Assembly (NCBI GenBank): GCA_003696955.1
Contig: RFGU01000023.1
Coordinates: 1 to 64,000 of the forward strand
Length of the DNA stretch: 64,000 nucleotides
Direction: 5' to 3'
From: Deltaproteobacteria bacterium
GTDB taxonomy: Bacteria > Myxococcota_A > Polyangia > Nannocystales > Nannocystaceae
Shown here: piece after piece, positions 1 through 64,000 of the stretch
How the letters are laid out: every line of letters starts with the position of its first letter
Numbering within the stretch: position 1 is the first letter of the stretch
Notes under the pieces: model-generated
The model's database searches: none
Seen by the model: only the letters and a program-made list of their open reading frames with translations
Told to the model about the DNA's origin: nothing
Program-made: the position numbers and the translations under genes

Positions 1-1
1 C

Positions 2-397
2 GCGGAGTTGGTCATCGAGCGACCACCGGTGCTTCCCGAGCTGAGCGACGCACAGGTGCGCGCCAAGGTGTTGCGACGCTTGAAGACCCGCGAGCGCGCG
101 TTTGCGGCGGAGCGTCGACGCCGGGGCCGCACGGTGCTCGGTGCACGCAAGGCCAGTCGGGTGTCCTACCTCTCCGTCCCGAAGCGAGAGGAGATGTTCG
201 TCCGCAACCCGACGTTCTCGGGGCTGATGGACGAGGCCCGTCGCGCGATGGCGGCGGCGGTAACGGCCTTTCGCCGAGCGTACCGCGCAGCGAGCCGAAG
301 CTTCCGCGAGGGGGTGCGTGACGTGGTGTTCCCGGCAGGCACCTGGCTCTACCGCGTGCGCTACCAGGCGTGCTGCGAGACGGCGGGCCCGCCGTGA
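2..397 (+). CDS. C-terminal part of a REP-associated transposase-like protein (5' end outside window)
   Basis: The reading frame is open to the left edge, so the gene is partial; 131 codons are visible before the TGA at 395-397. The visible protein is very basic and Arg-rich, and ends with a short block, FREGVRDVVFPAGTWLYRV. That block resembles the tail I remember from IS200-type (Y1) REP-associated transposases of Myxococcota, which commonly end in a 'VVFPAGTY' phrase after an Ala/Arg-rich helix. The Y1 domain itself, with its HUH motif and catalytic tyrosine, would be outside the window, so activity cannot be judged. It could instead be an unrelated basic protein; the family call rests on the tail only. 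Confidence 0.5.
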   Translation, partial: AELVIERPPVLPELSDAQVRAKVLRRLKTRERAFAAERRRRGRTVLGARKASRVSYLSVPKREEMFVRNPTFSGLMDEARRAMAAAVTAFRRAYRAASRSFREGVRDVVFPAGTWLYRVRYQACCETAGPP

Positions 398-1188
398 CGG
401 CTCGACGCGACGCACACGGAACCGCGGCCGGCGACCGTTCCCGCGACAAACGCGATGGGCGGGGTCGAGACCGGTGTGTTCACACGAGCGTCCAGGAAAC
501 GAACCGCTCCACGCACGGCGCAGCGATGGGACGATCGTTCGATCGATTTCGGAGACTCCCGCTAGACCTCGCTTCGCTCGCCACGCGACCACGCGAGTTC
601 CCGACAAGAGGGCGCGGTCGGGAGAGCCGCACGACGCTACGGAAAGATACTCGAAGCGACAACGTAGACGACGGATAACGTGAACCACACCGAAACGCAT
701 GCGACGACGTGCCGCCATCGACGTCGCATGGGGGACCATATCGATACACCGCGGTTCACGATGCACGCCACCGCGACGAGGACCTCCATGGCACCGGCTG
801 CGGCCACGTCGGTTGCACCAGGACGCCCCAACTCTTAGGCGGCACCTCGCCACCCCACGCAAGCGGAATACACGCCGCCCAGAGCACCACGTCGAGCCCG
901 GTGACGGCCATGAACGTTCGCCACGGCCCAGTGTCGCTTGCGTGTGCCGGTTGGCGGGGGATCTGCACGACCTTCGGGCTGGATCCGTCTTCGGGCTGGA
1001 TCCGTCTTCGGGCTGGATCCGCTTTTCTCACGACCTTCGGGCTGGATCCGCTCGGGCTGGATCCGCTTTTCGGGCTGGATCCGCTTTTCGGGCTGGATCC
1101 GCTTCGGGCTGGATCCGCTTTCAGCTCGGCAGGCACTAGCCCATTTGGGTACCTGGCGGCGCGACGTGCCGGTGATATGGTCCGCGGC
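398..1188. other. Non-coding region with a short-motif array
   Basis: No gene is convincing in this 0.8 kb stretch. Open frames exist on both strands but their products are low-complexity Arg/Ser/Pro strings without a recognisable start context. The right-hand part holds the motif array described separately at 975-1117. The rest shows no tRNA, clear promoter or strong hairpin that I can see. Confidence 0.6.
975..1117. repeat. Array of eight irregularly spaced 13-bp motifs (CGGGCTGGATCCG)
   Basis: Eight exact copies of CGGGCTGGATCCG start at 975, 992, 1009, 1038, 1053, 1071, 1089 and 1105, so start-to-start distances vary from 15 to 29 bp. Each copy carries the 6-bp palindrome GGATCC. A longer unit, beginning CACGACCTTCGGG, occurs at 966 and again 63 bp later at 1029, which suggests the array grew by local duplication. 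Several reading frames are open across it on both strands, which is expected of such a repeat and is not evidence of coding. The array ends about 70 bp before a small DNA-binding protein gene. Confidence 0.9.
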
Positions 1189-1704
1189 ATGAACGGCTCC
1201 GCCGGCTATGCGGCCAGCTTCCAGCGGCACTTCGCGGCCCAGCTTCCCAAGACGATCCTCGAGACCATCGCGACGGAGGCCGAGGACGACTGGTCCATGG
1301 AACAGATCTTCGAAGCCGCCGAGGCGGTCGGAGCGATGGATGCCCTCGCCACGACCACGTTGGAGGAGATCGCGCGGGCCCTGCTCGGCGTCCAAGCACC
1401 GGCGCCGCAGCGCCCCGCCCGGGCCGAGAGCGTCCACGCGCGCGCCCGCGCGACGCCCAAGGGGGTGGATCCGCGCCGAGGCCGTGCGTCCTCGGGCGAG
1501 CGCCTGAGCCCCGAGGCCGCCGCCGAACTTATCGTGCCCATCGTGGCCGAGCGCGGGAAGGCGACCATGCTCGAGATCGAGGAGGCCACCAAGATGGGGC
1601 GGCGGAAGGTGCGGTTCCACGTGGGCCGACTGGTCAAGGCAGGCCGGCTCGTCCGGCACGGGATGGGCCGGGGCACCTATTACACGGTGGCCGACGAGGA
1701 CTGA
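1189..1704 (+). CDS. Winged-helix DNA-binding protein, 171 aa
   Basis: Small probable transcriptional regulator. The last 60 or so residues read as a winged helix: SPEAAAELIVPIVAERGKAT, then a recognition-helix-like MGRRKVRFHVGRLVKAGRLV, then a short wing and strand ending in GRGTYYTV. The first 75 residues form a predicted helical, acidic domain (LPKTILETIATEAEDDWSME) that may dimerise; a basic Pro/Arg linker joins the two. The start is uncertain: ATG 1189 is used, but ATG 1177 is in frame and adds four residues, and neither has a clear Shine-Dalgarno sequence. The repeat array at 975-1117 lies immediately upstream and is a natural candidate for its own binding sites (inference). No specific family is recognised. 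Confidence 0.7.
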   Translation: MNGSAGYAASFQRHFAAQLPKTILETIATEAEDDWSMEQIFEAAEAVGAMDALATTTLEEIARALLGVQAPAPQRPARAESVHARARATPKGVDPRRGRASSGERLSPEAAAELIVPIVAERGKATMLEIEEATKMGRRKVRFHVGRLVKAGRLVRHGMGRGTYYTVADED

Positions 1705-1869
1705 TCCCCGGTCGAGAGGACGAGACCGTAAGCGATCGTACGCCGGTTGCACGGGTGCCGGCTCGGGGGTCCGAATGCGGCCGTCGGCCGTAACGCCGTG
1801 ATGGGTTTGGAGACGGCCCTCGGGGTGTTCTACGATCGCCCGCCGTCCCCACCCATCAGGAGCACCGAC

Positions 1870-2460
1870 TTGCGCCACCTTCGCCACCGCATTCCGCCCC
1901 TCGTCTACGCAGCCACCCTCTCGGCCGCGGTCTTCGCGGTCTCCAGCACGGCGCAGGCCGCGCCGAGCCCGTCCGAGAAGCTCAAGGGCAAGGGCGGCAA
2001 CTTCGGCATCGGGCTCGCCCTCGGCGACCCCATGGGGGCTTCGGCCAAGCTCTTCCTCGCGCCCCAGCACGCCTTGCAGTTCGAACTCGGGTGGGCGCCG
2101 CTCCACCACGGCTCCGGCACCCTGTCCATGAGCTACCTTTGGCACCCGGCCACGTGGGCCTCGTCGTCCGTGGTGGACCTCATCGGCTACCTCGGCATCG
2201 GGCTCGGCGTGGGGCTGTGGAGCGATCGCTACTGGCACTACCACGGGCACCCGCATCGGGATTACGACCATCACCACACCTGGTTCGGCCTCATGCTCCG
2301 GGCCCCGGTGCTCGGGCTCACCTTGCACTGGAAGAAGGTCCCCCTCGACACTGCCCTCGAAGGCGCGTGGTCGCCCTTCCTGGTGGAGGCCTACGCCCAC
2401 GGCGCGTCTCCGGGCCTCGCCCACGGTGACGTCGCGCTGCGGGTTCGCTACTACTTCTAG
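1870..2460 (+). CDS. Predicted small outer-membrane beta-barrel protein, 196 aa
   Basis: Exported protein of unknown role. The TTG at 1870 is chosen because AGGAG lies about 8 bp upstream and translation from it begins directly with a Sec signal peptide (basic start, hydrophobic core LVYAATLSAAVFAV, probable cut after AQA near residue 31). The mature part alternates short hydrophobic strands with Gly-rich turns (GIGLALGDPMGASAKLFL; YLGIGLGVGLW) and ends in ...VRYYF, the aromatic C-terminus typical of Bam-assembled barrels. A His-rich loop (YWHYHGHPH...HHH) could bind metal. The protein at 3611-4141 is a paralogue with the same 'GDP-GGSAKLFL' opening. Its last 4 bp overlap the 3' end of mutY on the other strand. 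Confidence 0.72.
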   Translation: MRHLRHRIPPLVYAATLSAAVFAVSSTAQAAPSPSEKLKGKGGNFGIGLALGDPMGASAKLFLAPQHALQFELGWAPLHHGSGTLSMSYLWHPATWASSSVVDLIGYLGIGLGVGLWSDRYWHYHGHPHRDYDHHHTWFGLMLRAPVLGLTLHWKKVPLDTALEGAWSPFLVEAYAHGASPGLAHGDVALRVRYYF

Positions 2461-3542
2461 TTTGCCGAGATCCCCGCCGCCTCCAGCACCTTTCGGGCGA
2501 TGCGCGGCAGCCCGCCGGGAAGGGGTGAGCCCGGCCGCCACAGCGTGACGTCCTCCCCCCCGGGGCGCGTGCGCAGCGTCCCGCGAAAGGGCGCCACGTG
2601 CCAGATCCGGTGGGTGAAGACGTGGCGCACCCACGGACCCGGAAGGGGCTCTATCGTCCCGTCGAACCCGAGGCGCTCCATGGCCGTCCGCGGCGAGCGC
2701 GGACGCCTTACGGCCCGCGTCGGCACCAAGGGCGGGCACCAGAGCCCCGCGAGCAACCCGGTGGCGGGACGCCGCGTGAGCACCACGGCGTTCCGCCACG
2801 AGAGCACGAGGGCGACGAAGCGGGCTTCCGGTTGCGCAACCTTCTTCCGCGGTGCGGGGATCGCCGCCTGCAGGTCCCGAGCGCCTGCTCGGCAGGCCGA
2901 GGCCACGGGGCAGAGGTCGCACGAAGGCGCCTTCGGGGTGCACACCAGGGCTCCGAGTTCCATGAGGGCCTGGGTGAGCACGCGCGGCCGCCCCGCCGCG
3001 AGCACCGCTTCGGCGCGGCGGGCGATGCCCGGGTGCCCCGCCTGCTGCTCGGCCGGATCCGAGATGGCGTCGAGGCGTGCGACGACCCGGGCGACGTTGC
3101 CGTCCACGGCGGGCACCGGCAGGTCGTAGGCGATCGACGCGACGGCCCCGGCCGTATACGGCCCGATCCCCGAGATCTCGCGCAGGCGCTCCGGGTCCGC
3201 CGGAAGGACGCCCCCGAAGCGTTCGACGACCGCCTTGGCGCCCCGGTGGAGCAGCCGCGCCCTGCGGTAGTACCCGAGCCCGCTCCAGGCGGCGAGCACG
3301 TCGTCCTCGCTGGCGGCGGCGAGGGCCTCGACCGTCGGAAACCGGGCCAGGAACCGCTCGAAGTAGCCGAGCACCGTCTCGACCCGGGTCTGCTGCAGCA
3401 TGATCTCGCTCACCCAGATGGCATAGGGGTCCTGCGTGCGGCGAAACGGCAGGTCCCGCGCGTGGCGGGCGAACCAGCGTGCGAGACGTCGCGCGACGTC
3501 GCGCGCACGGGAAGGCTCCCTGGCGAGATCGGCCGCCGACAT
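2457..3542 (-). CDS. mutY: A/G-specific adenine DNA glycosylase MutY, 361 aa
   Basis: Removes adenine mispaired with 8-oxoguanine in base-excision repair. The core family features are all visible: the catalytic-base Glu in SEIMLQQTRV (E46), the HhH motif ISGIGPYTAGAVASIAYD (123-140), the catalytic Asp in VDGNVARV (D147), and the 4Fe-4S ligands in the pattern C-x6-C-x2-C-x5-C (C201, C208, C211, C217). Residues from about 230 onward form the C-terminal NUDIX-like 8-oxoG-sensing domain, ending with a strand-rich VRHVFTHRIWHVAPF segment. ATG 3542 is preferred because GGGAGG sits 6 bp upstream; the frame continues further but with shadow sequence. It lies between, and is divergent from, two paralogous outer membrane protein genes. 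Confidence 0.95.
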   Translation of the reverse strand: MSAADLAREPSRARDVARRLARWFARHARDLPFRRTQDPYAIWVSEIMLQQTRVETVLGYFERFLARFPTVEALAAASEDDVLAAWSGLGYYRRARLLHRGAKAVVERFGGVLPADPERLREISGIGPYTAGAVASIAYDLPVPAVDGNVARVVARLDAISDPAEQQAGHPGIARRAEAVLAAGRPRVLTQALMELGALVCTPKAPSCDLCPVASACRAGARDLQAAIPAPRKKVAQPEARFVALVLSWRNAVVLTRRPATGLLAGLWCPPLVPTRAVRRPRSPRTAMERLGFDGTIEPLPGPWVRHVFTHRIWHVAPFRGTLRTRPGGEDVTLWRPGSPLPGGLPRIARKVLEAAGISAN

Positions 3543-3610
3543 GGCCGACCTCCCGTACCACGGAAGCCCCCCCTGCCGCCACGCGTCGTGCTTGCGTACC
3601 ATGGACCTAC

Positions 3611-4141
3611 GTGCGCAACGTCCGTCTCCTCGCGGCCGCCGCGGCCCTGACCGCCTCCGGGCCCGCCACCGCGGCCGAGCGCCCGAGCCCGCCGGAGGCC
3701 GGCTCGGTGTCCTTGGGGATCGTGGCCGGCGACCCCACCGGCGGGTCGGCCAAGCTCTTCCTGCACCCGCGCCACGCCCTCGCCTCCCACGTGGGATTCG
3801 GCTTCTTCCACTTCGGCGCCGGTCGTGTCGATCTCTCGTACCTGTTCCACTCCAAGCCGTGGGGCGGCAAGGACGGCTTCTTCGCCCTGGGATACGTCGG
3901 CGTCGGCGTGGGGGTCGCGTTCTGGAGCAGCAAGTTCGGCCACCTCGGGCCCCTCGCCCCCGAGCCCGGCGACTTTCGTAAGGCGGCGTTCTTCTTCCGC
4001 GCGCCCGTGCTGGGGATCGACTTCTTCCTCGCGTCCGTTCCCATCGACATCTTCCTGGAGACTGCCTACAGTCCCCTCGTCGGGCCGTACCTGAGCGCCT
4101 GGAACATCGACTTCGGGCTCGGCGCCCGCTACTGGTTCTGA
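3611..4141 (+). CDS. Predicted small outer-membrane beta-barrel protein, paralogue of 1870-2460
   Basis: Predicted 176-residue exported protein, function unknown. From GTG 3611 it starts with a clear signal peptide (RNVRLLAAAAALTASGPATAA). The mature part repeats the design of its neighbour at 1870: 'GIVAGDPTGGSAKLFLHP' against 'GLALGDPMGASAKLFLAP', then 'LGYVGVGVGVAFW', a 'RAPVLGIDF' block matching 'RAPVLGLTL', and an aromatic end (GARYWF) typical of outer-membrane barrels. It lacks the His-rich loop. The gene ends 4 bp before murC, so the two could be co-transcribed. The GTG start is inferred from the signal peptide; no strong ribosome-binding site is seen. Confidence 0.7.
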   Translation: MRNVRLLAAAAALTASGPATAAERPSPPEAGSVSLGIVAGDPTGGSAKLFLHPRHALASHVGFGFFHFGAGRVDLSYLFHSKPWGGKDGFFALGYVGVGVGVAFWSSKFGHLGPLAPEPGDFRKAAFFFRAPVLGIDFFLASVPIDIFLETAYSPLVGPYLSAWNIDFGLGARYWF

Positions 4142-4145
4142 TCCC

Positions 4146-5534
4146 GTGATCTTCGAGCGCAACCTCCATCTGCACTTCGTGGGCGTCGGCGGCGTGGGCA
4201 TGAGCGGCATCGCCGAGGTCCTCGCCAACCTCGGCTACCGCGTCACGGGAACGGACCTGCACGAGTCCGAAGCCACGCGCCGCCTGCGTGCCGCCGGCGC
4301 CACGATCTTCACCGGCGGCCACGACGCCGCCCATCTCGGTGACGCCGACGTCGTGGTCGTCTCGAGCGCGATCCCACGGGGCAACCCGGAGGTCGAGGCC
4401 GCGCGTGCGCGGCGGATCCCGGTCATCCCGAGGGCCGAGATGCTCGCCGAACTCATGCGCCTGCGGCGTGGCGTCGCGGTCGCCGGCAGCCACGGCAAGA
4501 CCACCACCACGTCCCTGCTCGCCTGGCTGCTGCACGAGGCGGGTGCCGATCCCACGGTGGTCATCGGGGGCAAGGTCAACGCCTTCGGTTCCAACGCCCG
4601 GCTCGGCCAGGGCGACCTCATCGTCGCCGAGGCCGACGAGAGCGACGGGTCGTTCCTGGTGCTCTCGCCCACGTACGCCGTGGTCACCAACATCGACCGC
4701 GAGCACCTCGACCACTACGGTACGTTCGAAGACCTGCGCGCCGCCTTCGCGGGCTTCGTCGGGCGCGTGCCCTTCTACGGCGCCGCATACCTGTGCATCG
4801 ACGACCCGGTCGTACGATCCCTCGTCCCCGAGATCGGCAAGCGGGTCGTCACGTACGGGCTCGCCGAGGACGCCGAGGTCCGGGCCGCGGGCGTCACCGT
4901 CGAGGGGACCGCAGTGGCGTTCGACCTCGTGCGCCACGGCAGGCACGAAGGCCGATTCCGCCTGCACATGCCCGGCATGCACAACGTCCAGAACGCCACG
5001 GGGGCCTTGGCCCTCGCCCTCGACCTGGGCGCCGACCCGAGGGTGCTGCAGCGGGGCCTCGAACGCTTCGCGGGGGTCCAGCGCCGGTTCTCGGTGCGCG
5101 GGGAGGCAGGCGGCGTCCTCGTCGTCGACGACTACGGGCACCATCCCACCGAGATCGCCGCGACCCTGCAGGGCGCCCGGGCGAGCTTTCCCGAGCGGCG
5201 CCTGGTGGCGGCGATCCAACCCCACCGCTACACCCGGCTGCGCGATCACTTCGACGCCTTCGTCGACGCCCTTGGACCCTGTGACGCCGTCTTCGTCACC
5301 GAGGTCTATCCCGCCGGCGAGACACCGATCCCGGGGATCGATGGTGCGAGTCTGGCGCGGGCGATCGCGGCCGCACGCCCGGCGCGTCCCGTGGAGTTCG
5401 TGCCCGAGGTCGAGCGGCTCGCCGAAGCGCTCGCCGGGGCGGCCCGGCCGGGCGACCTCGTGCTGACCCTCGGGGCAGGCAGCATCACCCGTACGAGCCA
5501 CGACCTGGTCGAACGCATCGCCGGAGCGGCATGA
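4146..5534 (+). CDS. murC: UDP-N-acetylmuramate--L-alanine ligase MurC, 462 aa
   Basis: Adds L-Ala to UDP-MurNAc, the first amino-acid step of peptidoglycan precursor synthesis in the cytoplasm. Visible features: N-terminal UDP-binding loop GVGGVGMSG (13-21), the Mur-ligase ATP loop GSHGKTTTT (114-122), the ADESDGSFL segment, the conserved DDYGHHPTEI in the C-terminal domain, and an HRYTR motif. Length is normal for the family. Start is GTG 4146, five bases after the preceding stop. The last 4 bp overlap murB (ATGA), indicating translational coupling. It opens the forward half of a broken division/cell-wall cluster. Confidence 0.96.
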   Translation: MIFERNLHLHFVGVGGVGMSGIAEVLANLGYRVTGTDLHESEATRRLRAAGATIFTGGHDAAHLGDADVVVVSSAIPRGNPEVEAARARRIPVIPRAEMLAELMRLRRGVAVAGSHGKTTTTSLLAWLLHEAGADPTVVIGGKVNAFGSNARLGQGDLIVAEADESDGSFLVLSPTYAVVTNIDREHLDHYGTFEDLRAAFAGFVGRVPFYGAAYLCIDDPVVRSLVPEIGKRVVTYGLAEDAEVRAAGVTVEGTAVAFDLVRHGRHEGRFRLHMPGMHNVQNATGALALALDLGADPRVLQRGLERFAGVQRRFSVRGEAGGVLVVDDYGHHPTEIAATLQGARASFPERRLVAAIQPHRYTRLRDHFDAFVDALGPCDAVFVTEVYPAGETPIPGIDGASLARAIAAARPARPVEFVPEVERLAEALAGAARPGDLVLTLGAGSITRTSHDLVERIAGAA

Positions 5535-6478
5535 CGAAGGGCGCCGAGATCGCCGCGCGGCTCGACCTGGCCGGCGCGGGCCTCGAGGACACCGACGTGC
5601 GGCTCGACGAGCCCATGGCGCGGCACACGACGAACCGCCTCGGCGGCCCCGCCGACGTGTTCGTGCGGCCCGGCACCGAACGCGACCTCGCCGTGCTCCT
5701 CGCCCGGGCCCACGGGACGGGGGTGCCGGTGACCTTCGTCGGCAGCGGCACGAACCTCCTGGTGCGCGACGGTGGGATCCGCGGGCTGGTGGTCAACCTC
5801 GGCCGGATGCGCCGGGTGGAGCGTCCCGACCCGGACGGAAGGCCCGGTCACGTCTTCGCCGAGGCGGGGGCGAGCACCGGCCGGGTCCTTGCGCGGTGCC
5901 GGTCGTGGGGACTTTCGGGCGTGGAGTTCCTCGCGGGCGTCCCCGGCAGCATGGGCGGGGGCGTCGTGATGAACGCGGGCACGTTCCTCGGCGAGTTCCG
6001 GGACGTGGTGACCCGCGTCACGAGCCTCACCCTCGACGGCCGCCGGGTGGTGCGGCCCGCGGCCGCATGTGGGTTTCGCTATCGGGGCTCGGATCTGCCG
6101 CCCGACGAGGTGGTGGTGTCCATGGACCTCGATCTCGCACCGGCCGATACCGCGACCATCGACGCCGCCGTCGAACGCCTCCGATCCCACCGCCGGGCCC
6201 GGGAGCCGCAAGGCGTGCCCAACAATGGCAGCACCTTCAAGAATCCTCCGGGCGACCACGCCGGCCGGCTCATCGAGGCCGCGGGGCTCAAGGGGTTGCG
6301 GGTGGGCGGCGCCGTCGTAAGTCCCGTCCATGCCAACTGGCTCGTCGTCGATCCGGACGCCGGTCGCCCGTGCACCGCCACGGACATGATCGCCCTCATC
6401 GAACGGGTGCGCGACGAGGTGGCCGCACGTTTCGGGGTGACCCTCGAACTCGAGGTCCGCGTGCTCGGCGAGGACTGA
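5531..6478 (+). CDS. murB: UDP-N-acetylenolpyruvoylglucosamine reductase MurB, 315 aa
   Basis: Flavoenzyme that reduces UDP-GlcNAc-enolpyruvate to UDP-MurNAc with NADPH. The FAD-binding domain shows the expected 'HTTNRLGGPADVFV' and 'GSGTNLLVRDGGIRGLVV' stretches near residues 32-86, followed by 'LAGVPGSMGGGVVMNAGT'. The C-terminal substrate domain has PNNGSTFKNPPGDHAGRLIE, whose Ser is the proton donor, and ends normally. It starts inside the stop of murC (ATGA overlap). The conserved murC-murB pairing supports both calls. Confidence 0.96.
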   Translation: MTKGAEIAARLDLAGAGLEDTDVRLDEPMARHTTNRLGGPADVFVRPGTERDLAVLLARAHGTGVPVTFVGSGTNLLVRDGGIRGLVVNLGRMRRVERPDPDGRPGHVFAEAGASTGRVLARCRSWGLSGVEFLAGVPGSMGGGVVMNAGTFLGEFRDVVTRVTSLTLDGRRVVRPAAACGFRYRGSDLPPDEVVVSMDLDLAPADTATIDAAVERLRSHRRAREPQGVPNNGSTFKNPPGDHAGRLIEAAGLKGLRVGGAVVSPVHANWLVVDPDAGRPCTATDMIALIERVRDEVAARFGVTLELEVRVLGED

Positions 6479-6539
6479 AGCGGCCCCTCCGAGCACAACT
6501 GGGACGATGCGGCCTGGGCCGCTATCCTTGCGCGACGCC

Positions 6540-6785
6540 ATGACCGCCGCCGATCCCGTATCCGAACAGCTTGCCGAGGCGATCCGCGCCGCCCTTCCCG
6601 ACGCCGTGGTCGAGGTGCGCCCCCAAAGCCCCGGGCACTACGCCCTGCGGGTCGTGAGCGCCGCGTTCGAGGGCAAGGGGCTGCTCGACAAGCAGCGCCT
6701 GGTCTACGCCGCCATCGCCCCGCTCATGAAGGGCGATGCGGCGCCCGTCCACGCCATCGATCACCTCGAGACGCAGGTGCCGTGA
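6540..6785 (+). CDS. BolA/IbaG-family protein, 81 aa
   Basis: Small BolA-fold protein; family members bind [2Fe-2S] clusters together with monothiol glutaredoxins and take part in Fe-S or iron signalling. The opening helix is VSEQLAEAIRAALPDAVVEV; a central GHYALRVVSAAFEGKGLLDKQRLVYAAI matches the family's 'H-x-x-v-v-s-x-x-F-x-G...q-R-h...v' layout. The C-terminal VHAIDHLETQVP holds the conserved His position. ATG 6540 is chosen so that the protein starts just before the first helix; an upstream ATG at 6507 adds 11 poorly conserved residues. It lies 61 bp after murB and ends 10 bp before a convergent lipase gene. Confidence 0.82.
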   Translation: MTAADPVSEQLAEAIRAALPDAVVEVRPQSPGHYALRVVSAAFEGKGLLDKQRLVYAAIAPLMKGDAAPVHAIDHLETQVP

Positions 6786-6795
6786 CGCCGCCCGA

Positions 6796-7689
6796 TCACG
6801 CGGAGGTCGGCTTCGCGTGGTCCGCGAGCCAGTCGGCCACGAGCTGACGCACGGGCTCGCGCAGACCCGCGGGCTCGTTGTGCAGCTCGTGGTAGTAGCC
6901 GTCGAAGACCTCGAGGCGTTGATCGTGGGCGGTCGGGTCCGGGAGCCGCGCGAAGGTACGACGGATCGCCTCGGGATCCACGATCCGGTCCCCCGTGCCG
7001 ACGAGCCACAGCATGGGCAGGGCTAGCCCCGCCACCTCCCGCTGCACCCGCGCGATGGCCTTCTCCATGGCGACGAACCACCCCACCGAAACGACCCGGC
7101 TGCGGCGCGTGTCGGCTTCGTAGGCGCGCACCACTTCCGGGTCCCGGCTGATCGCAGACGCCGGGATCTCGGCGGGCTGGGCGAACGTGGGTACGAACCT
7201 GGCGGCGAGGCGCGCGAGCGCCACCTTGATCCGCGGCACCTTCATGGCAAGGCCGAGCAACGGCGCGCTGACGACGGCGCCGGACGGCGGCCGCGAGAGC
7301 AACCGCTCGAACGCACCGTCCACCAATGCCACGAGCAGGATGAGCCCGCCCATGCTGTGGCCGAACGGCAAGAGGGGCAGCCCCTCGGTCCAGGCGTCCT
7401 CGTCCTCGCGCACCTTCGCGGCCACGAAGGCCAGGTCGGCGGCATAGGTCTCGAAGGCGTCGACGTGTCCGCGCGGTCCCCCCGAAAGGCCCTCGCCGCG
7501 GTGGTCCGGGCCGAACGCCAGGCCGCCGCGGGCCGCGACGGCCTCGCCGAGCCAGGCATGGCGCCCCACGTGCTCGCCGCTACCGTGGGAGATCGGCACC
7601 ACGAAGCGGGCCGGACCGTCGGGCGCCCAGATCTCCGTGTGCAGGCGAACGCCATCGGCGGTGGTGTAGGTGCGCACGCGGTGCTCCAT
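6796..7689 (-). CDS. Alpha/beta hydrolase, monoacylglycerol lipase/lysophospholipase type, 297 aa
   Basis: Serine hydrolase of the Hydrolase_4 (monoglyceride lipase) group, likely cytoplasmic and acting on monoacyl lipids. Catalytic triad: nucleophile elbow FGHSMGGLI, the acidic residue in VGTGDRIVDPE, and the His in GYYHELHNEP. An oxyanion-type HGSGEHVGR appears early. No signal peptide is visible. ATG 7689 is used; an in-frame ATG at 7701 adds four residues and neither has a clear ribosome-binding site. The gene converges with bolA and diverges from the membrane protein at 7757. Confidence 0.87.
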   Translation of the reverse strand: MEHRVRTYTTADGVRLHTEIWAPDGPARFVVPISHGSGEHVGRHAWLGEAVAARGGLAFGPDHRGEGLSGGPRGHVDAFETYAADLAFVAAKVREDEDAWTEGLPLLPFGHSMGGLILLVALVDGAFERLLSRPPSGAVVSAPLLGLAMKVPRIKVALARLAARFVPTFAQPAEIPASAISRDPEVVRAYEADTRRSRVVSVGWFVAMEKAIARVQREVAGLALPMLWLVGTGDRIVDPEAIRRTFARLPDPTAHDQRLEVFDGYYHELHNEPAGLREPVRQLVADWLADHAKPTSA

Positions 7690-7756
7690 GGGACGGAGCA
7701 TAACGGGACGGCGCGACGAGGTCCCGTCGGGGGGCACTTGGGGTAGGCTCGGGGGT

Positions 7757-8746
7757 GTGGATCCTTCGGCACGCTCGGTTGCGGATCGCCCGCGGCCGCG
7801 GTGCTCGGCGCTCGCCATCGCCGTCGCCATCGCCATCGGCCCCACGGACCTGCGGGCCGCCCCAGGGCGCACACCCGAACCCGGCGCGACGGCGACGACC
7901 GGGACCGAAGCCGAGACGGTGGGATCCGAGACAGGACCACGACCGGTCACGAGCCCCCCACCGCCGCGGGTTCCCGTCCCCGCTCGAGACGGCAAGGATG
8001 GAGGGATCGATGGGGCGCAACGTCCCGGGCGACCCGACGGCGGCGGCGGCGAGGCCGTTCCGTCCGGCCGCCCGACGGGATACGTCCTCGCGCCGACCCA
8101 CCGCGGCACCGGCCTGCTCGTGACGGCCGGGCTGCTCGGCGCCGCCGCCCTCGCCGAACACGCCGTCGCCCTCGCAGCCTTTCGCAACACCTGCGGCCTG
8201 GCCGAGGACGGCGTCGAACAGTTCCAACAGGGCGACGGCCAGGATCCGCAGATGCAGGTGCGCGAGGTCGTGGAGATCGGTGCCTTCGCGGTGCTGTGCA
8301 CCGTCTCCATCGGCCCCGCGATCACGCTGCGCGCCGTGGTGCCCGTGTTCCTCGGCGGCTCCCTGGCGGTGGCGGCCGGCGGCGGTCACCTGCGCGGCAC
8401 CTACCTGGGGTATCGCGACACCTTCGTCCGTCCCCGCGCGCGCAAGGAGAAGGTCCTCTTGGGGGTGGGCGGGGCCCTCGTCGCCCTCGGGGGCACCGTA
8501 TGGCTCGGCAGCCGACTTTCCATGCTGCGCAACCGGGTGGGCTGCGACTCGATCACGTGCCTGGCCGGCTACGATTTCGCCACGCTGCACCTTTCGGCCG
8601 CCCTGTCGATCTCCGGGGCGGCCACCTTGGGCCTCGGCCTCGCCTACCGCACGTCCCGCCGCCGGTTCCTGCGGCTCGAAGAACTCCACGTCGTGCCGAT
8701 CGCGGGCCGGGGCAGCGGTGGGATGGCGCTTTCGGGCCGCTTCTAG
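7757..8746 (+). CDS. Hypothetical multi-pass membrane protein with Pro/Gly-rich N-terminus, 329 aa
   Basis: Not recognised. From GTG 7757 the protein begins with a signal-type hydrophobic segment (CSALAIAVAIAIGP), then about 80 residues rich in Pro, Gly, Thr and Glu. Four or five hydrophobic stretches follow: GLLVTAGLLGAAALAEHAVAL, FAVLCTVSIGPAI, AVVPVFLGGSLAVAAGG, VLLGVGGALVALGGTVWLG and LSAALSISGAATLGLGLAY. Two short Cys-containing loops (NTCGL, GCDSITCLAG) could be disulfide-bonded. The design, a signal peptide and Pro-rich linker before small membrane helices, is common among uncharacterised myxobacterial proteins. It is convergent with ftsA and 28 bp from its end. Confidence 0.6.
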   Translation: MDPSARSVADRPRPRCSALAIAVAIAIGPTDLRAAPGRTPEPGATATTGTEAETVGSETGPRPVTSPPPPRVPVPARDGKDGGIDGAQRPGRPDGGGGEAVPSGRPTGYVLAPTHRGTGLLVTAGLLGAAALAEHAVALAAFRNTCGLAEDGVEQFQQGDGQDPQMQVREVVEIGAFAVLCTVSIGPAITLRAVVPVFLGGSLAVAAGGGHLRGTYLGYRDTFVRPRARKEKVLLGVGGALVALGGTVWLGSRLSMLRNRVGCDSITCLAGYDFATLHLSAALSISGAATLGLGLAYRTSRRRFLRLEELHVVPIAGRGSGGMALSGRF

Positions 8747-8774
8747 GCGCGGGACGGCGCGGCGTGGAACCGCG

Positions 8775-10043
8775 TCAGAACAGCTCCCGCACCCACGAGG
8801 AGAGGCGTCGACCGAGACTCGGGCGGTCGTCGTGCAGATACGTGCCGTCGGTTAGGGGTTCGTGGGCGGCACCGTAGAGCACCAGGCCCACCGCGGTGGA
8901 GAACCGGGGATCGGCAATCATTTGGGAGAAGCCGCCGTCCTTGACGGACACCCGGGCGTCGCCCACTCGCACGCCTCCCACGCCCACCTCGGGGATCCCG
9001 CGGCGCACCGGAACGCGGAAGATGTCCTCGGCGAGTTCGCAGATCCCCTCGAGCTGGGCGGCACCGCCCGTGAGCACGATCCCCGACGCCGCCAGGTCGG
9101 CGCAGCCGCTGTGTAGGAGGCTCTGGTGCGCCAGCAAGAGGATCTCCTCGACCCGGGGCTCGATGATCTCGGCCAAGAATTTGCGCTTGTGCTGCCGAGG
9201 CGGGCGGGGGCCGACGCCCGGCACCTCGATCTCCTCGTCGTCGCCGACGAGCCGGGCGAGGGCGCAGCCGTGCTTGTTCTTGAGCCGCTCGGCCTCGGCC
9301 ACGCTCGTACGCAGGCCATGGGCGACGTCCTGGGTGATCCGCTGGCCGCCCATGACGAGTACCGACGTGAACACGTCGCTTCCCTCGTGATAGACGGCGA
9401 TGTCGGTCGTGCCACCCCCCATGTCGATGAGGGTCACCCCCAGGTCCATCTCGTCCTCGTGCAGGACGGCCAGGGAACTGGCGATGGGTTCGAGCACCAC
9501 CTCCTGTACGTCCAGCTCCGCACGATTGCAGCACTTGACGATGTTCTGGACACTGGTGACGGCGGCGGTGATGACATGGGCCCGTACCTCCATGCGGACG
9601 CCGCTCATCCCGATGGGATCTCGGATCTGGCCCTGGCCGTCGATGATGTACTCGATGGGGATCGTGTGCAGGATCTGGCGGTCGAGGGGGATGTTGACCG
9701 CCTTGGCCTGTTCGAGCACGCGCGCCACGTCCGCCTCGGTGACCTCGCGGTTGCGCATGCTGACCTGCCCGGTGCTGCTGAAGCCCTGGATGTGCCCTCC
9801 GGCGATGCCCACGTACACGGTCTCGACGCGGGCGTCGGCCATTTGTTCGGCCTCCTGCACCGCCGCGGCGATGGACTTGGTCGTCGCCTCGATGTTGACG
9901 ACGACCCCCTGGCGGAGCCCGTCGGAACGATGGGTGCCGACCCCGAGGATCTCGATGCCCGACGGGGTGAACTCGCCGATGATGGCGGCGATCTTCGTCG
10001 TGCCGATGTCGAGGCCACAGATGATTTCACCGATCTCTGCCAT
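8775..10043 (-). CDS. ftsA: Cell division protein FtsA, 422 aa
   Basis: Actin-fold ATPase that tethers FtsZ filaments to the inner face of the cytoplasmic membrane and recruits later divisome proteins. N-terminal phosphate-1 loop CGLDIGTTKIAAIIGEF, the 1C subdomain after residue 80, phosphate-2 loop LIDMGGGTTDIAVY, and 'GIVLTGGAAQLEGI' near the adenosine pocket are all visible. The last dozen residues (GRRLSSWVRELF) form the basic amphipathic membrane-targeting helix typical of FtsA. ATG 10043 has GAAGGAAG at about -8. Its first 17 bp overlap the end of ftsQ. FtsZ is upstream rather than downstream, unlike the common ftsQ-ftsA-ftsZ order. Confidence 0.96.
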   Translation of the reverse strand: MAEIGEIICGLDIGTTKIAAIIGEFTPSGIEILGVGTHRSDGLRQGVVVNIEATTKSIAAAVQEAEQMADARVETVYVGIAGGHIQGFSSTGQVSMRNREVTEADVARVLEQAKAVNIPLDRQILHTIPIEYIIDGQGQIRDPIGMSGVRMEVRAHVITAAVTSVQNIVKCCNRAELDVQEVVLEPIASSLAVLHEDEMDLGVTLIDMGGGTTDIAVYHEGSDVFTSVLVMGGQRITQDVAHGLRTSVAEAERLKNKHGCALARLVGDDEEIEVPGVGPRPPRQHKRKFLAEIIEPRVEEILLLAHQSLLHSGCADLAASGIVLTGGAAQLEGICELAEDIFRVPVRRGIPEVGVGGVRVGDARVSVKDGGFSQMIADPRFSTAVGLVLYGAAHEPLTDGTYLHDDRPSLGRRLSSWVRELF

Positions 10044-11049
10044 GGTGTCTTCCTTCGGAGGGGGGGCGGGAGGCGGATGCGTCGTCGGTCGTCGGGCCGT
10101 TCGTCCGGGGCCCGGGGGTGAGGAAGGCCGCCGTCACCCACGCTTCATCGTCGCGGGGCGCGGCGTCGAGGGCGACGCGACCGAGATCGTCGACCTGCGG
10201 TCCGAGGGCGGCGCGCAGGGCATCGAATCGCGCGAGGGCCTTTCGTAGGTCGCCCCGCCCGAGCCGAAGCTGGGTACCGCGCACGGCCGTGTACAAGGTG
10301 ACGGACCCGTCGTCGTCCACGTGGACCTCGCCAAGGAGCGGACGAGGGCGCTCGGCGTAGGCGGCGATGGCCTCGAGGGCGCGCTCCATGGAAGGCGAGA
10401 TGGCGCCGCCGCGGTCGAGGCGGACACCCGTCACCACCGGCAACCCCACCCCTTCGCCGGGTTCGCGGCGCTTGAACGGACGGCCCGATCGATCGACGAG
10501 GTACATCGCACCGGCCGCAAGCAAGGCCACCGGCTCGTACTCCTCCACCTCCACGATGAGCGTATCCGGCAGGCGACGGGTGACCTCGGCTCGCGCCACC
10601 CAAGGGTGCTCGGTGACCTCGCGGGCGAGGGCCTCGAGATCGACCGACAGGAGGTTCCGGCCGTGGGCCAGCCCGAGGAGGTCCCGCACGGTGTCGGTGT
10701 CCACGTGGGGCGTGGGGCGAAACTCGAGCTTGCGCGCCTCGAACCGCGGTGCACTCGTGGCGTAGGCGTGGGCGCTGGCCACCGCCTCCACGAGCCCCCA
10801 ACCGATCCCGGCGGCCAGGACGAACTTGATCCAGGGAAGTCGGCCCGCGAGCCGCTTGCACGTCGATGCGGCGGTCCGAAACCGGACACCGCGACCGTTG
10901 GACCGGGCGCGCCCCGTTGGGGTCGCGGTCCCCCGGCTTGCGCCGGTTTTCCTGGAATTTCGCCGGTTTCGCCGGTTCCCACGGCGCTTGCGAGCGTCCA
11001 GGGAATGGGCGCGGCGGGACCGGAAGATGCCGAGGCGAGGGGCGTGCAT
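10027..11049 (-). CDS. ftsQ: Cell division protein FtsQ/DivIB, 340 aa
   Basis: Bitopic divisome protein linking cytoplasmic and periplasmic division factors. A very basic N-terminal tail of about 70 residues (many Arg/Asn) precedes one membrane helix (IKFVLAAGIGWGLVEAVASA), then a POTRA domain (FRPTPHVDTDTVRDLLGLAHGRNLLSVDLEALAREVTEHPWVARAEVTRRLPDT region; 'HPWVARAEVTRRLPDTLIVE' is characteristic), then the FtsQ beta domain (LGEVHVDDDGSVTLYT). ATG 11049 is the only obvious start but lacks a clear ribosome-binding site; the long Arg-rich tail is unusual. The C-terminus overlaps ftsA, indicating coupling. Confidence 0.9.
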   Translation of the reverse strand: MHAPRLGIFRSRRAHSLDARKRRGNRRNRRNSRKTGASRGTATPTGRARSNGRGVRFRTAASTCKRLAGRLPWIKFVLAAGIGWGLVEAVASAHAYATSAPRFEARKLEFRPTPHVDTDTVRDLLGLAHGRNLLSVDLEALAREVTEHPWVARAEVTRRLPDTLIVEVEEYEPVALLAAGAMYLVDRSGRPFKRREPGEGVGLPVVTGVRLDRGGAISPSMERALEAIAAYAERPRPLLGEVHVDDDGSVTLYTAVRGTQLRLGRGDLRKALARFDALRAALGPQVDDLGRVALDAAPRDDEAWVTAAFLTPGPRTNGPTTDDASASRPPSEGRHHGRDR

Positions 11050-11205
11050 GGACGTGATCGCGGGAGGGCGTCCCCTCTCGTCGATACCCAGCCGGAAGGT
11101 CCCACCGCAAGAAATCGGGCGGCGCGGGCTTGCGCCATCGCTCCGACGACGGCCCGAACACCGAAAAAATCGGCCGGATTCGGCGAGAAAATGCCCCTCC
11201 GGGCC

Positions 11206-11233
11206 TTGTCAGGCGATCCAACCTTCCTAAAAT
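11206..11233 (+). promoter_or_regulatory. Sigma70-type promoter for the histone gene
   Basis: TTGTCA at 11206-11211 and TAAAAT at 11228-11233 are separated by 16 bp, close to consensus. The predicted start would give a 5' leader of about 70 nt before the histone ATG at 11309. The same TTGTCA -35 occurs in front of the TPR lipoprotein gene (35443-35471). Confidence 0.6.
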
Positions 11234-11308
11234 GGCCGCGAGCCGCCCAGAAACGACCTTGCGGCGAACCGTTCAACATTCCCACGAAGCATCACGCGAA
11301 GGAGCATC

Positions 11309-11518
11309 ATGGCCAAGTCCAAGTCCACTGGTAAGCGCAAACCCCGAGAGATCGTCGTCGTCGGTTCCAAGATCAAGGACGTCGTCCGCCAAGCTGGGCT
11401 GCGCAGCGATGGAGAACTCGTCCAGGCCGTTTCCGAGAAGGTCCACGACCTGCTCGAGGCGGCGATCAAGCGCGCGCAGGAGAACAAGCGCGGCACCGTG
11501 CGCCCGTACGACCTGTAG
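11309..11518 (+). CDS. Bacterial single-fold histone, 69 aa
   Basis: Short chromatin protein with a histone fold, comparable to the Bdellovibrio histone Bd0055 and to archaeal HMfB; expected to dimerise and bind DNA. Residues 1-13 are a basic tail (six Lys or Arg). Helix 1 is about 18-29 (GSKIKDVVRQAG), loop 1 carries R32 and S33, the long helix 2 runs about 34-59 (GELVQAVSEKVHDLLEAAIK), loop 2 is KRGTV. The diagnostic R-x-T pair (R61, T63) and the Asp seven residues after the Arg (D68) match the R52/T54/D59 spacing of HMfB, where they bind DNA and form a fold-locking salt bridge. Helix 3 is cut to a few residues, ending PYDL. AAGGAG lies 5 bp before ATG. The gene has its own promoter and two hairpins after it, and sits between ftsQ and ftsZ on the opposite strand. 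Confidence 0.85.
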   Translation: MAKSKSTGKRKPREIVVVGSKIKDVVRQAGLRSDGELVQAVSEKVHDLLEAAIKRAQENKRGTVRPYDL

Positions 11519-11524
11519 CATCGT

Positions 11525-11550
11525 GAAGGTGCGCCCTTGGGCGCACCTTC
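11525..11550 (+). terminator. Perfect 12-bp hairpin after the histone gene
   Basis: GAAGGTGCGCCC and its exact inverse flank a TT, starting 7 bp after the histone stop. It reads as an 11-bp stem with a CTTG tetraloop. There is no T-run right after it, but the position is as expected for a terminator. Confidence 0.7.
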
Positions 11551-11559
11551 GTCCCCACT

Positions 11560-11592
11560 GCGACGGAATCGCGATCTTCGCGGTTCCGTCGC
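11560..11592. terminator. Second hairpin between the convergent histone and ftsZ genes
   Basis: GCGACGGAA pairs with TTCCGTCGC around an inner CGCGA/TCGCG stem; on the + strand it is followed by TTCGTTT. Its position between two converging genes suits a bidirectional terminator that also ends ftsZ transcription. Confidence 0.6.
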
Positions 11593-11618
11593 TTCGTTTG
11601 GTGGGTGGACGCGACGGA

Positions 11619-12905
11619 TCAGCGCAGGTAACCCGAATCTTCGCGCCGACGCATATAGGCCGGAATCTCCACCGACTCGTTCGACGGTGCCGGATCGCGG
11701 GACCACGGTGAGGGTGCAGGTTGCGGCCCGGTGGCGCCCACCGGGTAGCGACTTGCGGTTCCTGCGGGCTGCGGGGCGACCGGCGCGGCAGGCGGCGGTA
11801 CGTGGCGCGGGTTGAGGAGCCGCGGCTGGGCCGGATAGACCCCGGTCTCCTCGGGCGCATAGGGCCGCTCACGGCGGGGCGCAGGTGGCGTCGCGCCCAT
11901 GCGACGTCGTTGCCCGGAATCGGCCGATTTCGCGACGTCGGCCTGGGCATCGAAGCCCGTGGCGATGACCGTGACCTGGATCCGGTCCTGCATGGCCTCG
12001 TCGATGACGGCGCCGAAGATGATGTTGCACTCCTCGTGGGCCTCCTCCTGCACGATGCTCGCGGCCTCTTCGACCTCGTGCAGGCTCAGGTCCGGCCCCG
12101 CCGTGATGTTGAGCAGGATGCCCTTGGCGCCCCGGATGCTCATCTCACCGAGCAGCGGACTGTTGATCGCCGCATGGGTCGCCGCCGATGCGCGGTGCTC
12201 GTCGGTGGCGATGCCCATGCCCATCAGGGCGCGCCCCTGCTCGGCCATGATGGTGCGCACGTCGGCGAAGTCCACGTTGATGAGGCCGGGGACGGTGATG
12301 AGGTTCGACACGCCCGCCGTGGCGTGGAAGAGCACGTCGTCGGCCAGCTTGAAAGCCTCTTGCAGCGGCGTCCGCTGGTTGACCACCTCGAGCAGCCGCT
12401 GGTTGGAGATCGTGATGAGGGTATCGACCGACTTCTCAAGTTCCTCGATGCCGGCCTCGGCCGCTTGCGCCCGCCTGCGGCCTTCGAACCGGAACGGACG
12501 GGTGACCACGCCGACGGTCAGGGCGCCCGCCTCCCGCGCGATCTGGGCCACCACGGGTGCGGCGCCCGTCCCCGTGCCGCCGCCCATGCCGGCGGTCACG
12601 AACACCATGTCGGCGCCTTGGACCGCCTCGGCGATCTCTTGCACGCTCTTCAAGGCCGCCTCGCGTCCGCGGCTGGGATCGGCCCCCGCCCCGAGCCCCC
12701 GGGTCAGGTCGTCTCCGAGACGGATCCGTCGGGGGGCGTGGCTGGCCTCGAGGGCCTGCACGTCGGTGTTGGCAGCGACGAAATCCACGCCCTCGAGACC
12801 GTGGGTGATCATGTTGTTGACCGCGTTGCCACCGGCACCGCCGACGCCGATCACCTTGATCCGTGCGTGGTCCATGTAGTTCTGGTCGAGTTCGAAGTGG
12901 GGCAT
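11619..12905 (-). CDS. ftsZ: Cell division GTPase FtsZ, 428 aa
   Basis: Tubulin homologue that forms the Z ring. Visible: [14 protein letters not shown] at about 20, the tubulin signature [15 protein letters not shown] at about 104-118, the N-x-D-F-A-D region ([11 protein letters not shown]) contacting the next subunit, and a C-terminal peptide [10 protein letters not shown] that recruits FtsA and other partners. Between the GTPase core and that tail is a Pro/Ala-rich linker of roughly 90 residues. GAGGAC lies 8 bp before the ATG. It is downstream of aroE and upstream of ftsQ-ftsA on the same strand, with the histone gene interposed on the other strand. Confidence 0.97.
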
Positions 12906-13020
12906 GGGTTCTTGTCCTCGGGGTTCCTCGGGCGTGGTCCCGTCCTAATCCGTCCCCGCGGCCCCCGCCAAAAAACGCGAGACTTTCGGCGCCACGCCAC
13001 CGATCATGTAGGTCTATGTC

Positions 13021-13866
13021 CTACATCTCGAGCGCGCGACGCATGGCGTCCACGACCCGCGCCGGAACCTCGTCGCCCCACCACAGGGCCTGGGCGCGGA
13101 CCCCCTGGTGGAGCAGCATGGCGCGTCCGTCCTGCGTCCTTCGTCCGGCCGCCCGGGCCCGTCGCAACAGGGCCGACGGGTGCCGTCCGTAGCTGAGATC
13201 GACCACCGCCGCACCGGGAGCGAGTACGGCCGGATCGGGATCGATCGGGTACGCCGTGGGCCCGCCCTCCATGCCCACGCTCGTGGCGTCCACGAGCAGG
13301 TCGGACCCGGGCAGGCACCCGGAAAGTTCGGACCAGCCCCGCGCGGCGACACCGGCCCACGCGGGCAACGCCGACGGCCGCCGCGATATCCACGTCACCT
13401 GCCCTGCGACGCCGCGGGCGAGAAGTCCCCAGACCACGGCCCGGGCCGCTCCGCCGCCCCCGAGGACCACGACGCGATCGACGTGGCGGATCCCCAGTTC
13501 GCCGAGGCCGGCGACGAACCCGTCGGCGTCGGTGTTGTGGGCCACCCAGCCACGTTCGCCGCGCACCAAGGTATTCGCGGCACCGATGGCCCGGGCCGCC
13601 TCGGAGGCGTCGACCGCCACGGCGAGGGCGCGCGCCTTGTGGGGCACCGTGACGTTCAGGCCGGCGAGGCCGAGCGCAAAGGCCCCCGCCGCGGCCGTCG
13701 CGAAGTCCTCGGCGAGGACCCGCAGGGCGACGTAGACCCCAGGCCGCCCCCACGCACGCAGCCCGGCCTCGTGCATCGCCGGCGACAGGGAGTGCGCCAC
13801 CGGATCGCCGAGCACGGCGAAGACCGGCCGGCCAACCTCGCGCAGGGGATCTCGCGCATTCGACAC
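13021..13866 (-). CDS. aroE: Shikimate dehydrogenase (NADP+) AroE, 281 aa
   Basis: Reduces 3-dehydroshikimate to shikimate in aromatic amino acid and chorismate synthesis. The substrate domain shows GDPVAHSLSPAMHEAG, then LNVTVPHK with the catalytic Lys, and NTDADGF with the catalytic Asp. The NADPH-binding domain carries LGGGGAARAVVW and then SRRPS, which fits NADP preference. The C-terminal LLHQGVRAQALWWG matches the family's 'L-x-x-Q-g-x-x-x-F-x-x-W' helix. GTG 13866 gives a typical length; GTG 13884 is an in-frame alternative. It begins about 50 bp beyond the tRNA-Leu terminator hairpin. Confidence 0.94.
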   Translation of the reverse strand: MSNARDPLREVGRPVFAVLGDPVAHSLSPAMHEAGLRAWGRPGVYVALRVLAEDFATAAAGAFALGLAGLNVTVPHKARALAVAVDASEAARAIGAANTLVRGERGWVAHNTDADGFVAGLGELGIRHVDRVVVLGGGGAARAVVWGLLARGVAGQVTWISRRPSALPAWAGVAARGWSELSGCLPGSDLLVDATSVGMEGGPTAYPIDPDPAVLAPGAAVVDLSYGRHPSALLRRARAAGRRTQDGRAMLLHQGVRAQALWWGDEVPARVVDAMRRALEM

Positions 13867-13913
13867 GGAGGCGAAGCATGCCACGTCCGGCGACCGGCCC
13901 CCGAAGACGAGAC

Positions 13914-13948
13914 GCGCACCGGGCTCCTTCGGGGGAGCCGCGGTGCGC
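13914..13948 (-). terminator. Terminator hairpin after tRNA-Leu
   Basis: GCGCACCGGGCTCC pairs with GGAGCC-CGGTGCGC with one bulged G and a 6-nt loop. It starts 3 bp beyond the tRNA 3' end and separates the tRNA from aroE. No clear U-run follows. Confidence 0.6.
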
Positions 13949-13950
13949 GG

Positions 13951-14033
13951 TGCGAGGGAAGGGACTCGAACCCCCACGGCCAAAGGCCACACGGACCTGA
14001 ACCGTGCGCGTCTACCAATTTCGCCACCCTCGC
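13951..14033 (-). tRNA. tRNA-Leu, anticodon CAG
   Basis: On the minus strand the RNA begins GCGAGGGTGGCGAAATTGG and folds with a perfect 7-bp acceptor stem (GCGAGGG/CCCTCGC), discriminator A, an anticodon arm CACGG-TTCAGGT-CCGTG giving anticodon CAG, a long variable arm (GTGGCCTTTGGCCGTG region) as in class II tRNAs, and a T-arm with GTTCGAGTC. The CCA end is not encoded. It reads CUG, a frequent codon in this GC-rich genome. Confidence 0.96.
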
Positions 14034-14044
14034 GTGGGGCCCGG

Positions 14045-14073
14045 AAGGTAGGCCCTCGGCCGCCCCGGGTCAA
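14045..14073 (-). promoter_or_regulatory. Promoter of tRNA-Leu
   Basis: On the minus strand TTGACC (14073-14068) and TACCTT (14050-14045) are separated by 17 bp and lie about 12 bp before the tRNA 5' end, which is the right geometry for a stable-RNA promoter. Confidence 0.7.
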
Positions 14074-14123
14074 GTCACCACCCGAAGTCCCGGCGCCGCC
14101 GCGTTCCGGGTCCACCCCCGGGC

Positions 14124-16943
14124 TCAACCTCCGTCCGGCCCCACCCCGTCGTCGTCCCATGCGTCGTCGAGGGCCTCGACGACGACGCCCCCCTGGGCAT
14201 GGGCCGCAGGCGCGCTGCCCGGCGTGCTCGGCAGGCTGGAGCGGTCGGCCACGATCGTCTCGGGGACGCCGCTCTCCGCGGGGGCCTTGGGTCCGCGCAT
14301 CGAACGGTCGAGATCGGCGAACACCTCCTCGACCCGGGGGTGCTCGCCCGAATCGAGCGGAAACCCCTCCGGACCGATCCCGGCCCGGGCGAGCTTGGCG
14401 CGCTCGCTGCCGAGCAGGCGCTCCTGCTCCACGATCCGGGCCTGGGCCGCGGCGAGCATGGCCCGGTTGAGCTGCAACTCCTCCCGCGCCTCGTCGAGTT
14501 GTTCCTTGGTCTGTTCGAGCTGGGCGAGGCTCGCGGCGAGCCGGGCCGCGTGACGGTCGGCAGCATCCGACATCTCCCAGATCCGTTGTTCCGCAGCCTC
14601 GAGGCGGGCGAGCATCTGCTCCTGCTCGGCCAACCGGTACCGCAGCTCCCGGTCCACCCGCGGGGGAAGATCGCCGGAGATGGCCTCTGCCTCGATGCCG
14701 CGGGCGACCGCGGCCTGCAAGGCCGCGACCGCGGCTTGGGCATCCGCCGGCCACGACGGGTCCACCGGCATCTTGGCGTACCGCGCCACGTCCCCGGGCA
14801 GATTCGCCTGGGCCTCCGGACCGGTGAACGACCGGGCCGCGCCTTGCTCGAGGTGGGCGACCTTTCGCTCGAGGGCAGCGCGCTCGACGGCCGCGGACTC
14901 GAGGCGTCCTTGCAGGGCATCGCGCTCGGCCTCGGCCGCCGCCAGCGCCCGACGAAGACCGGCAAGTTCGTCCTCGGCGGTCTTGGCCCGGGCCTCGGCC
15001 GAGGTCCGCTCGGCCTTGGCGACCTCGAGGGCCTCCTTGAGCTGCGCGACGAGAGCCGTCTTGGCCGAAAGCTCCCGCTCGAGCTCCTCGGCGCGCGCGG
15101 CCGCGGCGCGGCCCCGTGCTTCGACCGAGGCCAACCGGTCGAGCAGCTCGGCGCGCTCGGCCCGCAGGCGGGTGAGGGCTTCGGATCGCTCCCGCAGCGT
15201 CCGTTCGAGCTCGCCGAGCTGGGCGCGCAACGGTTGGGCCTCCCCTTCGCCCGCCGCAGGCGGCGGCGTCTTTGCGAGCGCTTCCTCGCGCGCCCGCAAC
15301 GTAGCCGCAAGTTCCGCGCGAGCGACCTCGGCCTTGCGCAACTCGGCCGAAAGCTGCGCGACTTCCTGGCTGCGTTCGGCTTCCGCGCGTTCGGTCCACG
15401 CGACCCGTTCCTTGAGCGCCTCGAGTTGGGCGACCAGGCGGGCGGCCTCGAGCTGCCCGCGTTGGGCATCGTCCCGTGCGGCCCACAAGCGCTCCTCGAG
15501 GTTGGCGATCTCCCGGTTGCGACGGGCCAGCTCCTCGCGCAGCCGATCCCGGTCGTGGGCGATCTCCGCCAGGAGCCTGCCGTGCTCGCCTCCGCTCGCC
15601 TCGGCGTCACGGGCCGCCACGCGCTCGCGGCGATCGTCGGCCAACCGCTCACGCAGGGCGGCCACCTCGCCTTGGGCCCGGGACGCTTCCTCGATCTTCG
15701 CCGCCAGCATTTCGGCCTGCTCGGCCAGGCGCCGCCGCAACAGCTCGACCTCCGCCTCGGCACGCTCGGCCAGCTGGCGGGTCCCCTCCCGTTCGGCCAC
15801 GGCCACGTCGAGCTGGCGGCGCAACTCGTCCCGCTCGGCGACGGCACGCCGCGCTTCGACATCGGTGGCCTCGAGGGCACGACGGACCTCGGCAAGCTCC
15901 CTGGTCTTCGCGTCGAGCGCTTCGGAAAGACGACTCACCGCGCGCTCGTGCTCGGCGACGCTTCGTCGAGCGACCGCCACATCGGTCCGTGCGCGCTCGA
16001 GGGCGTCCTGCTTGCGGGCGAGTTCTTCGGAAAGGCGCGCCCGTTCATCGGTAAGCTCGCGAAGGCGCCCTTCGAGTTCCTCGAGGCGACGCTCGAGGCC
16101 CTTCCCCTCCTCCTCCCGTTCGGCGAGGGCGCGTTCGAGACGTGCGATGGTCTGCTCCGCAGCTTCGGCCCGCGTGCGGGCCCGGCCGAGATCGAACTCC
16201 ACGGTCGCGAGGCGCGCGCGAACCTCGGCCGCGGCGTTACGCTCGGCCTCGAGGGCCGCGGTGGCCTCGGTGAGGGCCGCAGCGAGGGAGGCACCGTCCG
16301 CCGCCCCGGACGGGGCGGCACGGGGGGGCACGGGCACGAGGATGCACTGCAACGAGACGTGGGCCGGCAGCTCCTCGGGCGCGGCCACGGCCACGTAGTG
16401 TTCGGGCTCGGGGTCCTCGGCGAGCAAGGACTCCACCAGGTCCAGCTCGGGCGCGGCCTCGTCGGCGTCGAGCACCGGGGTCACGCTGTAGCCCTCCCAC
16501 GGAACCTGGGCGAGCAGCGCGACGTCCCCGAAGGCCGCCGAAAGCTCGGATTCGAACGACCAGAAGTCCACGCGGTCGCCGTGGGCCCTGATGCGCATCA
16601 CCAGCACGCCGTCGGCCGCGAGCAGCCGCCGCAGCCACCGCAGTGCCCGCTTGCGTTCCACCGGGGGCTGCTCTCCGAACCCGTCCAGCCAGACCACCAC
16701 GTCGAACATGGCCTGTGCCGTCTGGGCATCCTGTTCCGTCCACCACTCGACCCGGGATGCCTCGCCTCGATCGTTCGACGGCCCAGCGGCGACCGCGACG
16801 ACGCGCGCAGCCCCCGCCGCGACCAGCCCGGGGGCTCCTTCGGCGGCCGACGCGCCCAGGACGAGAACCCGACGGCCCCGGACCCAGGCTTCGATGGCCG
16901 CATATGCTGCGAGGACGTCCACGTAGACGACGCGCCGGATCAT
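14124..16943 (-). CDS. Long coiled-coil protein with an N-terminal methyltransferase-like domain, 939 aa
   Basis: Not a known named protein. Residues 1 to about 195 look like a Rossmann methyltransferase fold (RVLVLGASAAEGAPGLVAAG as the SAM loop, then FDVVVWLDGF and LRRLLAADGVLVMRIRA as strand 4 and 5 regions). The glycine loop is imperfect, so it may be a non-catalytic binding domain. From about 220 to 620 the chain is almost unbroken heptad-rich coiled coil (many Glu/Arg/Ala/Leu). A shorter coiled coil follows at about 740-880, then a Pro/Asp tail. No signal peptide or membrane segment is seen, so a cytoplasmic filament or scaffold is likely. Such head-plus-coil proteins in this phylum include polarity and motility factors, but no specific match is claimed. 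Confidence 0.75.
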   Translation of the reverse strand: MIRRVVYVDVLAAYAAIEAWVRGRRVLVLGASAAEGAPGLVAAGAARVVAVAAGPSNDRGEASRVEWWTEQDAQTAQAMFDVVVWLDGFGEQPPVERKRALRWLRRLLAADGVLVMRIRAHGDRVDFWSFESELSAAFGDVALLAQVPWEGYSVTPVLDADEAAPELDLVESLLAEDPEPEHYVAVAAPEELPAHVSLQCILVPVPPRAAPSGAADGASLAAALTEATAALEAERNAAAEVRARLATVEFDLGRARTRAEAAEQTIARLERALAEREEEGKGLERRLEELEGRLRELTDERARLSEELARKQDALERARTDVAVARRSVAEHERAVSRLSEALDAKTRELAEVRRALEATDVEARRAVAERDELRRQLDVAVAEREGTRQLAERAEAEVELLRRRLAEQAEMLAAKIEEASRAQGEVAALRERLADDRRERVAARDAEASGGEHGRLLAEIAHDRDRLREELARRNREIANLEERLWAARDDAQRGQLEAARLVAQLEALKERVAWTERAEAERSQEVAQLSAELRKAEVARAELAATLRAREEALAKTPPPAAGEGEAQPLRAQLGELERTLRERSEALTRLRAERAELLDRLASVEARGRAAAARAEELERELSAKTALVAQLKEALEVAKAERTSAEARAKTAEDELAGLRRALAAAEAERDALQGRLESAAVERAALERKVAHLEQGAARSFTGPEAQANLPGDVARYAKMPVDPSWPADAQAAVAALQAAVARGIEAEAISGDLPPRVDRELRYRLAEQEQMLARLEAAEQRIWEMSDAADRHAARLAASLAQLEQTKEQLDEAREELQLNRAMLAAAQARIVEQERLLGSERAKLARAGIGPEGFPLDSGEHPRVEEVFADLDRSMRGPKAPAESGVPETIVADRSSLPSTPGSAPAAHAQGGVVVEALDDAWDDDGVGPDGG

Positions 16944-17036
16944 AACCCACGGATCGGGATGCCCAAGAACGTGCCGCGGGAACCCCTGCGCGGCGGACGC
17001 ACGCGGAACGGACTGCTATCTTGGATCCGGTCCGCC

Positions 17037-17453
17037 ATGCCCCGCGTCGTCAAGTACAAGCGTCCGAGCAAGATCAACGTCGTGACGGTAACCTTGGCCC
17101 TCTTGTTGGCGCTCGGGGTCTACATGGGCACCCAGTACCTGCCGCTGTACATCCTCCGGGCCGAGGCCTACCGCGTACTCGAGGAGACGGGATCCCACTT
17201 CGCGGCGCGGTTCGCCCGTTACACCTCGTCCCCGGAGCACATGGACAGCCTGCGCAAGCGGATGACCAACGAGCTTCGCATGGTGGGGGTGGACGACCCG
17301 GACGCCGAGGTGTGGATCGAGGCGGAGGGCCGTGAGGCGAGGCTCGGGGTGATCTACTCCAAGTGGATCACCTGGCCCTTCGACATCCTGCCCAAGCAGG
17401 AGCGCGTCTACGAACTCGAGCACGTCGTGCCCCTGCCGCGCGAGGTACGTTGA
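17037..17453 (+). CDS. Small single-pass membrane protein, 138 aa
   Basis: Unrecognised but plausible gene. ATG 17037 begins a basic stretch (PRVVKYKRPSKINVV), then one membrane helix (VTLALLLALGVYMGTQYLPLYIL), then about 100 residues outside the membrane that are charged and end in LEHVVPLPREVR. A 'TATCTT' -10-like element lies 15 bp upstream but has no good -35. It is divergent from the coiled-coil gene (94 bp gap), so the two may share a control region. Frame and length are supported by the contrast between its ordered hydrophobicity and the shadow frames around it. Confidence 0.68.
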   Translation: MPRVVKYKRPSKINVVTVTLALLLALGVYMGTQYLPLYILRAEAYRVLEETGSHFAARFARYTSSPEHMDSLRKRMTNELRMVGVDDPDAEVWIEAEGREARLGVIYSKWITWPFDILPKQERVYELEHVVPLPREVR

Positions 17454-17587
17454 GCCGTCGGCCGGCCGGACCGAAGGCCCATCCGGCCTGATCCGGGCCG
17501 CCGTCGAGGGATCGCCGTCCCCGATGGGACCCGGAGATCCCCGCGGGGCTTGTCAAGCCGGCCCGCCGAAACGTCGATGCGCTCGAC

Positions 17588-19735
17588 GTGGCGCTCGACG
17601 GAATCGCGCCGCCGTCCCGTGCGGCCCCGATGATCCTCGCAGCCTCCCTGGTGGGCGCCGGCCTTTGTGCGTGGGCCGCCCAGGACGCCATCGTGCGCCA
17701 CGAACGACGAACCCTCGAGCGAGCCCAAGCGGCGGCCCTCGGGTTGCTCGCCGAGGAAGCCGCCCGCGCGCTGGCCACGAACGATGCCCCCCCCGCGTCG
17801 GCCGCCACGCCAGGTCAAGGCGTGCCGGTCGATGCCACCGACGCGAAAGAACGTGGGAGCACGCCGCCGAAGCGACGGAAGAAGGTGATCCGGGGCAAGC
17901 GACCGCGCTCCCGTTCCCGCCCCCGACGCAACGGCCCACCGGCGCACCCGCCGGTCGCCGAGGACGCGCCGGCGTCGCCACGCCCCGCGCCGCGCCCAAG
18001 CATCCATGATCGGATCCAGTCGTTCCTGGCGGATCATCCTACGGCCGACGGTATCCGCGTGCGCGCCGCCGACGGGGCGCTTGCCTTCGCCGGCACCTTC
18101 CCCGAGTCCGCCTACCGCCGGGAAGTCGGCGCCGTGGAGGTCGTGGCACGAGACCCCGCGGGTTTCGGTCCCCACCAGTCCACCGTCACCGTGGACGAAC
18201 GATTCGCCGCTGCCTCGTTCGCCTCGGTCGCGTTGATGGGGATCGTAGGTCTACGCCTTCGACGGCGGCTCGTTCGCCTGTCGGAGGTGGCCCACGGTGT
18301 CGCGGCAGGGCGCTTCGACGACCTGCCGGCTTTGTCCGGGCGCGACGAGTTTCGGTGGATCGCCGACACGTTGCGAGACACCGCCGACCTCGTGCGCGAA
18401 CAGATCGAGCGGGTCCACGGGCGCAACGCCCACCTGGTACGCGACCTGGCCCTGCAAGGGGACCACCTGGCGCGGCTGTCCCGGTGTGCCGCGCTGCTCG
18501 TCTCCCCCGTCACCGGGGAGGATGGACTCGACGCGGCGTTCGGGGCCCTCGCCGAGGACACGGACGCAGCCATCGCCGTGCTCTTCGAGCTGACCGAGGA
18601 CGGCGCCTTGCGCCCACGCAGCGCCGTGGGCATCGCTCCCGAAGCGGCCGAGCCCAGCGGCGACGCATGGACGGACACCTTGCGGACCGCAGCCGACGCC
18701 GAAACACCCACGGTCCTCGGCGGATGGGACGACACGCACCCGTGGATGGTCGCCGCCGGCCGCGCCGTGCCCCTCGACGGCGTGGTGGCCGTACCGCTGC
18801 GCCACCGCGGCACCCTCGAAGGGCTCGTGGTGCTCGCGACACGTCATCCGCTTCCCCGACGCGAACTCGACTTCCTGGCCGACGTGGCGCGCCCCTTTGC
18901 CATCGCCATGGCGAACCGGCGGGCCTACCGTGCCCAGCGCAGCCTGGCCTGTACCCTGGCCGAACGCAACGACGAGCTCTTGCGGCAGCGGGACGAACTC
19001 CGCGCCCTCGACCGGCTGCGCAAACAGTTCGTCGCCAACATCTCGCACGAACTGCGAACGCCCCTCGGTGCAGTCATCGGTTACGCAGAACTTCTTCTCG
19101 ACGAGCTGTACGGCCCCATCCAACCGGATCAACGCGAACCCCTCGAGGGCATTCTCGAGACGGCGACGCATTTGCTGGGGCTGGTGAACCAAGTCCTCGA
19201 TCTGTCGAAGGCCGAACACGAGGTGACCCCCCAGCCGCGCGCCTGCGATCTGCGGGAGATCGCCGACGAAGCGGTGCGCATGTGCGCCCACCTCACCAAG
19301 CAACGGCCCTACGACATCGAAGTATCGGGCGACGACAGCGTGCCCCTGGTGACCGATCCCGAGTACGTACGGCAGGTGCTCGTCAACCTCATCGGCAACG
19401 CCGTCAAGTTCACGACCGAAGGACACGTTCGGGTCGTGGTCCGTGCAACTCCCGAGGGCGGCGGCCGTGTCGACGTGATCGACACGGGTACCGGCATCGC
19501 GGCGGAACACCTCGAACTCGTATTCGAAGCCTTCCGCCAGGTCGATGGCAGCAGCACGCGCGCCGCCGACGGCGCTGGCCTTGGCCTGGCCATCAGCCGG
19601 CGCATCGCGCGTCGGCTCGGCGGTGAGCTGAAGGTGGAGAGCGCCCTCGGCCAAGGAAGCACGTTTTCCATCCACCTTCCCGCGGCGACGCCCGCCCACG
19701 AATCCGAACTCGAACTCGCCCAGGAGGCCGCCTAG
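17588..19735 (+). CDS. Membrane sensor histidine kinase (HAMP-GAF-HisKA-HATPase), 715 aa
   Basis: Two-component sensor. TM1 is about 15-33 and TM2 about 206-222, enclosing a predicted periplasmic part of some 170 residues. HAMP follows (LRRRLVRLSEVAHGVAAGRF, 223-275), a GAF-like domain about 290-445, then HisKA with ISHELRTPLGAVIGYAELL (phospho-acceptor H487), and the ATPase domain with NLIGNAVKF (N box), DTGTGI (G1) and GAGLGLAISRRI (G2). All catalytic boxes look intact. Odd feature: residues 95-116 are an extremely basic KRRKK...RPRSRSRPRR segment in the supposed periplasmic loop. GTG 17588 is the start used; ATG 17630 would place the start right at TM1. The receiver gene follows after 3 bp, so they are a coupled pair. 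Confidence 0.88.
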   Translation: MALDGIAPPSRAAPMILAASLVGAGLCAWAAQDAIVRHERRTLERAQAAALGLLAEEAARALATNDAPPASAATPGQGVPVDATDAKERGSTPPKRRKKVIRGKRPRSRSRPRRNGPPAHPPVAEDAPASPRPAPRPSIHDRIQSFLADHPTADGIRVRAADGALAFAGTFPESAYRREVGAVEVVARDPAGFGPHQSTVTVDERFAAASFASVALMGIVGLRLRRRLVRLSEVAHGVAAGRFDDLPALSGRDEFRWIADTLRDTADLVREQIERVHGRNAHLVRDLALQGDHLARLSRCAALLVSPVTGEDGLDAAFGALAEDTDAAIAVLFELTEDGALRPRSAVGIAPEAAEPSGDAWTDTLRTAADAETPTVLGGWDDTHPWMVAAGRAVPLDGVVAVPLRHRGTLEGLVVLATRHPLPRRELDFLADVARPFAIAMANRRAYRAQRSLACTLAERNDELLRQRDELRALDRLRKQFVANISHELRTPLGAVIGYAELLLDELYGPIQPDQREPLEGILETATHLLGLVNQVLDLSKAEHEVTPQPRACDLREIADEAVRMCAHLTKQRPYDIEVSGDDSVPLVTDPEYVRQVLVNLIGNAVKFTTEGHVRVVVRATPEGGGRVDVIDTGTGIAAEHLELVFEAFRQVDGSSTRAADGAGLGLAISRRIARRLGGELKVESALGQGSTFSIHLPAATPAHESELELAQEAA

Positions 19736-19738
19736 GTC

Positions 19739-20125
19739 ATGGCACACATCGCCCTCGTCGAAGACAATCCCCACAATCAGGCGATCTTCCGCGCCGTCCT
19801 CGAACGCCGCGGGCACCACGTGGTCCTGCTCCCCGACGGGGCCGCCGCGCTCGCCTATCTCGCAGAGCACGTACCGGATCTGCTGCTCCTCGACCTGTCG
19901 ATCCCCAAGGTGGACGGTTGGACCGTTGCGCGCCGGATTCGAGCCAGCGACGACGCACGACTGCGGGACGTCCCCATCGTCGCTTTGACCGCCCACGCCA
20001 TGAAGGGAGATCGCAACCGGGCCATCGAGGCGGGCTGCGACCGTTACGTGCCCAAACCGGTGTCGCCACGGGTCCTCGACCGCGTCGTCACGGAGGTCCT
20101 CGAAGGCGACGTCCGCGCCGCCTGA
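19739..20125 (+). CDS. Single-domain response regulator (CheY/DivK-like), 128 aa
   Basis: Stand-alone receiver. It has the acidic pair in VEDNPHNQAIF, the phosphorylated Asp in LLLLDLSIPKVDGW, the Thr in VALTAHAMKGD and the Lys in RYVPKPVSP, so all canonical residues are present. The 'ALTAHAMKGD' phrase is common in DivK-type receivers fed by hybrid or GAF-linked kinases. There is no output domain. It starts 3 bp after the kinase stop, so it is the likely direct partner of the kinase at 17588-19735. Confidence 0.93.
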   Translation: MAHIALVEDNPHNQAIFRAVLERRGHHVVLLPDGAAALAYLAEHVPDLLLLDLSIPKVDGWTVARRIRASDDARLRDVPIVALTAHAMKGDRNRAIEAGCDRYVPKPVSPRVLDRVVTEVLEGDVRAA

Positions 20126-20282
20126 CGCGGCGAGTCGGCCCATCGTTCGAAGGCCCGGCCCGACGGCGCCGACCGGCGCCCGTCGTGGCCCGACGTCAAC
20201 GCCAGCAACCCCTGCAACCGCCGCTACGGGTCACCTCGGCTTCACGGCCCGCGCTTGCGGCAGCATTCCACCGTGGCCTACG

Positions 20283-21914
20283 ATGGTGCAGACGATGTCG
20301 GCGAAGCTGATCCTGCTCCGCGGCGAAGGACCGAGGGAATACGAACTCGGGGCGTTCAACACGCTCGGCCGCCACCCGGAGAACACCATTCAGATCGTCG
20401 ACCGCATCGTCTCCAAGGAGCATTGCCGGATCACCCGGGGCCCCGACGGCCGCTACGTGTTGCGGGACGTCGGATCCCTTAACGGGACCTACGTCAATGG
20501 CACCCGTGTGGGCGAACACGTGCTCCAGAACGGCGATCAGATCTCCCTCGGCAACACGGTGCTCCATTTCGTCGAACAGCCGGCGGTCACCCAGACCCTG
20601 TCCCGCAAGGTGACGATGATGCCGGGGCAGGTCCAAAGCCAGGTTCGCAGCCGCGTCGACGCTGCGCGCAGGTTCCTTCCGGCGGCCGAGATCCACGACG
20701 TGGACCTGCTCCGCGCCGACTACGAGAAGCTGCGGATCGCCCACGAGCTTTCGCAGAAGCTGTCCCTCGAGGGCGACCTCGACAACCTCCTGCAGAAGAT
20801 CGTCGACGAGACGTTCGCGCTCATCCGGGCCGACCGAGCCGTCATCCTCCTCTACGACCCCAAGGCGGACGAGTTGGTTCCTCGCTACGTGCGACAGAAA
20901 CGGGACGAGGACGAGATCCACCTTTCTCGCAGTATCCTCGAGGAGGTCAAGTCCAAGAAGCAGGCCGTATTGAGCTCCGACGCCATGGTGGACGAACGGT
21001 TCAAGGCGTCGAAGAGCATCATCATGCAGGGCATACGCTCCACGATGTGCGTGCCGCTCCTGCACGACGGCCAACTCCTCGGTGCCATGCACATGGATTC
21101 GACGCTCGCGACCGGTGCGTTCACCGAAAAGGATCTGCAGCTCTTTCAGGGCATCGCCACCCAGGCGGCCGTCGCGATCCAGAACCAACGGCTGGCCGAG
21201 AAAATCGAGCGTGAGGCGGCGACGCGTGCCCAATTCCAGCGACTGCTGTCCCCCAACCTGGTCGATCAGATCGTCCGCGGCGCCCTCAAGCTCGACCAGC
21301 AGGGGGCCGAGGTCGAAGTGACCATGCTCTTCGCCGACATTCGTGGTTTCACGGCCATGAGCGAGCGCCACACCCCGGCGGAGATGGTCCGCACCCTCAA
21401 CGACTACTTCGAGGTGATGGTCGACGTCCTGTTTCGGCACGGGGGTACGCTGGACAAGTACGTCGGCGACGAGATCATCGGCCTGTTCGGGGCCCCCGTC
21501 GCCCTCGCCGACGCCCCACTGCGCGCCGTACGATGCGCCCTCGACATGCTTCGCGCCCTCGAGGAGTTCAACCGTCTTCGAGCCGAACGCGCCCAAGAGC
21601 CCATTCGCATCGGCATCGGGGTCAACACGGGCCCGGTGATCGCGGGCGCCATCGGATCGTCACAGACCCTGCAGTACACGGTGATCGGCGACGCCGTCAA
21701 CGTCGCCGCGCGCCTGTGCAGCGTGGCCGGGCCGAGCGAGATCATCATCAGCGACACGACCAGGCAGGCGTGCGGCGCAGGACTGCGCGTCGAAGCGCGC
21801 GAGCCCGTTCAGCTCAAGGGAAAGAGCGCGCGCATGCCCATCTACCGGGTCCTCGGGCTCGAGGATCTTCCGGCCGACGCCCCACGGGTGACCCAGAACC
21901 TTCGGCCGACCTGA
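20283..21914 (+). CDS. FHA-GAF-class III adenylate cyclase, 543 aa
   Basis: Cytoplasmic signalling enzyme predicted to make cAMP. FHA phosphothreonine-binding domain about 10-98 (NTLGRHPENTIQI, SKEHCRI, SLNGTYVNG), GAF domain about 155-305, catalytic domain about 343-520. Metal ligands are D352 in FADIRGFT and D396 in KYVGDEIIG; K392 sits at the adenine-specifying position and T466 (YTVIGD) replaces the usual Asp, as in class IIIb cyclases; N473 and R477 (VNVAARL) are the transition-state pair. All residues for activity are present. Starts at ATG 20283 or ATG 20295; a weak TTGCGG-N18-TACGAT overlaps the first, which would favour the second. FHA control suggests Ser/Thr-kinase input (inference). 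Confidence 0.92.
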   Translation: MVQTMSAKLILLRGEGPREYELGAFNTLGRHPENTIQIVDRIVSKEHCRITRGPDGRYVLRDVGSLNGTYVNGTRVGEHVLQNGDQISLGNTVLHFVEQPAVTQTLSRKVTMMPGQVQSQVRSRVDAARRFLPAAEIHDVDLLRADYEKLRIAHELSQKLSLEGDLDNLLQKIVDETFALIRADRAVILLYDPKADELVPRYVRQKRDEDEIHLSRSILEEVKSKKQAVLSSDAMVDERFKASKSIIMQGIRSTMCVPLLHDGQLLGAMHMDSTLATGAFTEKDLQLFQGIATQAAVAIQNQRLAEKIEREAATRAQFQRLLSPNLVDQIVRGALKLDQQGAEVEVTMLFADIRGFTAMSERHTPAEMVRTLNDYFEVMVDVLFRHGGTLDKYVGDEIIGLFGAPVALADAPLRAVRCALDMLRALEEFNRLRAERAQEPIRIGIGVNTGPVIAGAIGSSQTLQYTVIGDAVNVAARLCSVAGPSEIIISDTTRQACGAGLRVEAREPVQLKGKSARMPIYRVLGLEDLPADAPRVTQNLRPT

Positions 21915-22093
21915 CGTCACCCGGCCTGGACCTTGCCGGTGCGGCACGGGGCCGTCGACGCCCCCTCCCGCCGGCCACCGGCACGTCCGCCAGAACCGAA
22001 CGACGGAGCGTTCCCCGGCTTCCCCGCCTGGCGTAGCCCCCTCCACCTTCTGCCGACGGCGAAAGGGGCCATGTCTTCGGACCGTCGTCTTCG

Positions 22094-25000
22094 TCAACCC
22101 ACGTGCACGCCGATGGCACGTCGTGCGGCGAAGAAGTCCTCGCTCAAGCAGTAGAGCACGAGTTCCTTGATCTTGTCCTTCGGGGACATCGTGCTACCGA
22201 GCATGACCTGCTCGTGGGAGATCATCTGCGCGGCTGCCGTCAGATCCCCGCACAAGAGCATCCCGACGCGGTAGTTCGTCAGCTCGGCCGCCGCCGCCCA
22301 CCGCTTGACGTCGGTCGATCCACCGGCGTCGACGAACTTCTTGATCAGGCTGCGGATCTGGTCCACCGCCCCGGCGGGCATGCGTGCCGTGATCTCCCGC
22401 GCGATCTGCCCGAGCGCCGCTTGATCGCCCTGGACCGGCATCCCGGCGATGAGCAGGCACGCCATGAAGACCTGCTTGAGCGACTGCGGCGAACGATCGA
22501 GGACGACGTAGGCGTAGTGCGGAAGGTATAGATCCATCATGTAGCGCCCGAGGGCGAACACCAGGTGCTTCTCCGACTTGTTGCGCAACAGGTTCTGGAA
22601 GACGACCATCGACGGTCGCACCTGGTTGTCCACCTTGACGTTGAGGATCGTCAGATCGCCCGGCTCCTTGGGGCGCAGGTAGACGTCCGGTTGGGGCAGG
22701 TTCACGACGTCCTTGACGTACTTGGCATAGCGCGAGAAGAACGACGGATCCGCCGTGATGTCGATGCGCTCCTTCTTCTTGATCGTGGGCGGAAGATCGC
22801 GCGCCTGCCAGGCGGCGATGGCGGGTGCCACGAGGCCGAGGATACCCGTCAGGTAGATGTCCTCGTCCGGATGGAACACGTGCCGGCGCAAGACCTCCTC
22901 ACCGAGCCGCTGCCGCGCCTGCACCAACTCCTGACGGTGGTACTGCTGGAAGAAGGCCTCCTCTTGGGGCGTCGCCTTCTTGAGGAAGTTCAGGACCATC
23001 GCCACGCAGTACGCCTTGTCGATCTGCCCGGCGCTCTGATAGATGTTGAAAAGGGCGTGATAGCTCGCGTAGCGGAACGGTTCGTGGGCGATGAGCACCT
23101 GGTGCTGACGTACCGCCGCATCGACGAACTCTGCCGGGTTGTCCCGCATCAGCGTCTCGTAGAGCTCGGCCAACATGATGTGGCGCTCGATGTTGTCGGG
23201 ATCGAGCTTCGTCGCCACGTCGAACGCCGCCGCCGCCGCCTTGAAGTCCTTGAGCCGGGACCGGTAGATCTCCCCGAGGTTGTGCCATAGGGTGATCTTG
23301 AGTTCGTCGAAGCCCTCTTGCGGAAGTCGCTTGAGCATCTTCCGATAGGAACGCTCGAGGGTCTTCCAGTCCTTGGTCTTGGTGACCATGGAGTCGATGG
23401 CCTGGAAGGCCTTGAGCATGGACGGGTCGTCGTCGAGGACCTGGTTGAACCGATCGATGGCCTCGTCGTGTGCGCCCAGCTCGTCCCGCAGGAGCACGGC
23501 GATGGTGTAGTTGTAGCGGCTCCGGCGCAGGGGATCCTGCTCGATCTCGACGATCCGTTCGAGGATTCGAACGGCGTCCTCCCAGCGCTTGGCGTTGGTG
23601 TAGAGGTCAAGCAATTCGTGGAGGGCCGGGTAGTCGACGGGCTTGATCTCCAAGGCGCGCTCGAGGGCTTCGGCCGCCTTGTCCTTGTTGCCGATCTTCT
23701 CCAGGTAGATCTTCGCGATGTCGCGGTACAGATCGAACTGCTCGTCTCCGCTCTCGGCGACCTCGGCAAGGGCCCGCTTGGCCGAAATGACGCCCTCCCA
23801 GTCGCCCGCCTCCTGCTGCAACTCGATCATTGCCTCGAGGGTTGGCCGGTGGTGCGGATCGATCTCGAGGGCCTTTTCGAAGTAGTTGAGAGCCTTGCGC
23901 TTCTCCCCTTGTTGGCCCTTGATGGCGCCGAGCCGGTGATAGACGCGGACGGTCTCGTCGTCGGAGAGGACGTCCCGGTGCTGAACGAGGATCGTCTGAT
24001 ACAGACGGAACGCCTTGTCCCATTCCTGGGCATCGAAGAGCAGGTCGGCCATGCCGGACAACACGTCGTAGTCCGTCGAATCGACGTCGTAGGCCCGTTG
24101 GTACTGTTTGAGGGCCTTTTCCGTCTGACCGAGCTCACGCTCGGCTCGGGCGGCCGACAGATAGAGCCGCTTGAGCTCGTCGGGATCGAGGTCGAGGGTT
24201 TCGGCCTTCCGCGTGAGCATCTCGAGGATGGGCGCGGCCTTTTCATAGTTACCCTCGTCGAAATACATCTGTCCGAGGATGCGCCCCACCTTCACGTGCT
24301 CCGGGTCGAGCTCCATGACCTGGTCGAAGATGGCGCGAGCCTGGTCGGGCTCTTCGAGTTCCTCGAGATAGATGAAGCCCGCCTCCGCGAGGAAGGTCGT
24401 CTTCTCGAGCAGGTTGTTGGAGCACTCGGCCGCCTTCTGCAGGGTACGGGCCGCCTTCAGCCAATCGCCGCGTCCCTTGTAGATCTCCGCGAGCAGTTTG
24501 AACGCCGGGACGTGCGTCGGATCGATTTCGAGCGCTTGGTTGAGGCGAAGCTCCGCGGTCTCGGTGTCACCGAGCTTGGCGTGGAGCACGTTGCCCATCC
24601 GCGTGAGCAACTCGACCCGCGCTTCGGGTGCGTCGGTCAATTCGACCAGGCGTCCCATGGTGTCGATGGCGCCGCCCCAGTCCTCGATGCGCTCTTGGAG
24701 CTGCGACAGGGTGTTGGCCGCATCGAAGTCGTCGGGCGCAAGCGAGAGAATCTCTCGATACGTGTCGATGGCGCGGTCGACGTCCTCGATCTCGTTGCGA
24801 TACACCTCGGCCGCGGCGCGAAGGGCTTGCACGCGGACGGCCACGTCCTCGGTCGCGTCGGCGTGGCGGCGGTACGTGTCCACCAGTTCCGACCACCGCT
24901 CCTGTGCCCGATAGAGCTCCTCGAGACGTTCATAGGCGTCGAGGCGCGACGGATCGAGCATCACGATCTTCTCGAGGGCTTCGGCGGCCCGCTCGGGGTC

Positions 25001-28000
25001 GTTCGCCGTCTCCACCAGGACACGGGCCATCTTGTCGTAGATGCCGATCTGTTCTTCCGGATCGACGGCCGCGTCGAGCTCCGCTTCCAGGATGTCGAGG
25101 TACGCGTCGATCTCGCCGCGCGCCAAATAGAGCCGCTCGAGCGCACCGAGGGCTTCTCGATCGGTCGGTTCCGACGCCAAGATGTCGCGATACGTTTCGA
25201 TCGCCGCGTCTGCATCCGCAAGGCTCGTCTCTTGGATCTCGCCGATGCGCTTGCGGATCGCCAATGCCGCGTCCGGGTCGTCCGTCAGTTCGGCCTGGCG
25301 CCGAAGGACGGCCACCAGATCGTTCCATTCACCGAGCTGCTCGTGGAGACGCGCAAGGGCTTCGAGGGCCTGCATGTTCTCCGGGTCCACCTCGAGCACC
25401 CGGCGATAGGACTCGATGGCGGCGGCCGCGTCCCCGAGGCCGGTTTCCTGAACCTGGGCCAGCTCCAACAGCACGGACGCCTGTTCGGACGGCTCCTGCT
25501 CCAGCGGCACGATGCGCGCCAACGTCTCGGCGAGCTTTTGCATGTCGCCCCCACGGCGGTAGAAGCTCGCGAGCTCACGCAGCGCCGAGACGCTCTCCGG
25601 ATTGAGTTCCAGGGCCTTCTCGAGGGCCTGGATGCCGTAGTCCGGCCTTTGGAGATGCTCGGCATACCACCGGCCGATCTTGACCCACAGCTCGCACCGC
25701 TCCATGGGGTCTTCGATCTGCTGGACGAGACCGTTGTACTCGTTGAGCAGCTCGCTCCACTTGCCGGTCTCCGTCGCGAGCCGTTCGAGTTCGCGGGCCG
25801 TGGTCTCGTTCGTATAGTCTTCGTTGAAGGCGAGCTGAAGGAGTTGGAAGGCGGTGTCCGGGTCCTCGAGGTTCTCCTCGAGCACCTTTGCGGCCGACTG
25901 TAGGCAGGCCACCTTCGCATCGCGGTCCTCGAGTACCTCGGCTCGCGTGATGAGCAACTCGGCCAGCGCAGCCCAATCCTCGGACTCGCGGTAGATGGCC
26001 TCGAGGGCCTCGCTCGCACGCAGGTTCGTCGGGTCGATCTCGAGGATTTCCATGTAGGCGCCCGCCGCCTGCATCTTGTCGCCAATCTGGTCCTCCCAGA
26101 TTGCAGCGATCTGGAACAGGACCTCGATCTTCGCCTCGGGGTCCGTCAGTGCCGCGACCTTCTTTTCGAGCACCTGGACCGCCTCACCCCAGCGAGCCTC
26201 CTGGGTGTAGAGGTTCTCGAGGGCTTCGAGGGCCTCCATGTTCCCGGGGTCGTGCTCGAGCACCTCGTGCCAGGCTTCGATGGCCGCTTCCGTCTGCATC
26301 AGGTATTCACCCTGGATGCGTCCGATCTTGGCGGCGACCTCGAGCATGCGGTCGGCCCCGATGGTCTCGACCCCCAATCCGCGAGTGGTCTCGAGCACAT
26401 CCACGAGTTCGACCCATGCCTGGTTCGTCTCGTAGATTTGTTCGAGCGCCTCCAGGGTCACGGGGTTCGTCGGATCGAGTTCCAACGCGTTGAGCCACGC
26501 GTCGAGCGCAGCACGTTCACGGTCGAGGTGCTCTGCATAGACGCGCCCCATGGTCTGGTACACACCCACCTTGTCCGCCGGGTCTTCGAGGACGTAGACC
26601 CTACGCTCGAGGATCTCCACCAGTTCGTCCCAGCGTCCGGCCGCCTCGTACAATCGAGCCAACTCGTCGAGGGCGAGCGGATCTTCACCGCGCAGGTCGA
26701 GGACGCGCGCCCACAGGTCGATGGCATCGGACGGCCGATCGAGGGCATCCGACGCGATCTTGGCCATCCGCTGGTAGCAGTCGGCCATCTCCTCGTCGGT
26801 ATGGGCCGTGTCGGCGATCTTCTGATACACCTCGAACAGGTCCTCCCATCGCTGCTCCGCCAAGAAGAGCTCCTCGAGGCGCTCGAGGGCCGGTCGATTG
26901 CCCGGATCCTGCTCGAGCACCTGTTTGTAGGCGCTGATGGCCTGTTCGGGGGACCCGAGGTCTCGTTCGTAGGTCTGACCGAGGCGCATGTACAGGTCGA
27001 TGAGCTGCTCGGGATCGACCGTCAGTTGGATGCGCCGACCGAGAATCTCCGCAAGCTCCGCACTTCGGCCGGTCGCTTCGTAGATTCGATCCAGGGCCGC
27101 AAGGGCCTCGGCGTTGTCGGGATCGATCTCGAGCACGCCTCGGTAGGCCTCGACGGCGGCGTCGTAGTCGTGAAGATGCTCGTCGAGCACCTTCGCCGAC
27201 CGCATGAGCACCGCCTTGCGGATCTCCGGCGACGGATCGGACTCGAGGATCTGCTCGCCGACGGCCACGATGTGACCCCATTCCTGCGTCGCCTCTGCGA
27301 GCCGCTCCATCTCGGCGGTGACCTGCTCGTTCAGGGGATCGTCCATGTAGGCCCGCAGCCACCAGATGTAGGCTTCGCCGATGTCTCCGAGCTTGTGCTC
27401 GCAGATCTCGGCCACGTTTTGAACCACCGCCAGCCGGTCGATCGGATCCTCGAGGGTCCCGAGCTTCGTCTCACCGAGCTTTACGAGGGCATCCCAACGT
27501 TCCTGTTCGTGGTAGATCGGTTCGAGGATCTCCGCGATCTCGTTCTGGTGTTCACCCTCGGCGAACAGCAACTCGAGTGCCTGAAGGGTCGGACCGTGAT
27601 TCGGATCGAGATTGAGGATCTCCCGGTAGGCATCGAGGGCACGCGCAGTGTCCCCGAGTCGCAACTGGGTGATCTGGCCGATTCGGAAGTAGAGGTCGAT
27701 GACCTGCGCCTCGTCACCGGTGATGTTCACGCGACGGCGTAGGTTGGATACCAGGTCGTCCCAGCGCTCCGAAGCCTCGTAGATCCGGTCGAGGGCGTCG
27801 AGGGCCTCGATGCACTCGGGGTCCTCCTCGAGGACTTGCTGGTAGCGTTCCACCGCGGCGTCGAGGTCGCCCAGCCGCGTCTCCTGCATTTGGGCGATAC
27901 GCAGGAGCATGCCCACCTTCTGGGCGGGATCGAGGAGCCGGTCGACTTGCGCGGCCAGCAGGTCGGCGAGCTTCTTCCACTCGCCGGTCGCCTCGGCGAG

Positions 28001-31000
28001 TCGTTCGAGCTGCTCGATGGTCACCTCCGATGCGGGATCCACCTCGAGGGCGCGGGCGTACACGTCGAACGCCTTGTCGTACTCGCCGAGTTGCCGCTCG
28101 TAGATGTCGGCGATGCGGTGCAGTCGCTCGACCCGCCGCTCGGGATCCTCCTCGTGCTTTGCCATGACCTCGTAGAGGTCCACGAGTCGATCCCACTCGG
28201 CGAGCTGCTCGTAGAGGGGCGCGAGCACCTCGGCGGCGGCCATCGGTTCTACGTCCCCGTGGGCGATAAGGTCGAGGGCAGCGATCGTATCCGCGTGCTG
28301 GAAGTCGCGGCCGAGGACGTCACGGTACGACTCGATGGCTCGCACCATGTCGCCGAGTTGGGTCTCCCACAGGCGGCCGATGCGATAGCGCAGGGCCACT
28401 TGCTCCGCCGTATCCTCGACGATCTCGGCGGCGCGCTCGAGAATCTGCATCTGGTCGAGCCACCGCTCGGCCTTTTCGTACAGGCGGTCGAGCGCGACGA
28501 TGGCATCGTAGTCCATCGGGTCCAGATCCAGGATCGACTGGTACGTGTCGATTGCCCGGTCCACGTCGTCGAGTTCGCGCTCGTACACCTGGCCGAGGAC
28601 GTAGAGCAGGCGCTTGCGCTCGGCGGGGTCCTGCGCAAGCTCCGTCTTTCGCTGGTAGACGTCCTTGAGTTCCTCCCAGCGCTCGAGTTGGATCAGGATG
28701 CGCTCGAGGGCGTCCAGGGCGGTCGCATCGGCATCGTCCACCGCGAGCACCTGTCGGTAGAGGTCGATCGCGCCTTCGGGGTTGCTCTGTACCTCGTCGC
28801 GAATGTTCGCGGCATAGAGAAGCAACTGTTTGCGCGCATCCGGATCATCGAGCATCTCGGCCTTCCGCACGACGGCCGCCACCAGCTCGTCGAACTGGTT
28901 GGCACGTCGGTGCACCTCGATGAGCGCGTCGATGGCATCGAAGTTGGAGGGGTCGACCTCGAGGATCTTCTGGTACGTGGCCGCAGCCTTCGAGGGGTCC
29001 GCAAGGGCCGTTTCCGCAAGCTGCGCCACCTTCGTGAGCATCTGAATCTTCAGCGCATCGTCGACCACTTCGTCCGCGACCTGTTCGTACAGCTCCACCA
29101 GCCCCTCGTAACGCCCGGACTGCTGGGCCAGCGACTCGAGCCGCTGCTGCGTGTCGGCGTTGGCGGGATCCTCCTTGAGGGCGCGAGCGTAGGCGTCGAA
29201 CGCCGCTTCGAGCTTGTCGCCGAGGATTTCGTAGAGCTCGCCGATCTGGTGCAACAGGCGGATCTTCTCCGCCGGCTCGAGCGCATGGCTCGCCATGATC
29301 TCGTAGACGCCGATCAGCTTGTTCCAGTCGTTGGCCGACCGGTAGATGGGCTCGAGGATGCGTGCCACCTCGAGCTGGTAGTCCGGATTGTCGAGCAACT
29401 CCTCGAGGGCGGCAAGGGCCGTCGGCTCCTGGGGCGAAAGGTCGAGGACCCGACGGTATGTCTCCACCGCAAGTCCAGGTTGATCGAGCTTTCGCAGTTG
29501 CAGTTCACCGAGTCGCAAGGAGAGCGACAGCACCGCATCCGGCTCCTGCCGCAAGGAGAGCTGCCGCGAGAGGTTGTCGGCGAGATCCGACCAGCGTTCC
29601 GTGGCCGCGTAGAGTCGCTCGAGGGCTGCGATGGCCTGCAGATTCTCGGGATCGTCGGCCAGGATCTCACCATAGGTCGCGATCGCCCCCTCGACGTCTT
29701 GCAACATCTCCTCTTGGAGGTAGGCGATCTTCGAACGGAGGGCGAGGCGAGCCTCCGGATCCTGTTCGAGATCCACCTGCCGCCGATAGACCTCGAGCAG
29801 GTCCTGCCAACGTTCCTGCTGTTGGTAGAGGCGTTCGAGGGCTTCGAGTAGGTCGCGGCGGGTGGGATCGATCTCCACGGCACGCTCGTAGTTGGCGATC
29901 GCCTTGTCGACGTCACCGATCCGGGCCTCGTAGAGGGCGGCGAGGCGGGCATAGAGGTCCGACGAGACGTCCGCGGGGAGATCTCCGCTCGCGATCTTCT
30001 CGTAGAGCGCCGCAACGTCCTGCCAGCGCTGCTCGAGTTCGGCGATCTCCTCGAAGGCGGCACGCGCGTCCGCATCGGTGGGATCCGTCTCGAGGGCCGC
30101 GGCGTAGCGGTCGAAGGCCTGGCCGAGATCACCGAGCGCTTGGGCCAGGATGCCGCCGGCACGCCGAAGCAGTCCACTCCGCTCGGACAGATCCTCGGCC
30201 GCCCGGGCGAGCACGTCGAGGCAGCGCACGAGATTCGCCCAGTCCTCGAGCGACTCGTAGATGGGCATCAGGATGCGGGCGACCTCGCATTCGTACTCCG
30301 GCACCTCGAGGAGCCGCTCGAGGCGCTCGCGGGCCTCGGCGTTCGCGAAGTCGTGGTCGAGTACCTGGCGCAGCAGCTCGATGGCGCGGGTGGAGTCCCC
30401 GAGTCGATCCTGGGCGATGGCGGCCAGACGCAACGTGAGTTGCGCACGCCGCCCCGCGTCCTCCTCCCCCGTGACGGCCAACTCGCGCTCGAGGATGCCC
30501 GCCAGTTCCTCCCATCGCTCGAGTCCTTCGTAGATGCGATCGAGAGCGGCGAGGACGGCAGGATCCTCCACGCCCGTGTCGAGCACGGCCTGGTAGGCGG
30601 CGATGGCTTCGTCGTGGTTGCCGAGTTGCTCGTGGATCGATCCGATACGTGCCTGGATCGAGCGACGGTCCTCGTCGGTCTCGGCGAGGGAGAGCTTGGT
30701 CCCGAGCACCTCGAGTAGATCGGTCTCGCGGCCCAGGGCGATGTAGGCCCGCTCGAGGGAGGCCAGCGCCTGGGCATCTTCGGGATCGATGTCCAAGATG
30801 GCCTGGTTGACCGCGAGCGCCCGTTCGAGATCCTGCAGGTCCTGCTCGTAGAGGCGGGCGAGCTCGTGACGCAAGGGAAGGCTCTCGCGCGTGTCACCGA
30901 GCGACGAGATGGCCTTTTCGAGGGAGGCCACGAGATCGGCGCTACGACCAACGGTCTCGTTGAGGCGCACGAGGTTCTCGAACGCCACCGCGTCGTCGGG

Positions 31001-33991
31001 CTGCTCGTCGAGGATCTGGCGGAAGTAGTCGAAGGCTGCCGCCGGATCGCCCGATACGCGCTCGGCCAGATCGGCCAATCGCCCGAGCAGCTCCCGCCGT
31101 TCGACGGGGTCTTCGGTGTGGGCGAGCTTCGTCGCCAAGGGCCCGGCGATGTGGCGCTCGTCGCCCGCTTCTTCGTACAGCGCGATCAGGCGCTCGGCGA
31201 TCTCGAGGTCGTCGGGTGCCCCTTCGCGTGCCTTCTCGAGGGCCCGGATCGCCCGATCGGACTTGCCGAGCTTGTCCCGATAGAGGTCGGCGATCTTGAG
31301 CAGCAGGGCCCGCCGTCGATCCGGATCGGCGTTGTCGACTTCGCGCTCGAGCACCCGCACGAACTCGCCCCACTTCTCCTGTTTGCCGTAGAACGCCTCG
31401 AGCCGATCGATGTCACCCTGCTGCAAGTAGAGCTTCTTGAGGGCGTCGTGGGCGCGCCGATTGTTGGGATCCAGTTCGTGCAGCGTCTCCCACGTACGAA
31501 TCGCCGCCTCGGGATCCCCGATCTTGTCGCCGTAGAGCAGGCCGAGCTTGATCAGGTACTGCTGCTTCTTGGCATCGTCCTCCGTGACCTCGATGAGACG
31601 CTCGAGGGTCTCGGCCAGCGCCGGCCAGTCCTTCGCCCGTTCCTGCATGGACTCGAGGTGCTCGAGGGCTTCGAGGTTTCCGGGGTCCACGTCGAGCACC
31701 TGCTGCCAGATGCGGATGGCGATGGCCGGCTTCTTGATCTTGGCCCCCACCGTGCGGGCCATCTCGAGAACACGTTCGCGGCGTTCTTCGGCATCCTCGA
31801 TGAGCTCGATGGCCCGCTGCTGGACGTCGACGAGTTTCTCCCAGTCCCGGCGCCGGGCATAGAGGGCCTGGAGCTTCTCGAGAGCCTCCGGTTGGGAGGG
31901 ATCGACCTCGAGCACCGCCTCGAAACTCTTGATGGCCTCGGCCTGGTTGTTGAACTTGTCGAGGAACAGGTTCCCCGCTTCGAGGTGAAGGCGGACCTTC
32001 TCCGCCGGATCCTCGACGAGATCCGCGCGGCGACGGATCCGACCGATCAGGTCGGGCCACCGCTTCATGGACTCGAACTGCTTCTGCTGCGCTTCGACGA
32101 TCTCGAGCAGCAGGTCCGTGTCGCCCTGCGCCTCGGCGAACTTCTCGAACGCCGAGAGGGTCGTGACGACGAGCCCGGGCTGCTTGAGCTGATCACGGTA
32201 GAGCCGCACGAGTTCCCAATAGAGTTCCGTCTTGCGCGCCGTGTCCTCGTCGGGGAGGTGCTTCAGCTCGTCCTTGATAAGCTCCGCGACGTTGCTCCAC
32301 TTGCCCGCCTGTTCGTACAGCGCCCGCAGTTTCGCCCGGGGATACCGCTTGGTCGGCATGGCGTGGACGGCCTCCCGCCACGCATCCATCGCCCGCTTGC
32401 CACCCTTCTTCTCCGCCGCTTGGGCCTTCTCGATGAGCGCCATCTCCTCCGGCGAGAAGGACTCGTCGCCGAGTTCGACGGGTTCGCCGGAAGGCGCCGC
32501 CTCCTCCGCAGGAGGCTCGGCCGCAGCTTCGGCCGCGGCCGGGGCCTCCTCGGCCGCGGCGGGGGCCGGGGCTTCGGCAGGCGCTTCGGCCGCGGGCTCC
32601 TCCGCGGGCGCTTCTTCGGACGCCTCGGCAGGCGCTTCTTCGGACGCCTCCGCGGGCGTCTCGGCGGTCTCGGCGGCCGCTTCCGGCGCCGCCTCCTCCG
32701 CGGTTTCGGCCCGTGGCGCTTCTGCGGCGGGCTCCTCCTCGGCGGCCGGCGCTTCGGCGGTCGGCTCGGCCGGGGCTTCGGCCTCCGGGCTGGCGGCCGG
32801 GGTCAAGGCGCCGTGTTCGGCCTCGAACGCCTGGAGCACAGGATGGGACGGTGCCAACTCCGCCGCACGCTGGAAGAAGCTCCGAGCGGTCTCCACGTCC
32901 TGGAAGGCGTGCCAGGCCAGGTCGCCGGCGAGCAGCGCCAAGATGGCCTTGTCCACCGGGTCCGAGACGACGGAAAGGCCTCGTTCGGCGAGGGGGATGA
33001 GGCCGTCGGCCTGGCCGCCCTGGGCGGCTTGCTCCTTGAGCAGCCGAAAGGCACCGATGTGCCAGCCGATCTGATCGTCCCCGATGTGGACACCCGTGCC
33101 ATAGGCCGTCTCGAGGGCCTGGCGGTAGAAGTAGGCGGCCATGTCCATGTTGGACATGCGCACGCTCCACATGCTCGCGAACGACCGCAGAAGATCGACC
33201 CGCGCGGCCGCATCCTCGACGAGGGACGCGCGACGGTCCTGGAGCTTTTGAATGTGTTGTAGGTGCCCTGCCTGGGCGAGAAGCGTCTCCGCCAGGAACC
33301 CGGCCTCCTCCTCGAGGGGATAGGCGTCGAGCGCCTTGAACAACAGCGGCAGCAAGCGCGGATCCTCCGGCGACTCCTGTTGGAGGATGCGCGCGGCCTT
33401 CATGAAGGGGCCCGCGACGATGCGGCCGCGACCCGTCACGGTCGCACCGAGGGGGTCGTCCTCTCCCGTGAGGGCTCGAAGCTGGTCGTAGATCGTGTCC
33501 AGGGCAAACTGCCAATTGTTACGATCGTAGAGGACCTCTTGGAATCGCTGCTGGAAGTCCTCGTTCTCGGGCGCCGCCGCCGCCGCCGCTTCGAGGAACT
33601 GCTTCGCCGTGTCGAACTGACCGAGGTTCAACATGGCGCGCCCGTACTCGTAGTTGAGTTCCGCAGCGCGCGCCGGATCCTGGTTCATCTTGATCTCGAG
33701 GGCGGTCAGCTTGCCCACCATCTCGAGGTGCCCCATCTCCCAGAAGATCCGCCGCGCCCGGCCAAGGGCCAAGAGATTGCTTTGGTCGAGCTTGAACGCG
33801 CGCTGATAGCACGTCATCGCCCGCGCACGATCGAGGTAGAGGTCCTCGCTGACGACGGCGAGTTCGAAGAACGCACGCGACTGCGCCGAAGGTTCGGCGA
33901 CGGCCTCGGCTTCGGCCTGCGCTTCGTCGATCACCCGTCCCCAATCGTCGGCGGTGCGGAGACGTTCTTTGATGCTCTGGGTCAGTTCCAT
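22094..33991 (-). CDS. gltI: Giant TPR-repeat protein, AgmK/GltI-like, about 3,965 aa
   Basis: Largest gene of the window and probable counterpart of AgmK/GltI, the giant TPR protein of the Myxococcus gliding complex. Residues 1-395 hold TPR-like helices, 395-505 are an Ala/Glu/Pro-rich linker, then some forty units of about 74 residues follow. Each unit reads roughly 'RW-DL...LLRIG-IYE--LGD-DAAI--Y-RVLE-DP-N-EALEAL-RLYE', i.e. two helical-hairpin repeats. The last 360 or so residues are a distinct non-repeat domain (YLRPKEPGDLTILNVKVDNQ region). No signal peptide or membrane segment is visible, so it is probably cytoplasmic. ATG 33991 is used (AGGAA about 11 bp upstream); GTG 34018 would add nine residues. 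A promoter lies at 34048-34076. Identity as GltI rests on size, repeat type and synteny. Confidence 0.85.
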   Translation of the reverse strand: MELTQSIKERLRTADDWGRVIDEAQAEAEAVAEPSAQSRAFFELAVVSEDLYLDRARAMTCYQRAFKLDQSNLLALGRARRIFWEMGHLEMVGKLTALEIKMNQDPARAAELNYEYGRAMLNLGQFDTAKQFLEAAAAAAPENEDFQQRFQEVLYDRNNWQFALDTIYDQLRALTGEDDPLGATVTGRGRIVAGPFMKAARILQQESPEDPRLLPLLFKALDAYPLEEEAGFLAETLLAQAGHLQHIQKLQDRRASLVEDAAARVDLLRSFASMWSVRMSNMDMAAYFYRQALETAYGTGVHIGDDQIGWHIGAFRLLKEQAAQGGQADGLIPLAERGLSVVSDPVDKAILALLAGDLAWHAFQDVETARSFFQRAAELAPSHPVLQAFEAEHGALTPAASPEAEAPAEPTAEAPAAEEEPAAEAPRAETAEEAAPEAAAETAETPAEASEEAPAEASEEAPAEEPAAEAPAEAPAPAAAEEAPAAAEAAAEPPAEEAAPSGEPVELGDESFSPEEMALIEKAQAAEKKGGKRAMDAWREAVHAMPTKRYPRAKLRALYEQAGKWSNVAELIKDELKHLPDEDTARKTELYWELVRLYRDQLKQPGLVVTTLSAFEKFAEAQGDTDLLLEIVEAQQKQFESMKRWPDLIGRIRRRADLVEDPAEKVRLHLEAGNLFLDKFNNQAEAIKSFEAVLEVDPSQPEALEKLQALYARRRDWEKLVDVQQRAIELIEDAEERRERVLEMARTVGAKIKKPAIAIRIWQQVLDVDPGNLEALEHLESMQERAKDWPALAETLERLIEVTEDDAKKQQYLIKLGLLYGDKIGDPEAAIRTWETLHELDPNNRRAHDALKKLYLQQGDIDRLEAFYGKQEKWGEFVRVLEREVDNADPDRRRALLLKIADLYRDKLGKSDRAIRALEKAREGAPDDLEIAERLIALYEEAGDERHIAGPLATKLAHTEDPVERRELLGRLADLAERVSGDPAAAFDYFRQILDEQPDDAVAFENLVRLNETVGRSADLVASLEKAISSLGDTRESLPLRHELARLYEQDLQDLERALAVNQAILDIDPEDAQALASLERAYIALGRETDLLEVLGTKLSLAETDEDRRSIQARIGSIHEQLGNHDEAIAAYQAVLDTGVEDPAVLAALDRIYEGLERWEELAGILERELAVTGEEDAGRRAQLTLRLAAIAQDRLGDSTRAIELLRQVLDHDFANAEARERLERLLEVPEYECEVARILMPIYESLEDWANLVRCLDVLARAAEDLSERSGLLRRAGGILAQALGDLGQAFDRYAAALETDPTDADARAAFEEIAELEQRWQDVAALYEKIASGDLPADVSSDLYARLAALYEARIGDVDKAIANYERAVEIDPTRRDLLEALERLYQQQERWQDLLEVYRRQVDLEQDPEARLALRSKIAYLQEEMLQDVEGAIATYGEILADDPENLQAIAALERLYAATERWSDLADNLSRQLSLRQEPDAVLSLSLRLGELQLRKLDQPGLAVETYRRVLDLSPQEPTALAALEELLDNPDYQLEVARILEPIYRSANDWNKLIGVYEIMASHALEPAEKIRLLHQIGELYEILGDKLEAAFDAYARALKEDPANADTQQRLESLAQQSGRYEGLVELYEQVADEVVDDALKIQMLTKVAQLAETALADPSKAAATYQKILEVDPSNFDAIDALIEVHRRANQFDELVAAVVRKAEMLDDPDARKQLLLYAANIRDEVQSNPEGAIDLYRQVLAVDDADATALDALERILIQLERWEELKDVYQRKTELAQDPAERKRLLYVLGQVYERELDDVDRAIDTYQSILDLDPMDYDAIVALDRLYEKAERWLDQMQILERAAEIVEDTAEQVALRYRIGRLWETQLGDMVRAIESYRDVLGRDFQHADTIAALDLIAHGDVEPMAAAEVLAPLYEQLAEWDRLVDLYEVMAKHEEDPERRVERLHRIADIYERQLGEYDKAFDVYARALEVDPASEVTIEQLERLAEATGEWKKLADLLAAQVDRLLDPAQKVGMLLRIAQMQETRLGDLDAAVERYQQVLEEDPECIEALDALDRIYEASERWDDLVSNLRRRVNITGDEAQVIDLYFRIGQITQLRLGDTARALDAYREILNLDPNHGPTLQALELLFAEGEHQNEIAEILEPIYHEQERWDALVKLGETKLGTLEDPIDRLAVVQNVAEICEHKLGDIGEAYIWWLRAYMDDPLNEQVTAEMERLAEATQEWGHIVAVGEQILESDPSPEIRKAVLMRSAKVLDEHLHDYDAAVEAYRGVLEIDPDNAEALAALDRIYEATGRSAELAEILGRRIQLTVDPEQLIDLYMRLGQTYERDLGSPEQAISAYKQVLEQDPGNRPALERLEELFLAEQRWEDLFEVYQKIADTAHTDEEMADCYQRMAKIASDALDRPSDAIDLWARVLDLRGEDPLALDELARLYEAAGRWDELVEILERRVYVLEDPADKVGVYQTMGRVYAEHLDRERAALDAWLNALELDPTNPVTLEALEQIYETNQAWVELVDVLETTRGLGVETIGADRMLEVAAKIGRIQGEYLMQTEAAIEAWHEVLEHDPGNMEALEALENLYTQEARWGEAVQVLEKKVAALTDPEAKIEVLFQIAAIWEDQIGDKMQAAGAYMEILEIDPTNLRASEALEAIYRESEDWAALAELLITRAEVLEDRDAKVACLQSAAKVLEENLEDPDTAFQLLQLAFNEDYTNETTARELERLATETGKWSELLNEYNGLVQQIEDPMERCELWVKIGRWYAEHLQRPDYGIQALEKALELNPESVSALRELASFYRRGGDMQKLAETLARIVPLEQEPSEQASVLLELAQVQETGLGDAAAAIESYRRVLEVDPENMQALEALARLHEQLGEWNDLVAVLRRQAELTDDPDAALAIRKRIGEIQETSLADADAAIETYRDILASEPTDREALGALERLYLARGEIDAYLDILEAELDAAVDPEEQIGIYDKMARVLVETANDPERAAEALEKIVMLDPSRLDAYERLEELYRAQERWSELVDTYRRHADATEDVAVRVQALRAAAEVYRNEIEDVDRAIDTYREILSLAPDDFDAANTLSQLQERIEDWGGAIDTMGRLVELTDAPEARVELLTRMGNVLHAKLGDTETAELRLNQALEIDPTHVPAFKLLAEIYKGRGDWLKAARTLQKAAECSNNLLEKTTFLAEAGFIYLEELEEPDQARAIFDQVMELDPEHVKVGRILGQMYFDEGNYEKAAPILEMLTRKAETLDLDPDELKRLYLSAARAERELGQTEKALKQYQRAYDVDSTDYDVLSGMADLLFDAQEWDKAFRLYQTILVQHRDVLSDDETVRVYHRLGAIKGQQGEKRKALNYFEKALEIDPHHRPTLEAMIELQQEAGDWEGVISAKRALAEVAESGDEQFDLYRDIAKIYLEKIGNKDKAAEALERALEIKPVDYPALHELLDLYTNAKRWEDAVRILERIVEIEQDPLRRSRYNYTIAVLLRDELGAHDEAIDRFNQVLDDDPSMLKAFQAIDSMVTKTKDWKTLERSYRKMLKRLPQEGFDELKITLWHNLGEIYRSRLKDFKAAAAAFDVATKLDPDNIERHIMLAELYETLMRDNPAEFVDAAVRQHQVLIAHEPFRYASYHALFNIYQSAGQIDKAYCVAMVLNFLKKATPQEEAFFQQYHRQELVQARQRLGEEVLRRHVFHPDEDIYLTGILGLVAPAIAAWQARDLPPTIKKKERIDITADPSFFSRYAKYVKDVVNLPQPDVYLRPKEPGDLTILNVKVDNQVRPSMVVFQNLLRNKSEKHLVFALGRYMMDLYLPHYAYVVLDRSPQSLKQVFMACLLIAGMPVQGDQAALGQIAREITARMPAGAVDQIRSLIKKFVDAGGSTDVKRWAAAAELTNYRVGMLLCGDLTAAAQMISHEQVMLGSTMSPKDKIKELVLYCLSEDFFAARRAIGVHVG

Positions 33992-34018
33992 TGGGGCCCG
34001 TTCCTGCGTCGTTTGCAC

Positions 34019-34481
34019 GGAAATTCGGTCGTTTTGCGGCCGGTCCGAATGTACACGTCCGGCCGCGGCCCTTCAACGAGAACCGGCCCCTATCAGGGGG
34101 TACGACGGTGTCGGTGCATGCCGCAGTCGCGGATCGAGGCGAGGGTTCTGCGAGCCGATGCGTCGCGCCGTGCCCCCCACCGCGGGGCGTCGTTCCCATC
34201 GTGGTCGCGGACCGGGCAACGGCCAGCGAGCCGGAGCCGACGGGGCCTCCACCGCCGCACCTCGTTGCAACGGAACGCGCCCCGCGCCTTCGCGGCGCCA
34301 CGGGGGCCTACGGCCCGTTACGTCGACGGGCAGGCGACGTGCACCCCCCACGTCGTGCGTGGCCGGCGTCGCCCATCGGCAACCGATCCGCACCGGCTTC
34401 CACCCGCGCCCCCTCGTCGGGCCACCGCCCCAGCCGTAGGGCCTTGGCGCCCCGGCCCGCCGCCCGCGGCGACGGTACCGA
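34019..34481. other. Intergenic region ahead of the giant TPR gene
   Basis: No gene is supported here; forward frames across it are shadows. It carries the giant gene's promoter (34048-34076). The left half beyond that promoter is GC-rich with small hairpins such as CGCCG-CGGG-CGGCG near 34459, which might help end transcription of the lipoprotein gene at 34482, but none is convincing. Confidence 0.5.
34048..34076 (-). promoter_or_regulatory. Promoter of the giant TPR gene
   Basis: On the minus strand TTGAAG (34076-34071) and TACATT (34053-34048) are separated by exactly 17 bp. It would give a leader of about 50 nt. This supports separate transcription of the giant gene rather than read-through only. 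Confidence 0.6.
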
Positions 34482-35387
34482 TCAGATGACGTCCTGCATG
34501 CGCGCCATCGTGTCGTTCGCCGCCTTCTTCTTGTCCTCGGGGACGTCGGCGCCAGCCTTTTGCAGGAAGGCGTTGAGCGCTTCGATGGCCTCGGTCCGCT
34601 TACGGAGCTGTGCGTACGCCATGCCAAGGCCGAAGAGGACGTCCACCATGTCCGGATCGATGGCCTTGGCCTTCTCGAAGGCCTCCACCGCCTCCTTGGG
34701 CTTGTTCAGGGAGAGATACGCGCGCCCAAGGCCGTTCCACATGCGGGCGTCCTTGGGGTTCACCTTCGCACCGGCGTCGAGCACCGCCATGGCCACGTTG
34801 GCAAACCCGTAGTCGATGTACATGTTGCCGAGGTCGACGAACGCCGGGCTGAAGTCCGGCCGCAGCTCGATGACCTTGCGGTACGCCTCGTCGGCCTTGC
34901 GTGGCTGATCGAGTTTCTCGTGGATGAACCCGATCTTGTACAGCGCCCGGTAGTGCTTGGGGTTGATTTCCAGGGCCTTCTGGAAGGCGGCGAGCGCCTC
35001 TTGATACTTCGCCTCTCGTTCGGCCTGCGTGGTCGCCCCACGGGCCTGCTCGAGCAACACCGAGCCGAGTTGGTAGGCGTAGTCCGCGTTGGGCTCCTCC
35101 CCCATGTGCTGAATCGCGGCCTCGAACTCCTTCTGAGCGTCCACCAGCTTGCCTTGCTTGCGATAGATCTGACCGAGGACGAAGTGGGCCTGCGCGTGGG
35201 TCGGATCGATCTCGATGGCCTCCTTGAGCGCTTTCTCTGCGGCCGACATGTTCTTCTTCTCGAAGAACTCGATGCCTTCGTTCATCCGATTGATCGACTG
35301 AACCCGGCTACGGCTTTGCAACTTGCACGCCGTGACGGTCGGCGCAGCGAGGGAGAACGCAACGAGGAGGGCGAAGGTGCGACGCAT
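34482..35387 (-). CDS. TPR lipoprotein, 301 aa
   Basis: Predicted outer-membrane or periplasmic lipoprotein scaffold. The signal peptide MRRTFALLVAFSLAAPTVTAC has lipobox VTAC with the lipidated Cys at 21. The mature chain is a TPR array of about seven units (AEKALKEAIEIDPTHAQAHF, AYRKVIELRPDFSPAFVDLG, AFEKAKAIDPDMVDVLFGLG and so on), ending with a short Lys/Ala helix. AAGGAA lies about 8 bp before ATG 35387, and a near-consensus promoter is at 35443-35471. It lies between the GltI- and GltG-like genes; it resembles AglT in design but is shorter than the other AglT-like gene at 38576-40069. Confidence 0.85.
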   Translation of the reverse strand: MRRTFALLVAFSLAAPTVTACKLQSRSRVQSINRMNEGIEFFEKKNMSAAEKALKEAIEIDPTHAQAHFVLGQIYRKQGKLVDAQKEFEAAIQHMGEEPNADYAYQLGSVLLEQARGATTQAEREAKYQEALAAFQKALEINPKHYRALYKIGFIHEKLDQPRKADEAYRKVIELRPDFSPAFVDLGNMYIDYGFANVAMAVLDAGAKVNPKDARMWNGLGRAYLSLNKPKEAVEAFEKAKAIDPDMVDVLFGLGMAYAQLRKRTEAIEALNAFLQKAGADVPEDKKKAANDTMARMQDVI

Positions 35388-35442
35388 GGGACGATTCCTT
35401 GGGGGATGGCGGACCTTCCGGAGCGAACCGGGGAGCCGAGGC

Positions 35443-35471
35443 ATCATACCGAGGGGCCTTCCTGGTGACAA
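35443..35471 (-). promoter_or_regulatory. Near-consensus promoter of the TPR lipoprotein gene
   Basis: On the minus strand TTGTCA (35471-35466) and TATGAT (35448-35443) are 17 bp apart, the best sigma70-type match in the window. The predicted leader is about 50 nt. The remaining 380-bp gap to gltG (35388-35767) contains this promoter and the hairpin at 35701-35746 and nothing else I can support. Confidence 0.75.
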
Positions 35472-35700
35472 CCGCGCCAACCGGGCACGACGTCCCGGCG
35501 GAGCCCCTACCCGCGCGGGTGCCCCCCTCGCCGGTCTCCGTCGGTGGGGTCCGCGCATCCCCCGCTTCGGGCGTGCTCGCGCACCCAGGTGGCTGGGTCG
35601 CCCCCCGCGGCCCCGTTCGCCGACCGAGGTTTCGACCGCACACCCTACGCCCCGGCCCCGCGTACGGCGGGCGAGTTCGGCCCTTCCGAACGACACGAAA

Positions 35701-35746
35701 GTGCCCGAGCCGCCTCCCGGAAGCCCGGGGCGGCGGCTCGTGGCAC
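35701..35746 (-). terminator. Terminator hairpin after the gltG-like gene
   Basis: CGAGCCGCC pairs with GGCGGCTCG; outside it GTGCC pairs with GGCAC across a bulge, and inside it CCCGG pairs with CCGGG. It begins about 20 bp after the gltG stop, and on the minus strand it is followed by a short TTT. It is strong enough to end the gltG transcript. Confidence 0.7.
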
Positions 35747-35767
35747 CCGCGATACGGACGTAACCGA

Positions 35768-37837
35768 TCAGCCGGGCTCGAGGAGGAACGGGTACGAGAC
35801 GACCACGTTCCCGCCCCCCCGCGGCTTGGGGAACTTCCAGCGCCGCACCGCCTTGGCGATGCAATTGGCCACCGCGCGGTCCTTGATCGTCGACTCCTGG
35901 ACGACGGCCACGGGCACCTTACCCGTCGGACCGATGGTGAACTGGATCTTGACGCGGCCCTTGAGGTTGGGATTACGCGAAAGTCCTTGGTTGTAGCAGT
36001 GACGCACCTCGTTGATGTGCGACCGGACGATGCGGCGGATGACGTCCTTGTCGATGGCACCCTTGACGTTCGCCTTGGCCTGACGGACGCGCGGCACCCG
36101 CTTGCCCTTGCCGCCGAAGCCGGCACCGGAGCCGCGACCGTAGCCGCTGCCGGTACCGCCGCCGCCGCCCTTGCCGATGAGGCCCGTGTTGCCCAGGCCG
36201 ATCGTGCCCTCACCGGTACCACCGCCGCCGCGACCCGTGCCCACCAGACCAAGACCACCTACGCCGTAGGCCTCGCCGATCTCCGTACCGGTCAGGCCAC
36301 CCCACACGTCCTCGTCGTCGTTGCCCACGGCGAAGGCTGCACCGTAGGGCGATGCGAGGAAGTGGCCGGACTGCTGTTGCATGACACCGAGGATGCCGGC
36401 GTTGCGTGCCATCATCTCGGGATCGAAGTTCCGCGCCATCTGCGGGATGGCGTCCTTCGGCCCCTTCATGGCGTAGAGGCCGGACGGCTTCTTGGAGGTG
36501 GGCTTGCCCATCTTGCCCTCCTCGCCCTTGTGGCGCTGGCCCGTACCACCGGCCTCGTCGTCCGAGTTCTCCTGCTCGGGCGGGGGTTCCTCCTCCGGCG
36601 TCTCGTCCGGCTGGTTCATGTAACCCACGAACCGGTTCTCGGCCATGAGTTCGTCGAGGTTCAGGTTACGCGCCTCCTCCGGAATCAGGTGGGTGAGCAC
36701 CAGGAAGGTGCCGATGACCACCAGCGAGATGCCGTTGTAGATCCAGAAGGGCTTGTCGGTCTCCGACTTGCCGGCGATCACCTTGCCCGGCGGCACCGAG
36801 TTCACGTGGAAGACGATGTCGTTGTACTTGACCCGGCAGCTCGCACCCGGCGGTAGGGGGAAGGAGTACGAAGATCCCGCTGCACCTGCGCGTCCGGACG
36901 AGACGAGCTCTTGGAGGGAGATCTTCTGTCCGTCGAGCATGCACTCGCCGGTCATGTCCTTGGTGAAGTTGAGCAGGAATTCGTGCTCGCTCGAACGCAC
37001 CAAGGGGAACGCCACGGGATCGGGCAGGTTGTTGCCCGGCACGTGGAACACGGCGTGGTGCCCTTCACCGATGGTGTAGTTCTTGAGTTCCTCGTCCTGC
37101 AGGCGGACGACGCCCACGGCAAAGGGTACGAGGCCCAACAGGGCCAGGGCGACGCCGAGGCCGCCGAGCCCCGTGCCCGGGCGCTTGGGCAGCGGGCGGC
37201 CGAACTCTTGAGCTTCCTCGACCTGCTTCTTGTAGGCGTCCCAATCTTGGTTGACGTCGTTGATGAACAGTCCGGCGCCCGCCAGGATCAGCACCCCGCC
37301 GACGCCCATCCAGATGGGGGCCGACTTCCGCTTGGTCTTCACCTGTCCGACGTGCTGCACGTCGAGGACGGTCCGGCCGTACATCGCGACGACCTCGGCG
37401 ACCCGGCTGCCGTCTTGGCGCTCGACCTCGCTCGGGTCGATTTGGATCACGGGTGCCGCCGCGGCCGCGGCCGCGGGCGCCGCTGCGCGGGCTGCCGCGT
37501 GGGCCGGGGCCGCCGGTTGCGGGGCCGGGGCCGCCGCTTCGACGAAGCCGACCTCCACACGGTACGGGCCGAACTCGAGCACGTCGCCGTCGTGCAGGAC
37601 TGCGTTCTTGTCGACCCGCTCGCCATTGAGGATCGTGCCCGTGGGTGCACCGAGGTCGACCACGCGCACGTCGTTGCCGCGCACCTCGATGACCGCGTGC
37701 ATACGAGCGACGGAGTCGTCGTCGAGGAACAACGAACTCGACTTGAGCTTGCCGATCTTGATGTTGGGCTGATCGAGGGTCTTCGTTTCGACGAGTTGGC
37801 CGTCGCGGTAGACGGAGAGACGGAGGGACTGGGGCAT
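35768..37837 (-). CDS. gltG: FHA protein with AgmX/PglI C-terminal domain, GltG-like, 689 aa
   Basis: Probable inner-membrane energy-transducing subunit of the Glt envelope complex. Residues 1-95 are an FHA domain (IKIGKLKSSSLFLDDDSVAR, then APTGTILNGERV), 100-130 an Ala/Pro linker, with membrane helices at about 173-193, 224-246 and 364-384. After an acidic and then Gly-rich stretch (LVGTGRGGGGTGEGTIGLGN at 531-550), residues 595-689 form the TonB-like AgmX/PglI domain with VRSHINEVRHCYNQGL, GRVKIQFTIGPTGKV and VRRWKFPKP. GltG of Myxococcus likewise has a cytoplasmic FHA domain and a periplasmic TonB-like tail. AgmX/GltJ would have a zinc-finger/GYF head instead. ATG 37837 starts the FHA domain directly; the upstream in-frame extension is Arg/Pro-rich and unlikely. 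Confidence 0.9.
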   Translation of the reverse strand: MPQSLRLSVYRDGQLVETKTLDQPNIKIGKLKSSSLFLDDDSVARMHAVIEVRGNDVRVVDLGAPTGTILNGERVDKNAVLHDGDVLEFGPYRVEVGFVEAAAPAPQPAAPAHAAARAAAPAAAAAAAPVIQIDPSEVERQDGSRVAEVVAMYGRTVLDVQHVGQVKTKRKSAPIWMGVGGVLILAGAGLFINDVNQDWDAYKKQVEEAQEFGRPLPKRPGTGLGGLGVALALLGLVPFAVGVVRLQDEELKNYTIGEGHHAVFHVPGNNLPDPVAFPLVRSSEHEFLLNFTKDMTGECMLDGQKISLQELVSSGRAGAAGSSYSFPLPPGASCRVKYNDIVFHVNSVPPGKVIAGKSETDKPFWIYNGISLVVIGTFLVLTHLIPEEARNLNLDELMAENRFVGYMNQPDETPEEEPPPEQENSDDEAGGTGQRHKGEEGKMGKPTSKKPSGLYAMKGPKDAIPQMARNFDPEMMARNAGILGVMQQQSGHFLASPYGAAFAVGNDDEDVWGGLTGTEIGEAYGVGGLGLVGTGRGGGGTGEGTIGLGNTGLIGKGGGGGTGSGYGRGSGAGFGGKGKRVPRVRQAKANVKGAIDKDVIRRIVRSHINEVRHCYNQGLSRNPNLKGRVKIQFTIGPTGKVPVAVVQESTIKDRAVANCIAKAVRRWKFPKPRGGGNVVVSYPFLLEPG

Positions 37838-37934
37838 GGTGTCGGAACCTTGCTCGGTGGGGCGTTCGGGGGGACGGACTCGCCGAGCGGGAAAAAGTTC
37901 CGCCTGGCAGCCCAACAGATTGTGAGGGATCGCA

Positions 37935-37960
37935 CGCCGGTCGGGGGGGGACGACCGGCG
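37935..37960 (-). terminator. Hairpin after the small GltF-position gene
   Basis: CGCCGGTCG and CGACCGGCG form a perfect 9-bp stem with an 8-nt loop, starting 6 bp after the stop of the 87-residue gene. No T-run follows. It lies just upstream of gltG and may reduce read-through. Confidence 0.6.
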
Positions 37961-37966
37961 CGTGAG

Positions 37967-38230
37967 CTAGACGTCGTTGGCCATCTTGATGAGTTCCGGC
38001 AGGAAGTGGGGCCGGATCTGGATCAGGCTGGCGTGCTTGACACGGCCACGGCTGGCGATGTTGGCGCCTTCCGGCGACAGGACTTCACCTTCGACGTTGT
38101 CGTCTTCGAAGTCGTAGATCGTGGTGCCGGAGGCATCGCGACCCACGAGGGCGGCTGCGTCGGCGTCCTGATCGGAGGCCGGGGCGACGGTGGCAACCAC
38201 GAGGGCGAGCATGGCGGTCGTGATGGGCAT
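37967..38230 (-). CDS. Small exported protein next to gltG, 87 aa
   Basis: Small protein in the position of gltF in the Myxococcus gltD-E-F-G order. ATG 38230 has AAGGAG about 9 bp upstream. It begins with a hydrophobic signal segment (TTAMLALVVATVAPAS). The mature part has TTIYDFEDDNVEGEVLSPEG and then a basic KHASLIQIRPHFLPELIKMA. The 'FEDDnvEGEvl-P-G ... LI-IR--F-PE--K' pattern is one I remember from small proteins encoded beside AgmX/PglI-type genes in this phylum. Its function is unknown. It lies between hairpins on both sides, so its expression may be set independently. Confidence 0.75.
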   Translation of the reverse strand: MPITTAMLALVVATVAPASDQDADAAALVGRDASGTTIYDFEDDNVEGEVLSPEGANIASRGRVKHASLIQIRPHFLPELIKMANDV

Positions 38231-38280
38231 GACGGACTTCTCCTTGGGGCTGACCCGTGCGACGGGCTTTGGGTCCAGGC

Positions 38281-38324
38281 TACCCCAGGCGGGGCGCTGG
38301 GGTAAAGCGCGAAGCTGGCTTCGC
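38281..38324 (-). promoter_or_regulatory. Two adjacent perfect inverted repeats upstream of the small gene
   Basis: TACCCCAG (38281-38288) is matched by CTGGGGTA (38297-38304), an 8-bp stem with an 8-nt loop. Five bases further is GCGAAGC-TG-GCTTCGC (38309-38324). Both lie 50-95 bp upstream of the 87-residue gene. They could be an operator, an RNA processing site or attenuating hairpins in the transcript arriving from the gltE side. Confidence 0.5.
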
Positions 38325-38523
38325 AGCGGGGGCGGAGGCCGAGGTGTGCGCGTTGCGTTCTTCAGGACGGCGAAACCGGAGGAACGGAACGTGCGCGTCG
38401 AGTGCGCGCACCGTGCGGCGATGACGTCGCTTGCAGATCGCGGGGGCCTCCGACGCATGGGGATTGGGGTGCCGCGGGGCGCGTGTCCTGCGATCGGGGC
38501 GAAGCTGCCCGAAAACACGACGA

Positions 38524-38558
38524 CGCCGGGTCCGGGGCTTGCCGCCCGGAACCCGGCG
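38524..38558 (-). terminator. Terminator hairpin after the gltE-like gene
   Basis: CGCCGGGT-CCGGG pairs with CCCGG-ACCCGGCG with a single extra A, making a roughly 13-bp stem and short loop. It lies about 18 bp after the stop, and TTTT occurs some 10 bp further on the minus strand. It probably ends the gltD-gltE transcript. The rest of 38231-38575 has no gene. Confidence 0.65.
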
Positions 38559-38575
38559 CCGCAGCGCGGATCTCG

Positions 38576-40069
38576 CTACTTCTCCTTCTTCTCGTCGGCC
38601 TTCTTGGCCTCGCCGCCCTTCTCTTCGGCCTTCTTGGCCGCCTCCTCGGCCTTCTTCCTGGCCGCCTCCTCGGCGCGCTTGGCCGCCTCGAGAGCCCGCT
38701 TTTCCGCCTCGAGGAGCCGCTTCTTCTCCTCCTCCTCCTGCTTGCGCTGGAGTTCCTCGAGTTCCTTCGCCTTACGCTCGAGTTCGGCCATCTCCGCCCA
38801 CGTGCGGAAGGACTCCTCGATCTGCTCGATGCGGTTCTTCGCGTCGGCAACGCTGGCCGCGTACTTCTTGTCGTTGCCCGCCTTCTGGACGAACTTCTGG
38901 AAGTAGTCCTTGGCCGTGTTGTAGTGCTTCTTGATGCCCTCGAGATCGATGTCGTCCTGGCTGGCGAGGTGCTCGTGATAGAGGATGCCGAGGTTGAAAA
39001 GTGGCCGCGGATCCTTGCTGTCGAGCTTTTCGGCCTTGTGGAACGACTTTTCGGCGTCGCCGTACTTGCGAAGGCCCCGCTGGGCCACCCCGAGGCCGAG
39101 GAAGGTCTCGATGTTCTTGGCGTGGCGACGATCCCGGGCCGCAATCTTGAAGCTCTTCTCGCCGTTCTCGAAGTCGCGGAAGCGAATCGCCAGCAACGCC
39201 ATGTTGAGGTTCGCGTCGGCGTGGTTCGGATCCACCTCCACGGCCTTCTTGAACGCCTTGAGGGCCTCGACCTGGTTGTTGTCCTCCATCAGCAGGAGGC
39301 CCTTGAGGTTGTAGAGGTCGGCACTCTGCAGTCCCGCCTCCTTGAGGACCTTGATGCCCTGGGTGACGACCAGGTTCGCGAGCACGAGGTAGGAGCGATC
39401 CTTCAGGCGGCCGCGGTCGTAGTAGAGCCGGGCGAGGTTCTCGTAGGCCACCCGGTTGTTCGAATCCACCGCGAGCACCCGTTGGATGTGTCCTTCGGCC
39501 GCCTCGAAGTCCTTTTGGTCCGGCGTCTTCGAGTACCGATCCCGCAGCGCCGCGGCGAGGTTGTTACGCGGGGCGTTCGTCCGCGGATTCACCTCGACGG
39601 CCTTCTTGAAGTAGGAGAGCGCCTTGGCCTCCTGCTTGCGGTTCCAGTAGATGACCCCGAGGTTGTTGTACGACATGTCGTACCCCGGAACCTCCTTGGT
39701 CATCTGCAGGTACATCTTCTCGGCCTTCTCGATGTCGCCGCACTCCTCCCAGACGGCCGCCGCGTTGAAGTAGGCCACGGCCATCTGCTTGCCGTGCTTC
39801 TTGTAGACCTGCATCCACTTGGCGGACTGCTCCTCGCACTCGGCGGGCGACAGCTTGCCGTCCTTCTTCGCCGCCTCGTAGCTCTTCGCTGCCTTCGCGA
39901 AGTCCTCCTTTGCCGCCTTGGTGGCAAGTTCCGGGTTGAGCATCGCCTCCTTCGAGGCCTTGGCCTGCTCGGGAGACTGCGTCTTGCCCTTGCCCTTGTT
40001 GCCGCATGCGGTCGCCCCGACCGACAGGAGGGCGACGGACAGGAACATGGTGATGGTCTTGCTGTGCAT
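38576..40069 (-). CDS. gltE: TPR lipoprotein AglT/GltE-like, 497 aa
   Basis: Predicted lipoprotein component of the Glt complex. Signal peptide MHSKTITMFLSVALLSVGATAC ends in a lipobox with Cys22. TPR units fill residues 75-400 (AYFNAAAVWEECGDIEKAEK, MSYNNLGVIYWNRKQEAKAL, ADANLNMALLAIRFRDFENG). The last 70 residues are an extremely charged Lys/Glu/Ala helix, probably coiled coil, ending KADEKKEK. It follows the GltD-like gene by 26 bp, as aglT follows agmU in Myxococcus, which is the main ground for the name. ATG 40069 is chosen for the signal peptide. A hairpin at 38524-38558 follows it. Confidence 0.83.
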   Translation of the reverse strand: MHSKTITMFLSVALLSVGATACGNKGKGKTQSPEQAKASKEAMLNPELATKAAKEDFAKAAKSYEAAKKDGKLSPAECEEQSAKWMQVYKKHGKQMAVAYFNAAAVWEECGDIEKAEKMYLQMTKEVPGYDMSYNNLGVIYWNRKQEAKALSYFKKAVEVNPRTNAPRNNLAAALRDRYSKTPDQKDFEAAEGHIQRVLAVDSNNRVAYENLARLYYDRGRLKDRSYLVLANLVVTQGIKVLKEAGLQSADLYNLKGLLLMEDNNQVEALKAFKKAVEVDPNHADANLNMALLAIRFRDFENGEKSFKIAARDRRHAKNIETFLGLGVAQRGLRKYGDAEKSFHKAEKLDSKDPRPLFNLGILYHEHLASQDDIDLEGIKKHYNTAKDYFQKFVQKAGNDKKYAASVADAKNRIEQIEESFRTWAEMAELERKAKELEELQRKQEEEEKKRLLEAEKRALEAAKRAEEAARKKAEEAAKKAEEKGGEAKKADEKKEK

Positions 40070-40095
40070 GGTGTGCCTCGCTTTCCTGTCGGCGT

Positions 40096-43000
40096 TCAAA
40101 GTCCCTGCTTGCTCGCGGACTTCTCGTCGTCGCCTTCCTTCTTCTTCACGACGCGCTTGCGCCCCGTGACGCCGGATGCATCGAGATTCGTCTGCACACC
40201 GACGACGTCCATCTGGCTGTCGGTGTAGATGGGAACCCCGAACAGTTCGTTGGTCGCCGGGTACTTGTCGGGGTCCCGCTGCTGCAGTTCTTCCTCGCAC
40301 ATGCGCGAGAACTCGTTGAAGAACTGGTACTCGGTGGAACGCTCGAGGCAGTACGTGAAGGCTGCGAGTGCCTTTTCCTCGGGGATCTTGGCTTGGTCGG
40401 CCAGCGCGTCGCAGTAGGCGAAGTACTGGTCTTCCGTCTTGATGATCCCCTTGGGCACCTCGGCGCGGTAGAGCTGGTCGGCGAAGTTCTGATAGACGAC
40501 GGCGGACCGGGCAGCCGCGGCGAGCACCCAGTACGGACTCTTGGTCTTCTTGACCTCGGCGTACTGTTTCTCCAGCTCCTCGGCCATCTTGATCTTCTTC
40601 TGGAAGTACTCGGCGACGCGCTTCTTGGACTCCTCGGCGCGCTTGACCTGCTCCTTGTACTCCTTCTCGAACTTGCCGCCGAGATCCTTCTTCCAGTCCT
40701 CGACGAGGAAGTCGAGGTCGCTCGGCATCTCGATGGTCAGGTACTCCTCGTACTTCGCATCGGCCAGGTACACGAGGGCCTTGCCCCACGCGTTGCGGAA
40801 GGCCTCGATGCGCTGCACGTCGTCCTCGGGGATCTTGATCTTTCCGCTGGCGAGCTTGACGGCCTTCTTGAGGTGCTCCATCGCCTTGGCCGCCTTCTTC
40901 TTGTCCCGCTTGTGGACGGTGATGATGCCGCGGGTCGGCTGCCCGCAATACTTGGGCGGCACGTACTTCTTCTTCTTCTTCTTCTTCGTCTTGCGACGAA
41001 GTTCAGCGGCCTTCTGGCGCTGGCTCTCGCCGGCGACCGCCCGCTTACGCTTGACCGTGATGCAACTGTCGTAGAGCAACGGCTCCGGGCAGGAGTTTCG
41101 CCAGTAGATCTGGCCGATCTCCGCGTGCGCGACCGCTTCGCGGTCCCGGCCTCCGCGGCTGCCGTAGGTCTTGAGGTAGAGTTCGGCGTACTCGCGCTTC
41201 TCCTTCGTCGTCTCGAGGAGGTCGTACTTGGACCAGAAGATCTTCGCGGCCTTCTGCGGGTTCTTGCGCTTGTAGAGGTCCTCGTACTTCGTCAGATCCT
41301 CCTGCGCCTTCTCCTCTTGGCCGAGGCCGAGGCGGAACAGGTAGGCGTTCTGCAGAGCCTCGGGAGTGTGCTTGTCCTTGCGGTACTTCTGGGCGTACTC
41401 CTCGTACTTCTCCGCCGCCTTCTCGTAGAAGGCGATGGCCTGGTAGTTGCCCGCGACCATGTGCAGTGCTTCCTTGGCGTGTACGCTGTCCGGATAGCGC
41501 TGCAGCAGGGCGTTGCGGAATTTGATGGCTTGTCCCACCAGGTACGCCGCTTCGAAGCACAGCGAGGCGTTCCACAACAGGGTGTCGGCCCTGTCGTGTT
41601 CCGGGTAGTCGTTGTAGAGCTGGACGAACTCCTGGGCGCACTTGACGAACCACGTAAGCTCGCCGGTGTCCCGCCCCTTGTCCTGATAGGCCATGGCGCG
41701 CTTCCAGCCGATGCCGGCGAGCAGGCGCGGGATCGCCTCACGGATGCGTTTCGCCTCGGGGTGCTTCCAGACCTTCATCTTCATGAGCTTGTTGGCCCAC
41801 TTCTCCAGGTCCTCGGAAGCCTTGAGGGTCTGTTCCGGGGTGTTGCGGCTGTCGAGCCACTTGATCGTCAGGACGTCCACCAGCATCTCCGACGACCATG
41901 CCGCCTGTACGGTGCCGTCGAACTTGGTGACGATCTCCTCGAGCAGCGGCCGGGCCTCGTCGAAGCGGTTGTGCTCCATCATGATCTTGGCCCGGTGGTA
42001 CATGATGAGCGGAAGCTCTTTGTCCTTCGGGTTGTTGACGTACTTCTGGTAGAGGTCGTAGGCCTCGAGCATCTTCTTCTCGGCCTCCGTGGGCTCGCTC
42101 GGCGGAAACTCCGCCTCGACGTCAATGAGCCCAGCCTTCGACCCGTCCTTCGAGACCTTGGCCTTCTTCTTCTTCTTCTTCTCCTTGTAGACGCAAAGGC
42201 CCTCGGAGTTGGTCTTGCACGCCTTGGCCTGCCCGCCCGTCTCGTCGTACTCGAGGGCGTTCTTCATGGCCAGCATCTGGGCGTACGCCGCGTCCTTGGT
42301 GTACTTGCCCTTGGGATTCATCTCGAGGACCTTCACGAACTCGTCGTGGGCCTTCTTGAAGTACTCGAGACCGAGTTCCTGCTCCTTGCGGTTCTTCGAG
42401 TTGTAGTGATTGACCGCCTGTGCCCAGAGCAGCTCGGCGTAGTAGTACTGCATCTCGTAGGCGTCCTTGTCCTTCGGGAAGTACTGAAGGAACGCCTTGT
42501 ACGCTTTCTCGGCGTAGTCGTAGGTCTCCGGGCGCCGCGTCTTCTCGGCTTCGTCGTGCCACACGGTGGCCATCTGCTTCACCGTGTCGAGCGCCTCGTT
42601 GTAGCACTTGCGCTTGACGGACTTCTTGTACTTGCCGTCGCGATACTTTTCCCAGTACTGCGCCAGGCGCTCGGTCTCCTTCCACTGGATCTCCTTGTCG
42701 TCCGTGGCCAACGCATTGACCACGATGCGACCCTGCCATTCGCATGCCAGCGGATCGTCGGGGAAGAGCTCCTGCAGCTTCTTGTAGATCGCCGTGGACT
42801 CGACGTACTTGCCCTCGCCGAAGTAGGCGACCGCAAGCATCTCCATCATCTTGCGGGCCATGTTCTCGTCCTTGGACGGCCCGTTGCCGACCTTCTGGAA
42901 GAAGGCCCAGGCCTTGGACGGACGGCCGGCGTGCACGTAGGCGCGCACCAGATCTCGACGGGCGTCGCGCCGTAGCTGCTTGGCGTTGGCCTCGTTGCCG

Positions 43001-43938
43001 GCCTTGCCCTTGAGCGTCGCGTCGATGGTCTTGACGAAGTACGAAAGGCTCTTGTCGTACTGCGGTTCGCCGGCACCGATGGGGTTGAGGTAGCACCAGG
43101 CGATCTTGTAGAGGGCGTAGGCGTAGACCGGGCTGTCGGGGTAGCCCGTCACGATCTTCTGGTAGAGCTTGAGGGCCTCGGCGATCTTGTTGCGGGCGAA
43201 GTAGTAGTCCGCAAAGCTCAGGTACGCGTTGGCGATGAACTTGCTGTTCGGATACTCGCGAATGAGGCGCAGGTAGGCCTGCTTCATCTCGTCCTCGCGC
43301 CCGAGCTGCCCGAGTTCGAACGCGTAGTAGTAGATGGCCTCGTCCATGCGTTTGTACTTGGCGAACGCCGGCGTGCTGACGAGGGCCTTGTAGACCTTGA
43401 CCGCCTCTTGGCTGGCCTTCTTCGCCTCGGCCTGGAAGCGCTTTTGCTTCTGCTTGAGCTGCTGGGCGAGTTGCTTGTTCCCCTTCTCCTCGGCGTCGTA
43501 GATCTTCTCGTAGAGGGCACCCGCCTGCAGGTCGAAGTAGGCCTTCTTCTCGAGGAAGTGATCGGCCAGCCGGAAGAGCAGATCCGGGTACTCGGGATCG
43601 GTGACCTCGGTGGCCTTGATGAGGCGCTTGAGCATCCCGATCTGCTTGTCCGCGACCTCGCGCGCCACGGCGGCGCGCTTCTTCGCGAACTCCTCGGCCG
43701 ACATCATCTCGACCTTCTTCTTCTTGTCCTTCTCGCTCTTGAGCTTGGCCGCCTTGAGCTTCGTCTCGAGCGTGTTCTTGGTGCGGACCTTGCCCGACTT
43801 GCGCGAGTATCGAACCTTCGAATCGTCCGAGGGCGCCGCGTAGGCCGGGCTCGAAAGCAGCGCGCCGGCGACCACCGCCGTGGCGATGCCGATGGCCAGC
43901 TTACGGGTAGATGGCATGGGGAGGATTTCCTTCGTCAT
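40096..43938 (-). CDS. gltD: Large periplasmic TPR protein AgmU/GltD-like, 1,280 aa
   Basis: Predicted periplasmic scaffold. A signal peptide (RKLAIGIATAVVAGALLSSPAYA) is followed by a basic linker and then TPR-type repeats through most of the chain, many of the tetratricopeptide form seen in outer-membrane assembly factors (ALYKIAWCYLNPI, AQMLAMKNALEYDE). Length fits AgmU/GltD (about 1,200 residues in Myxococcus), and it is immediately upstream of an AglT-like gene as in that organism. Two Lys-rich runs interrupt the repeats near residues 583-595 and 979-991, encoded by AAG trinucleotide tracts. ATG 43938 has GAGG 5 bp upstream; ATG 43917, preceded by AAGGA at 10 bp, is an alternative and gives a cleaner signal peptide. 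Confidence 0.83.
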   Translation of the reverse strand: MTKEILPMPSTRKLAIGIATAVVAGALLSSPAYAAPSDDSKVRYSRKSGKVRTKNTLETKLKAAKLKSEKDKKKKVEMMSAEEFAKKRAAVAREVADKQIGMLKRLIKATEVTDPEYPDLLFRLADHFLEKKAYFDLQAGALYEKIYDAEEKGNKQLAQQLKQKQKRFQAEAKKASQEAVKVYKALVSTPAFAKYKRMDEAIYYYAFELGQLGREDEMKQAYLRLIREYPNSKFIANAYLSFADYYFARNKIAEALKLYQKIVTGYPDSPVYAYALYKIAWCYLNPIGAGEPQYDKSLSYFVKTIDATLKGKAGNEANAKQLRRDARRDLVRAYVHAGRPSKAWAFFQKVGNGPSKDENMARKMMEMLAVAYFGEGKYVESTAIYKKLQELFPDDPLACEWQGRIVVNALATDDKEIQWKETERLAQYWEKYRDGKYKKSVKRKCYNEALDTVKQMATVWHDEAEKTRRPETYDYAEKAYKAFLQYFPKDKDAYEMQYYYAELLWAQAVNHYNSKNRKEQELGLEYFKKAHDEFVKVLEMNPKGKYTKDAAYAQMLAMKNALEYDETGGQAKACKTNSEGLCVYKEKKKKKKAKVSKDGSKAGLIDVEAEFPPSEPTEAEKKMLEAYDLYQKYVNNPKDKELPLIMYHRAKIMMEHNRFDEARPLLEEIVTKFDGTVQAAWSSEMLVDVLTIKWLDSRNTPEQTLKASEDLEKWANKLMKMKVWKHPEAKRIREAIPRLLAGIGWKRAMAYQDKGRDTGELTWFVKCAQEFVQLYNDYPEHDRADTLLWNASLCFEAAYLVGQAIKFRNALLQRYPDSVHAKEALHMVAGNYQAIAFYEKAAEKYEEYAQKYRKDKHTPEALQNAYLFRLGLGQEEKAQEDLTKYEDLYKRKNPQKAAKIFWSKYDLLETTKEKREYAELYLKTYGSRGGRDREAVAHAEIGQIYWRNSCPEPLLYDSCITVKRKRAVAGESQRQKAAELRRKTKKKKKKKYVPPKYCGQPTRGIITVHKRDKKKAAKAMEHLKKAVKLASGKIKIPEDDVQRIEAFRNAWGKALVYLADAKYEEYLTIEMPSDLDFLVEDWKKDLGGKFEKEYKEQVKRAEESKKRVAEYFQKKIKMAEELEKQYAEVKKTKSPYWVLAAAARSAVVYQNFADQLYRAEVPKGIIKTEDQYFAYCDALADQAKIPEEKALAAFTYCLERSTEYQFFNEFSRMCEEELQQRDPDKYPATNELFGVPIYTDSQMDVVGVQTNLDASGVTGRKRVVKKKEGDDEKSASKQGL

Positions 43939-44053
43939 GGGGACCTCTTGGAGCCGGTTCGACGTGGAACCGCACCGGTTGGAAGTCTTGGGGAGGTTCT
44001 CGAGGCAGGCGTACGAGGCGAGCGAGCGCGCGAGGCGCCAGCCCGCGACCATC

Positions 44054-45865
44054 TCATTCCTTGCAGAGGCTGTTGACCTTGTATCGGTAGTAGCCGAGTT
44101 CGTCTTGCCAGTATTCGCCGTTGTAGTTGTAGATCTCGTGCTCGGCGTCGATCTTCGGCCGTGCGGGCTTCTTGGGCACCTGTTCGAGCTGCCCTTGTTC
44201 CTTGCGCTTTTCGAGAATCTCGTACTCGACCTTGATCATCTCGCGTTCGAGATCCTTGATCTCCTTGATCTGCGCCGTGAGCCGCTCGCGGGACTGGGCG
44301 CCGGCGGCCTCGCGTGCGAGCGAAAGGGCCGTGTCGAGGTCCTCGGTGATCCGTTCGCCGACCCCCGAGGACTTGAAGGCGTTGCTCATCTCGCCGAACA
44401 TCGCGATCTCGCGCTCGAGTTCGTCGACGTAGGCGAAGTACTTCTCCAGGGTCTTGTCCTGGAGCGACGCCCGCGCGACCTCCTCGGCGAACGGATCGAG
44501 GTCCGACTCACCGGCGCGAATCTTGACGGCCAGGTCGTAGAGCTGGAAGTCCTCGGGCGCCTTCTCCAGGATCTCCTGGAGCTGCTTCTTCGTCTTGGGA
44601 TAACGCCGGTTGAACTCGTCGACGGTGCGCTTGGCCGAGTCGTAGCGGCAGTTGAAGTAGTAGGTCACCGCCTTGAGCTTGAGGGCGTCCGGATAGAGGT
44701 ACTCCTCGAAGAAGGGCGCGTTGAGGGTGTGGACGTAACCCAAGGTCCGCTGGTAGTGGAGGTTCGCGTTGTCCGGATCCACCTCGACGAACCGGAACTC
44801 CGTCCACGCCGCCATGAGCACGGCGTCGAGCCAATAGGGGGACTCGATCGGAATGTGATCGAGGTGCCGCAACGCCGTGTCGAACCGACCGATGGCGTAG
44901 AAGATGTTCGCCATGCCGTAGCGGGCCATGTCCTCGTAGAGCTTCATCTCCTCTTCGAAGGAAAGCTCCACCGACGTCTTCTTCTTGCGGCCCCGGCGGC
45001 CCTTGACGCGCTTTTTCTTCTTCTTCTTCTTTTTTGCCTTCTTCTTGTTCTTCTCGGCGGCCTCCCGCAGTTGGAGGCTACGGCGCAGGACGTTCTTGAA
45101 GGCCTCGACCGCCGGCTGGGCCTGGAACTCGCGTGTGTGACTTACGCCGAGGAAGAACTGGGCAGGAATGTAGTAGTCGCTGTTCTGCGGCACCTGGCTG
45201 AGCAACGCCACGGCCTGCCCGAAGTCGGCCTTGTGATAGTAGAAGCGCCCGAGCAGGTAGTAGAGCTCGTCGCGGACCTCGTCGAAGGCCTCGTCCTCGA
45301 GGGACTGCGGATCGTACCGCCCGATCTTCTCGAGCACGCCGGCACCTTCGGGCAACTCCCGGGACAGGGACGCCAGCCACGGTAGCGTGAGCTTGTAGAA
45401 AGGATGCGCCGCGCCCTTTTGAACGATCTCGTCGAAGATCGCCAGGGCCGCGGAATAGAACTCGAGTTTGTACAAGGTCTTGCCGAGCCAGAACTGGGCA
45501 CGTTGCTGGTCGGCGGGGCTCGACGGGATCTCACCGTAGGCGATCTTGTAGAACTGGATGGCAGCGTTCTGATAGTCGCCGGCCTTGTACTTCGCCTCGG
45601 CCTCGCCGACGATGCCAGTACCTCCCGTATCGGTCGAAACCTGCTCGACCGGTGGTGGGGGCGGCGCGCCGGTCTGCCCCCCAGGGGGGGGCGGTGGTGC
45701 AGCCCCGCCGCCGGGCGGTGGCGGCGGTGGTGTCTTGCTGCCCCCGGGTGGCGGTGGCGGCGGTGGCGGCGCCGCCTCGGCATCGAGGGGCATGCCGCCG
45801 AGGAGCAGGGCGACGACGCCGAGGGAGGCGAGGGAACGTGCGGCCAGGGCTTGGGTGCGATGCAT
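44054..45865 (-). CDS. Exported Pro-rich TPR protein, possible GltC counterpart, 603 aa
   Basis: First gene of the Glt-like group. Signal peptide HRTQALAARSLASLGVVALL with likely cleavage after AEA, then a Pro/Gly tract (residues about 32-78, repeated PPPPPPGG blocks), then TPR units (AKYKAGDYQNAAIQFYKIAY; LGKTLYKLEFYSAALAIFDE). A Lys/Arg run at about 268-298 has up to ten Lys in a row. The C-terminal 150 residues are helical and charged, ending in IYNYNGEYWQDELGYYRYKV and a single Cys. GltC of Myxococcus is also a periplasmic TPR protein of similar size, but is encoded elsewhere there, so the link is tentative. ATG 45865 fits the signal peptide; ATG 45874 is equally possible. Confidence 0.78.
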   Translation of the reverse strand: MHRTQALAARSLASLGVVALLLGGMPLDAEAAPPPPPPPPGGSKTPPPPPPGGGAAPPPPPGGQTGAPPPPPVEQVSTDTGGTGIVGEAEAKYKAGDYQNAAIQFYKIAYGEIPSSPADQQRAQFWLGKTLYKLEFYSAALAIFDEIVQKGAAHPFYKLTLPWLASLSRELPEGAGVLEKIGRYDPQSLEDEAFDEVRDELYYLLGRFYYHKADFGQAVALLSQVPQNSDYYIPAQFFLGVSHTREFQAQPAVEAFKNVLRRSLQLREAAEKNKKKAKKKKKKKKRVKGRRGRKKKTSVELSFEEEMKLYEDMARYGMANIFYAIGRFDTALRHLDHIPIESPYWLDAVLMAAWTEFRFVEVDPDNANLHYQRTLGYVHTLNAPFFEEYLYPDALKLKAVTYYFNCRYDSAKRTVDEFNRRYPKTKKQLQEILEKAPEDFQLYDLAVKIRAGESDLDPFAEEVARASLQDKTLEKYFAYVDELEREIAMFGEMSNAFKSSGVGERITEDLDTALSLAREAAGAQSRERLTAQIKEIKDLEREMIKVEYEILEKRKEQGQLEQVPKKPARPKIDAEHEIYNYNGEYWQDELGYYRYKVNSLCKE

Positions 45866-46524
45866 GCCGTTCATCCAGCGAAGGGGAGTCGGATTCGGAG
45901 GGGTTCGAGGACCCGTGGGAAGGAGGATCCGATGGAGCCACACCGCACGGACCTAGCCTCGAGGGCGTCGGTGAAAACGAGCGAAGACGCGAATGCGGGG
46001 GGCTTCATCGAGACGATTGCTGGTGCAAGGGAGGCCCGGGACGGGCCAAGGCGATTCGGGCACGGACCTTACCAGCGGCCACGCCGCACGGGCAAGACGG
46101 ATTTTCACCGTGGATTTTCGGCATCGGCGCACATCGCGCCGAGCGCTCGACTGGCGCCGTCTGCGCGACGCCATGCCGCAAGGCGCGCAAATCGCGCAAA
46201 TCTGCGCAGACCACGCAAGTCGGCACTACCGTGTGCCCGTAACGCTGGTGCGCGTTTTCGAGCGCACAGAGCGCGCTGGGGACGAGACACGGGGGGCTCC
46301 GTGCCACGCAACCACGTGGGCCCGAGCAGGCCGCGGCGCGGGCTTGCGCCACCGGATCCGCCGTCCGTCGACGCCGACTGCGATGTCACGACGACGAGGT
46401 GGGAAACCGTCGACGGAACACGGCGCATCCTTGACCGCGTACGCCCCACGTGTAGGATGGGCCCACCTTTTTGCTCTTGGCCGCCAACGCAAGCCCCTCA
46501 CCGCGTACCCCCTCTCGAGTTCCC
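45866..46524. other. Divergent intergenic region with GCGCA-rich motifs
   Basis: No gene is supported in this 659-bp stretch. At 46184-46201 the 9-mer CGCGCAAAT occurs twice head to tail, followed at once by the palindrome CTGCGCAG (46202-46209); TCTGCGC also occurs at 46160. Related TCTGCGC/TTTGCGC pairs are found at 52498-52513 and 63161-63179. The promoter of the downstream Cys-rich lipoprotein is at 46431-46458. No convincing promoter for the TPR gene at 44054-45865 was found. Confidence 0.55.
46431..46458 (+). promoter_or_regulatory. Promoter of the Cys-rich lipoprotein gene
   Basis: TTGACC at 46431-46436 and TAGGAT at 46453-46458 are 16 bp apart, giving a leader of about 60 nt. The TTGACC -35 is shared with the tRNA-Leu, rpsP and imelysin promoters. 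Confidence 0.6.
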
Positions 46525-47157
46525 ATGATTCCACAGCTTCGTCGCCCGCTCGCGTTCGTTCGTCGCGTCGCCGCTCGTCCGGCCATGGTCACGGTCGTCG
46601 CCGGACTTCTGCTCGCCTGCAACAAAGGCGACGTAGGCGCCCCGTGCAACCACGGCCAGGTGGATCCGCCCGAGAGCAAGGTCGTCACCTTCCCTGCCCT
46701 CGCCTGCAACGAACTCGTATGCGTCTACGCCGACGAAGCCGAGCCGCCGCCCGACCCCTGTGCCACCGACGAGGACTGCAACGCAGGGGGCGTCAATCAG
46801 GTGAAGAAGTTCCAGTGCGTCAAGGACGAAGGGGAAAATCAAGGCGAGTGCCAACTCGCCATCGACTACGTCCTCGAACGGTCCATGTGCTCGAAGAAGT
46901 GCAGCAGCGACGACGACTGCAAGAACCAGGGCATCAAGAAGGTCACCTTCGAGGGCACGGAATGCCGCGAGGGCTTCGCCTGCGCCCGGATCCAGTCCCT
47001 CGGCGAGTTCTGCTGCGAGAAGCTGTGCGTGTGCCGGGACGACCTGACGGTCGACACCGACCTCGACTCGAACTGCGCTGCGGGTACGCAGGAGGGTTGC
47101 TGCGTCAAGAACGGGCAGCCGGTCAGCCCGTTGCCGGAAGCCTGCGGCGTCCAGTGA
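46525..47157 (+). CDS. Cysteine-rich exported lipoprotein, 210 aa
   Basis: Family not recognised. A long basic n-region precedes the hydrophobic stretch MVTVVAGLLLAC, with lipobox LLAC and lipid Cys at about 32. The mature part is rich in Cys (about 20) and includes two C-x2-D-x-D-C motifs (CATDEDC and CSSDDDC), a pattern common in secreted disulfide-knot domains of Myxococcota. Charged Asp/Glu residues between cysteines may bind calcium (inference). ATG 46525 matches the promoter at 46431-46458. It is convergent with the SDH-type protease gene. Confidence 0.8.
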   Translation: MIPQLRRPLAFVRRVAARPAMVTVVAGLLLACNKGDVGAPCNHGQVDPPESKVVTFPALACNELVCVYADEAEPPPDPCATDEDCNAGGVNQVKKFQCVKDEGENQGECQLAIDYVLERSMCSKKCSSDDDCKNQGIKKVTFEGTECREGFACARIQSLGEFCCEKLCVCRDDLTVDTDLDSNCAAGTQEGCCVKNGQPVSPLPEACGVQ

Positions 47158-47204
47158 GCCGCCGAAACCGCCGATAGTGGCGTATCCGGTAGATTGACGC
47201 TGCA

Positions 47205-47236
47205 GCACGGCCCAGATGCCTGGGCTCGGGCCGTGC
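47205..47236. terminator. Hairpin between convergent genes
   Basis: GCACGGCCC and GGGCCGTGC form a perfect 9-bp stem around a 14-nt loop, between the ends of the Cys-rich lipoprotein gene (+) and the protease gene (-). No T-run is present; a bidirectional terminator is likely from position. Confidence 0.5.
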
Positions 47237-47243
47237 GGGCGCT

Positions 47244-48077
47244 TCAGTGCCCGCGGGTCTCGGGACCGTCCCGCCGCGGCGTGGGGATGTACTCCACGCT
47301 CGGCGTGCGTCGCATCGGCTGCGGATACAGGGTCATCAGGTGCAGGACCTCCTTGGGGATCTCCGTGGACACCGGCAACCCGAGGTTCCGCGCATCGTCG
47401 GCCGTAAGCGCATGATCGTGGGTCCACTGGCCCGATGCCAGGGCGTGGGCGACGCTGCGTGCCTGGCCTTCGTCCATGCGACGTGCGAGCAATTCGGCGG
47501 CCCCCTTCTCGACCTGGTCGATGGCCTTGCGCGACACGTCGGCGAGGATGAGCGTCTCGTCGTCGAGATCCTTGGGCTCCTTGGCGTCGGTGGCCGCGAG
47601 GATCGAAGCGGCCGGATACTTGCCGAGTTGGGGATCGATGGGGCCGAGCACGGCGTGGGGCGACATCACGATCTCGTCCGCCGCCAGGGCGATGAGCGTA
47701 CCGCCGCTCATGGCCATGTGGGGCACGAACACGGTGACCTTGCCCTTGTGCCCAGCCAAGGCCCGGGCGATCTGCATCGCCGCGAGGACGAGGCCACCCG
47801 GCGTGTGCACCACGAGGTCGATGGGGACCTCGGGATCGGTCAACTCGCACGCACGCAGGATCTCCTCGGCGTCATTGACGTCGATGTACCGCATGATGGG
47901 AAAGCCCAAGAGGCTCATGGTCTCCTGCCGATGCACGAGCAGGATGACCCGCGAGCCGCGCTTGCGTTCGATCTCGGCAATGAGCCGCGTGCGCGACGCC
48001 TCGAGCAGCCGCTGGCGGATGGCCGGCTGTAGCGCCGTCAAGATGAAGAAGAGCCAGAAGATCTGATTGACGTCCAT
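47244..48077 (-). CDS. SDH-family ClpP-like serine protease, 277 aa
   Basis: Member of the serine dehydrogenase proteinase family (ClpP/crotonase fold). An N-terminal hydrophobic helix (IFWLFFILTALQP) probably anchors it to the membrane. The nucleophile is Ser124 in MAMSGGTLIALAADEI; the HTPGG motif at 91-95 forms the oxyanion side, and 'VLGPIDPQLG' with its Asp is also typical. The family uses a Ser/Lys-type or Ser-His arrangement and its physiological substrates are poorly known. It is the last gene of the rpsP operon, 6 bp downstream of a rhomboid protease, so the two may act together on membrane proteins (inference). Confidence 0.88.
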   Translation of the reverse strand: MDVNQIFWLFFILTALQPAIRQRLLEASRTRLIAEIERKRGSRVILLVHRQETMSLLGFPIMRYIDVNDAEEILRACELTDPEVPIDLVVHTPGGLVLAAMQIARALAGHKGKVTVFVPHMAMSGGTLIALAADEIVMSPHAVLGPIDPQLGKYPAASILAATDAKEPKDLDDETLILADVSRKAIDQVEKGAAELLARRMDEGQARSVAHALASGQWTHDHALTADDARNLGLPVSTEIPKEVLHLMTLYPQPMRRTPSVEYIPTPRRDGPETRGH

Positions 48078-48083
48078 GACGAC

Positions 48084-48845
48084 CTATCGGCGGTGGTAGG
48101 GGCCCCACGCAGCATGCAATCCCGCTTCGTCGAGGCCATGGGAACGGTCGCCGCGCTCGCGCCGCGGCACGAAGAGATCGACCAGCAGGAACCCGGCGAC
48201 GAACCCTCCGATGTGCGCCCACCAAGCGATGCCGCCCACCTGCCCGGGCGCGAGCCCGGCGAGCGTGCCACCCCACAGCTGGGTGAAGAACCAGACGAAA
48301 AGATACGTCGCCGCGGGAACTTCGAAGAAGAACGGCCAGAAGAAGACCGGCAACATCGCGATGATGCGCGCGTGGGGATAGAGGCGCATGTACGCCCCGA
48401 GCACGCCCGCGATCGCTCCCGACGCGCCGACGGTGGGAACGGTGGAGTCGGGGTTCGTGACGTAGTGGGTGACGCCCGCCAACATCCCACATAGAAGGTA
48501 GAACACCGTGAACCGCACGTGCCCCATGCGATCTTCGACGTTGTCACCGAAGATCCACAGGGTCCACATGTTCCCCACGATGTGCGCCCAGCTCGCATGC
48601 AGGAACATGCTCGTGACGAACGGCCAGTAGTCGTCGACCGGAAACCCGACCCACGCCGCCCACTCGGGATGGCTGAAGCGCGCCGGCACGATCCCGAACA
48701 GGTAGAACAGTCGCGTCACCGCCTGCGGACCGAGGGCCAACTCTTGCAGGAAGACCAGGGAATTGATGGCCACCAGGATCCACATCACGACGGGGACCCT
48801 TCGGGCGGGGATCGTGTCTCGAAGGGGGATCACGCTTGGACGCAC
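48084..48845 (-). CDS. Rhomboid family intramembrane serine protease, 253 aa
   Basis: Multi-pass protease that cuts within membranes. Six or more hydrophobic segments; catalytic Ser142 in VGASGAIAGVLGAY and catalytic His211 in WWAHIGGFVAGF, with Asn92 in HIVGNMWTLWIFG at the oxyanion hole, exactly the family layout. GTG 48845 is chosen because GGAAGGG lies about 7 bp upstream; the frame continues 43 codons further as Arg-rich shadow sequence. It is followed after 6 bp by the ClpP-like protease gene. Confidence 0.93.
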   Translation of the reverse strand: MRPSVIPLRDTIPARRVPVVMWILVAINSLVFLQELALGPQAVTRLFYLFGIVPARFSHPEWAAWVGFPVDDYWPFVTSMFLHASWAHIVGNMWTLWIFGDNVEDRMGHVRFTVFYLLCGMLAGVTHYVTNPDSTVPTVGASGAIAGVLGAYMRLYPHARIIAMLPVFFWPFFFEVPAATYLFVWFFTQLWGGTLAGLAPGQVGGIAWWAHIGGFVAGFLLVDLFVPRRERGDRSHGLDEAGLHAAWGPYHRR

Positions 48846-48946
48846 ATTGGTCCCTTCCCCGACCGTGCGCAACCCCCGACGACGCCGAGTGGCGATCGAG
48901 GGAGCCGATCCGCAGTGCCCGTCTTGGTCGTACCTTCGCCGCGGGC

Positions 48947-49408
48947 CTAGGCCTCGAACGCGCCGCGATACCACCGGACCACGAGCCCCTCACCGTCCGC
49001 CGACCCCGACGCGAAGACGGTCGGATCGTCGGGATCGGCGGTGAACGTCAGGGCGCACCCTTCGCCGGGACACGGGCCCTCCACCGCAATCACGTCGAAC
49101 CGCACGGGCACCCGCTCCCACAGGTCGTGGGCCACCAGGTAGCCGGTGGCCCCGCGCACGATCCGGCGTCGTTTGGCCGGGCCGACGGTCTCCTCCGGAC
49201 GGCCCCGTCGTCCCTCGGCCCGGGCGCGGACCTCGACGAAGACCCACGTCCCGTCCCGGTCCTCGGCCACGACGTCGATCTCGGCGCCGGCCGCCTCGAC
49301 GTTGCGTTCGACGACCCGCAGCCCGGCGAACCGCAACAGTGACACGGCCACGTCCTCGTAGCGCCGGCCCCGTGCCCGCGGGCTCGGGGCCTCGGCCGGC
49401 GGAACCAT
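48947..49408 (-). CDS. yraN: YraN/UPF0102 family protein, 153 aa
   Basis: Endonuclease-fold protein of the YraN family, biochemical role unsettled, usually near rplS-rnhB. GRRYEDVAVSLLRFAGLRVVERN begins the fold; the restriction-endonuclease-like active site is seen as GAEIDVVAED...WVFVEVRAR (Asp, then Glu-x-Arg in place of the common Glu-x-Lys). About 35 extra residues at the C-terminus extend it beyond the usual 115-130. It starts 8 bp after rplS. Confidence 0.9.
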   Translation of the reverse strand: MVPPAEAPSPRARGRRYEDVAVSLLRFAGLRVVERNVEAAGAEIDVVAEDRDGTWVFVEVRARAEGRRGRPEETVGPAKRRRIVRGATGYLVAHDLWERVPVRFDVIAVEGPCPGEGCALTFTADPDDPTVFASGSADGEGLVVRWYRGAFEA

Positions 49409-49416
49409 GGACGGCC

Positions 49417-49884
49417 TTAGTTGGCGGCCTCGGCCCCCGCGTCGGCCTCGGCCCCCGTGTCCGCCGCGGCGGATTCGGGCTCGACCGGCGCCGGCTCCGG
49501 CTCGACCACCAGGTTGTCGGCGTAGTCGCCGATCCGCGCCCGGATCCGGGCGGCCTTACCCCGCAGTCCACGAAGGTAGTAGAGCTTGGCCCGGCGCACA
49601 CGGCCGCGAGTCACGACCTCCACGTCCACGACCTTCGGCGAGTCCTCCATGAACACGCGCTCCACCCCGATGCCGTGGGTCACCTTGCGTACCGTGAACG
49701 ACCGGCGGCGGCCCCCGGCCTTCCGATGGATGCACACCCCTTCGAAGACCTGGATCCGCTCCTTGTTGCCCTCGCGGATGAGCGCGTGCACGCGAATCGT
49801 ATCGCCCGGTCGAAACGTGGGCAGGGGCTTCTTGCGGGCGGAGAGCTGCTCGACGGCGGCGATGAGGGGATGGACGTTGGACAT
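49417..49884 (-). CDS. rplS: 50S ribosomal protein L19 with acidic C-terminal tail, 155 aa
   Basis: L19 contacts 16S rRNA at the subunit interface. The core (residues 1-120) carries [47 protein letters not shown] and [17 protein letters not shown]. The last 35 residues are an acidic Glu/Pro/Ala tail, absent from typical L19 of about 115-120 residues. AAAGG lies 6-7 bp before ATG 49884 and 14 bp separates it from trmD, the usual gene order. Confidence 0.95.
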
Positions 49885-49898
49885 GGCAGACCTTTCGA

Positions 49899-51170
49899 CT
49901 ACGAGGGCCAGGCGGCGCGCACGACCGCGAGGACGTGCTGCAGCCAGCCGGCCGGATCCTGGGGCGACGGAGCTTTAGCGATCTCGGCGGCGACTGCAAG
50001 TCCGACCGGATCCTCGGGCTCGACGGCCACGACGCCGGCCTGGCCCTGCCAGGTCTCCGCCTGCGGATCGACCGCCACGACGACCGCCCGCGGCGTCTGC
50101 GCACCTACGGCGGCCAGGACGTCCCGCAGATAGCCCCCTACGACGTCCCGCGCCGGGGCAGGAGCGACCGGGCCGGTCACCCCACGCAGGAAGGGCGCCG
50201 ACGGGTCCACCCACACGAATCCCACCGGTCCCTCGAACTGTTTGCGCATTCGGCGCCGAAGCTGGGCCGGCGTGCGGAACGACGAGACCGACGGGCGGCC
50301 GCCGACGGTCTGCGCGGCCGCCAACGCGAAGTCCGACTCGCCCTGGCCCACCCCGAAGAGGCCCTTCACCTCGAAGTTGCGCAATACCTCTCCGAGCCCC
50401 GCGGTCACCAGATTCGATCCGGCGGGCACCGCGACGAAGAGTTCGGTGTCGGCCGACCACGCCGGCACCCGGCGAAGCTCCGGCCGGGAGAGCCACGTCC
50501 GCTCCCGAGCCTTCTTCGCCCGCCAGGCCGCGATGGCGCCGTGGTCGCCCGTGCGCAGCACCGGGGGGACCTCGCGACCGGCGAACGTGGCCGGGCGCGT
50601 GTACTGCGGTGCCTCGAGGAGCGTCCCGCCACCTGCGTCCGCGTGGCTCTCCACCTCGACGGACGCGGGGTTGCCGAGGGCGCCTTCGCACAAGCGGAAC
50701 ACCGCCTCGATGATCGCAAGTGCCGCGACCTCGCCCCCGTTGAGCACGAAGTCTCCGAGCGAGACGCACTCGTCGACGTGGTGGTCGCGCACCCGGGCGT
50801 CGAACCCCTCGTAGCGCCCGCAAAGGAGCGCGATGCGCCGGTACGTGGAGAATCGCCGGGCCATGCGCTGATCGAAGGTGCGGCCCGAGGGGTCGAGCAG
50901 CACGCGGTGCATGGGCCCACGTGCACGCTCGACGGCTTCGAGCGCGGCGACCACGGGTTCGGGACGCAGCACCATGCCGGGACCGCCCCCGAAGGGGGTA
51001 TCGTCCACCGTGCGATGTTTGTCGGTGGCGAAGTCGCGGAAGTTCGTGCAATGAAGGCCGACGATCCCCCGCTCCACGGCCTTGCCGAGCAGGCCCGCGC
51101 TCGCAAAGGCCGTAATCGCCTCCGGAAAGAGGGTGAACACCTCGAAGGTCGGTCCCTTCGCTGCGCTCAC
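49899..51170 (-). CDS. trmD: tRNA (guanine-N1)-methyltransferase TrmD with C-terminal extension, 423 aa
   Basis: Methylates G37 of tRNAs reading CNN codons, preventing frameshifts. The SPOUT core occupies residues 1-245: [43 protein letters not shown], then [20 protein letters not shown] and the C-terminal helical part. A further 175 or so residues follow ([20 protein letters not shown] ... [17 protein letters not shown] ... AWPS). In many related genomes a separate SPOUT-type RNA methyltransferase gene sits directly after trmD; the extension may be a divergent, fused form of it, but its motifs are not clear. GTG 51170 overlaps the rimM stop by 4 bp. Confidence 0.93.
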
Positions 51171-51754
51171 GGACCGCCCTCCTTTCGCCTTCCGGGCCGG
51201 GCGTCTTCCGGGCCCATGCCCTCGGGTAGATCGACCACGATCTCCGTTGCGCTCACGTCCCGGACGTAGGCGGGCTCCGGCGAGAGGAACCACGTGCGCC
51301 CGGCCGCACACCGTACCTCGAGCAGCGGCCTCGGGCCGGCATCCACGACCGCGACGACCACGCCCAGGTCGTCCCGCGTTCGCCCGCCCACCTTCCCGGC
51401 GACGCGGGCCCCGACCGCGTCCGCCAGGTAGAACTCGTCCTCGTCGAGCGGGGGAAGGTCGTCCCGGTCGACCTCCACCTGTGCGCCCACCAGGGCCACG
51501 GCGGCCTCCCGGGACGTCACGCCGACGACCTCCATCCGGGCCAACGGCCGCCCGGGTACGGGTCCGATCCGCGATACCTCGGCGGCGCATACGACACTGC
51601 CGTCGCGCACGAAACGTACCGTCGCCCCGATCCCCGGCAGAGGAGCATCGGGTGCGGCCAAACGGATCCGCACGGCCCCACGGATTCCGTGGGGCGCCGT
51701 CACGACGCCCAACGGCACGTGCGGGGTCGGCGCCGAAGGCGACCCTTCGGCCAT
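51167..51754 (-). CDS. rimM: 16S rRNA processing protein RimM, 195 aa
   Basis: Assists 30S head maturation by binding S19. N-terminal RimM domain VPLGVVTAPHGIRGAVRIR with a second block AEVSRIGPVPGRPLARMEVVG; PRC-barrel linker DEDEFYLADAVGARVAG; C-terminal RTWFLSPEPAYVRDVSATEIVVDLPEGM. Start ATG 51754 is 2 bp after the KH protein gene's stop. Position between khpA and trmD is standard. Confidence 0.94.
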   Translation of the reverse strand: MAEGSPSAPTPHVPLGVVTAPHGIRGAVRIRLAAPDAPLPGIGATVRFVRDGSVVCAAEVSRIGPVPGRPLARMEVVGVTSREAAVALVGAQVEVDRDDLPPLDEDEFYLADAVGARVAGKVGGRTRDDLGVVVAVVDAGPRPLLEVRCAAGRTWFLSPEPAYVRDVSATEIVVDLPEGMGPEDARPGRRKEGGP

Positions 51755-51756
51755 GG

Positions 51757-52008
51757 CTACTCCAGGATCTCGAGGTCGGCGCGCTTCTTGAGCTTCGAAG
51801 ACGCGGCCGACAGGAGGGCACGCATCGCCTTGACCGTCCGGCCCTGCTTGCCGATCACCTTGCCGAGATCGTCCTTCGCCACGCGCAGCTCGAGCACGAT
51901 GGTCTGTTCGCCGGCGACCTGTTCGACGTGGACCTCGTCGGGCTTGTCGACCAGGGCCTTGGCGATGAATTCGATGAGTTCCTTGAGGGATGCGTCGGTG
52001 TCGGACAT
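51757..52008 (-). CDS. khpA: KH-domain RNA-binding protein KhpA (YlqC), 83 aa
   Basis: Small RNA-binding protein with a single KH domain. The [17 protein letters not shown] block is the KH GxxG motif and helix. It fits the usual place between rpsP and rimM and the usual length of 75-83. In firmicutes it partners KhpB to control cell division and elongation; the role here is inferred from family. Confidence 0.93.
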
Positions 52009-52153
52009 CTTCGTGGGCCTGACGGGAACGAGCGGGAGCGGGAGCGGGCGGGAATGCGCAAAGCGAGCGTCGGGGCGTAGCCCGAGCACTAGCATCCCAC
52101 ATCGGCGCCGCTGCTGCCACAACGGCCCACCGCGACCGGCCGACCGACCGCCG

Positions 52154-52405
52154 TCAGGTCGCCGATGCCTTCAGGTGACGCTTGATGAGCCGCTCGACCG
52201 TGCGCGTGGGCTGGGCGCCGACTCCGAGCCAGTACTCCACGCGGTCGGCCTTGAGTTCCACGTAGGAAGGATCCCGCGTCGGGTCGTAGACCCCGATGCG
52301 CTCGATGAAGCGACCGTCCCGCGGCGCACGGGCGTCGGCGGCGACGATCCGGTAGAAGGGGCGTTTCTTCGCGCCCGCACGGGCGAGCCTGAGCTTGACG
52401 GCCAT
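52154..52405 (-). CDS. rpsP: 30S ribosomal protein S16, 83 aa
   Basis: S16 stabilises the 5' domain of 16S r[43 protein letters not shown] is a near-perfect match to the family N-terminus, followed by [17 protein letters not shown]. It is the promoter-proximal gene of the operon (promoter 52458-52486). The 145-bp gap to khpA contains no further gene. Confidence 0.97.
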
Positions 52406-52457
52406 GGTGATCCGTTTCGATGCGAGTGGGTCTTAAGGAAATCGCGTCGGGCCGCGC

Positions 52458-52486
52458 AGGCTAACGGCCCGCCCCCGGCGGGTCAA
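52458..52486 (-). promoter_or_regulatory. Promoter of the rpsP operon
   Basis: On the minus strand TTGACC (52486-52481) and TAGCCT (52463-52458) are 17 bp apart, giving a leader of about 45 nt. The rest of the 343-bp gap to the next forward gene (52406-52748) holds the GCGCA motif pair at 52498-52513 and no gene. Confidence 0.65.
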
Positions 52487-52748
52487 CCGGCCGAACCGCG
52501 CAGAGTGCGCAAAACCGCCGGAGCCGTGGCGCCAGGCGGTTCGTGCTCCACACCGCGACTGGAGGCTGCGCATATCACGCAGGCCATGCGCGTCGACAGG
52601 GACGTCGAGATGGCGCCTGTCGGCGGCTCGGCCCGTCCCCGTGCCCGGCGCTGCCCCATCGGCCTGCCCGTGGTAGTACCCCGCCCCGAAAGGGATCGCG
52701 CAGCCCGGCGGTTCGTCCGGTGCCCACCCCTCGTCCCCTCCGTGACCC

Positions 52749-54546
52749 ATGGCTCCCGTCGACGCCCCACGTTTTCGAGCCCTTCGCACCGGTCCGAGCG
52801 CGCTGTTCGCCGCGACGGTCCTCGCGGCATGTGGTCCGCGCGACGGCGGCTCCGCCCGACAGGCGACCAGCGCATCCGCCCCCGCGACCGAGTCCGACAC
52901 GAAGGCGCCCCGGGTCGTGATCGACCTTTTGGCCTTCGGCCGGGTCCTCGGCAACATCGCTCCCTGCGGTTGCACCGCAGAGCCATTGGGTGGGCTCGAG
53001 TACGCCTTCGGGATCGTCGACGGTGAGGACGTCTCTCCCGACCGGATCGTCGTCGAACCGGGCTCCCTCCTCTACCCCGCCCCGAACCAACCCGAGGCAC
53101 CGGCCGACGACGCCGCGTGGCGCCAGGCGGTGGCGCGGGCGCGGGCGCTGCACCGACGGTTCGGCCAGATCGGGAACCGACTCGTCGCAGGCCTCGGCCC
53201 CTACGACCGTCCCGTGGGCAAGGCGGCTCCCGAAGGCCCGACCTTCGCCGACCTGCCCCTGCCGCGCGTGTTGGCGAACGCGGCGGCCGAGGAAGGGGCG
53301 CCTGCCCCCTTTCCACATCATCGTCTCGTCCCGATCTCCCAGCACGGCAGAACGATCCGCGTCGGCGTGACCGAGGTGCTCGATCCGAGCCTGCCCGACG
53401 CGAAGGAACTCGTCCCACTTTCGGATCCCGCGGCGGCCCTTGCCAAGGTCGTCGCGGACATGCGCCGAGAAGGCGCGGAGATCACGGTGGCCGTGATTCA
53501 TGCGCCGCCGGACCGGGTGACCTCGATCGTCGAGGGCGTCTCCGGCCTCGACGTCGCCATCGCCCCCATTGCGTCGGGGCTCGAGTCGGAGCGCCTCGGC
53601 GCCCCGCCGCGGCGGGTCGGCGACACCATCGTCGTCTACCCCGGCGAGCGGCTCCAGACGATCTCCCACGTACGGATCTCGCTTCTGCCCGACGCCCAGC
53701 TCGACGGCGCGAAATCGTGGGTGCTCGTGCCCTCCGAGGAGGACCTCGTGGCCGAACGAACCCGACTCGAACGGCAGATCGCCACCTACGAGAAGGACCC
53801 GGCCGCCGATCCGGCGTTCATCGCCAACCTCCGCCGCGAACTCGAGCACGTCCGCGCTCAACTCGCAGGTGCCGACCCCGGTGGACCGGTGGCCGTCGTG
53901 GTGCGCCAGCGCAAGGTCACCTGCCACGGCAACGCCGACCCCGAGGCGGCCAAGCTGCTCGCGGCCTACGACCGGACGGTGGCCGAGGAGAACAAGAAAC
54001 GCTTCGAAGGCGTGCGACCTCCGCCGCCGCCCAAGGGCAAGCCCGGCTACGCGGGCATCGAAGAATGCGATCTGTGCCACGAAGAGGCCGTCGCCTTCTG
54101 GCGCAAGACCAAGCACGCCTCGGCCTACGCCACGCTCGAAAACCTCGGCAAGCAGTACGACGTCGCCTGCGTGGGATGCCACGTCACGGGCTTTCGCAAG
54201 CCCGGCGGCAGCGAGGTGGTCGAGAACGATGGCCTGCGCGACGTGCAGTGCGAGGTCTGCCACGGCCCCGGGAGCATCCACGTCGAGGAGCCCGAGCGGA
54301 ACGGCAAGCCCCACGCCATCGTGCGCGAAGCACCGCAAGAGGTGTGCGCGGCCTGCCACACCCCCGAACACTCCGACACCTTCGACTACACGGCCTACCT
54401 GCGGGACGTCCTCGGACCGGGCCACGGCGAAGAGGCCCGCAAGGCCCTCGGCGACGGTCCCACGGGCGCCGAGCTACGAAAGGCCGCCCTGGCCAAGGCC
54501 GGCGGCGCGTGCAAGAAGACCATGATGGCTCCGGCCGGGGGAAGCG

Positions 54547-54557
<11 letters not shown>
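52749..54557 (+). CDS. Tetraheme cytochrome c lipoprotein with 5'-nucleotidase-like domain, 602 aa
   Basis: Exported redox lipoprotein. Signal peptide with lipobox LAAC (Cys28). Residues about 55-390 resemble a UshA/5'-nucleotidase-type domain fused to cytochromes in related species: an early NIAPCGCTAEPLGGLEYAF block, then a beta-rich core. The classic metallophosphatase metal motifs (D-x-H, GNHE) are not visible, so hydrolase activity is doubtful. The C-terminal part has four CXXCH heme sites at residues 440, 474, 501 and 533 (CDLCH, CVGCH, CEVCH, CAACH), in the cytochrome c554 style. ATG 52749. Its last 11 bp overlap rimO. Electron donor and acceptor are unknown. Confidence 0.85.
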
Positions 54558-55978
<1,421 letters not shown>

Positions 55979-55986
<8 letters not shown>

Positions 55987-56848
55987 GGCCGATCACGTAG
56001 GCGAGGAACGACTCCTGCTGTTCTTCGCTCTCCGTGCGCCGAAACTCGCCGGTCCCGTCCCCGTCGTCGTCCACCTCCTCCCAGTAGACCACGCTCGACG
56101 TGAACCCGGCCTCCTCGAGCACCTCGCGAAGCTCGGGGATCGACCACAAGCGCCAGTCGTAGACGAAGGCACGCTCCATCTTGGAGCGGTCGGGGAAACG
56201 GAAGTGGATGTAGCAGAGCGTGCGGTTGTGGATCGGGTCGAAACGGTCCTGATCCCACACGTACGTGAAGCCGTCACACGGCCGAGACTCCTCCCGCGCC
56301 TCGATGGCCTCGGTTCCTCCGTAGATCTCCAGCACGAGGATCCCGTCGTCCACCAGGGCACGCCGCGCGTTCTCGAAGTACCGGCGTAGGGTCGCCCGGT
56401 CGTGGAACACGCAGAAGCTGAAGTTCATGGCGCAGATGACGTCCACGGCCGGGGTCTCCACGTCGAGGACGTCCGCGCACAAGAGTTCGACGCGGCGCGC
56501 CACCGAACGGCCGGCGGGCTCTACGTTGTGGGCGCGCCCCCACTCGAGGGTCGGGGCGTCGAGATCCACACCGATGGCGGTGCGCCCGCGCTTCGACGCG
56601 GCCCAGGTCGTCGCCAGGTAGGCCGTGCCGCAGAAGTCCTCGCGCAGGGACTTGGGCATACGTCCCCGAAGCTCCCGAAATGCCTGGGTGAAGAACTCGA
56701 CGTCCGCCTCCGGGGACTGCACCGCCTGCTGGTACAGGGCGTGGCGGTCGGCCGTCTCGGCCATCTTGGGCTTGCGCCGACGCCCGGTGGACCGGCTGCC
56801 CCCCTTCGCCCGCCCGCGTTCGGATTGCGTTCGTCTGCTGCGTGCCAT
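55979..56848 (-). CDS. SAM-dependent methyltransferase, 289 aa (copy A)
   Basis: Class I methyltransferase of unknown substrate. After a basic 30-residue tail, FCGTAYLATTWAASKRGRTAIGVDLDAPTLEWGRA gives the SAM loop and acidic ribose-binding residue, followed by DVICAMNFSFCVFHDRATLRRYF and GILVLEIYGGTEAI. The C-terminal half has a conserved FVYDWRLWSIPELREVLEEAGF. It is about 40-50% similar by eye to the gene at 56862-57683, 13 bp away, so the pair arose by tandem duplication. It overlaps the 3' end of rimO by 8 bp on the opposite strand. Confidence 0.83.
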
Positions 56849-56861
56849 CGACTCGGCCTTT

Positions 56862-57683
56862 CTACGCCTCGGCGATGAGGTACGTCCACCACAGGTCCTC
56901 GTTGGAGACGGCCCCCTTGGGCTCGTAGAGGCTGCCCGTGAACTCACCGTCCCGGCCCGTCCGTTCCCAGAGCCGGTGCACCCGGGCGAAGCCCGCGTCC
57001 ACGAGGGCGTCGCACAGCTCGGGCACGGTCCAAAGGCGCCAGTCGTAGGCAAACGCCCGGTGGATCCGCGACCCGTCGGGAAACTCGAAGTGGATCGCCG
57101 CCTTCATGCGATGGGTCAGGGGATCGAACGACGTCTGCTCCCACACGTACACGAACGCACCGTGGTCGTGTCGCTCTTCGTTGTCGATCATGGCGTCCCG
57201 GCCGCCGAGCACGTCGAGCACGAAGATCCCGTCGTCGGCGAGTCCCCTGCGCACACGACGGAAGTAGCGGACGAGGTCGCGCCGCTCGTGCAGCGCGCAG
57301 TAGCTGAAATTCAGGGCACAGGTGACGTCCACCGCGCGGCGATGGACCGTCCTCACGTCTCCGGCCACGAGCCGAACGCGCGCGCGGGCCGAAGCCGGCA
57401 ACGGCTCGAGATGACGGCGCCTTCCCGCCGCGAGCGCCTCTGGACAAAGGTCGATGCCCTCGGCGGTCCGGCGACCGTCACTGCGCACCCACGCGGCACA
57501 CAGGGCCGCGGTGCCGCAAAAATCCTCCCGCAGGTGCAGGGGCGTGCGGCCCCGATACCGGCGAAACCACCGATCGACGAAGGCCACGTCTCGGGGCGGG
57601 TCCTGCACCGAGCGTTCGTAGAGATCGTAGGGATCGGCCGAACGGGCCAGGGCTCGCGCACGGCGGGGGCTGCTGCGCTGCAT
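56862..57683 (-). CDS. SAM-dependent methyltransferase, 273 aa (copy B)
   Basis: Paralogue of its downstream neighbour. REDFCGTAALCAAWVRSDGR, GIDLCPEALAAG, DVTCALNFSYCALHERRDLV and FAYDWRLWTVPELCDALVDAGF line up motif by motif with copy A. Both keep the DFCGTA loop, the acidic residue and the 'NFS-C' stretch, so both are probably active. ATG 57683. It lies 13 bp upstream of copy A, and the J-domain gene is 43 bp further upstream on the same strand, so all three may be one unit. Confidence 0.83.
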   Translation of the reverse strand: MQRSSPRRARALARSADPYDLYERSVQDPPRDVAFVDRWFRRYRGRTPLHLREDFCGTAALCAAWVRSDGRRTAEGIDLCPEALAAGRRRHLEPLPASARARVRLVAGDVRTVHRRAVDVTCALNFSYCALHERRDLVRYFRRVRRGLADDGIFVLDVLGGRDAMIDNEERHDHGAFVYVWEQTSFDPLTHRMKAAIHFEFPDGSRIHRAFAYDWRLWTVPELCDALVDAGFARVHRLWERTGRDGEFTGSLYEPKGAVSNEDLWWTYLIAEA

Positions 57684-57726
57684 GGGCGCGGACTTTCCCA
57701 CCGCCGATGGGCGGTGTCGAGGGGCC

Positions 57727-58185
57727 CTAGGTCGCGCCGCGCCGTTCGAGGTAGGCGACCAGCCCGTCGTGGGCCTCGGTGATCCGGCGCATGAGCTCCG
57801 TCGCCGCCGCGAACTTCTCCGGATCGCGTGCGTGTCGATCCGGGTGGTACTTGCGCAGCATGCTGCGATAGGCCGCCTTGACCTCCGCGACCGAGGCGCC
57901 GGGTTCGAGCTCGAGGATCCGGTACCACCTGCGACACTCCACCTCCTCGGCCAAGGTGGCCGTGTACCCCGGTCGCCGCTTGGCCTCCTGGTAGGCCTTC
58001 TCCCACGCCTCCTCGGCCGCATCCCGCACCACGCGGGCGCGCTTGCCCACGCGGCCACCCACCGAGCGCAGGTCGTCGTCCCCTTCGTCCTCGAGCAGCT
58101 CGCGCAGCTCGTCCTTCCACAACGCGCGGCGAAAATCCGTGAGGTTGGCGCGCGCGACGTCGAACAGGCGTTTGGTCACGGACAT
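57727..58185 (-). CDS. J-domain (DnaJ-like) protein, 152 aa
   Basis: Co-chaperone-type protein. The C-terminal 70 residues form a J domain: WYRILELEPGASVAEVKAAYRSMLRKYHPDRHARDPEKFA with the essential HPD tripeptide that stimulates Hsp70 ATPase. The N-terminal 80 residues are charged helices. There is no Gly/Phe or zinc domain, so it is a type III J protein with an unknown client. ATG 58185 is preferred; a start ten codons upstream is possible. Confidence 0.85.
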   Translation of the reverse strand: MSVTKRLFDVARANLTDFRRALWKDELRELLEDEGDDDLRSVGGRVGKRARVVRDAAEEAWEKAYQEAKRRPGYTATLAEEVECRRWYRILELEPGASVAEVKAAYRSMLRKYHPDRHARDPEKFAAATELMRRITEAHDGLVAYLERRGAT

Positions 58186-58254
58186 GGCGTCTCGGTTCCA
58201 ACGATAGCAGCCCACGAAGACGGCGGCCCATGGCGCGGCAGTGCGGCGCCGGGG

Positions 58255-58812
58255 CTAGCCGTCGTCGCCGTCGAAGAAGGCGGTCTCGTCGTCGTCTTCC
58301 TCGACGATCTCCATGTCCACGGGCCGCAGGCGGATGAGGGTCTTGTCGTCGTCGGACACCTCGTCGCGGGACACTTCGGGCACGTTCCCACCCACGGGAC
58401 GGACGCGCACCGTTCGGGCCTTCACCGGCGACCCCGAGAGTTTCGGCGGTGCGGCCCGGCCGCGGCTGCCCGGGGCGATCGGCGGGCCCGCCGGCCGCGG
58501 GCGAAGGCGCGCGATGGCGTCGGAGAGCCGCAGCACGGTGACGGGGTCGAGCTCGCCGAAGGCGATCCCCATGCCCGGTGGATCGTCCTGATGCCGAACC
58601 ACCGTGCCGACGGCGTCCACCCGGACCGGATCGTCGAGCAAGAGGGTGAAATGGAGGGCCACGGTGGTCCCGACGGGCACCCGCTCGGTGGTGTGCAGGA
58701 ACAAACCGTGCTCGGACAGCTCGGAGACGTAGCTTTCCGCCCCGCCGCGAAACTCGCGATTGACCGGGATCCGTTCGGAGCGTCGCCGCTCCTTCGATCG
58801 CTCCTCGCCCAT
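58255..58812 (-). CDS. PilZ-domain protein, 185 aa
   Basis: PilZ-fold protein, residues about 8-105: RRSERIPVNREF (the R-x3-R start), YVSELSEHGLFLHTTERVPVGTTV and VVRHQDDPPGMGIAFGELD. In canonical c-di-GMP binders the second motif is [D/N]-x-S-x2-G; here the first position is Glu (E-L-S-E-H-G), so binding may be weak or lost. The C-terminal 80 residues are a Pro/Arg linker and an acidic tail ending in FFDGDDG. ATG 58812. Confidence 0.85.
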   Translation of the reverse strand: MGEERSKERRRSERIPVNREFRGGAESYVSELSEHGLFLHTTERVPVGTTVALHFTLLLDDPVRVDAVGTVVRHQDDPPGMGIAFGELDPVTVLRLSDAIARLRPRPAGPPIAPGSRGRAAPPKLSGSPVKARTVRVRPVGGNVPEVSRDEVSDDDKTLIRLRPVDMEIVEEDDDETAFFDGDDG

Positions 58813-58869
58813 GCCCCGACTTTGGCAGAGGAACGCCCCCGGCGCAAAAGCACCGACCGGCCCGAGTGC

Positions 58870-60381
58870 CTAGCCGCTTTCCTTGAACTTGATCTCGAAT
58901 TTCTCGACGTGGAAGCTCTTGCGGGCGTGGACCTCGATCCCGCACTGGATCCGCTTGACCGTATCGTCGACGGCGGGCTTCTCCTCGTTGCGCATGAGGT
59001 CGGCCACCTTGGGATGGGCGGTGACGAGGACCTTGTCCCCCGGATTGTGGGCGGCCGCCTCCCGCCGGATCTGCCGCAGGATCTCGTAGGCCACCGCGGC
59101 CTTGCTCTTGGTGTAGCCGCGTCCGTTGCAGTACTCGCAGCTCTCGGTCAGCATGCGCTGCAGGCTCTCGCGGGCCCGCTTGCGGGTCATCTCGACCAGG
59201 CCCATCTCGGAGATCTTGGTGATGTGCGCCTTGGCCCGGTCCTTGCGGAGCGCGTCCTGGAGCCGCCGATAGACCTTGCGCCGGTTCGACTCCTTGTCCA
59301 TGTCGATGAAGTCGATGATGATGAGCCCGCCGAGATTGCGCAGGCGTAGCTGCTCGGCGATTTCGTCGGCCGCTTCGAGGTTCGTCTGCGTGATCGTCTC
59401 CTCGAGGGTCTTGCCCTTGGCACCCACGAACTTGCCGGTGTTGACGTCGATGGCCGTCAGGGCCTCCCCCTGATCGAACACCAGGTACCCGCCGGACTTG
59501 AGGTGCACCACGCGCTCGAGGGCACGGTCGATCTCGTGCTCGATACCGTAGCTGTCGAAGATCGGCTCGCGCCCGCTGTACAGCTCGATGCGCTCGGCGT
59601 ACTTGGGCATGAACGTCTGCACGAAGCGCACCATGCGATCGTGCTGCGCCCGGTCGTCCACGATGACCCGGTCGAGATCGGCCGTGAGATTGTCCCGCAC
59701 GACCCGTAGGGCCAGGTCCAGGTCGCGGTAGAGCAGCACCGGCGCCCGGTGGATGCGGGCGTTGGCCTGGATGTTCTCCCAAAGGCGCAAGAGGTAGTCC
59801 ATCTCCGCCCGGATCTGCCCGTTGGTGGCGTCCTCGGCCACCGTGCGCACGATGAACCCGCTGCCCGGAGGACGCATCTCCTCGACCAGCCTGCGCAGTC
59901 GCTTGCGCTCCTTGCCCGAGGTGATCCGACGCGAGATCCCGATGTGGCTGACCGTGGGCATGTAGACCACGTTGCGCCCCGGTAGGGAGATGTACGAGGT
60001 GATCCGAGCCCCCTTGGTGCTGATGGGGTCCTTGACCACCTGCACGAGGATCTCCTGGCCCGGATGAACGAGCTGCGTGATGTCCGGGGGCTGCCCGCTG
60101 CGCCGCGCGCCGCTCTCCCCCACGGTGACCTCCGGCGTGTCCCCCTCGGTCCGGGGGGCGATGTCCCCGGCGTAGAGGAAGGCGGCCTTCTCCTCGCCGA
60201 TGTCCACGAAGGCCGCCTGCATCCCCGGCAGGACGCGCAGTACGCGGCCCTTGTAGACGTTGCCGACGCAGCCCCGAGCGCGCGAGCGCTCCATCCAGAC
60301 TTCGGACAAGATCCCGTGTTCGATGACGGCGACCCGGCTTTCGGGGCCGTCTGCGTTGACGACGATGACGGATTCGGCCAC
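58870..60381 (-). CDS. rng: Ribonuclease E/G family endoribonuclease, RNase G-type, 503 aa
   Basis: Endoribonuclease for rRNA maturation and mRNA decay. S1 domain about 35-125 (VGNVYKGRVLRVLPGMQAAFVDIG), 5'-sensor and RNase H-like region, metal-binding Asp pair in LTAIDVNTGKFVG and IIIDFIDM, and the zinc-link CEYCNGRGY. With 503 residues and no long degradosome-scaffold tail it is RNase G-like. GTG 60381 has GGGAA just upstream. It is divergent from the pyrophosphorylase gene. Confidence 0.93.
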   Translation of the reverse strand: MAESVIVVNADGPESRVAVIEHGILSEVWMERSRARGCVGNVYKGRVLRVLPGMQAAFVDIGEEKAAFLYAGDIAPRTEGDTPEVTVGESGARRSGQPPDITQLVHPGQEILVQVVKDPISTKGARITSYISLPGRNVVYMPTVSHIGISRRITSGKERKRLRRLVEEMRPPGSGFIVRTVAEDATNGQIRAEMDYLLRLWENIQANARIHRAPVLLYRDLDLALRVVRDNLTADLDRVIVDDRAQHDRMVRFVQTFMPKYAERIELYSGREPIFDSYGIEHEIDRALERVVHLKSGGYLVFDQGEALTAIDVNTGKFVGAKGKTLEETITQTNLEAADEIAEQLRLRNLGGLIIIDFIDMDKESNRRKVYRRLQDALRKDRAKAHITKISEMGLVEMTRKRARESLQRMLTESCEYCNGRGYTKSKAAVAYEILRQIRREAAAHNPGDKVLVTAHPKVADLMRNEEKPAVDDTVKRIQCGIEVHARKSFHVEKFEIKFKESG

Positions 60382-60477
60382 TTCCCGGCGGGAAGTAGCA
60401 CAGCCTCGCTCCGGCCGGAAGATGCGCCGGTTCGGCAGCCGCCGCCTGCGCGGGCGGGGTGCTAGCCTCCGTGCGCC

Positions 60478-61644
60478 ATGGCCGCTGCGGTGCAGATGCC
60501 ACCCCACCTCTCCCACGTTCCGTTCGACGCCGAGGTCTTCGACGCCCTCGTCGGCGACTTTCGTTCGGGCCGGCTCGATCGCCTCGCCGCCCCCCTGGCC
60601 GCGGCGCCGCGCCCCCTCGCGCAGCCGCCCGAGGACCTCTCGGCGGGCGCCGACCCGGGGCGGGTCGCCGAGCTTGCCACCGAAGGGGCCCGCGCCATGG
60701 CCCGCGGCAGCCTCGCCGTCCTCGTCATGAACGGCGGCATGGCCACCCGGTTCGGGGGCACCGCCAAGGGCGTCTTCCCCATCGCCGAGGACACCCCGGA
60801 CGTGTCCTTCCTGGCCGTGAAGATCGCCCAGGCGAAGGCGGCAGGCGGCCGGGCGGGACCGATCCCCTTCGTGGCCATGCAGAGCTTCGCGACCGAAGCG
60901 CCCACCCGGGAGCACCTTGCCGCCCTCGGCGATCCCGGCGTGCCCATCCACACGTTCCTGCAGTCCGTGCTCCCGCGGGTGACCCCCGACGGCATCCCCC
61001 TGGCAACCGAGGCCGGGGCCGACGCATGGCCGGACACGGTCCTCTACGCGGCGCCCGGCCACGGCGACACCCTGGGCCGCCTGCGGCGAAGCGGCGTGCT
61101 CGCGGCGCTGCGCCGGGCGGGCGTGGAACACGTGCTGGTCTCCAACGTGGACAACCTCGGGGCGACGCCCGACCCGGCCGTCTTCGGCGCCCATCTGGCG
61201 GCCGTCGCCCGTGGAGCCGAAATGACCGTCGAAGTCGTCGCCCGCGAGCCTGGCGACGCCGGGGGGTGCGTGGCCGTCCATCCCGAGACGAACCGACCCA
61301 CGATCATCGAGGGGTTTCGCCTGCCTGCGGGCACCGACCTCTCCGTGGTGCCCCACTTCAACACCAACACCCTTTGGTTTCGGCTCGACGCCCTCGACCG
61401 TGAGATCCCCCTCGATTGGTTCGCCGTGCGCAAGACCGTCGACGTGGCCGGCGAGGGCGCCCGGAAGGTGGTGCAGTTCGAGCAGCTCATCGGGCAGGCT
61501 GCGGACCACCTCGCGGCGGCCTTCGTGCAGGTGGAGCGCGACCGGCGATTCTTGCCCGTCAAGACCCGGCAGGAGTGGCGAGCGCGGCGGCCCGCCCTGC
61601 TCGCCGCGGCTCGAGCGGCCGGGCTCGACGTGCCCACGGCCTGA
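60478..61644 (+). CDS. UDP-sugar pyrophosphorylase family protein (UDPGP family), 388 aa
   Basis: Nucleotidyltransferase of the UTP--glucose-1-phosphate uridylyltransferase/UDP-N-acetylhexosamine pyrophosphorylase family. The nucleotide-binding loop is VLVMNGGMATRFGGTAKGVFPI, including the family Lys. HVLVSNVDNLGATPDPAVFG holds the metal-binding Asp, and PHFNTNTLWFRLDAL matches the family's 'FNtNnlw' motif. Sugar specificity (Glc or GlcNAc) cannot be told from the sequence. Such activity would supply UDP-sugars for envelope polysaccharides or peptidoglycan. ATG 60478. Confidence 0.85.
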   Translation: MAAAVQMPPHLSHVPFDAEVFDALVGDFRSGRLDRLAAPLAAAPRPLAQPPEDLSAGADPGRVAELATEGARAMARGSLAVLVMNGGMATRFGGTAKGVFPIAEDTPDVSFLAVKIAQAKAAGGRAGPIPFVAMQSFATEAPTREHLAALGDPGVPIHTFLQSVLPRVTPDGIPLATEAGADAWPDTVLYAAPGHGDTLGRLRRSGVLAALRRAGVEHVLVSNVDNLGATPDPAVFGAHLAAVARGAEMTVEVVAREPGDAGGCVAVHPETNRPTIIEGFRLPAGTDLSVVPHFNTNTLWFRLDALDREIPLDWFAVRKTVDVAGEGARKVVQFEQLIGQAADHLAAAFVQVERDRRFLPVKTRQEWRARRPALLAAARAAGLDVPTA

Positions 61645-61696
61645 AGCCGGCGCCGGTCCCCGGGCACGCCCGGGTTGCGGTACCCTCGCCCGGCCC

Positions 61697-62179
61697 ATGG
61701 CCCAGTCGTTCCAGCCCGGTATCTACAAGACCACCAAGTTCCTCCCCGGACACGAGGCCCAGGTCCAACCGGACATGCTCGTGCTGATCCGCACCGACGG
61801 CGAGTTCGCGCCGGCCTCGGTCCTCCTGCCCAACAACAACAAGTACAACCAATGGTTCTTCGCCATGCCGGGGATCAAGATCCCGGCGACGAGCTTCGGG
61901 TGGGCCGACAGCCTGATCAAGCTGCCCCACGAAGGTTTCTATCGCCTCAAGAAGGAGTTCACGTTCGGCGAGGGTGGACGCTGGGTGGAAAACGCCATCG
62001 TGCAACTCGGCTACACGCGCGCCGCCGAGCCGATCCTGTTCATCGCAACCCGTCGCAGCCCCCTGACGAGCAACACCCTTTGGTTCTCCGACAAGGGCGT
62101 CAAGGTGGACCTCGAAGGCCTCGACGAGATGATCGAGCCCCTGTCCTGGTACCAGGAGCCCGAGAAGAAGGTCCACTGA
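61697..62179 (+). CDS. Conserved hypothetical protein, 160 aa
   Basis: Not recognised. Soluble protein with aromatic, beta-rich composition: IYKTTKFLPGHEAQVQPDML, LLPNNNKYNQWFFAMPGIKI, LPHEGFYRLKKEFTFGEGGR, LTSNTLWFSDKGVKVDLEGL. No signal peptide, membrane segment or catalytic motif is evident. Its Lys/Asn/Tyr content is higher than in most genes here, but codon choice is still GC-rich. It starts 52 bp after the pyrophosphorylase on the same strand and is probably co-transcribed. Confidence 0.75.
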   Translation: MAQSFQPGIYKTTKFLPGHEAQVQPDMLVLIRTDGEFAPASVLLPNNNKYNQWFFAMPGIKIPATSFGWADSLIKLPHEGFYRLKKEFTFGEGGRWVENAIVQLGYTRAAEPILFIATRRSPLTSNTLWFSDKGVKVDLEGLDEMIEPLSWYQEPEKKVH

Positions 62180-62194
62180 CGCGGCGCGTCGGGC

Positions 62195-62656
62195 TCAGCC
62201 GTCGGCAACGGCCGCGTCGGAGGATGCGGCCTTCGCCGCTTCGGCGACCCGCCACACCAGGTGGTAGGCGACGACGCCGACCGCCATGGACGCCGCGTGG
62301 ACGAGGACCGGCGGCGCGAGGGTGACGAGGGAGACGATGGACGGCCCGGGGCAGTAGCCGCCGAGCCCCCACCCCACGCCGAAGATCACGGCACCGAGCA
62401 CCAGCCGGGCGTCCACCGGCCGGTTGCGATCGGGAACGCATACGCGGCTCTCGCACAGGGGACGCGGCAGCCGGGCGAAGACCCGCCACGCCACGGCCAT
62501 GACCGCGATACCTCCGCCCATGACGCCGACGAGGGCGGGGTCCCACGCGCCGAGCACGTCGAGGAAGCCGAGGACCTTCTGCGGGAGCAGCATGCCGCCG
62601 ATCCCGAGACCGAGGGCGAAGACGAGCCCCGAGACGAACGCAACGGCGAACTTCAT
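62195..62656 (-). CDS. YeeE/YedE-family permease, second half, 153 aa
   Basis: Membrane protein of the YeeE/YedE (TsuA) superfamily, which move thiosulfate or other sulfur species. Four hydrophobic helices: FAVAFVSGLVFALGLGIGGM, VGVMGGGIAVMAVAWRVF, VLGAVIFGVGWGLGGYCPGP, LVHAASMAVGVVAYHLVW. The GYCPGPSI motif carries the conserved Cys that contacts the substrate in this family. It overlaps the upstream half (62653-63090) by 4 bp (ATGA), so the two are translated together as a split transporter of the PmpA/PmpB type. Confidence 0.88.
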   Translation of the reverse strand: MKFAVAFVSGLVFALGLGIGGMLLPQKVLGFLDVLGAWDPALVGVMGGGIAVMAVAWRVFARLPRPLCESRVCVPDRNRPVDARLVLGAVIFGVGWGLGGYCPGPSIVSLVTLAPPVLVHAASMAVGVVAYHLVWRVAEAAKAASSDAAVADG

Positions 62657-63090
62657 GCGGCACCTCCGAGCACCCGTACCAAGGTGACGGTGATCATGCC
62701 CGTGGCCACGAAGGTCACGGTCGCCACGATGGACCGGGGAGCGAGGCGGGAGACGCCGCACACCCCGTGACCGCTGGTGCAGCCGCATCCGAGGCGAGTG
62801 CCGAAGCCCACGAGGAAGCCCGCCGCCGCCATCATGGGTAGGCTTCGGGGCCACTCGGTCGGAAACGCCGAGGGCATGGCCCACAGGAGCACGAGACCGC
62901 CGGCCAGCAGCCCGGCGAGGAACGAAAGATCGATGCGCCGGTCGTCGTCGCTCCCGCCGGCAGGCCACAGGGCGCCCGCGAAGATCCCGGAGATGCCGGC
63001 GATGCGCCCGAGTCCGAGCAACATGAGGGCGCTTGCGACGCCGACGAGGAGGCCGCCCACGAGCGGCCCGACGAAGATGGAGAGGTCCAT
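62653..63090 (-). CDS. YeeE/YedE-family permease, first half, 145 aa
   Basis: Partner of the following gene. Helices FVGPLVGGLLVGVASALMLL, ISGIFAGALW, LAGLLAGGLVLLWAM and MAAAGFLVGFGTRLGCGCTSGHGVCGVSRL are visible; GCTSGHGVCG is the typical Cys motif of this family. With the second half it makes a full transporter with two Cys-bearing pores. ATG 63090. Substrate (thiosulfate, sulfide-related species) is inferred from family only. Confidence 0.88.
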   Translation of the reverse strand: MDLSIFVGPLVGGLLVGVASALMLLGLGRIAGISGIFAGALWPAGGSDDDRRIDLSFLAGLLAGGLVLLWAMPSAFPTEWPRSLPMMAAAGFLVGFGTRLGCGCTSGHGVCGVSRLAPRSIVATVTFVATGMITVTLVRVLGGAA

Positions 63091-63205
63091 GGGCGGGACC
63101 CTAATTCCCCATTTTGCGTCGGCAACCCCCCGAAGTGGCCACACCGGTGCCCCCGGGGCATCTGCGCCGTTTGCGCAGAGCCGCACGATGTGCGCTCTTT
63201 CCCCC

Positions 63206-63234
63206 TTGACCCCCGGAACCGGGGCGCCTACAAA
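63206..63234 (+). promoter_or_regulatory. Promoter of the imelysin-family gene
   Basis: TTGACC (63206-63211) and TACAAA (63229-63234) are 17 bp apart. The expected start is near 63241, about 11 nt before the ATG, so the leader would be very short and the Fur-type palindrome would lie just downstream of the start site. A hairpin TCTGCGC-N5-GCGCAGA lies upstream at 63161-63179. Confidence 0.65.
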
Positions 63235-63251
63235 GCCTGCCGGGAACAGAA

Positions 63252-64000
63252 ATGAAAATCATTTTCAAGTTCATCCAAGTCGTCGTGCTCGGGGCGACCT
63301 CCGCCTGCTCGATCTCGGGACCCGGCGACGACGGCCAGGAAGCCACCCGAAAGGCCATCGTCCGGTCCGCCGCCGACCGGGTGCTCGCGCCCGCCTACGC
63401 CGAGGCCTCGACGGCACTGTCGGGGTTGGCCGACGCCGCCCGAAGCTACGCCGACGCGGTGGCCGGCGGAGAGGCCGACCCGCAGGCGAAACGCGACGCC
63501 GCACGCGTGGCGTTCGGCACGGCCATGGACGCCTGGCAGCGGGTCGAGATGCTGCTCGTCGGACCGGCGGGCCCGGCGGGCCTGGTCACCGGTGGGGAGA
63601 GCCTGCGCGACGAGATCTACTCCTTTCCCGTCACGAACCGCTGCCGGATCGACGAAGAGTTGGCCGAGGGCTCGTTCGAGGAGCCGAACTTCTTCACGGC
63701 GAACCTGGTCAACGTGCGCGGACTCGACGCGGTGGAGTACCTGCTCTTCGTGGAAGGCACGGACAACGCCTGCGACGCCACGCGCCCGATCAACAAGGAC
63801 GGCACCTGGCAGGCCCTCGGCGCCGACGAGATCGTCCGCCGACGGGCCGAGTACGCCGCACGGGCCGCCGAGGACGCGGCCGCACGGGCCGCCGCGCTTG
63901 CGAGCCGGTGGTCCCCGGGCACGGGCGACGCCTACGCGGCCTTCGTGTCCGCGGGCGAGGCCGGATCGCCCTACCCCACGACCCGGGTCGCCCTCGACGA
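63252..64000 (+). CDS. Imelysin-family (EfeO/IrpA-like) iron-associated lipoprotein, 3' end outside window
   Basis: Translation from ATG 63252 is open to the right edge (249 codons). The signal segment KIIFKFIQVVVLGATSAC ends in a lipobox-like TSAC with Cys near 19. The mature part is helical and Ala-rich; it includes GLDAVEYLLFVEGTDNAC, matching the imelysin 'G-x-x-A-i-E-y-L-L-f' motif, and NRCRIDEE just before it. Imelysin proteins are usually surface or periplasmic and iron-repressed. A Fur-type palindrome covers the start codon, which fits. GGGAA lies about 6 bp before the ATG. The classic GxHxxE motif reads GLDAVE, with His replaced by Asp, so metal binding may differ. Confidence 0.82.
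   Translation, partial: MKIIFKFIQVVVLGATSACSISGPGDDGQEATRKAIVRSAADRVLAPAYAEASTALSGLADAARSYADAVAGGEADPQAKRDAARVAFGTAMDAWQRVEMLLVGPAGPAGLVTGGESLRDEIYSFPVTNRCRIDEELAEGSFEEPNFFTANLVNVRGLDAVEYLLFVEGTDNACDATRPINKDGTWQALGADEIVRRRAEYAARAAEDAAARAAALASRWSPGTGDAYAAFVSAGEAGSPYPTTRVALD
63253..63267 (+). promoter_or_regulatory. Perfect 7-1-7 Fur-type palindrome over the start codon
   Basis: TGAAAAT-C-ATTTTCA is an exact 15-bp inverted repeat matching the Fur core TGATAAT-N-ATTATCA at all but the central A/T steps. It stands out as an AT-rich island in very GC-rich DNA. It begins with the T of the ATG, so codons 1-6 lie inside the operator, and it lies just downstream of the predicted transcription start. 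Confidence 0.8.

Follow-up and report, generated by a model that had tools for sequence, protein, structure and literature searches.

A small alpha3 histone, best placed among the FtF histones, encoded beside ftsZ in a Nannocystaceae-type myxobacterium

The window, a stretch of 64,000 nucleotides from a Nannocystaceae-type myxobacterium, encodes within its division-gene region a 69-residue protein that an earlier note took for a compact bacterial histone. The locus raises the question of which kind of histone this is, how it is expressed, and what its place beside ftsZ means. The following genes and signals are involved.

11309-11518, plus strand: histone gene (FtF-type alpha3), 69 residues, assigned from the match to the Leptospira histone HLp, AlphaFold2/Foldseek, and a dN/dS of 0.03
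11299-11304, plus strand: Shine-Dalgarno sequence AAGGAG, read from the sequence
11525-11592, plus strand: two strong hairpins, a probable terminator, between the histone gene and the convergent ftsZ
11619-12905, minus strand: ftsZ, convergent neighbor (PF00091, PF12327)
10027-11049, minus strand: ftsQ, divergent neighbor (PF08478, PF03799)
8775-10043, minus strand: ftsA (PF14450, PF02491)

The protein of the reading frame at 11309-11518 is MAKSKSTGKRKPREIVVVGSKIKDVVRQAGLRSDGELVQAVSEKVHDLLEAAIKRAQENKRGTVRPYDL. The same-genus orthologue is 97% identical and differs from the window gene at 20 nucleotides, just 2 of which change a residue, giving a dN of 0.013, a dS of 0.47, and a dN/dS of 0.03. 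Two classes of related histones can be told apart: class I, which includes the window gene and carries NKRGTVRP, and class II, a related copy with mostly N-x-RSTVRP. A histone of one class or the other is present in 28/28 other family genomes searched, a set that includes Plesiocystis pacifica, Enhygromyxa salina, and Paraliomyxa miuraensis (Nannocystaceae group, Myxococcota). A spurious reading frame is ruled out by the orthologue, the low dN/dS, and this distribution; the gene is real, strongly conserved, and under purifying selection. The reading frame and its own ribosome-binding site are as the earlier note had described them, and so is the double hairpin 3' of the stop codon, which folds with -61.8 kcal/mol (z = -7.0); its second hairpin is scored terminator-like by a scan that yields 0.9 such sites by chance. 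One histone is detected in the window genome (completeness, 94.5%), with a chance-level match alone (E = 0.94) for a second. Three HU/IHF-family proteins are encoded as well, which rules out the histone as the sole nucleoid protein as in Leptospira; unlike Leptospira, the window genome would pair a histone with HU/IHF.

The identification as a histone is supported by a curated family, by sequence matches to solved histones, and by the predicted fold. A histone-fold profile search, proposed beforehand as a check, places DUF1931 barely over the Pfam cutoff and CBFD_NFYB_HMF under it, and NCBIfam has no family for the protein. The DUF1931 match (PF09123) covers only positions 21 to 53 of 138, and a DUF1931 pseudodimer with two folds per chain is ruled out by this partial match, the length of 69 residues, and the single fold. 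The best match among solved structures is HLp (PDB 9QT0; E = 5.8e-10 by phmmer), and a profile of 46 homologues reaches HLp with an E-value of 4.9e-22 and also matches HBb and HTkC. The single-chain AlphaFold2 model has a mean pLDDT of 80, with 88 to 92 across residues 21 to 69 and a low-confidence tail. Foldseek ranks HLp first (root mean square deviation of 1.2 Å over 56 columns), followed by HBb and HTkC, and the nine best matches are all alpha3 histones. The predicted helices span residues 19 to 28 and 37 to 58, with a single turn (HHH) at 66 to 68; the full helix 2, the short helix 3, and the basic N-terminal tail pointed out from the letters are thus all present. The short helix 3 is no oddity, since it is what defines the known alpha3 family, whose truncated third helix was described by Schwab et al. 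in 2024 (PMC11390915). The model shows the 3- to 4-residue helix 3 and shortened helix 2 of alpha3 histones. It lacks both the long helix 2 of the HMfB type and that type's full helix 3 of 10 residues, its own helix 3 comprising 3.

Three sequence elements lie upstream of the ribosome-binding site.

11206-11233, plus strand: promoter TTGTCA-16-TAAAAT, 10/12 matches, conserved in class I orthologues
11215-11219, plus strand: GATCC in the promoter spacer, from the sequence
11164-11192, plus strand: phased A/T tracts, UP-element-like, directly 5' of the promoter, at 11/11 class I loci examined

The proposal that the gene has its own promoter is borne out. The site is the only promoter-like one in the region (1 found, compared with 0.1 in shuffles) and is common to 11 class I loci, with the GATC word at a fixed position in the spacer; at two further class I genes (L012 and L099) it is not seen. 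The composite promoter pattern has a single match in the window genome; a search of six other genomes gives matches at the histone gene only, or none. The A/T tracts have a period of about 10 to 11 bp with G/C between them, lie at about -7, -17, -27, and -39 from the -35 box, and are in register with it; in 8/8 representatives, tracts fall at -28 to -26 and at -18 to -16, with none at -23 to -20. Phased clusters occur at 11/11 class I promoters, compared with an expectation of ∼0.01 per slot estimated from the same loci. Shuffles of single loci attain such phasing in 1 to 17%, so that it is the joint in-register occurrence that counts, among 11 loci that are related and not independent and for a pattern noticed post hoc. 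Phased tracts are absent upstream of the three HU/IHF genes of the window genome and at the corresponding position in class II. The tracts and the GATCC spacer are seen at the same place in L032 to L038, L041, L042, and L057, in register across genera. Ownership of the element by the divergent ftsQ gene is ruled out: in L041 it accompanies the histone with ftsQ 3 kb distant, and it is retained in Plesiocystis (L038), where ftsQ lies outside the stretch examined. Retention of the element in L038 and L041, where the histone lacks ftsQ or ftsZ as an immediate neighbor, assigns it to the histone.

UP elements are A/T-rich sites that RNA polymerase contacts through its alpha subunits, at positions matching such tracts. 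The phased array resembles an extended UP element, and this likeness would mean strong expression, which the promoter features and FtF histones elsewhere likewise suggest; the good expression supposed in the earlier note now has stronger promoter evidence behind it. The array and the GATCC spacer might instead form a feedback operator for the histone or another regulator. The ∼10-bp spacing of tracts in register in all representatives, their absence at the HU/IHF and class II genes, and the uniqueness of the composite promoter would suit such an operator, but the tract positions also suit binding of the polymerase alpha subunits, a simpler explanation, and the operator reading is considered unlikely.

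The protein could belong to one of two kinds of alpha3 histone. Face-to-face (FtF) histones, previously reported in Myxococcota, are set apart by a tetramer held through R48 and N52 (numbering of the FtF profile), both of which are missing from the bacterial dimer histones (PMC11390915). In HLp, the tetramer is made by R49, N53, and R55, with D62 as part of the RD clamp; this histone wraps ∼60 bp of DNA and binds nonspecifically (Hu et al. 2025, PMC12701072). The ungapped alignment adds 6 to the HLp numbering, so that these four residues correspond to R55, N59, R61, and D68 of the window protein. Invariant among the 46 homologues are V18, K21, R55, N59, R61, T63, V64, and D68. They include the R61/T63/D68 pattern stressed in the earlier note, which appears as RxTxxxxD together with the helix-1 lysine K21, and also R55 and N59, the decisive residues that the note had missed. 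Of the nine HLp residues at the DNA, S14, K15, K17, G29, and T57 recur unchanged in the window protein (S20, K21, K23, G35, and T63), K21 and T27 are conservatively replaced by R27 and S33, and T56 is replaced by G62. At the tetramer contacts, S52, T61, and F63 of HLp become E58, Y67, and L69.

A histone of the Bd0055/HBb type, bending DNA as a dimer without forming tetramers, would be consistent with the third rank of HBb among the folds, its match by the profile, and the occurrence of this class in Myxococcota_A (PMC11390915). It is nevertheless improbable: HLp has better E-values than HBb by sequence and by fold, and the residues that mark the FtF class, absent from bacterial dimers, are present and invariant in the window protein, and on these residues the bacterial-dimer class is rejected and the protein placed with the FtF histones, not with the Bd0055-type dimers. 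Histone identity thus stands, with HLp and HTkC, both tetrameric FtF histones, as nearest kin. The protein agrees with the FtF class in every defining feature open to sequence or model comparison and is best filed there.

The place of this FtF histone gene between ftsZ and ftsQ, singled out earlier as striking, is secured by the Pfam domains of FtsZ, FtsQ, and FtsA. On the minus strand, the order is aroE (shikimate dehydrogenase domain confirmed by Pfam), ftsZ, the histone on the opposite strand, ftsQ, and ftsA. Since histone and ftsZ lie on opposite strands, their cotranscription is impossible in the window genome; the histone has its own promoter, and the hairpin pair separates it from ftsZ. 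Within the family, a class I histone and ftsZ share one contig in 10/14 genomes (G000, G001, G003, G009, G011, G013, G016, G017, G019, and G022), mostly within ∼250 bp of each other and at most ∼1.8 kb apart. In G005, the histone stands by ftsQ-ftsA at a contig end, with ftsZ at the end of another contig; in G002 and G007, it retains ftsQ-ftsA within ∼3 kb, and in Plesiocystis (G008), it has been relocated. The Nannocystis-like genome G027 has ftsA-ftsQ and ftsZ-aroE ∼8 kb apart and only a class II histone at a distant locus. Among the family genomes, no class II copy is near ftsZ. Three other families of the class, f20 (G069, G098, and G103), f24 (G143 and G479), and f16 (G092), carry a histone gene on the ftsZ strand, ∼1 to 2 kb 3' of ftsZ, and aroE comes after it where seen; in G036, G037, G045, G053, G078, and G083, the histone does not share a contig with ftsZ. 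The adjacency, for which a check in relatives had been suggested, therefore holds in those 10 genomes and three further families without being universal. The linkage is old and has survived rearrangement; the protein tree has too few columns to decide whether it has a single origin. A literature search found no published description of an ftsZ-histone linkage.

The surroundings show further features. At 8775 to 12905, the division genes run ftsZ-ftsQ-ftsA and not, as is usual, ftsQ-ftsA-ftsZ. This swap is found across the family, and other families of the class retain the usual order. A tRNA-Leu (CAG) at 13949 to 14033 separates the shikimate dehydrogenase gene from a reading frame of 939 residues at 14124 to 16943, which has no Pfam match.

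That the protein is a local histone-fold regulator of the ftsQA/ftsZ locus and not a global DNA organizer would explain its position and the retention of the linkage in four families through rearrangements with class II paralogues never linked, but this is very improbable, as the characterized FtF histone binds DNA nonspecifically (PMC12701072), several genera have no ftsZ-linked copy or a relocated one (Plesiocystis and Nannocystis) with ftsZ still present, and linkage may persist without function. It would also be a long shot for the histone to set its own dose by wrapping the A/T array of its own promoter, with the position beside ftsZ tying nucleoid packing to division; if real, such a dose-setting histone would be a bacterial equivalent of histone-dose control. 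The position next to ftsZ is taken here as a conserved linkage to which no function is assigned, any link to division being conjectural.

The joint best explanation, held to be very likely, is an alpha3 FtF histone that forms a wrapping tetramer and serves as an abundant nucleoid protein in a Nannocystaceae-type myxobacterium. Its direct observations are the gene, the fold as predicted, the conserved residues, the conservation of the promoter, and the conserved position. A strong sigma70-type promoter of its own, combined with an extended and phased UP-like element, would drive transcription of the gene. Two chains would cross via helix 2 to give a dimer, and two dimers would be linked at either end by R55, N59, and R61 into a torus-shaped tetramer. 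By analogy with HLp and HTkC, this tetramer would wrap DNA, ∼60 bp without sequence preference, via S20, K21, K23, R27, loop 1, and T63, aided by the lysine-rich tail, and the histone would be an abundant nucleoid protein beside HU/IHF.

The experimentally characterized bacterial histones are from Bdellovibrio and Leptospira. Cultured Nannocystaceae (Plesiocystis, Enhygromyxa, and Nannocystis) carry one or more histone genes, and because the window genome has HU/IHF too, this family suits tests of the division of labor between histone and HU. For the regulation of a bacterial histone, the unusual promoter and the conserved linkage to ftsZ offer testable leads.

More distant histones are also seen in relatives. 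Histone domains in L101 (minus strand, about 8001 to 8174), L102 (about 8001 to 8174), and L103 (minus strand, about 8001 to 8180) sit behind an N-terminal cysteine/histidine-containing stretch and resemble the published ZZ histones. FtF-like histones at L075:3782-4096 and L077:5372-5665 have long lysine/alanine/proline-rich N-terminal tails of about 30 to 45 residues with KKKAAPKKKA-type repeats, like linker-histone tails. L089, from a genome of 1.6 Mb (G118) in the same class, has two tandem histone folds in one reading frame around 8001 to 8400.

The earlier description of such histones as rare does not hold in this phylum, since a superfamily match is found in 152 of 379 Myxococcota genomes (a phylum sample, with several histone classes counted together) and close relatives are published. 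A 2024 paper (PMC11317129) shows, in an alignment only, histones from the same group of organisms, namely Plesiocystis pacifica (A6GF99), Enhygromyxa salina, and Nannocystis exedens, as entries that may be one paralogue or another; the Plesiocystis and Enhygromyxa histone loci match most of the window protein's length with about 62 to 81% identity. HBb/Bd0055 from Bdellovibrio bacteriovorus (PDB 8CMP and 8FVX) shares the alpha3 fold and the RD clamp with the window protein, whereas its class is without the FtF tetramer residues and bends DNA as a dimer. HTkC from Thermococcus kodakarensis (PDB 9F2C, PMC11390915) shares the alpha3 fold and, at the tetramer interface, the R and N residues, with ∼33% identity, but archaeal FtF histones generally are without an N-terminal tail. 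HLp from Leptospira perolatii (PDB 9QT0 to 9QT2, PMC12701072) has in common with it the fold (1.2 Å), the size, the truncated helix 3, the N-terminal tail, the R/N/R tetramer residues, the RD clamp, and most DNA-contact residues. It differs in the three tetramer contacts (E, Y, and L in the window protein), with ∼38% identity, in the absence of accompanying HU/IHF-family proteins, and in the location of its gene, which adjoins smc and not ftsZ. The window protein is thus best regarded as an ordinary member of the recently described DNA-wrapping tetrameric histone type and not as a new type; the new observations are the conserved linkage to ftsZ and the conserved, distinctive histone promoter.
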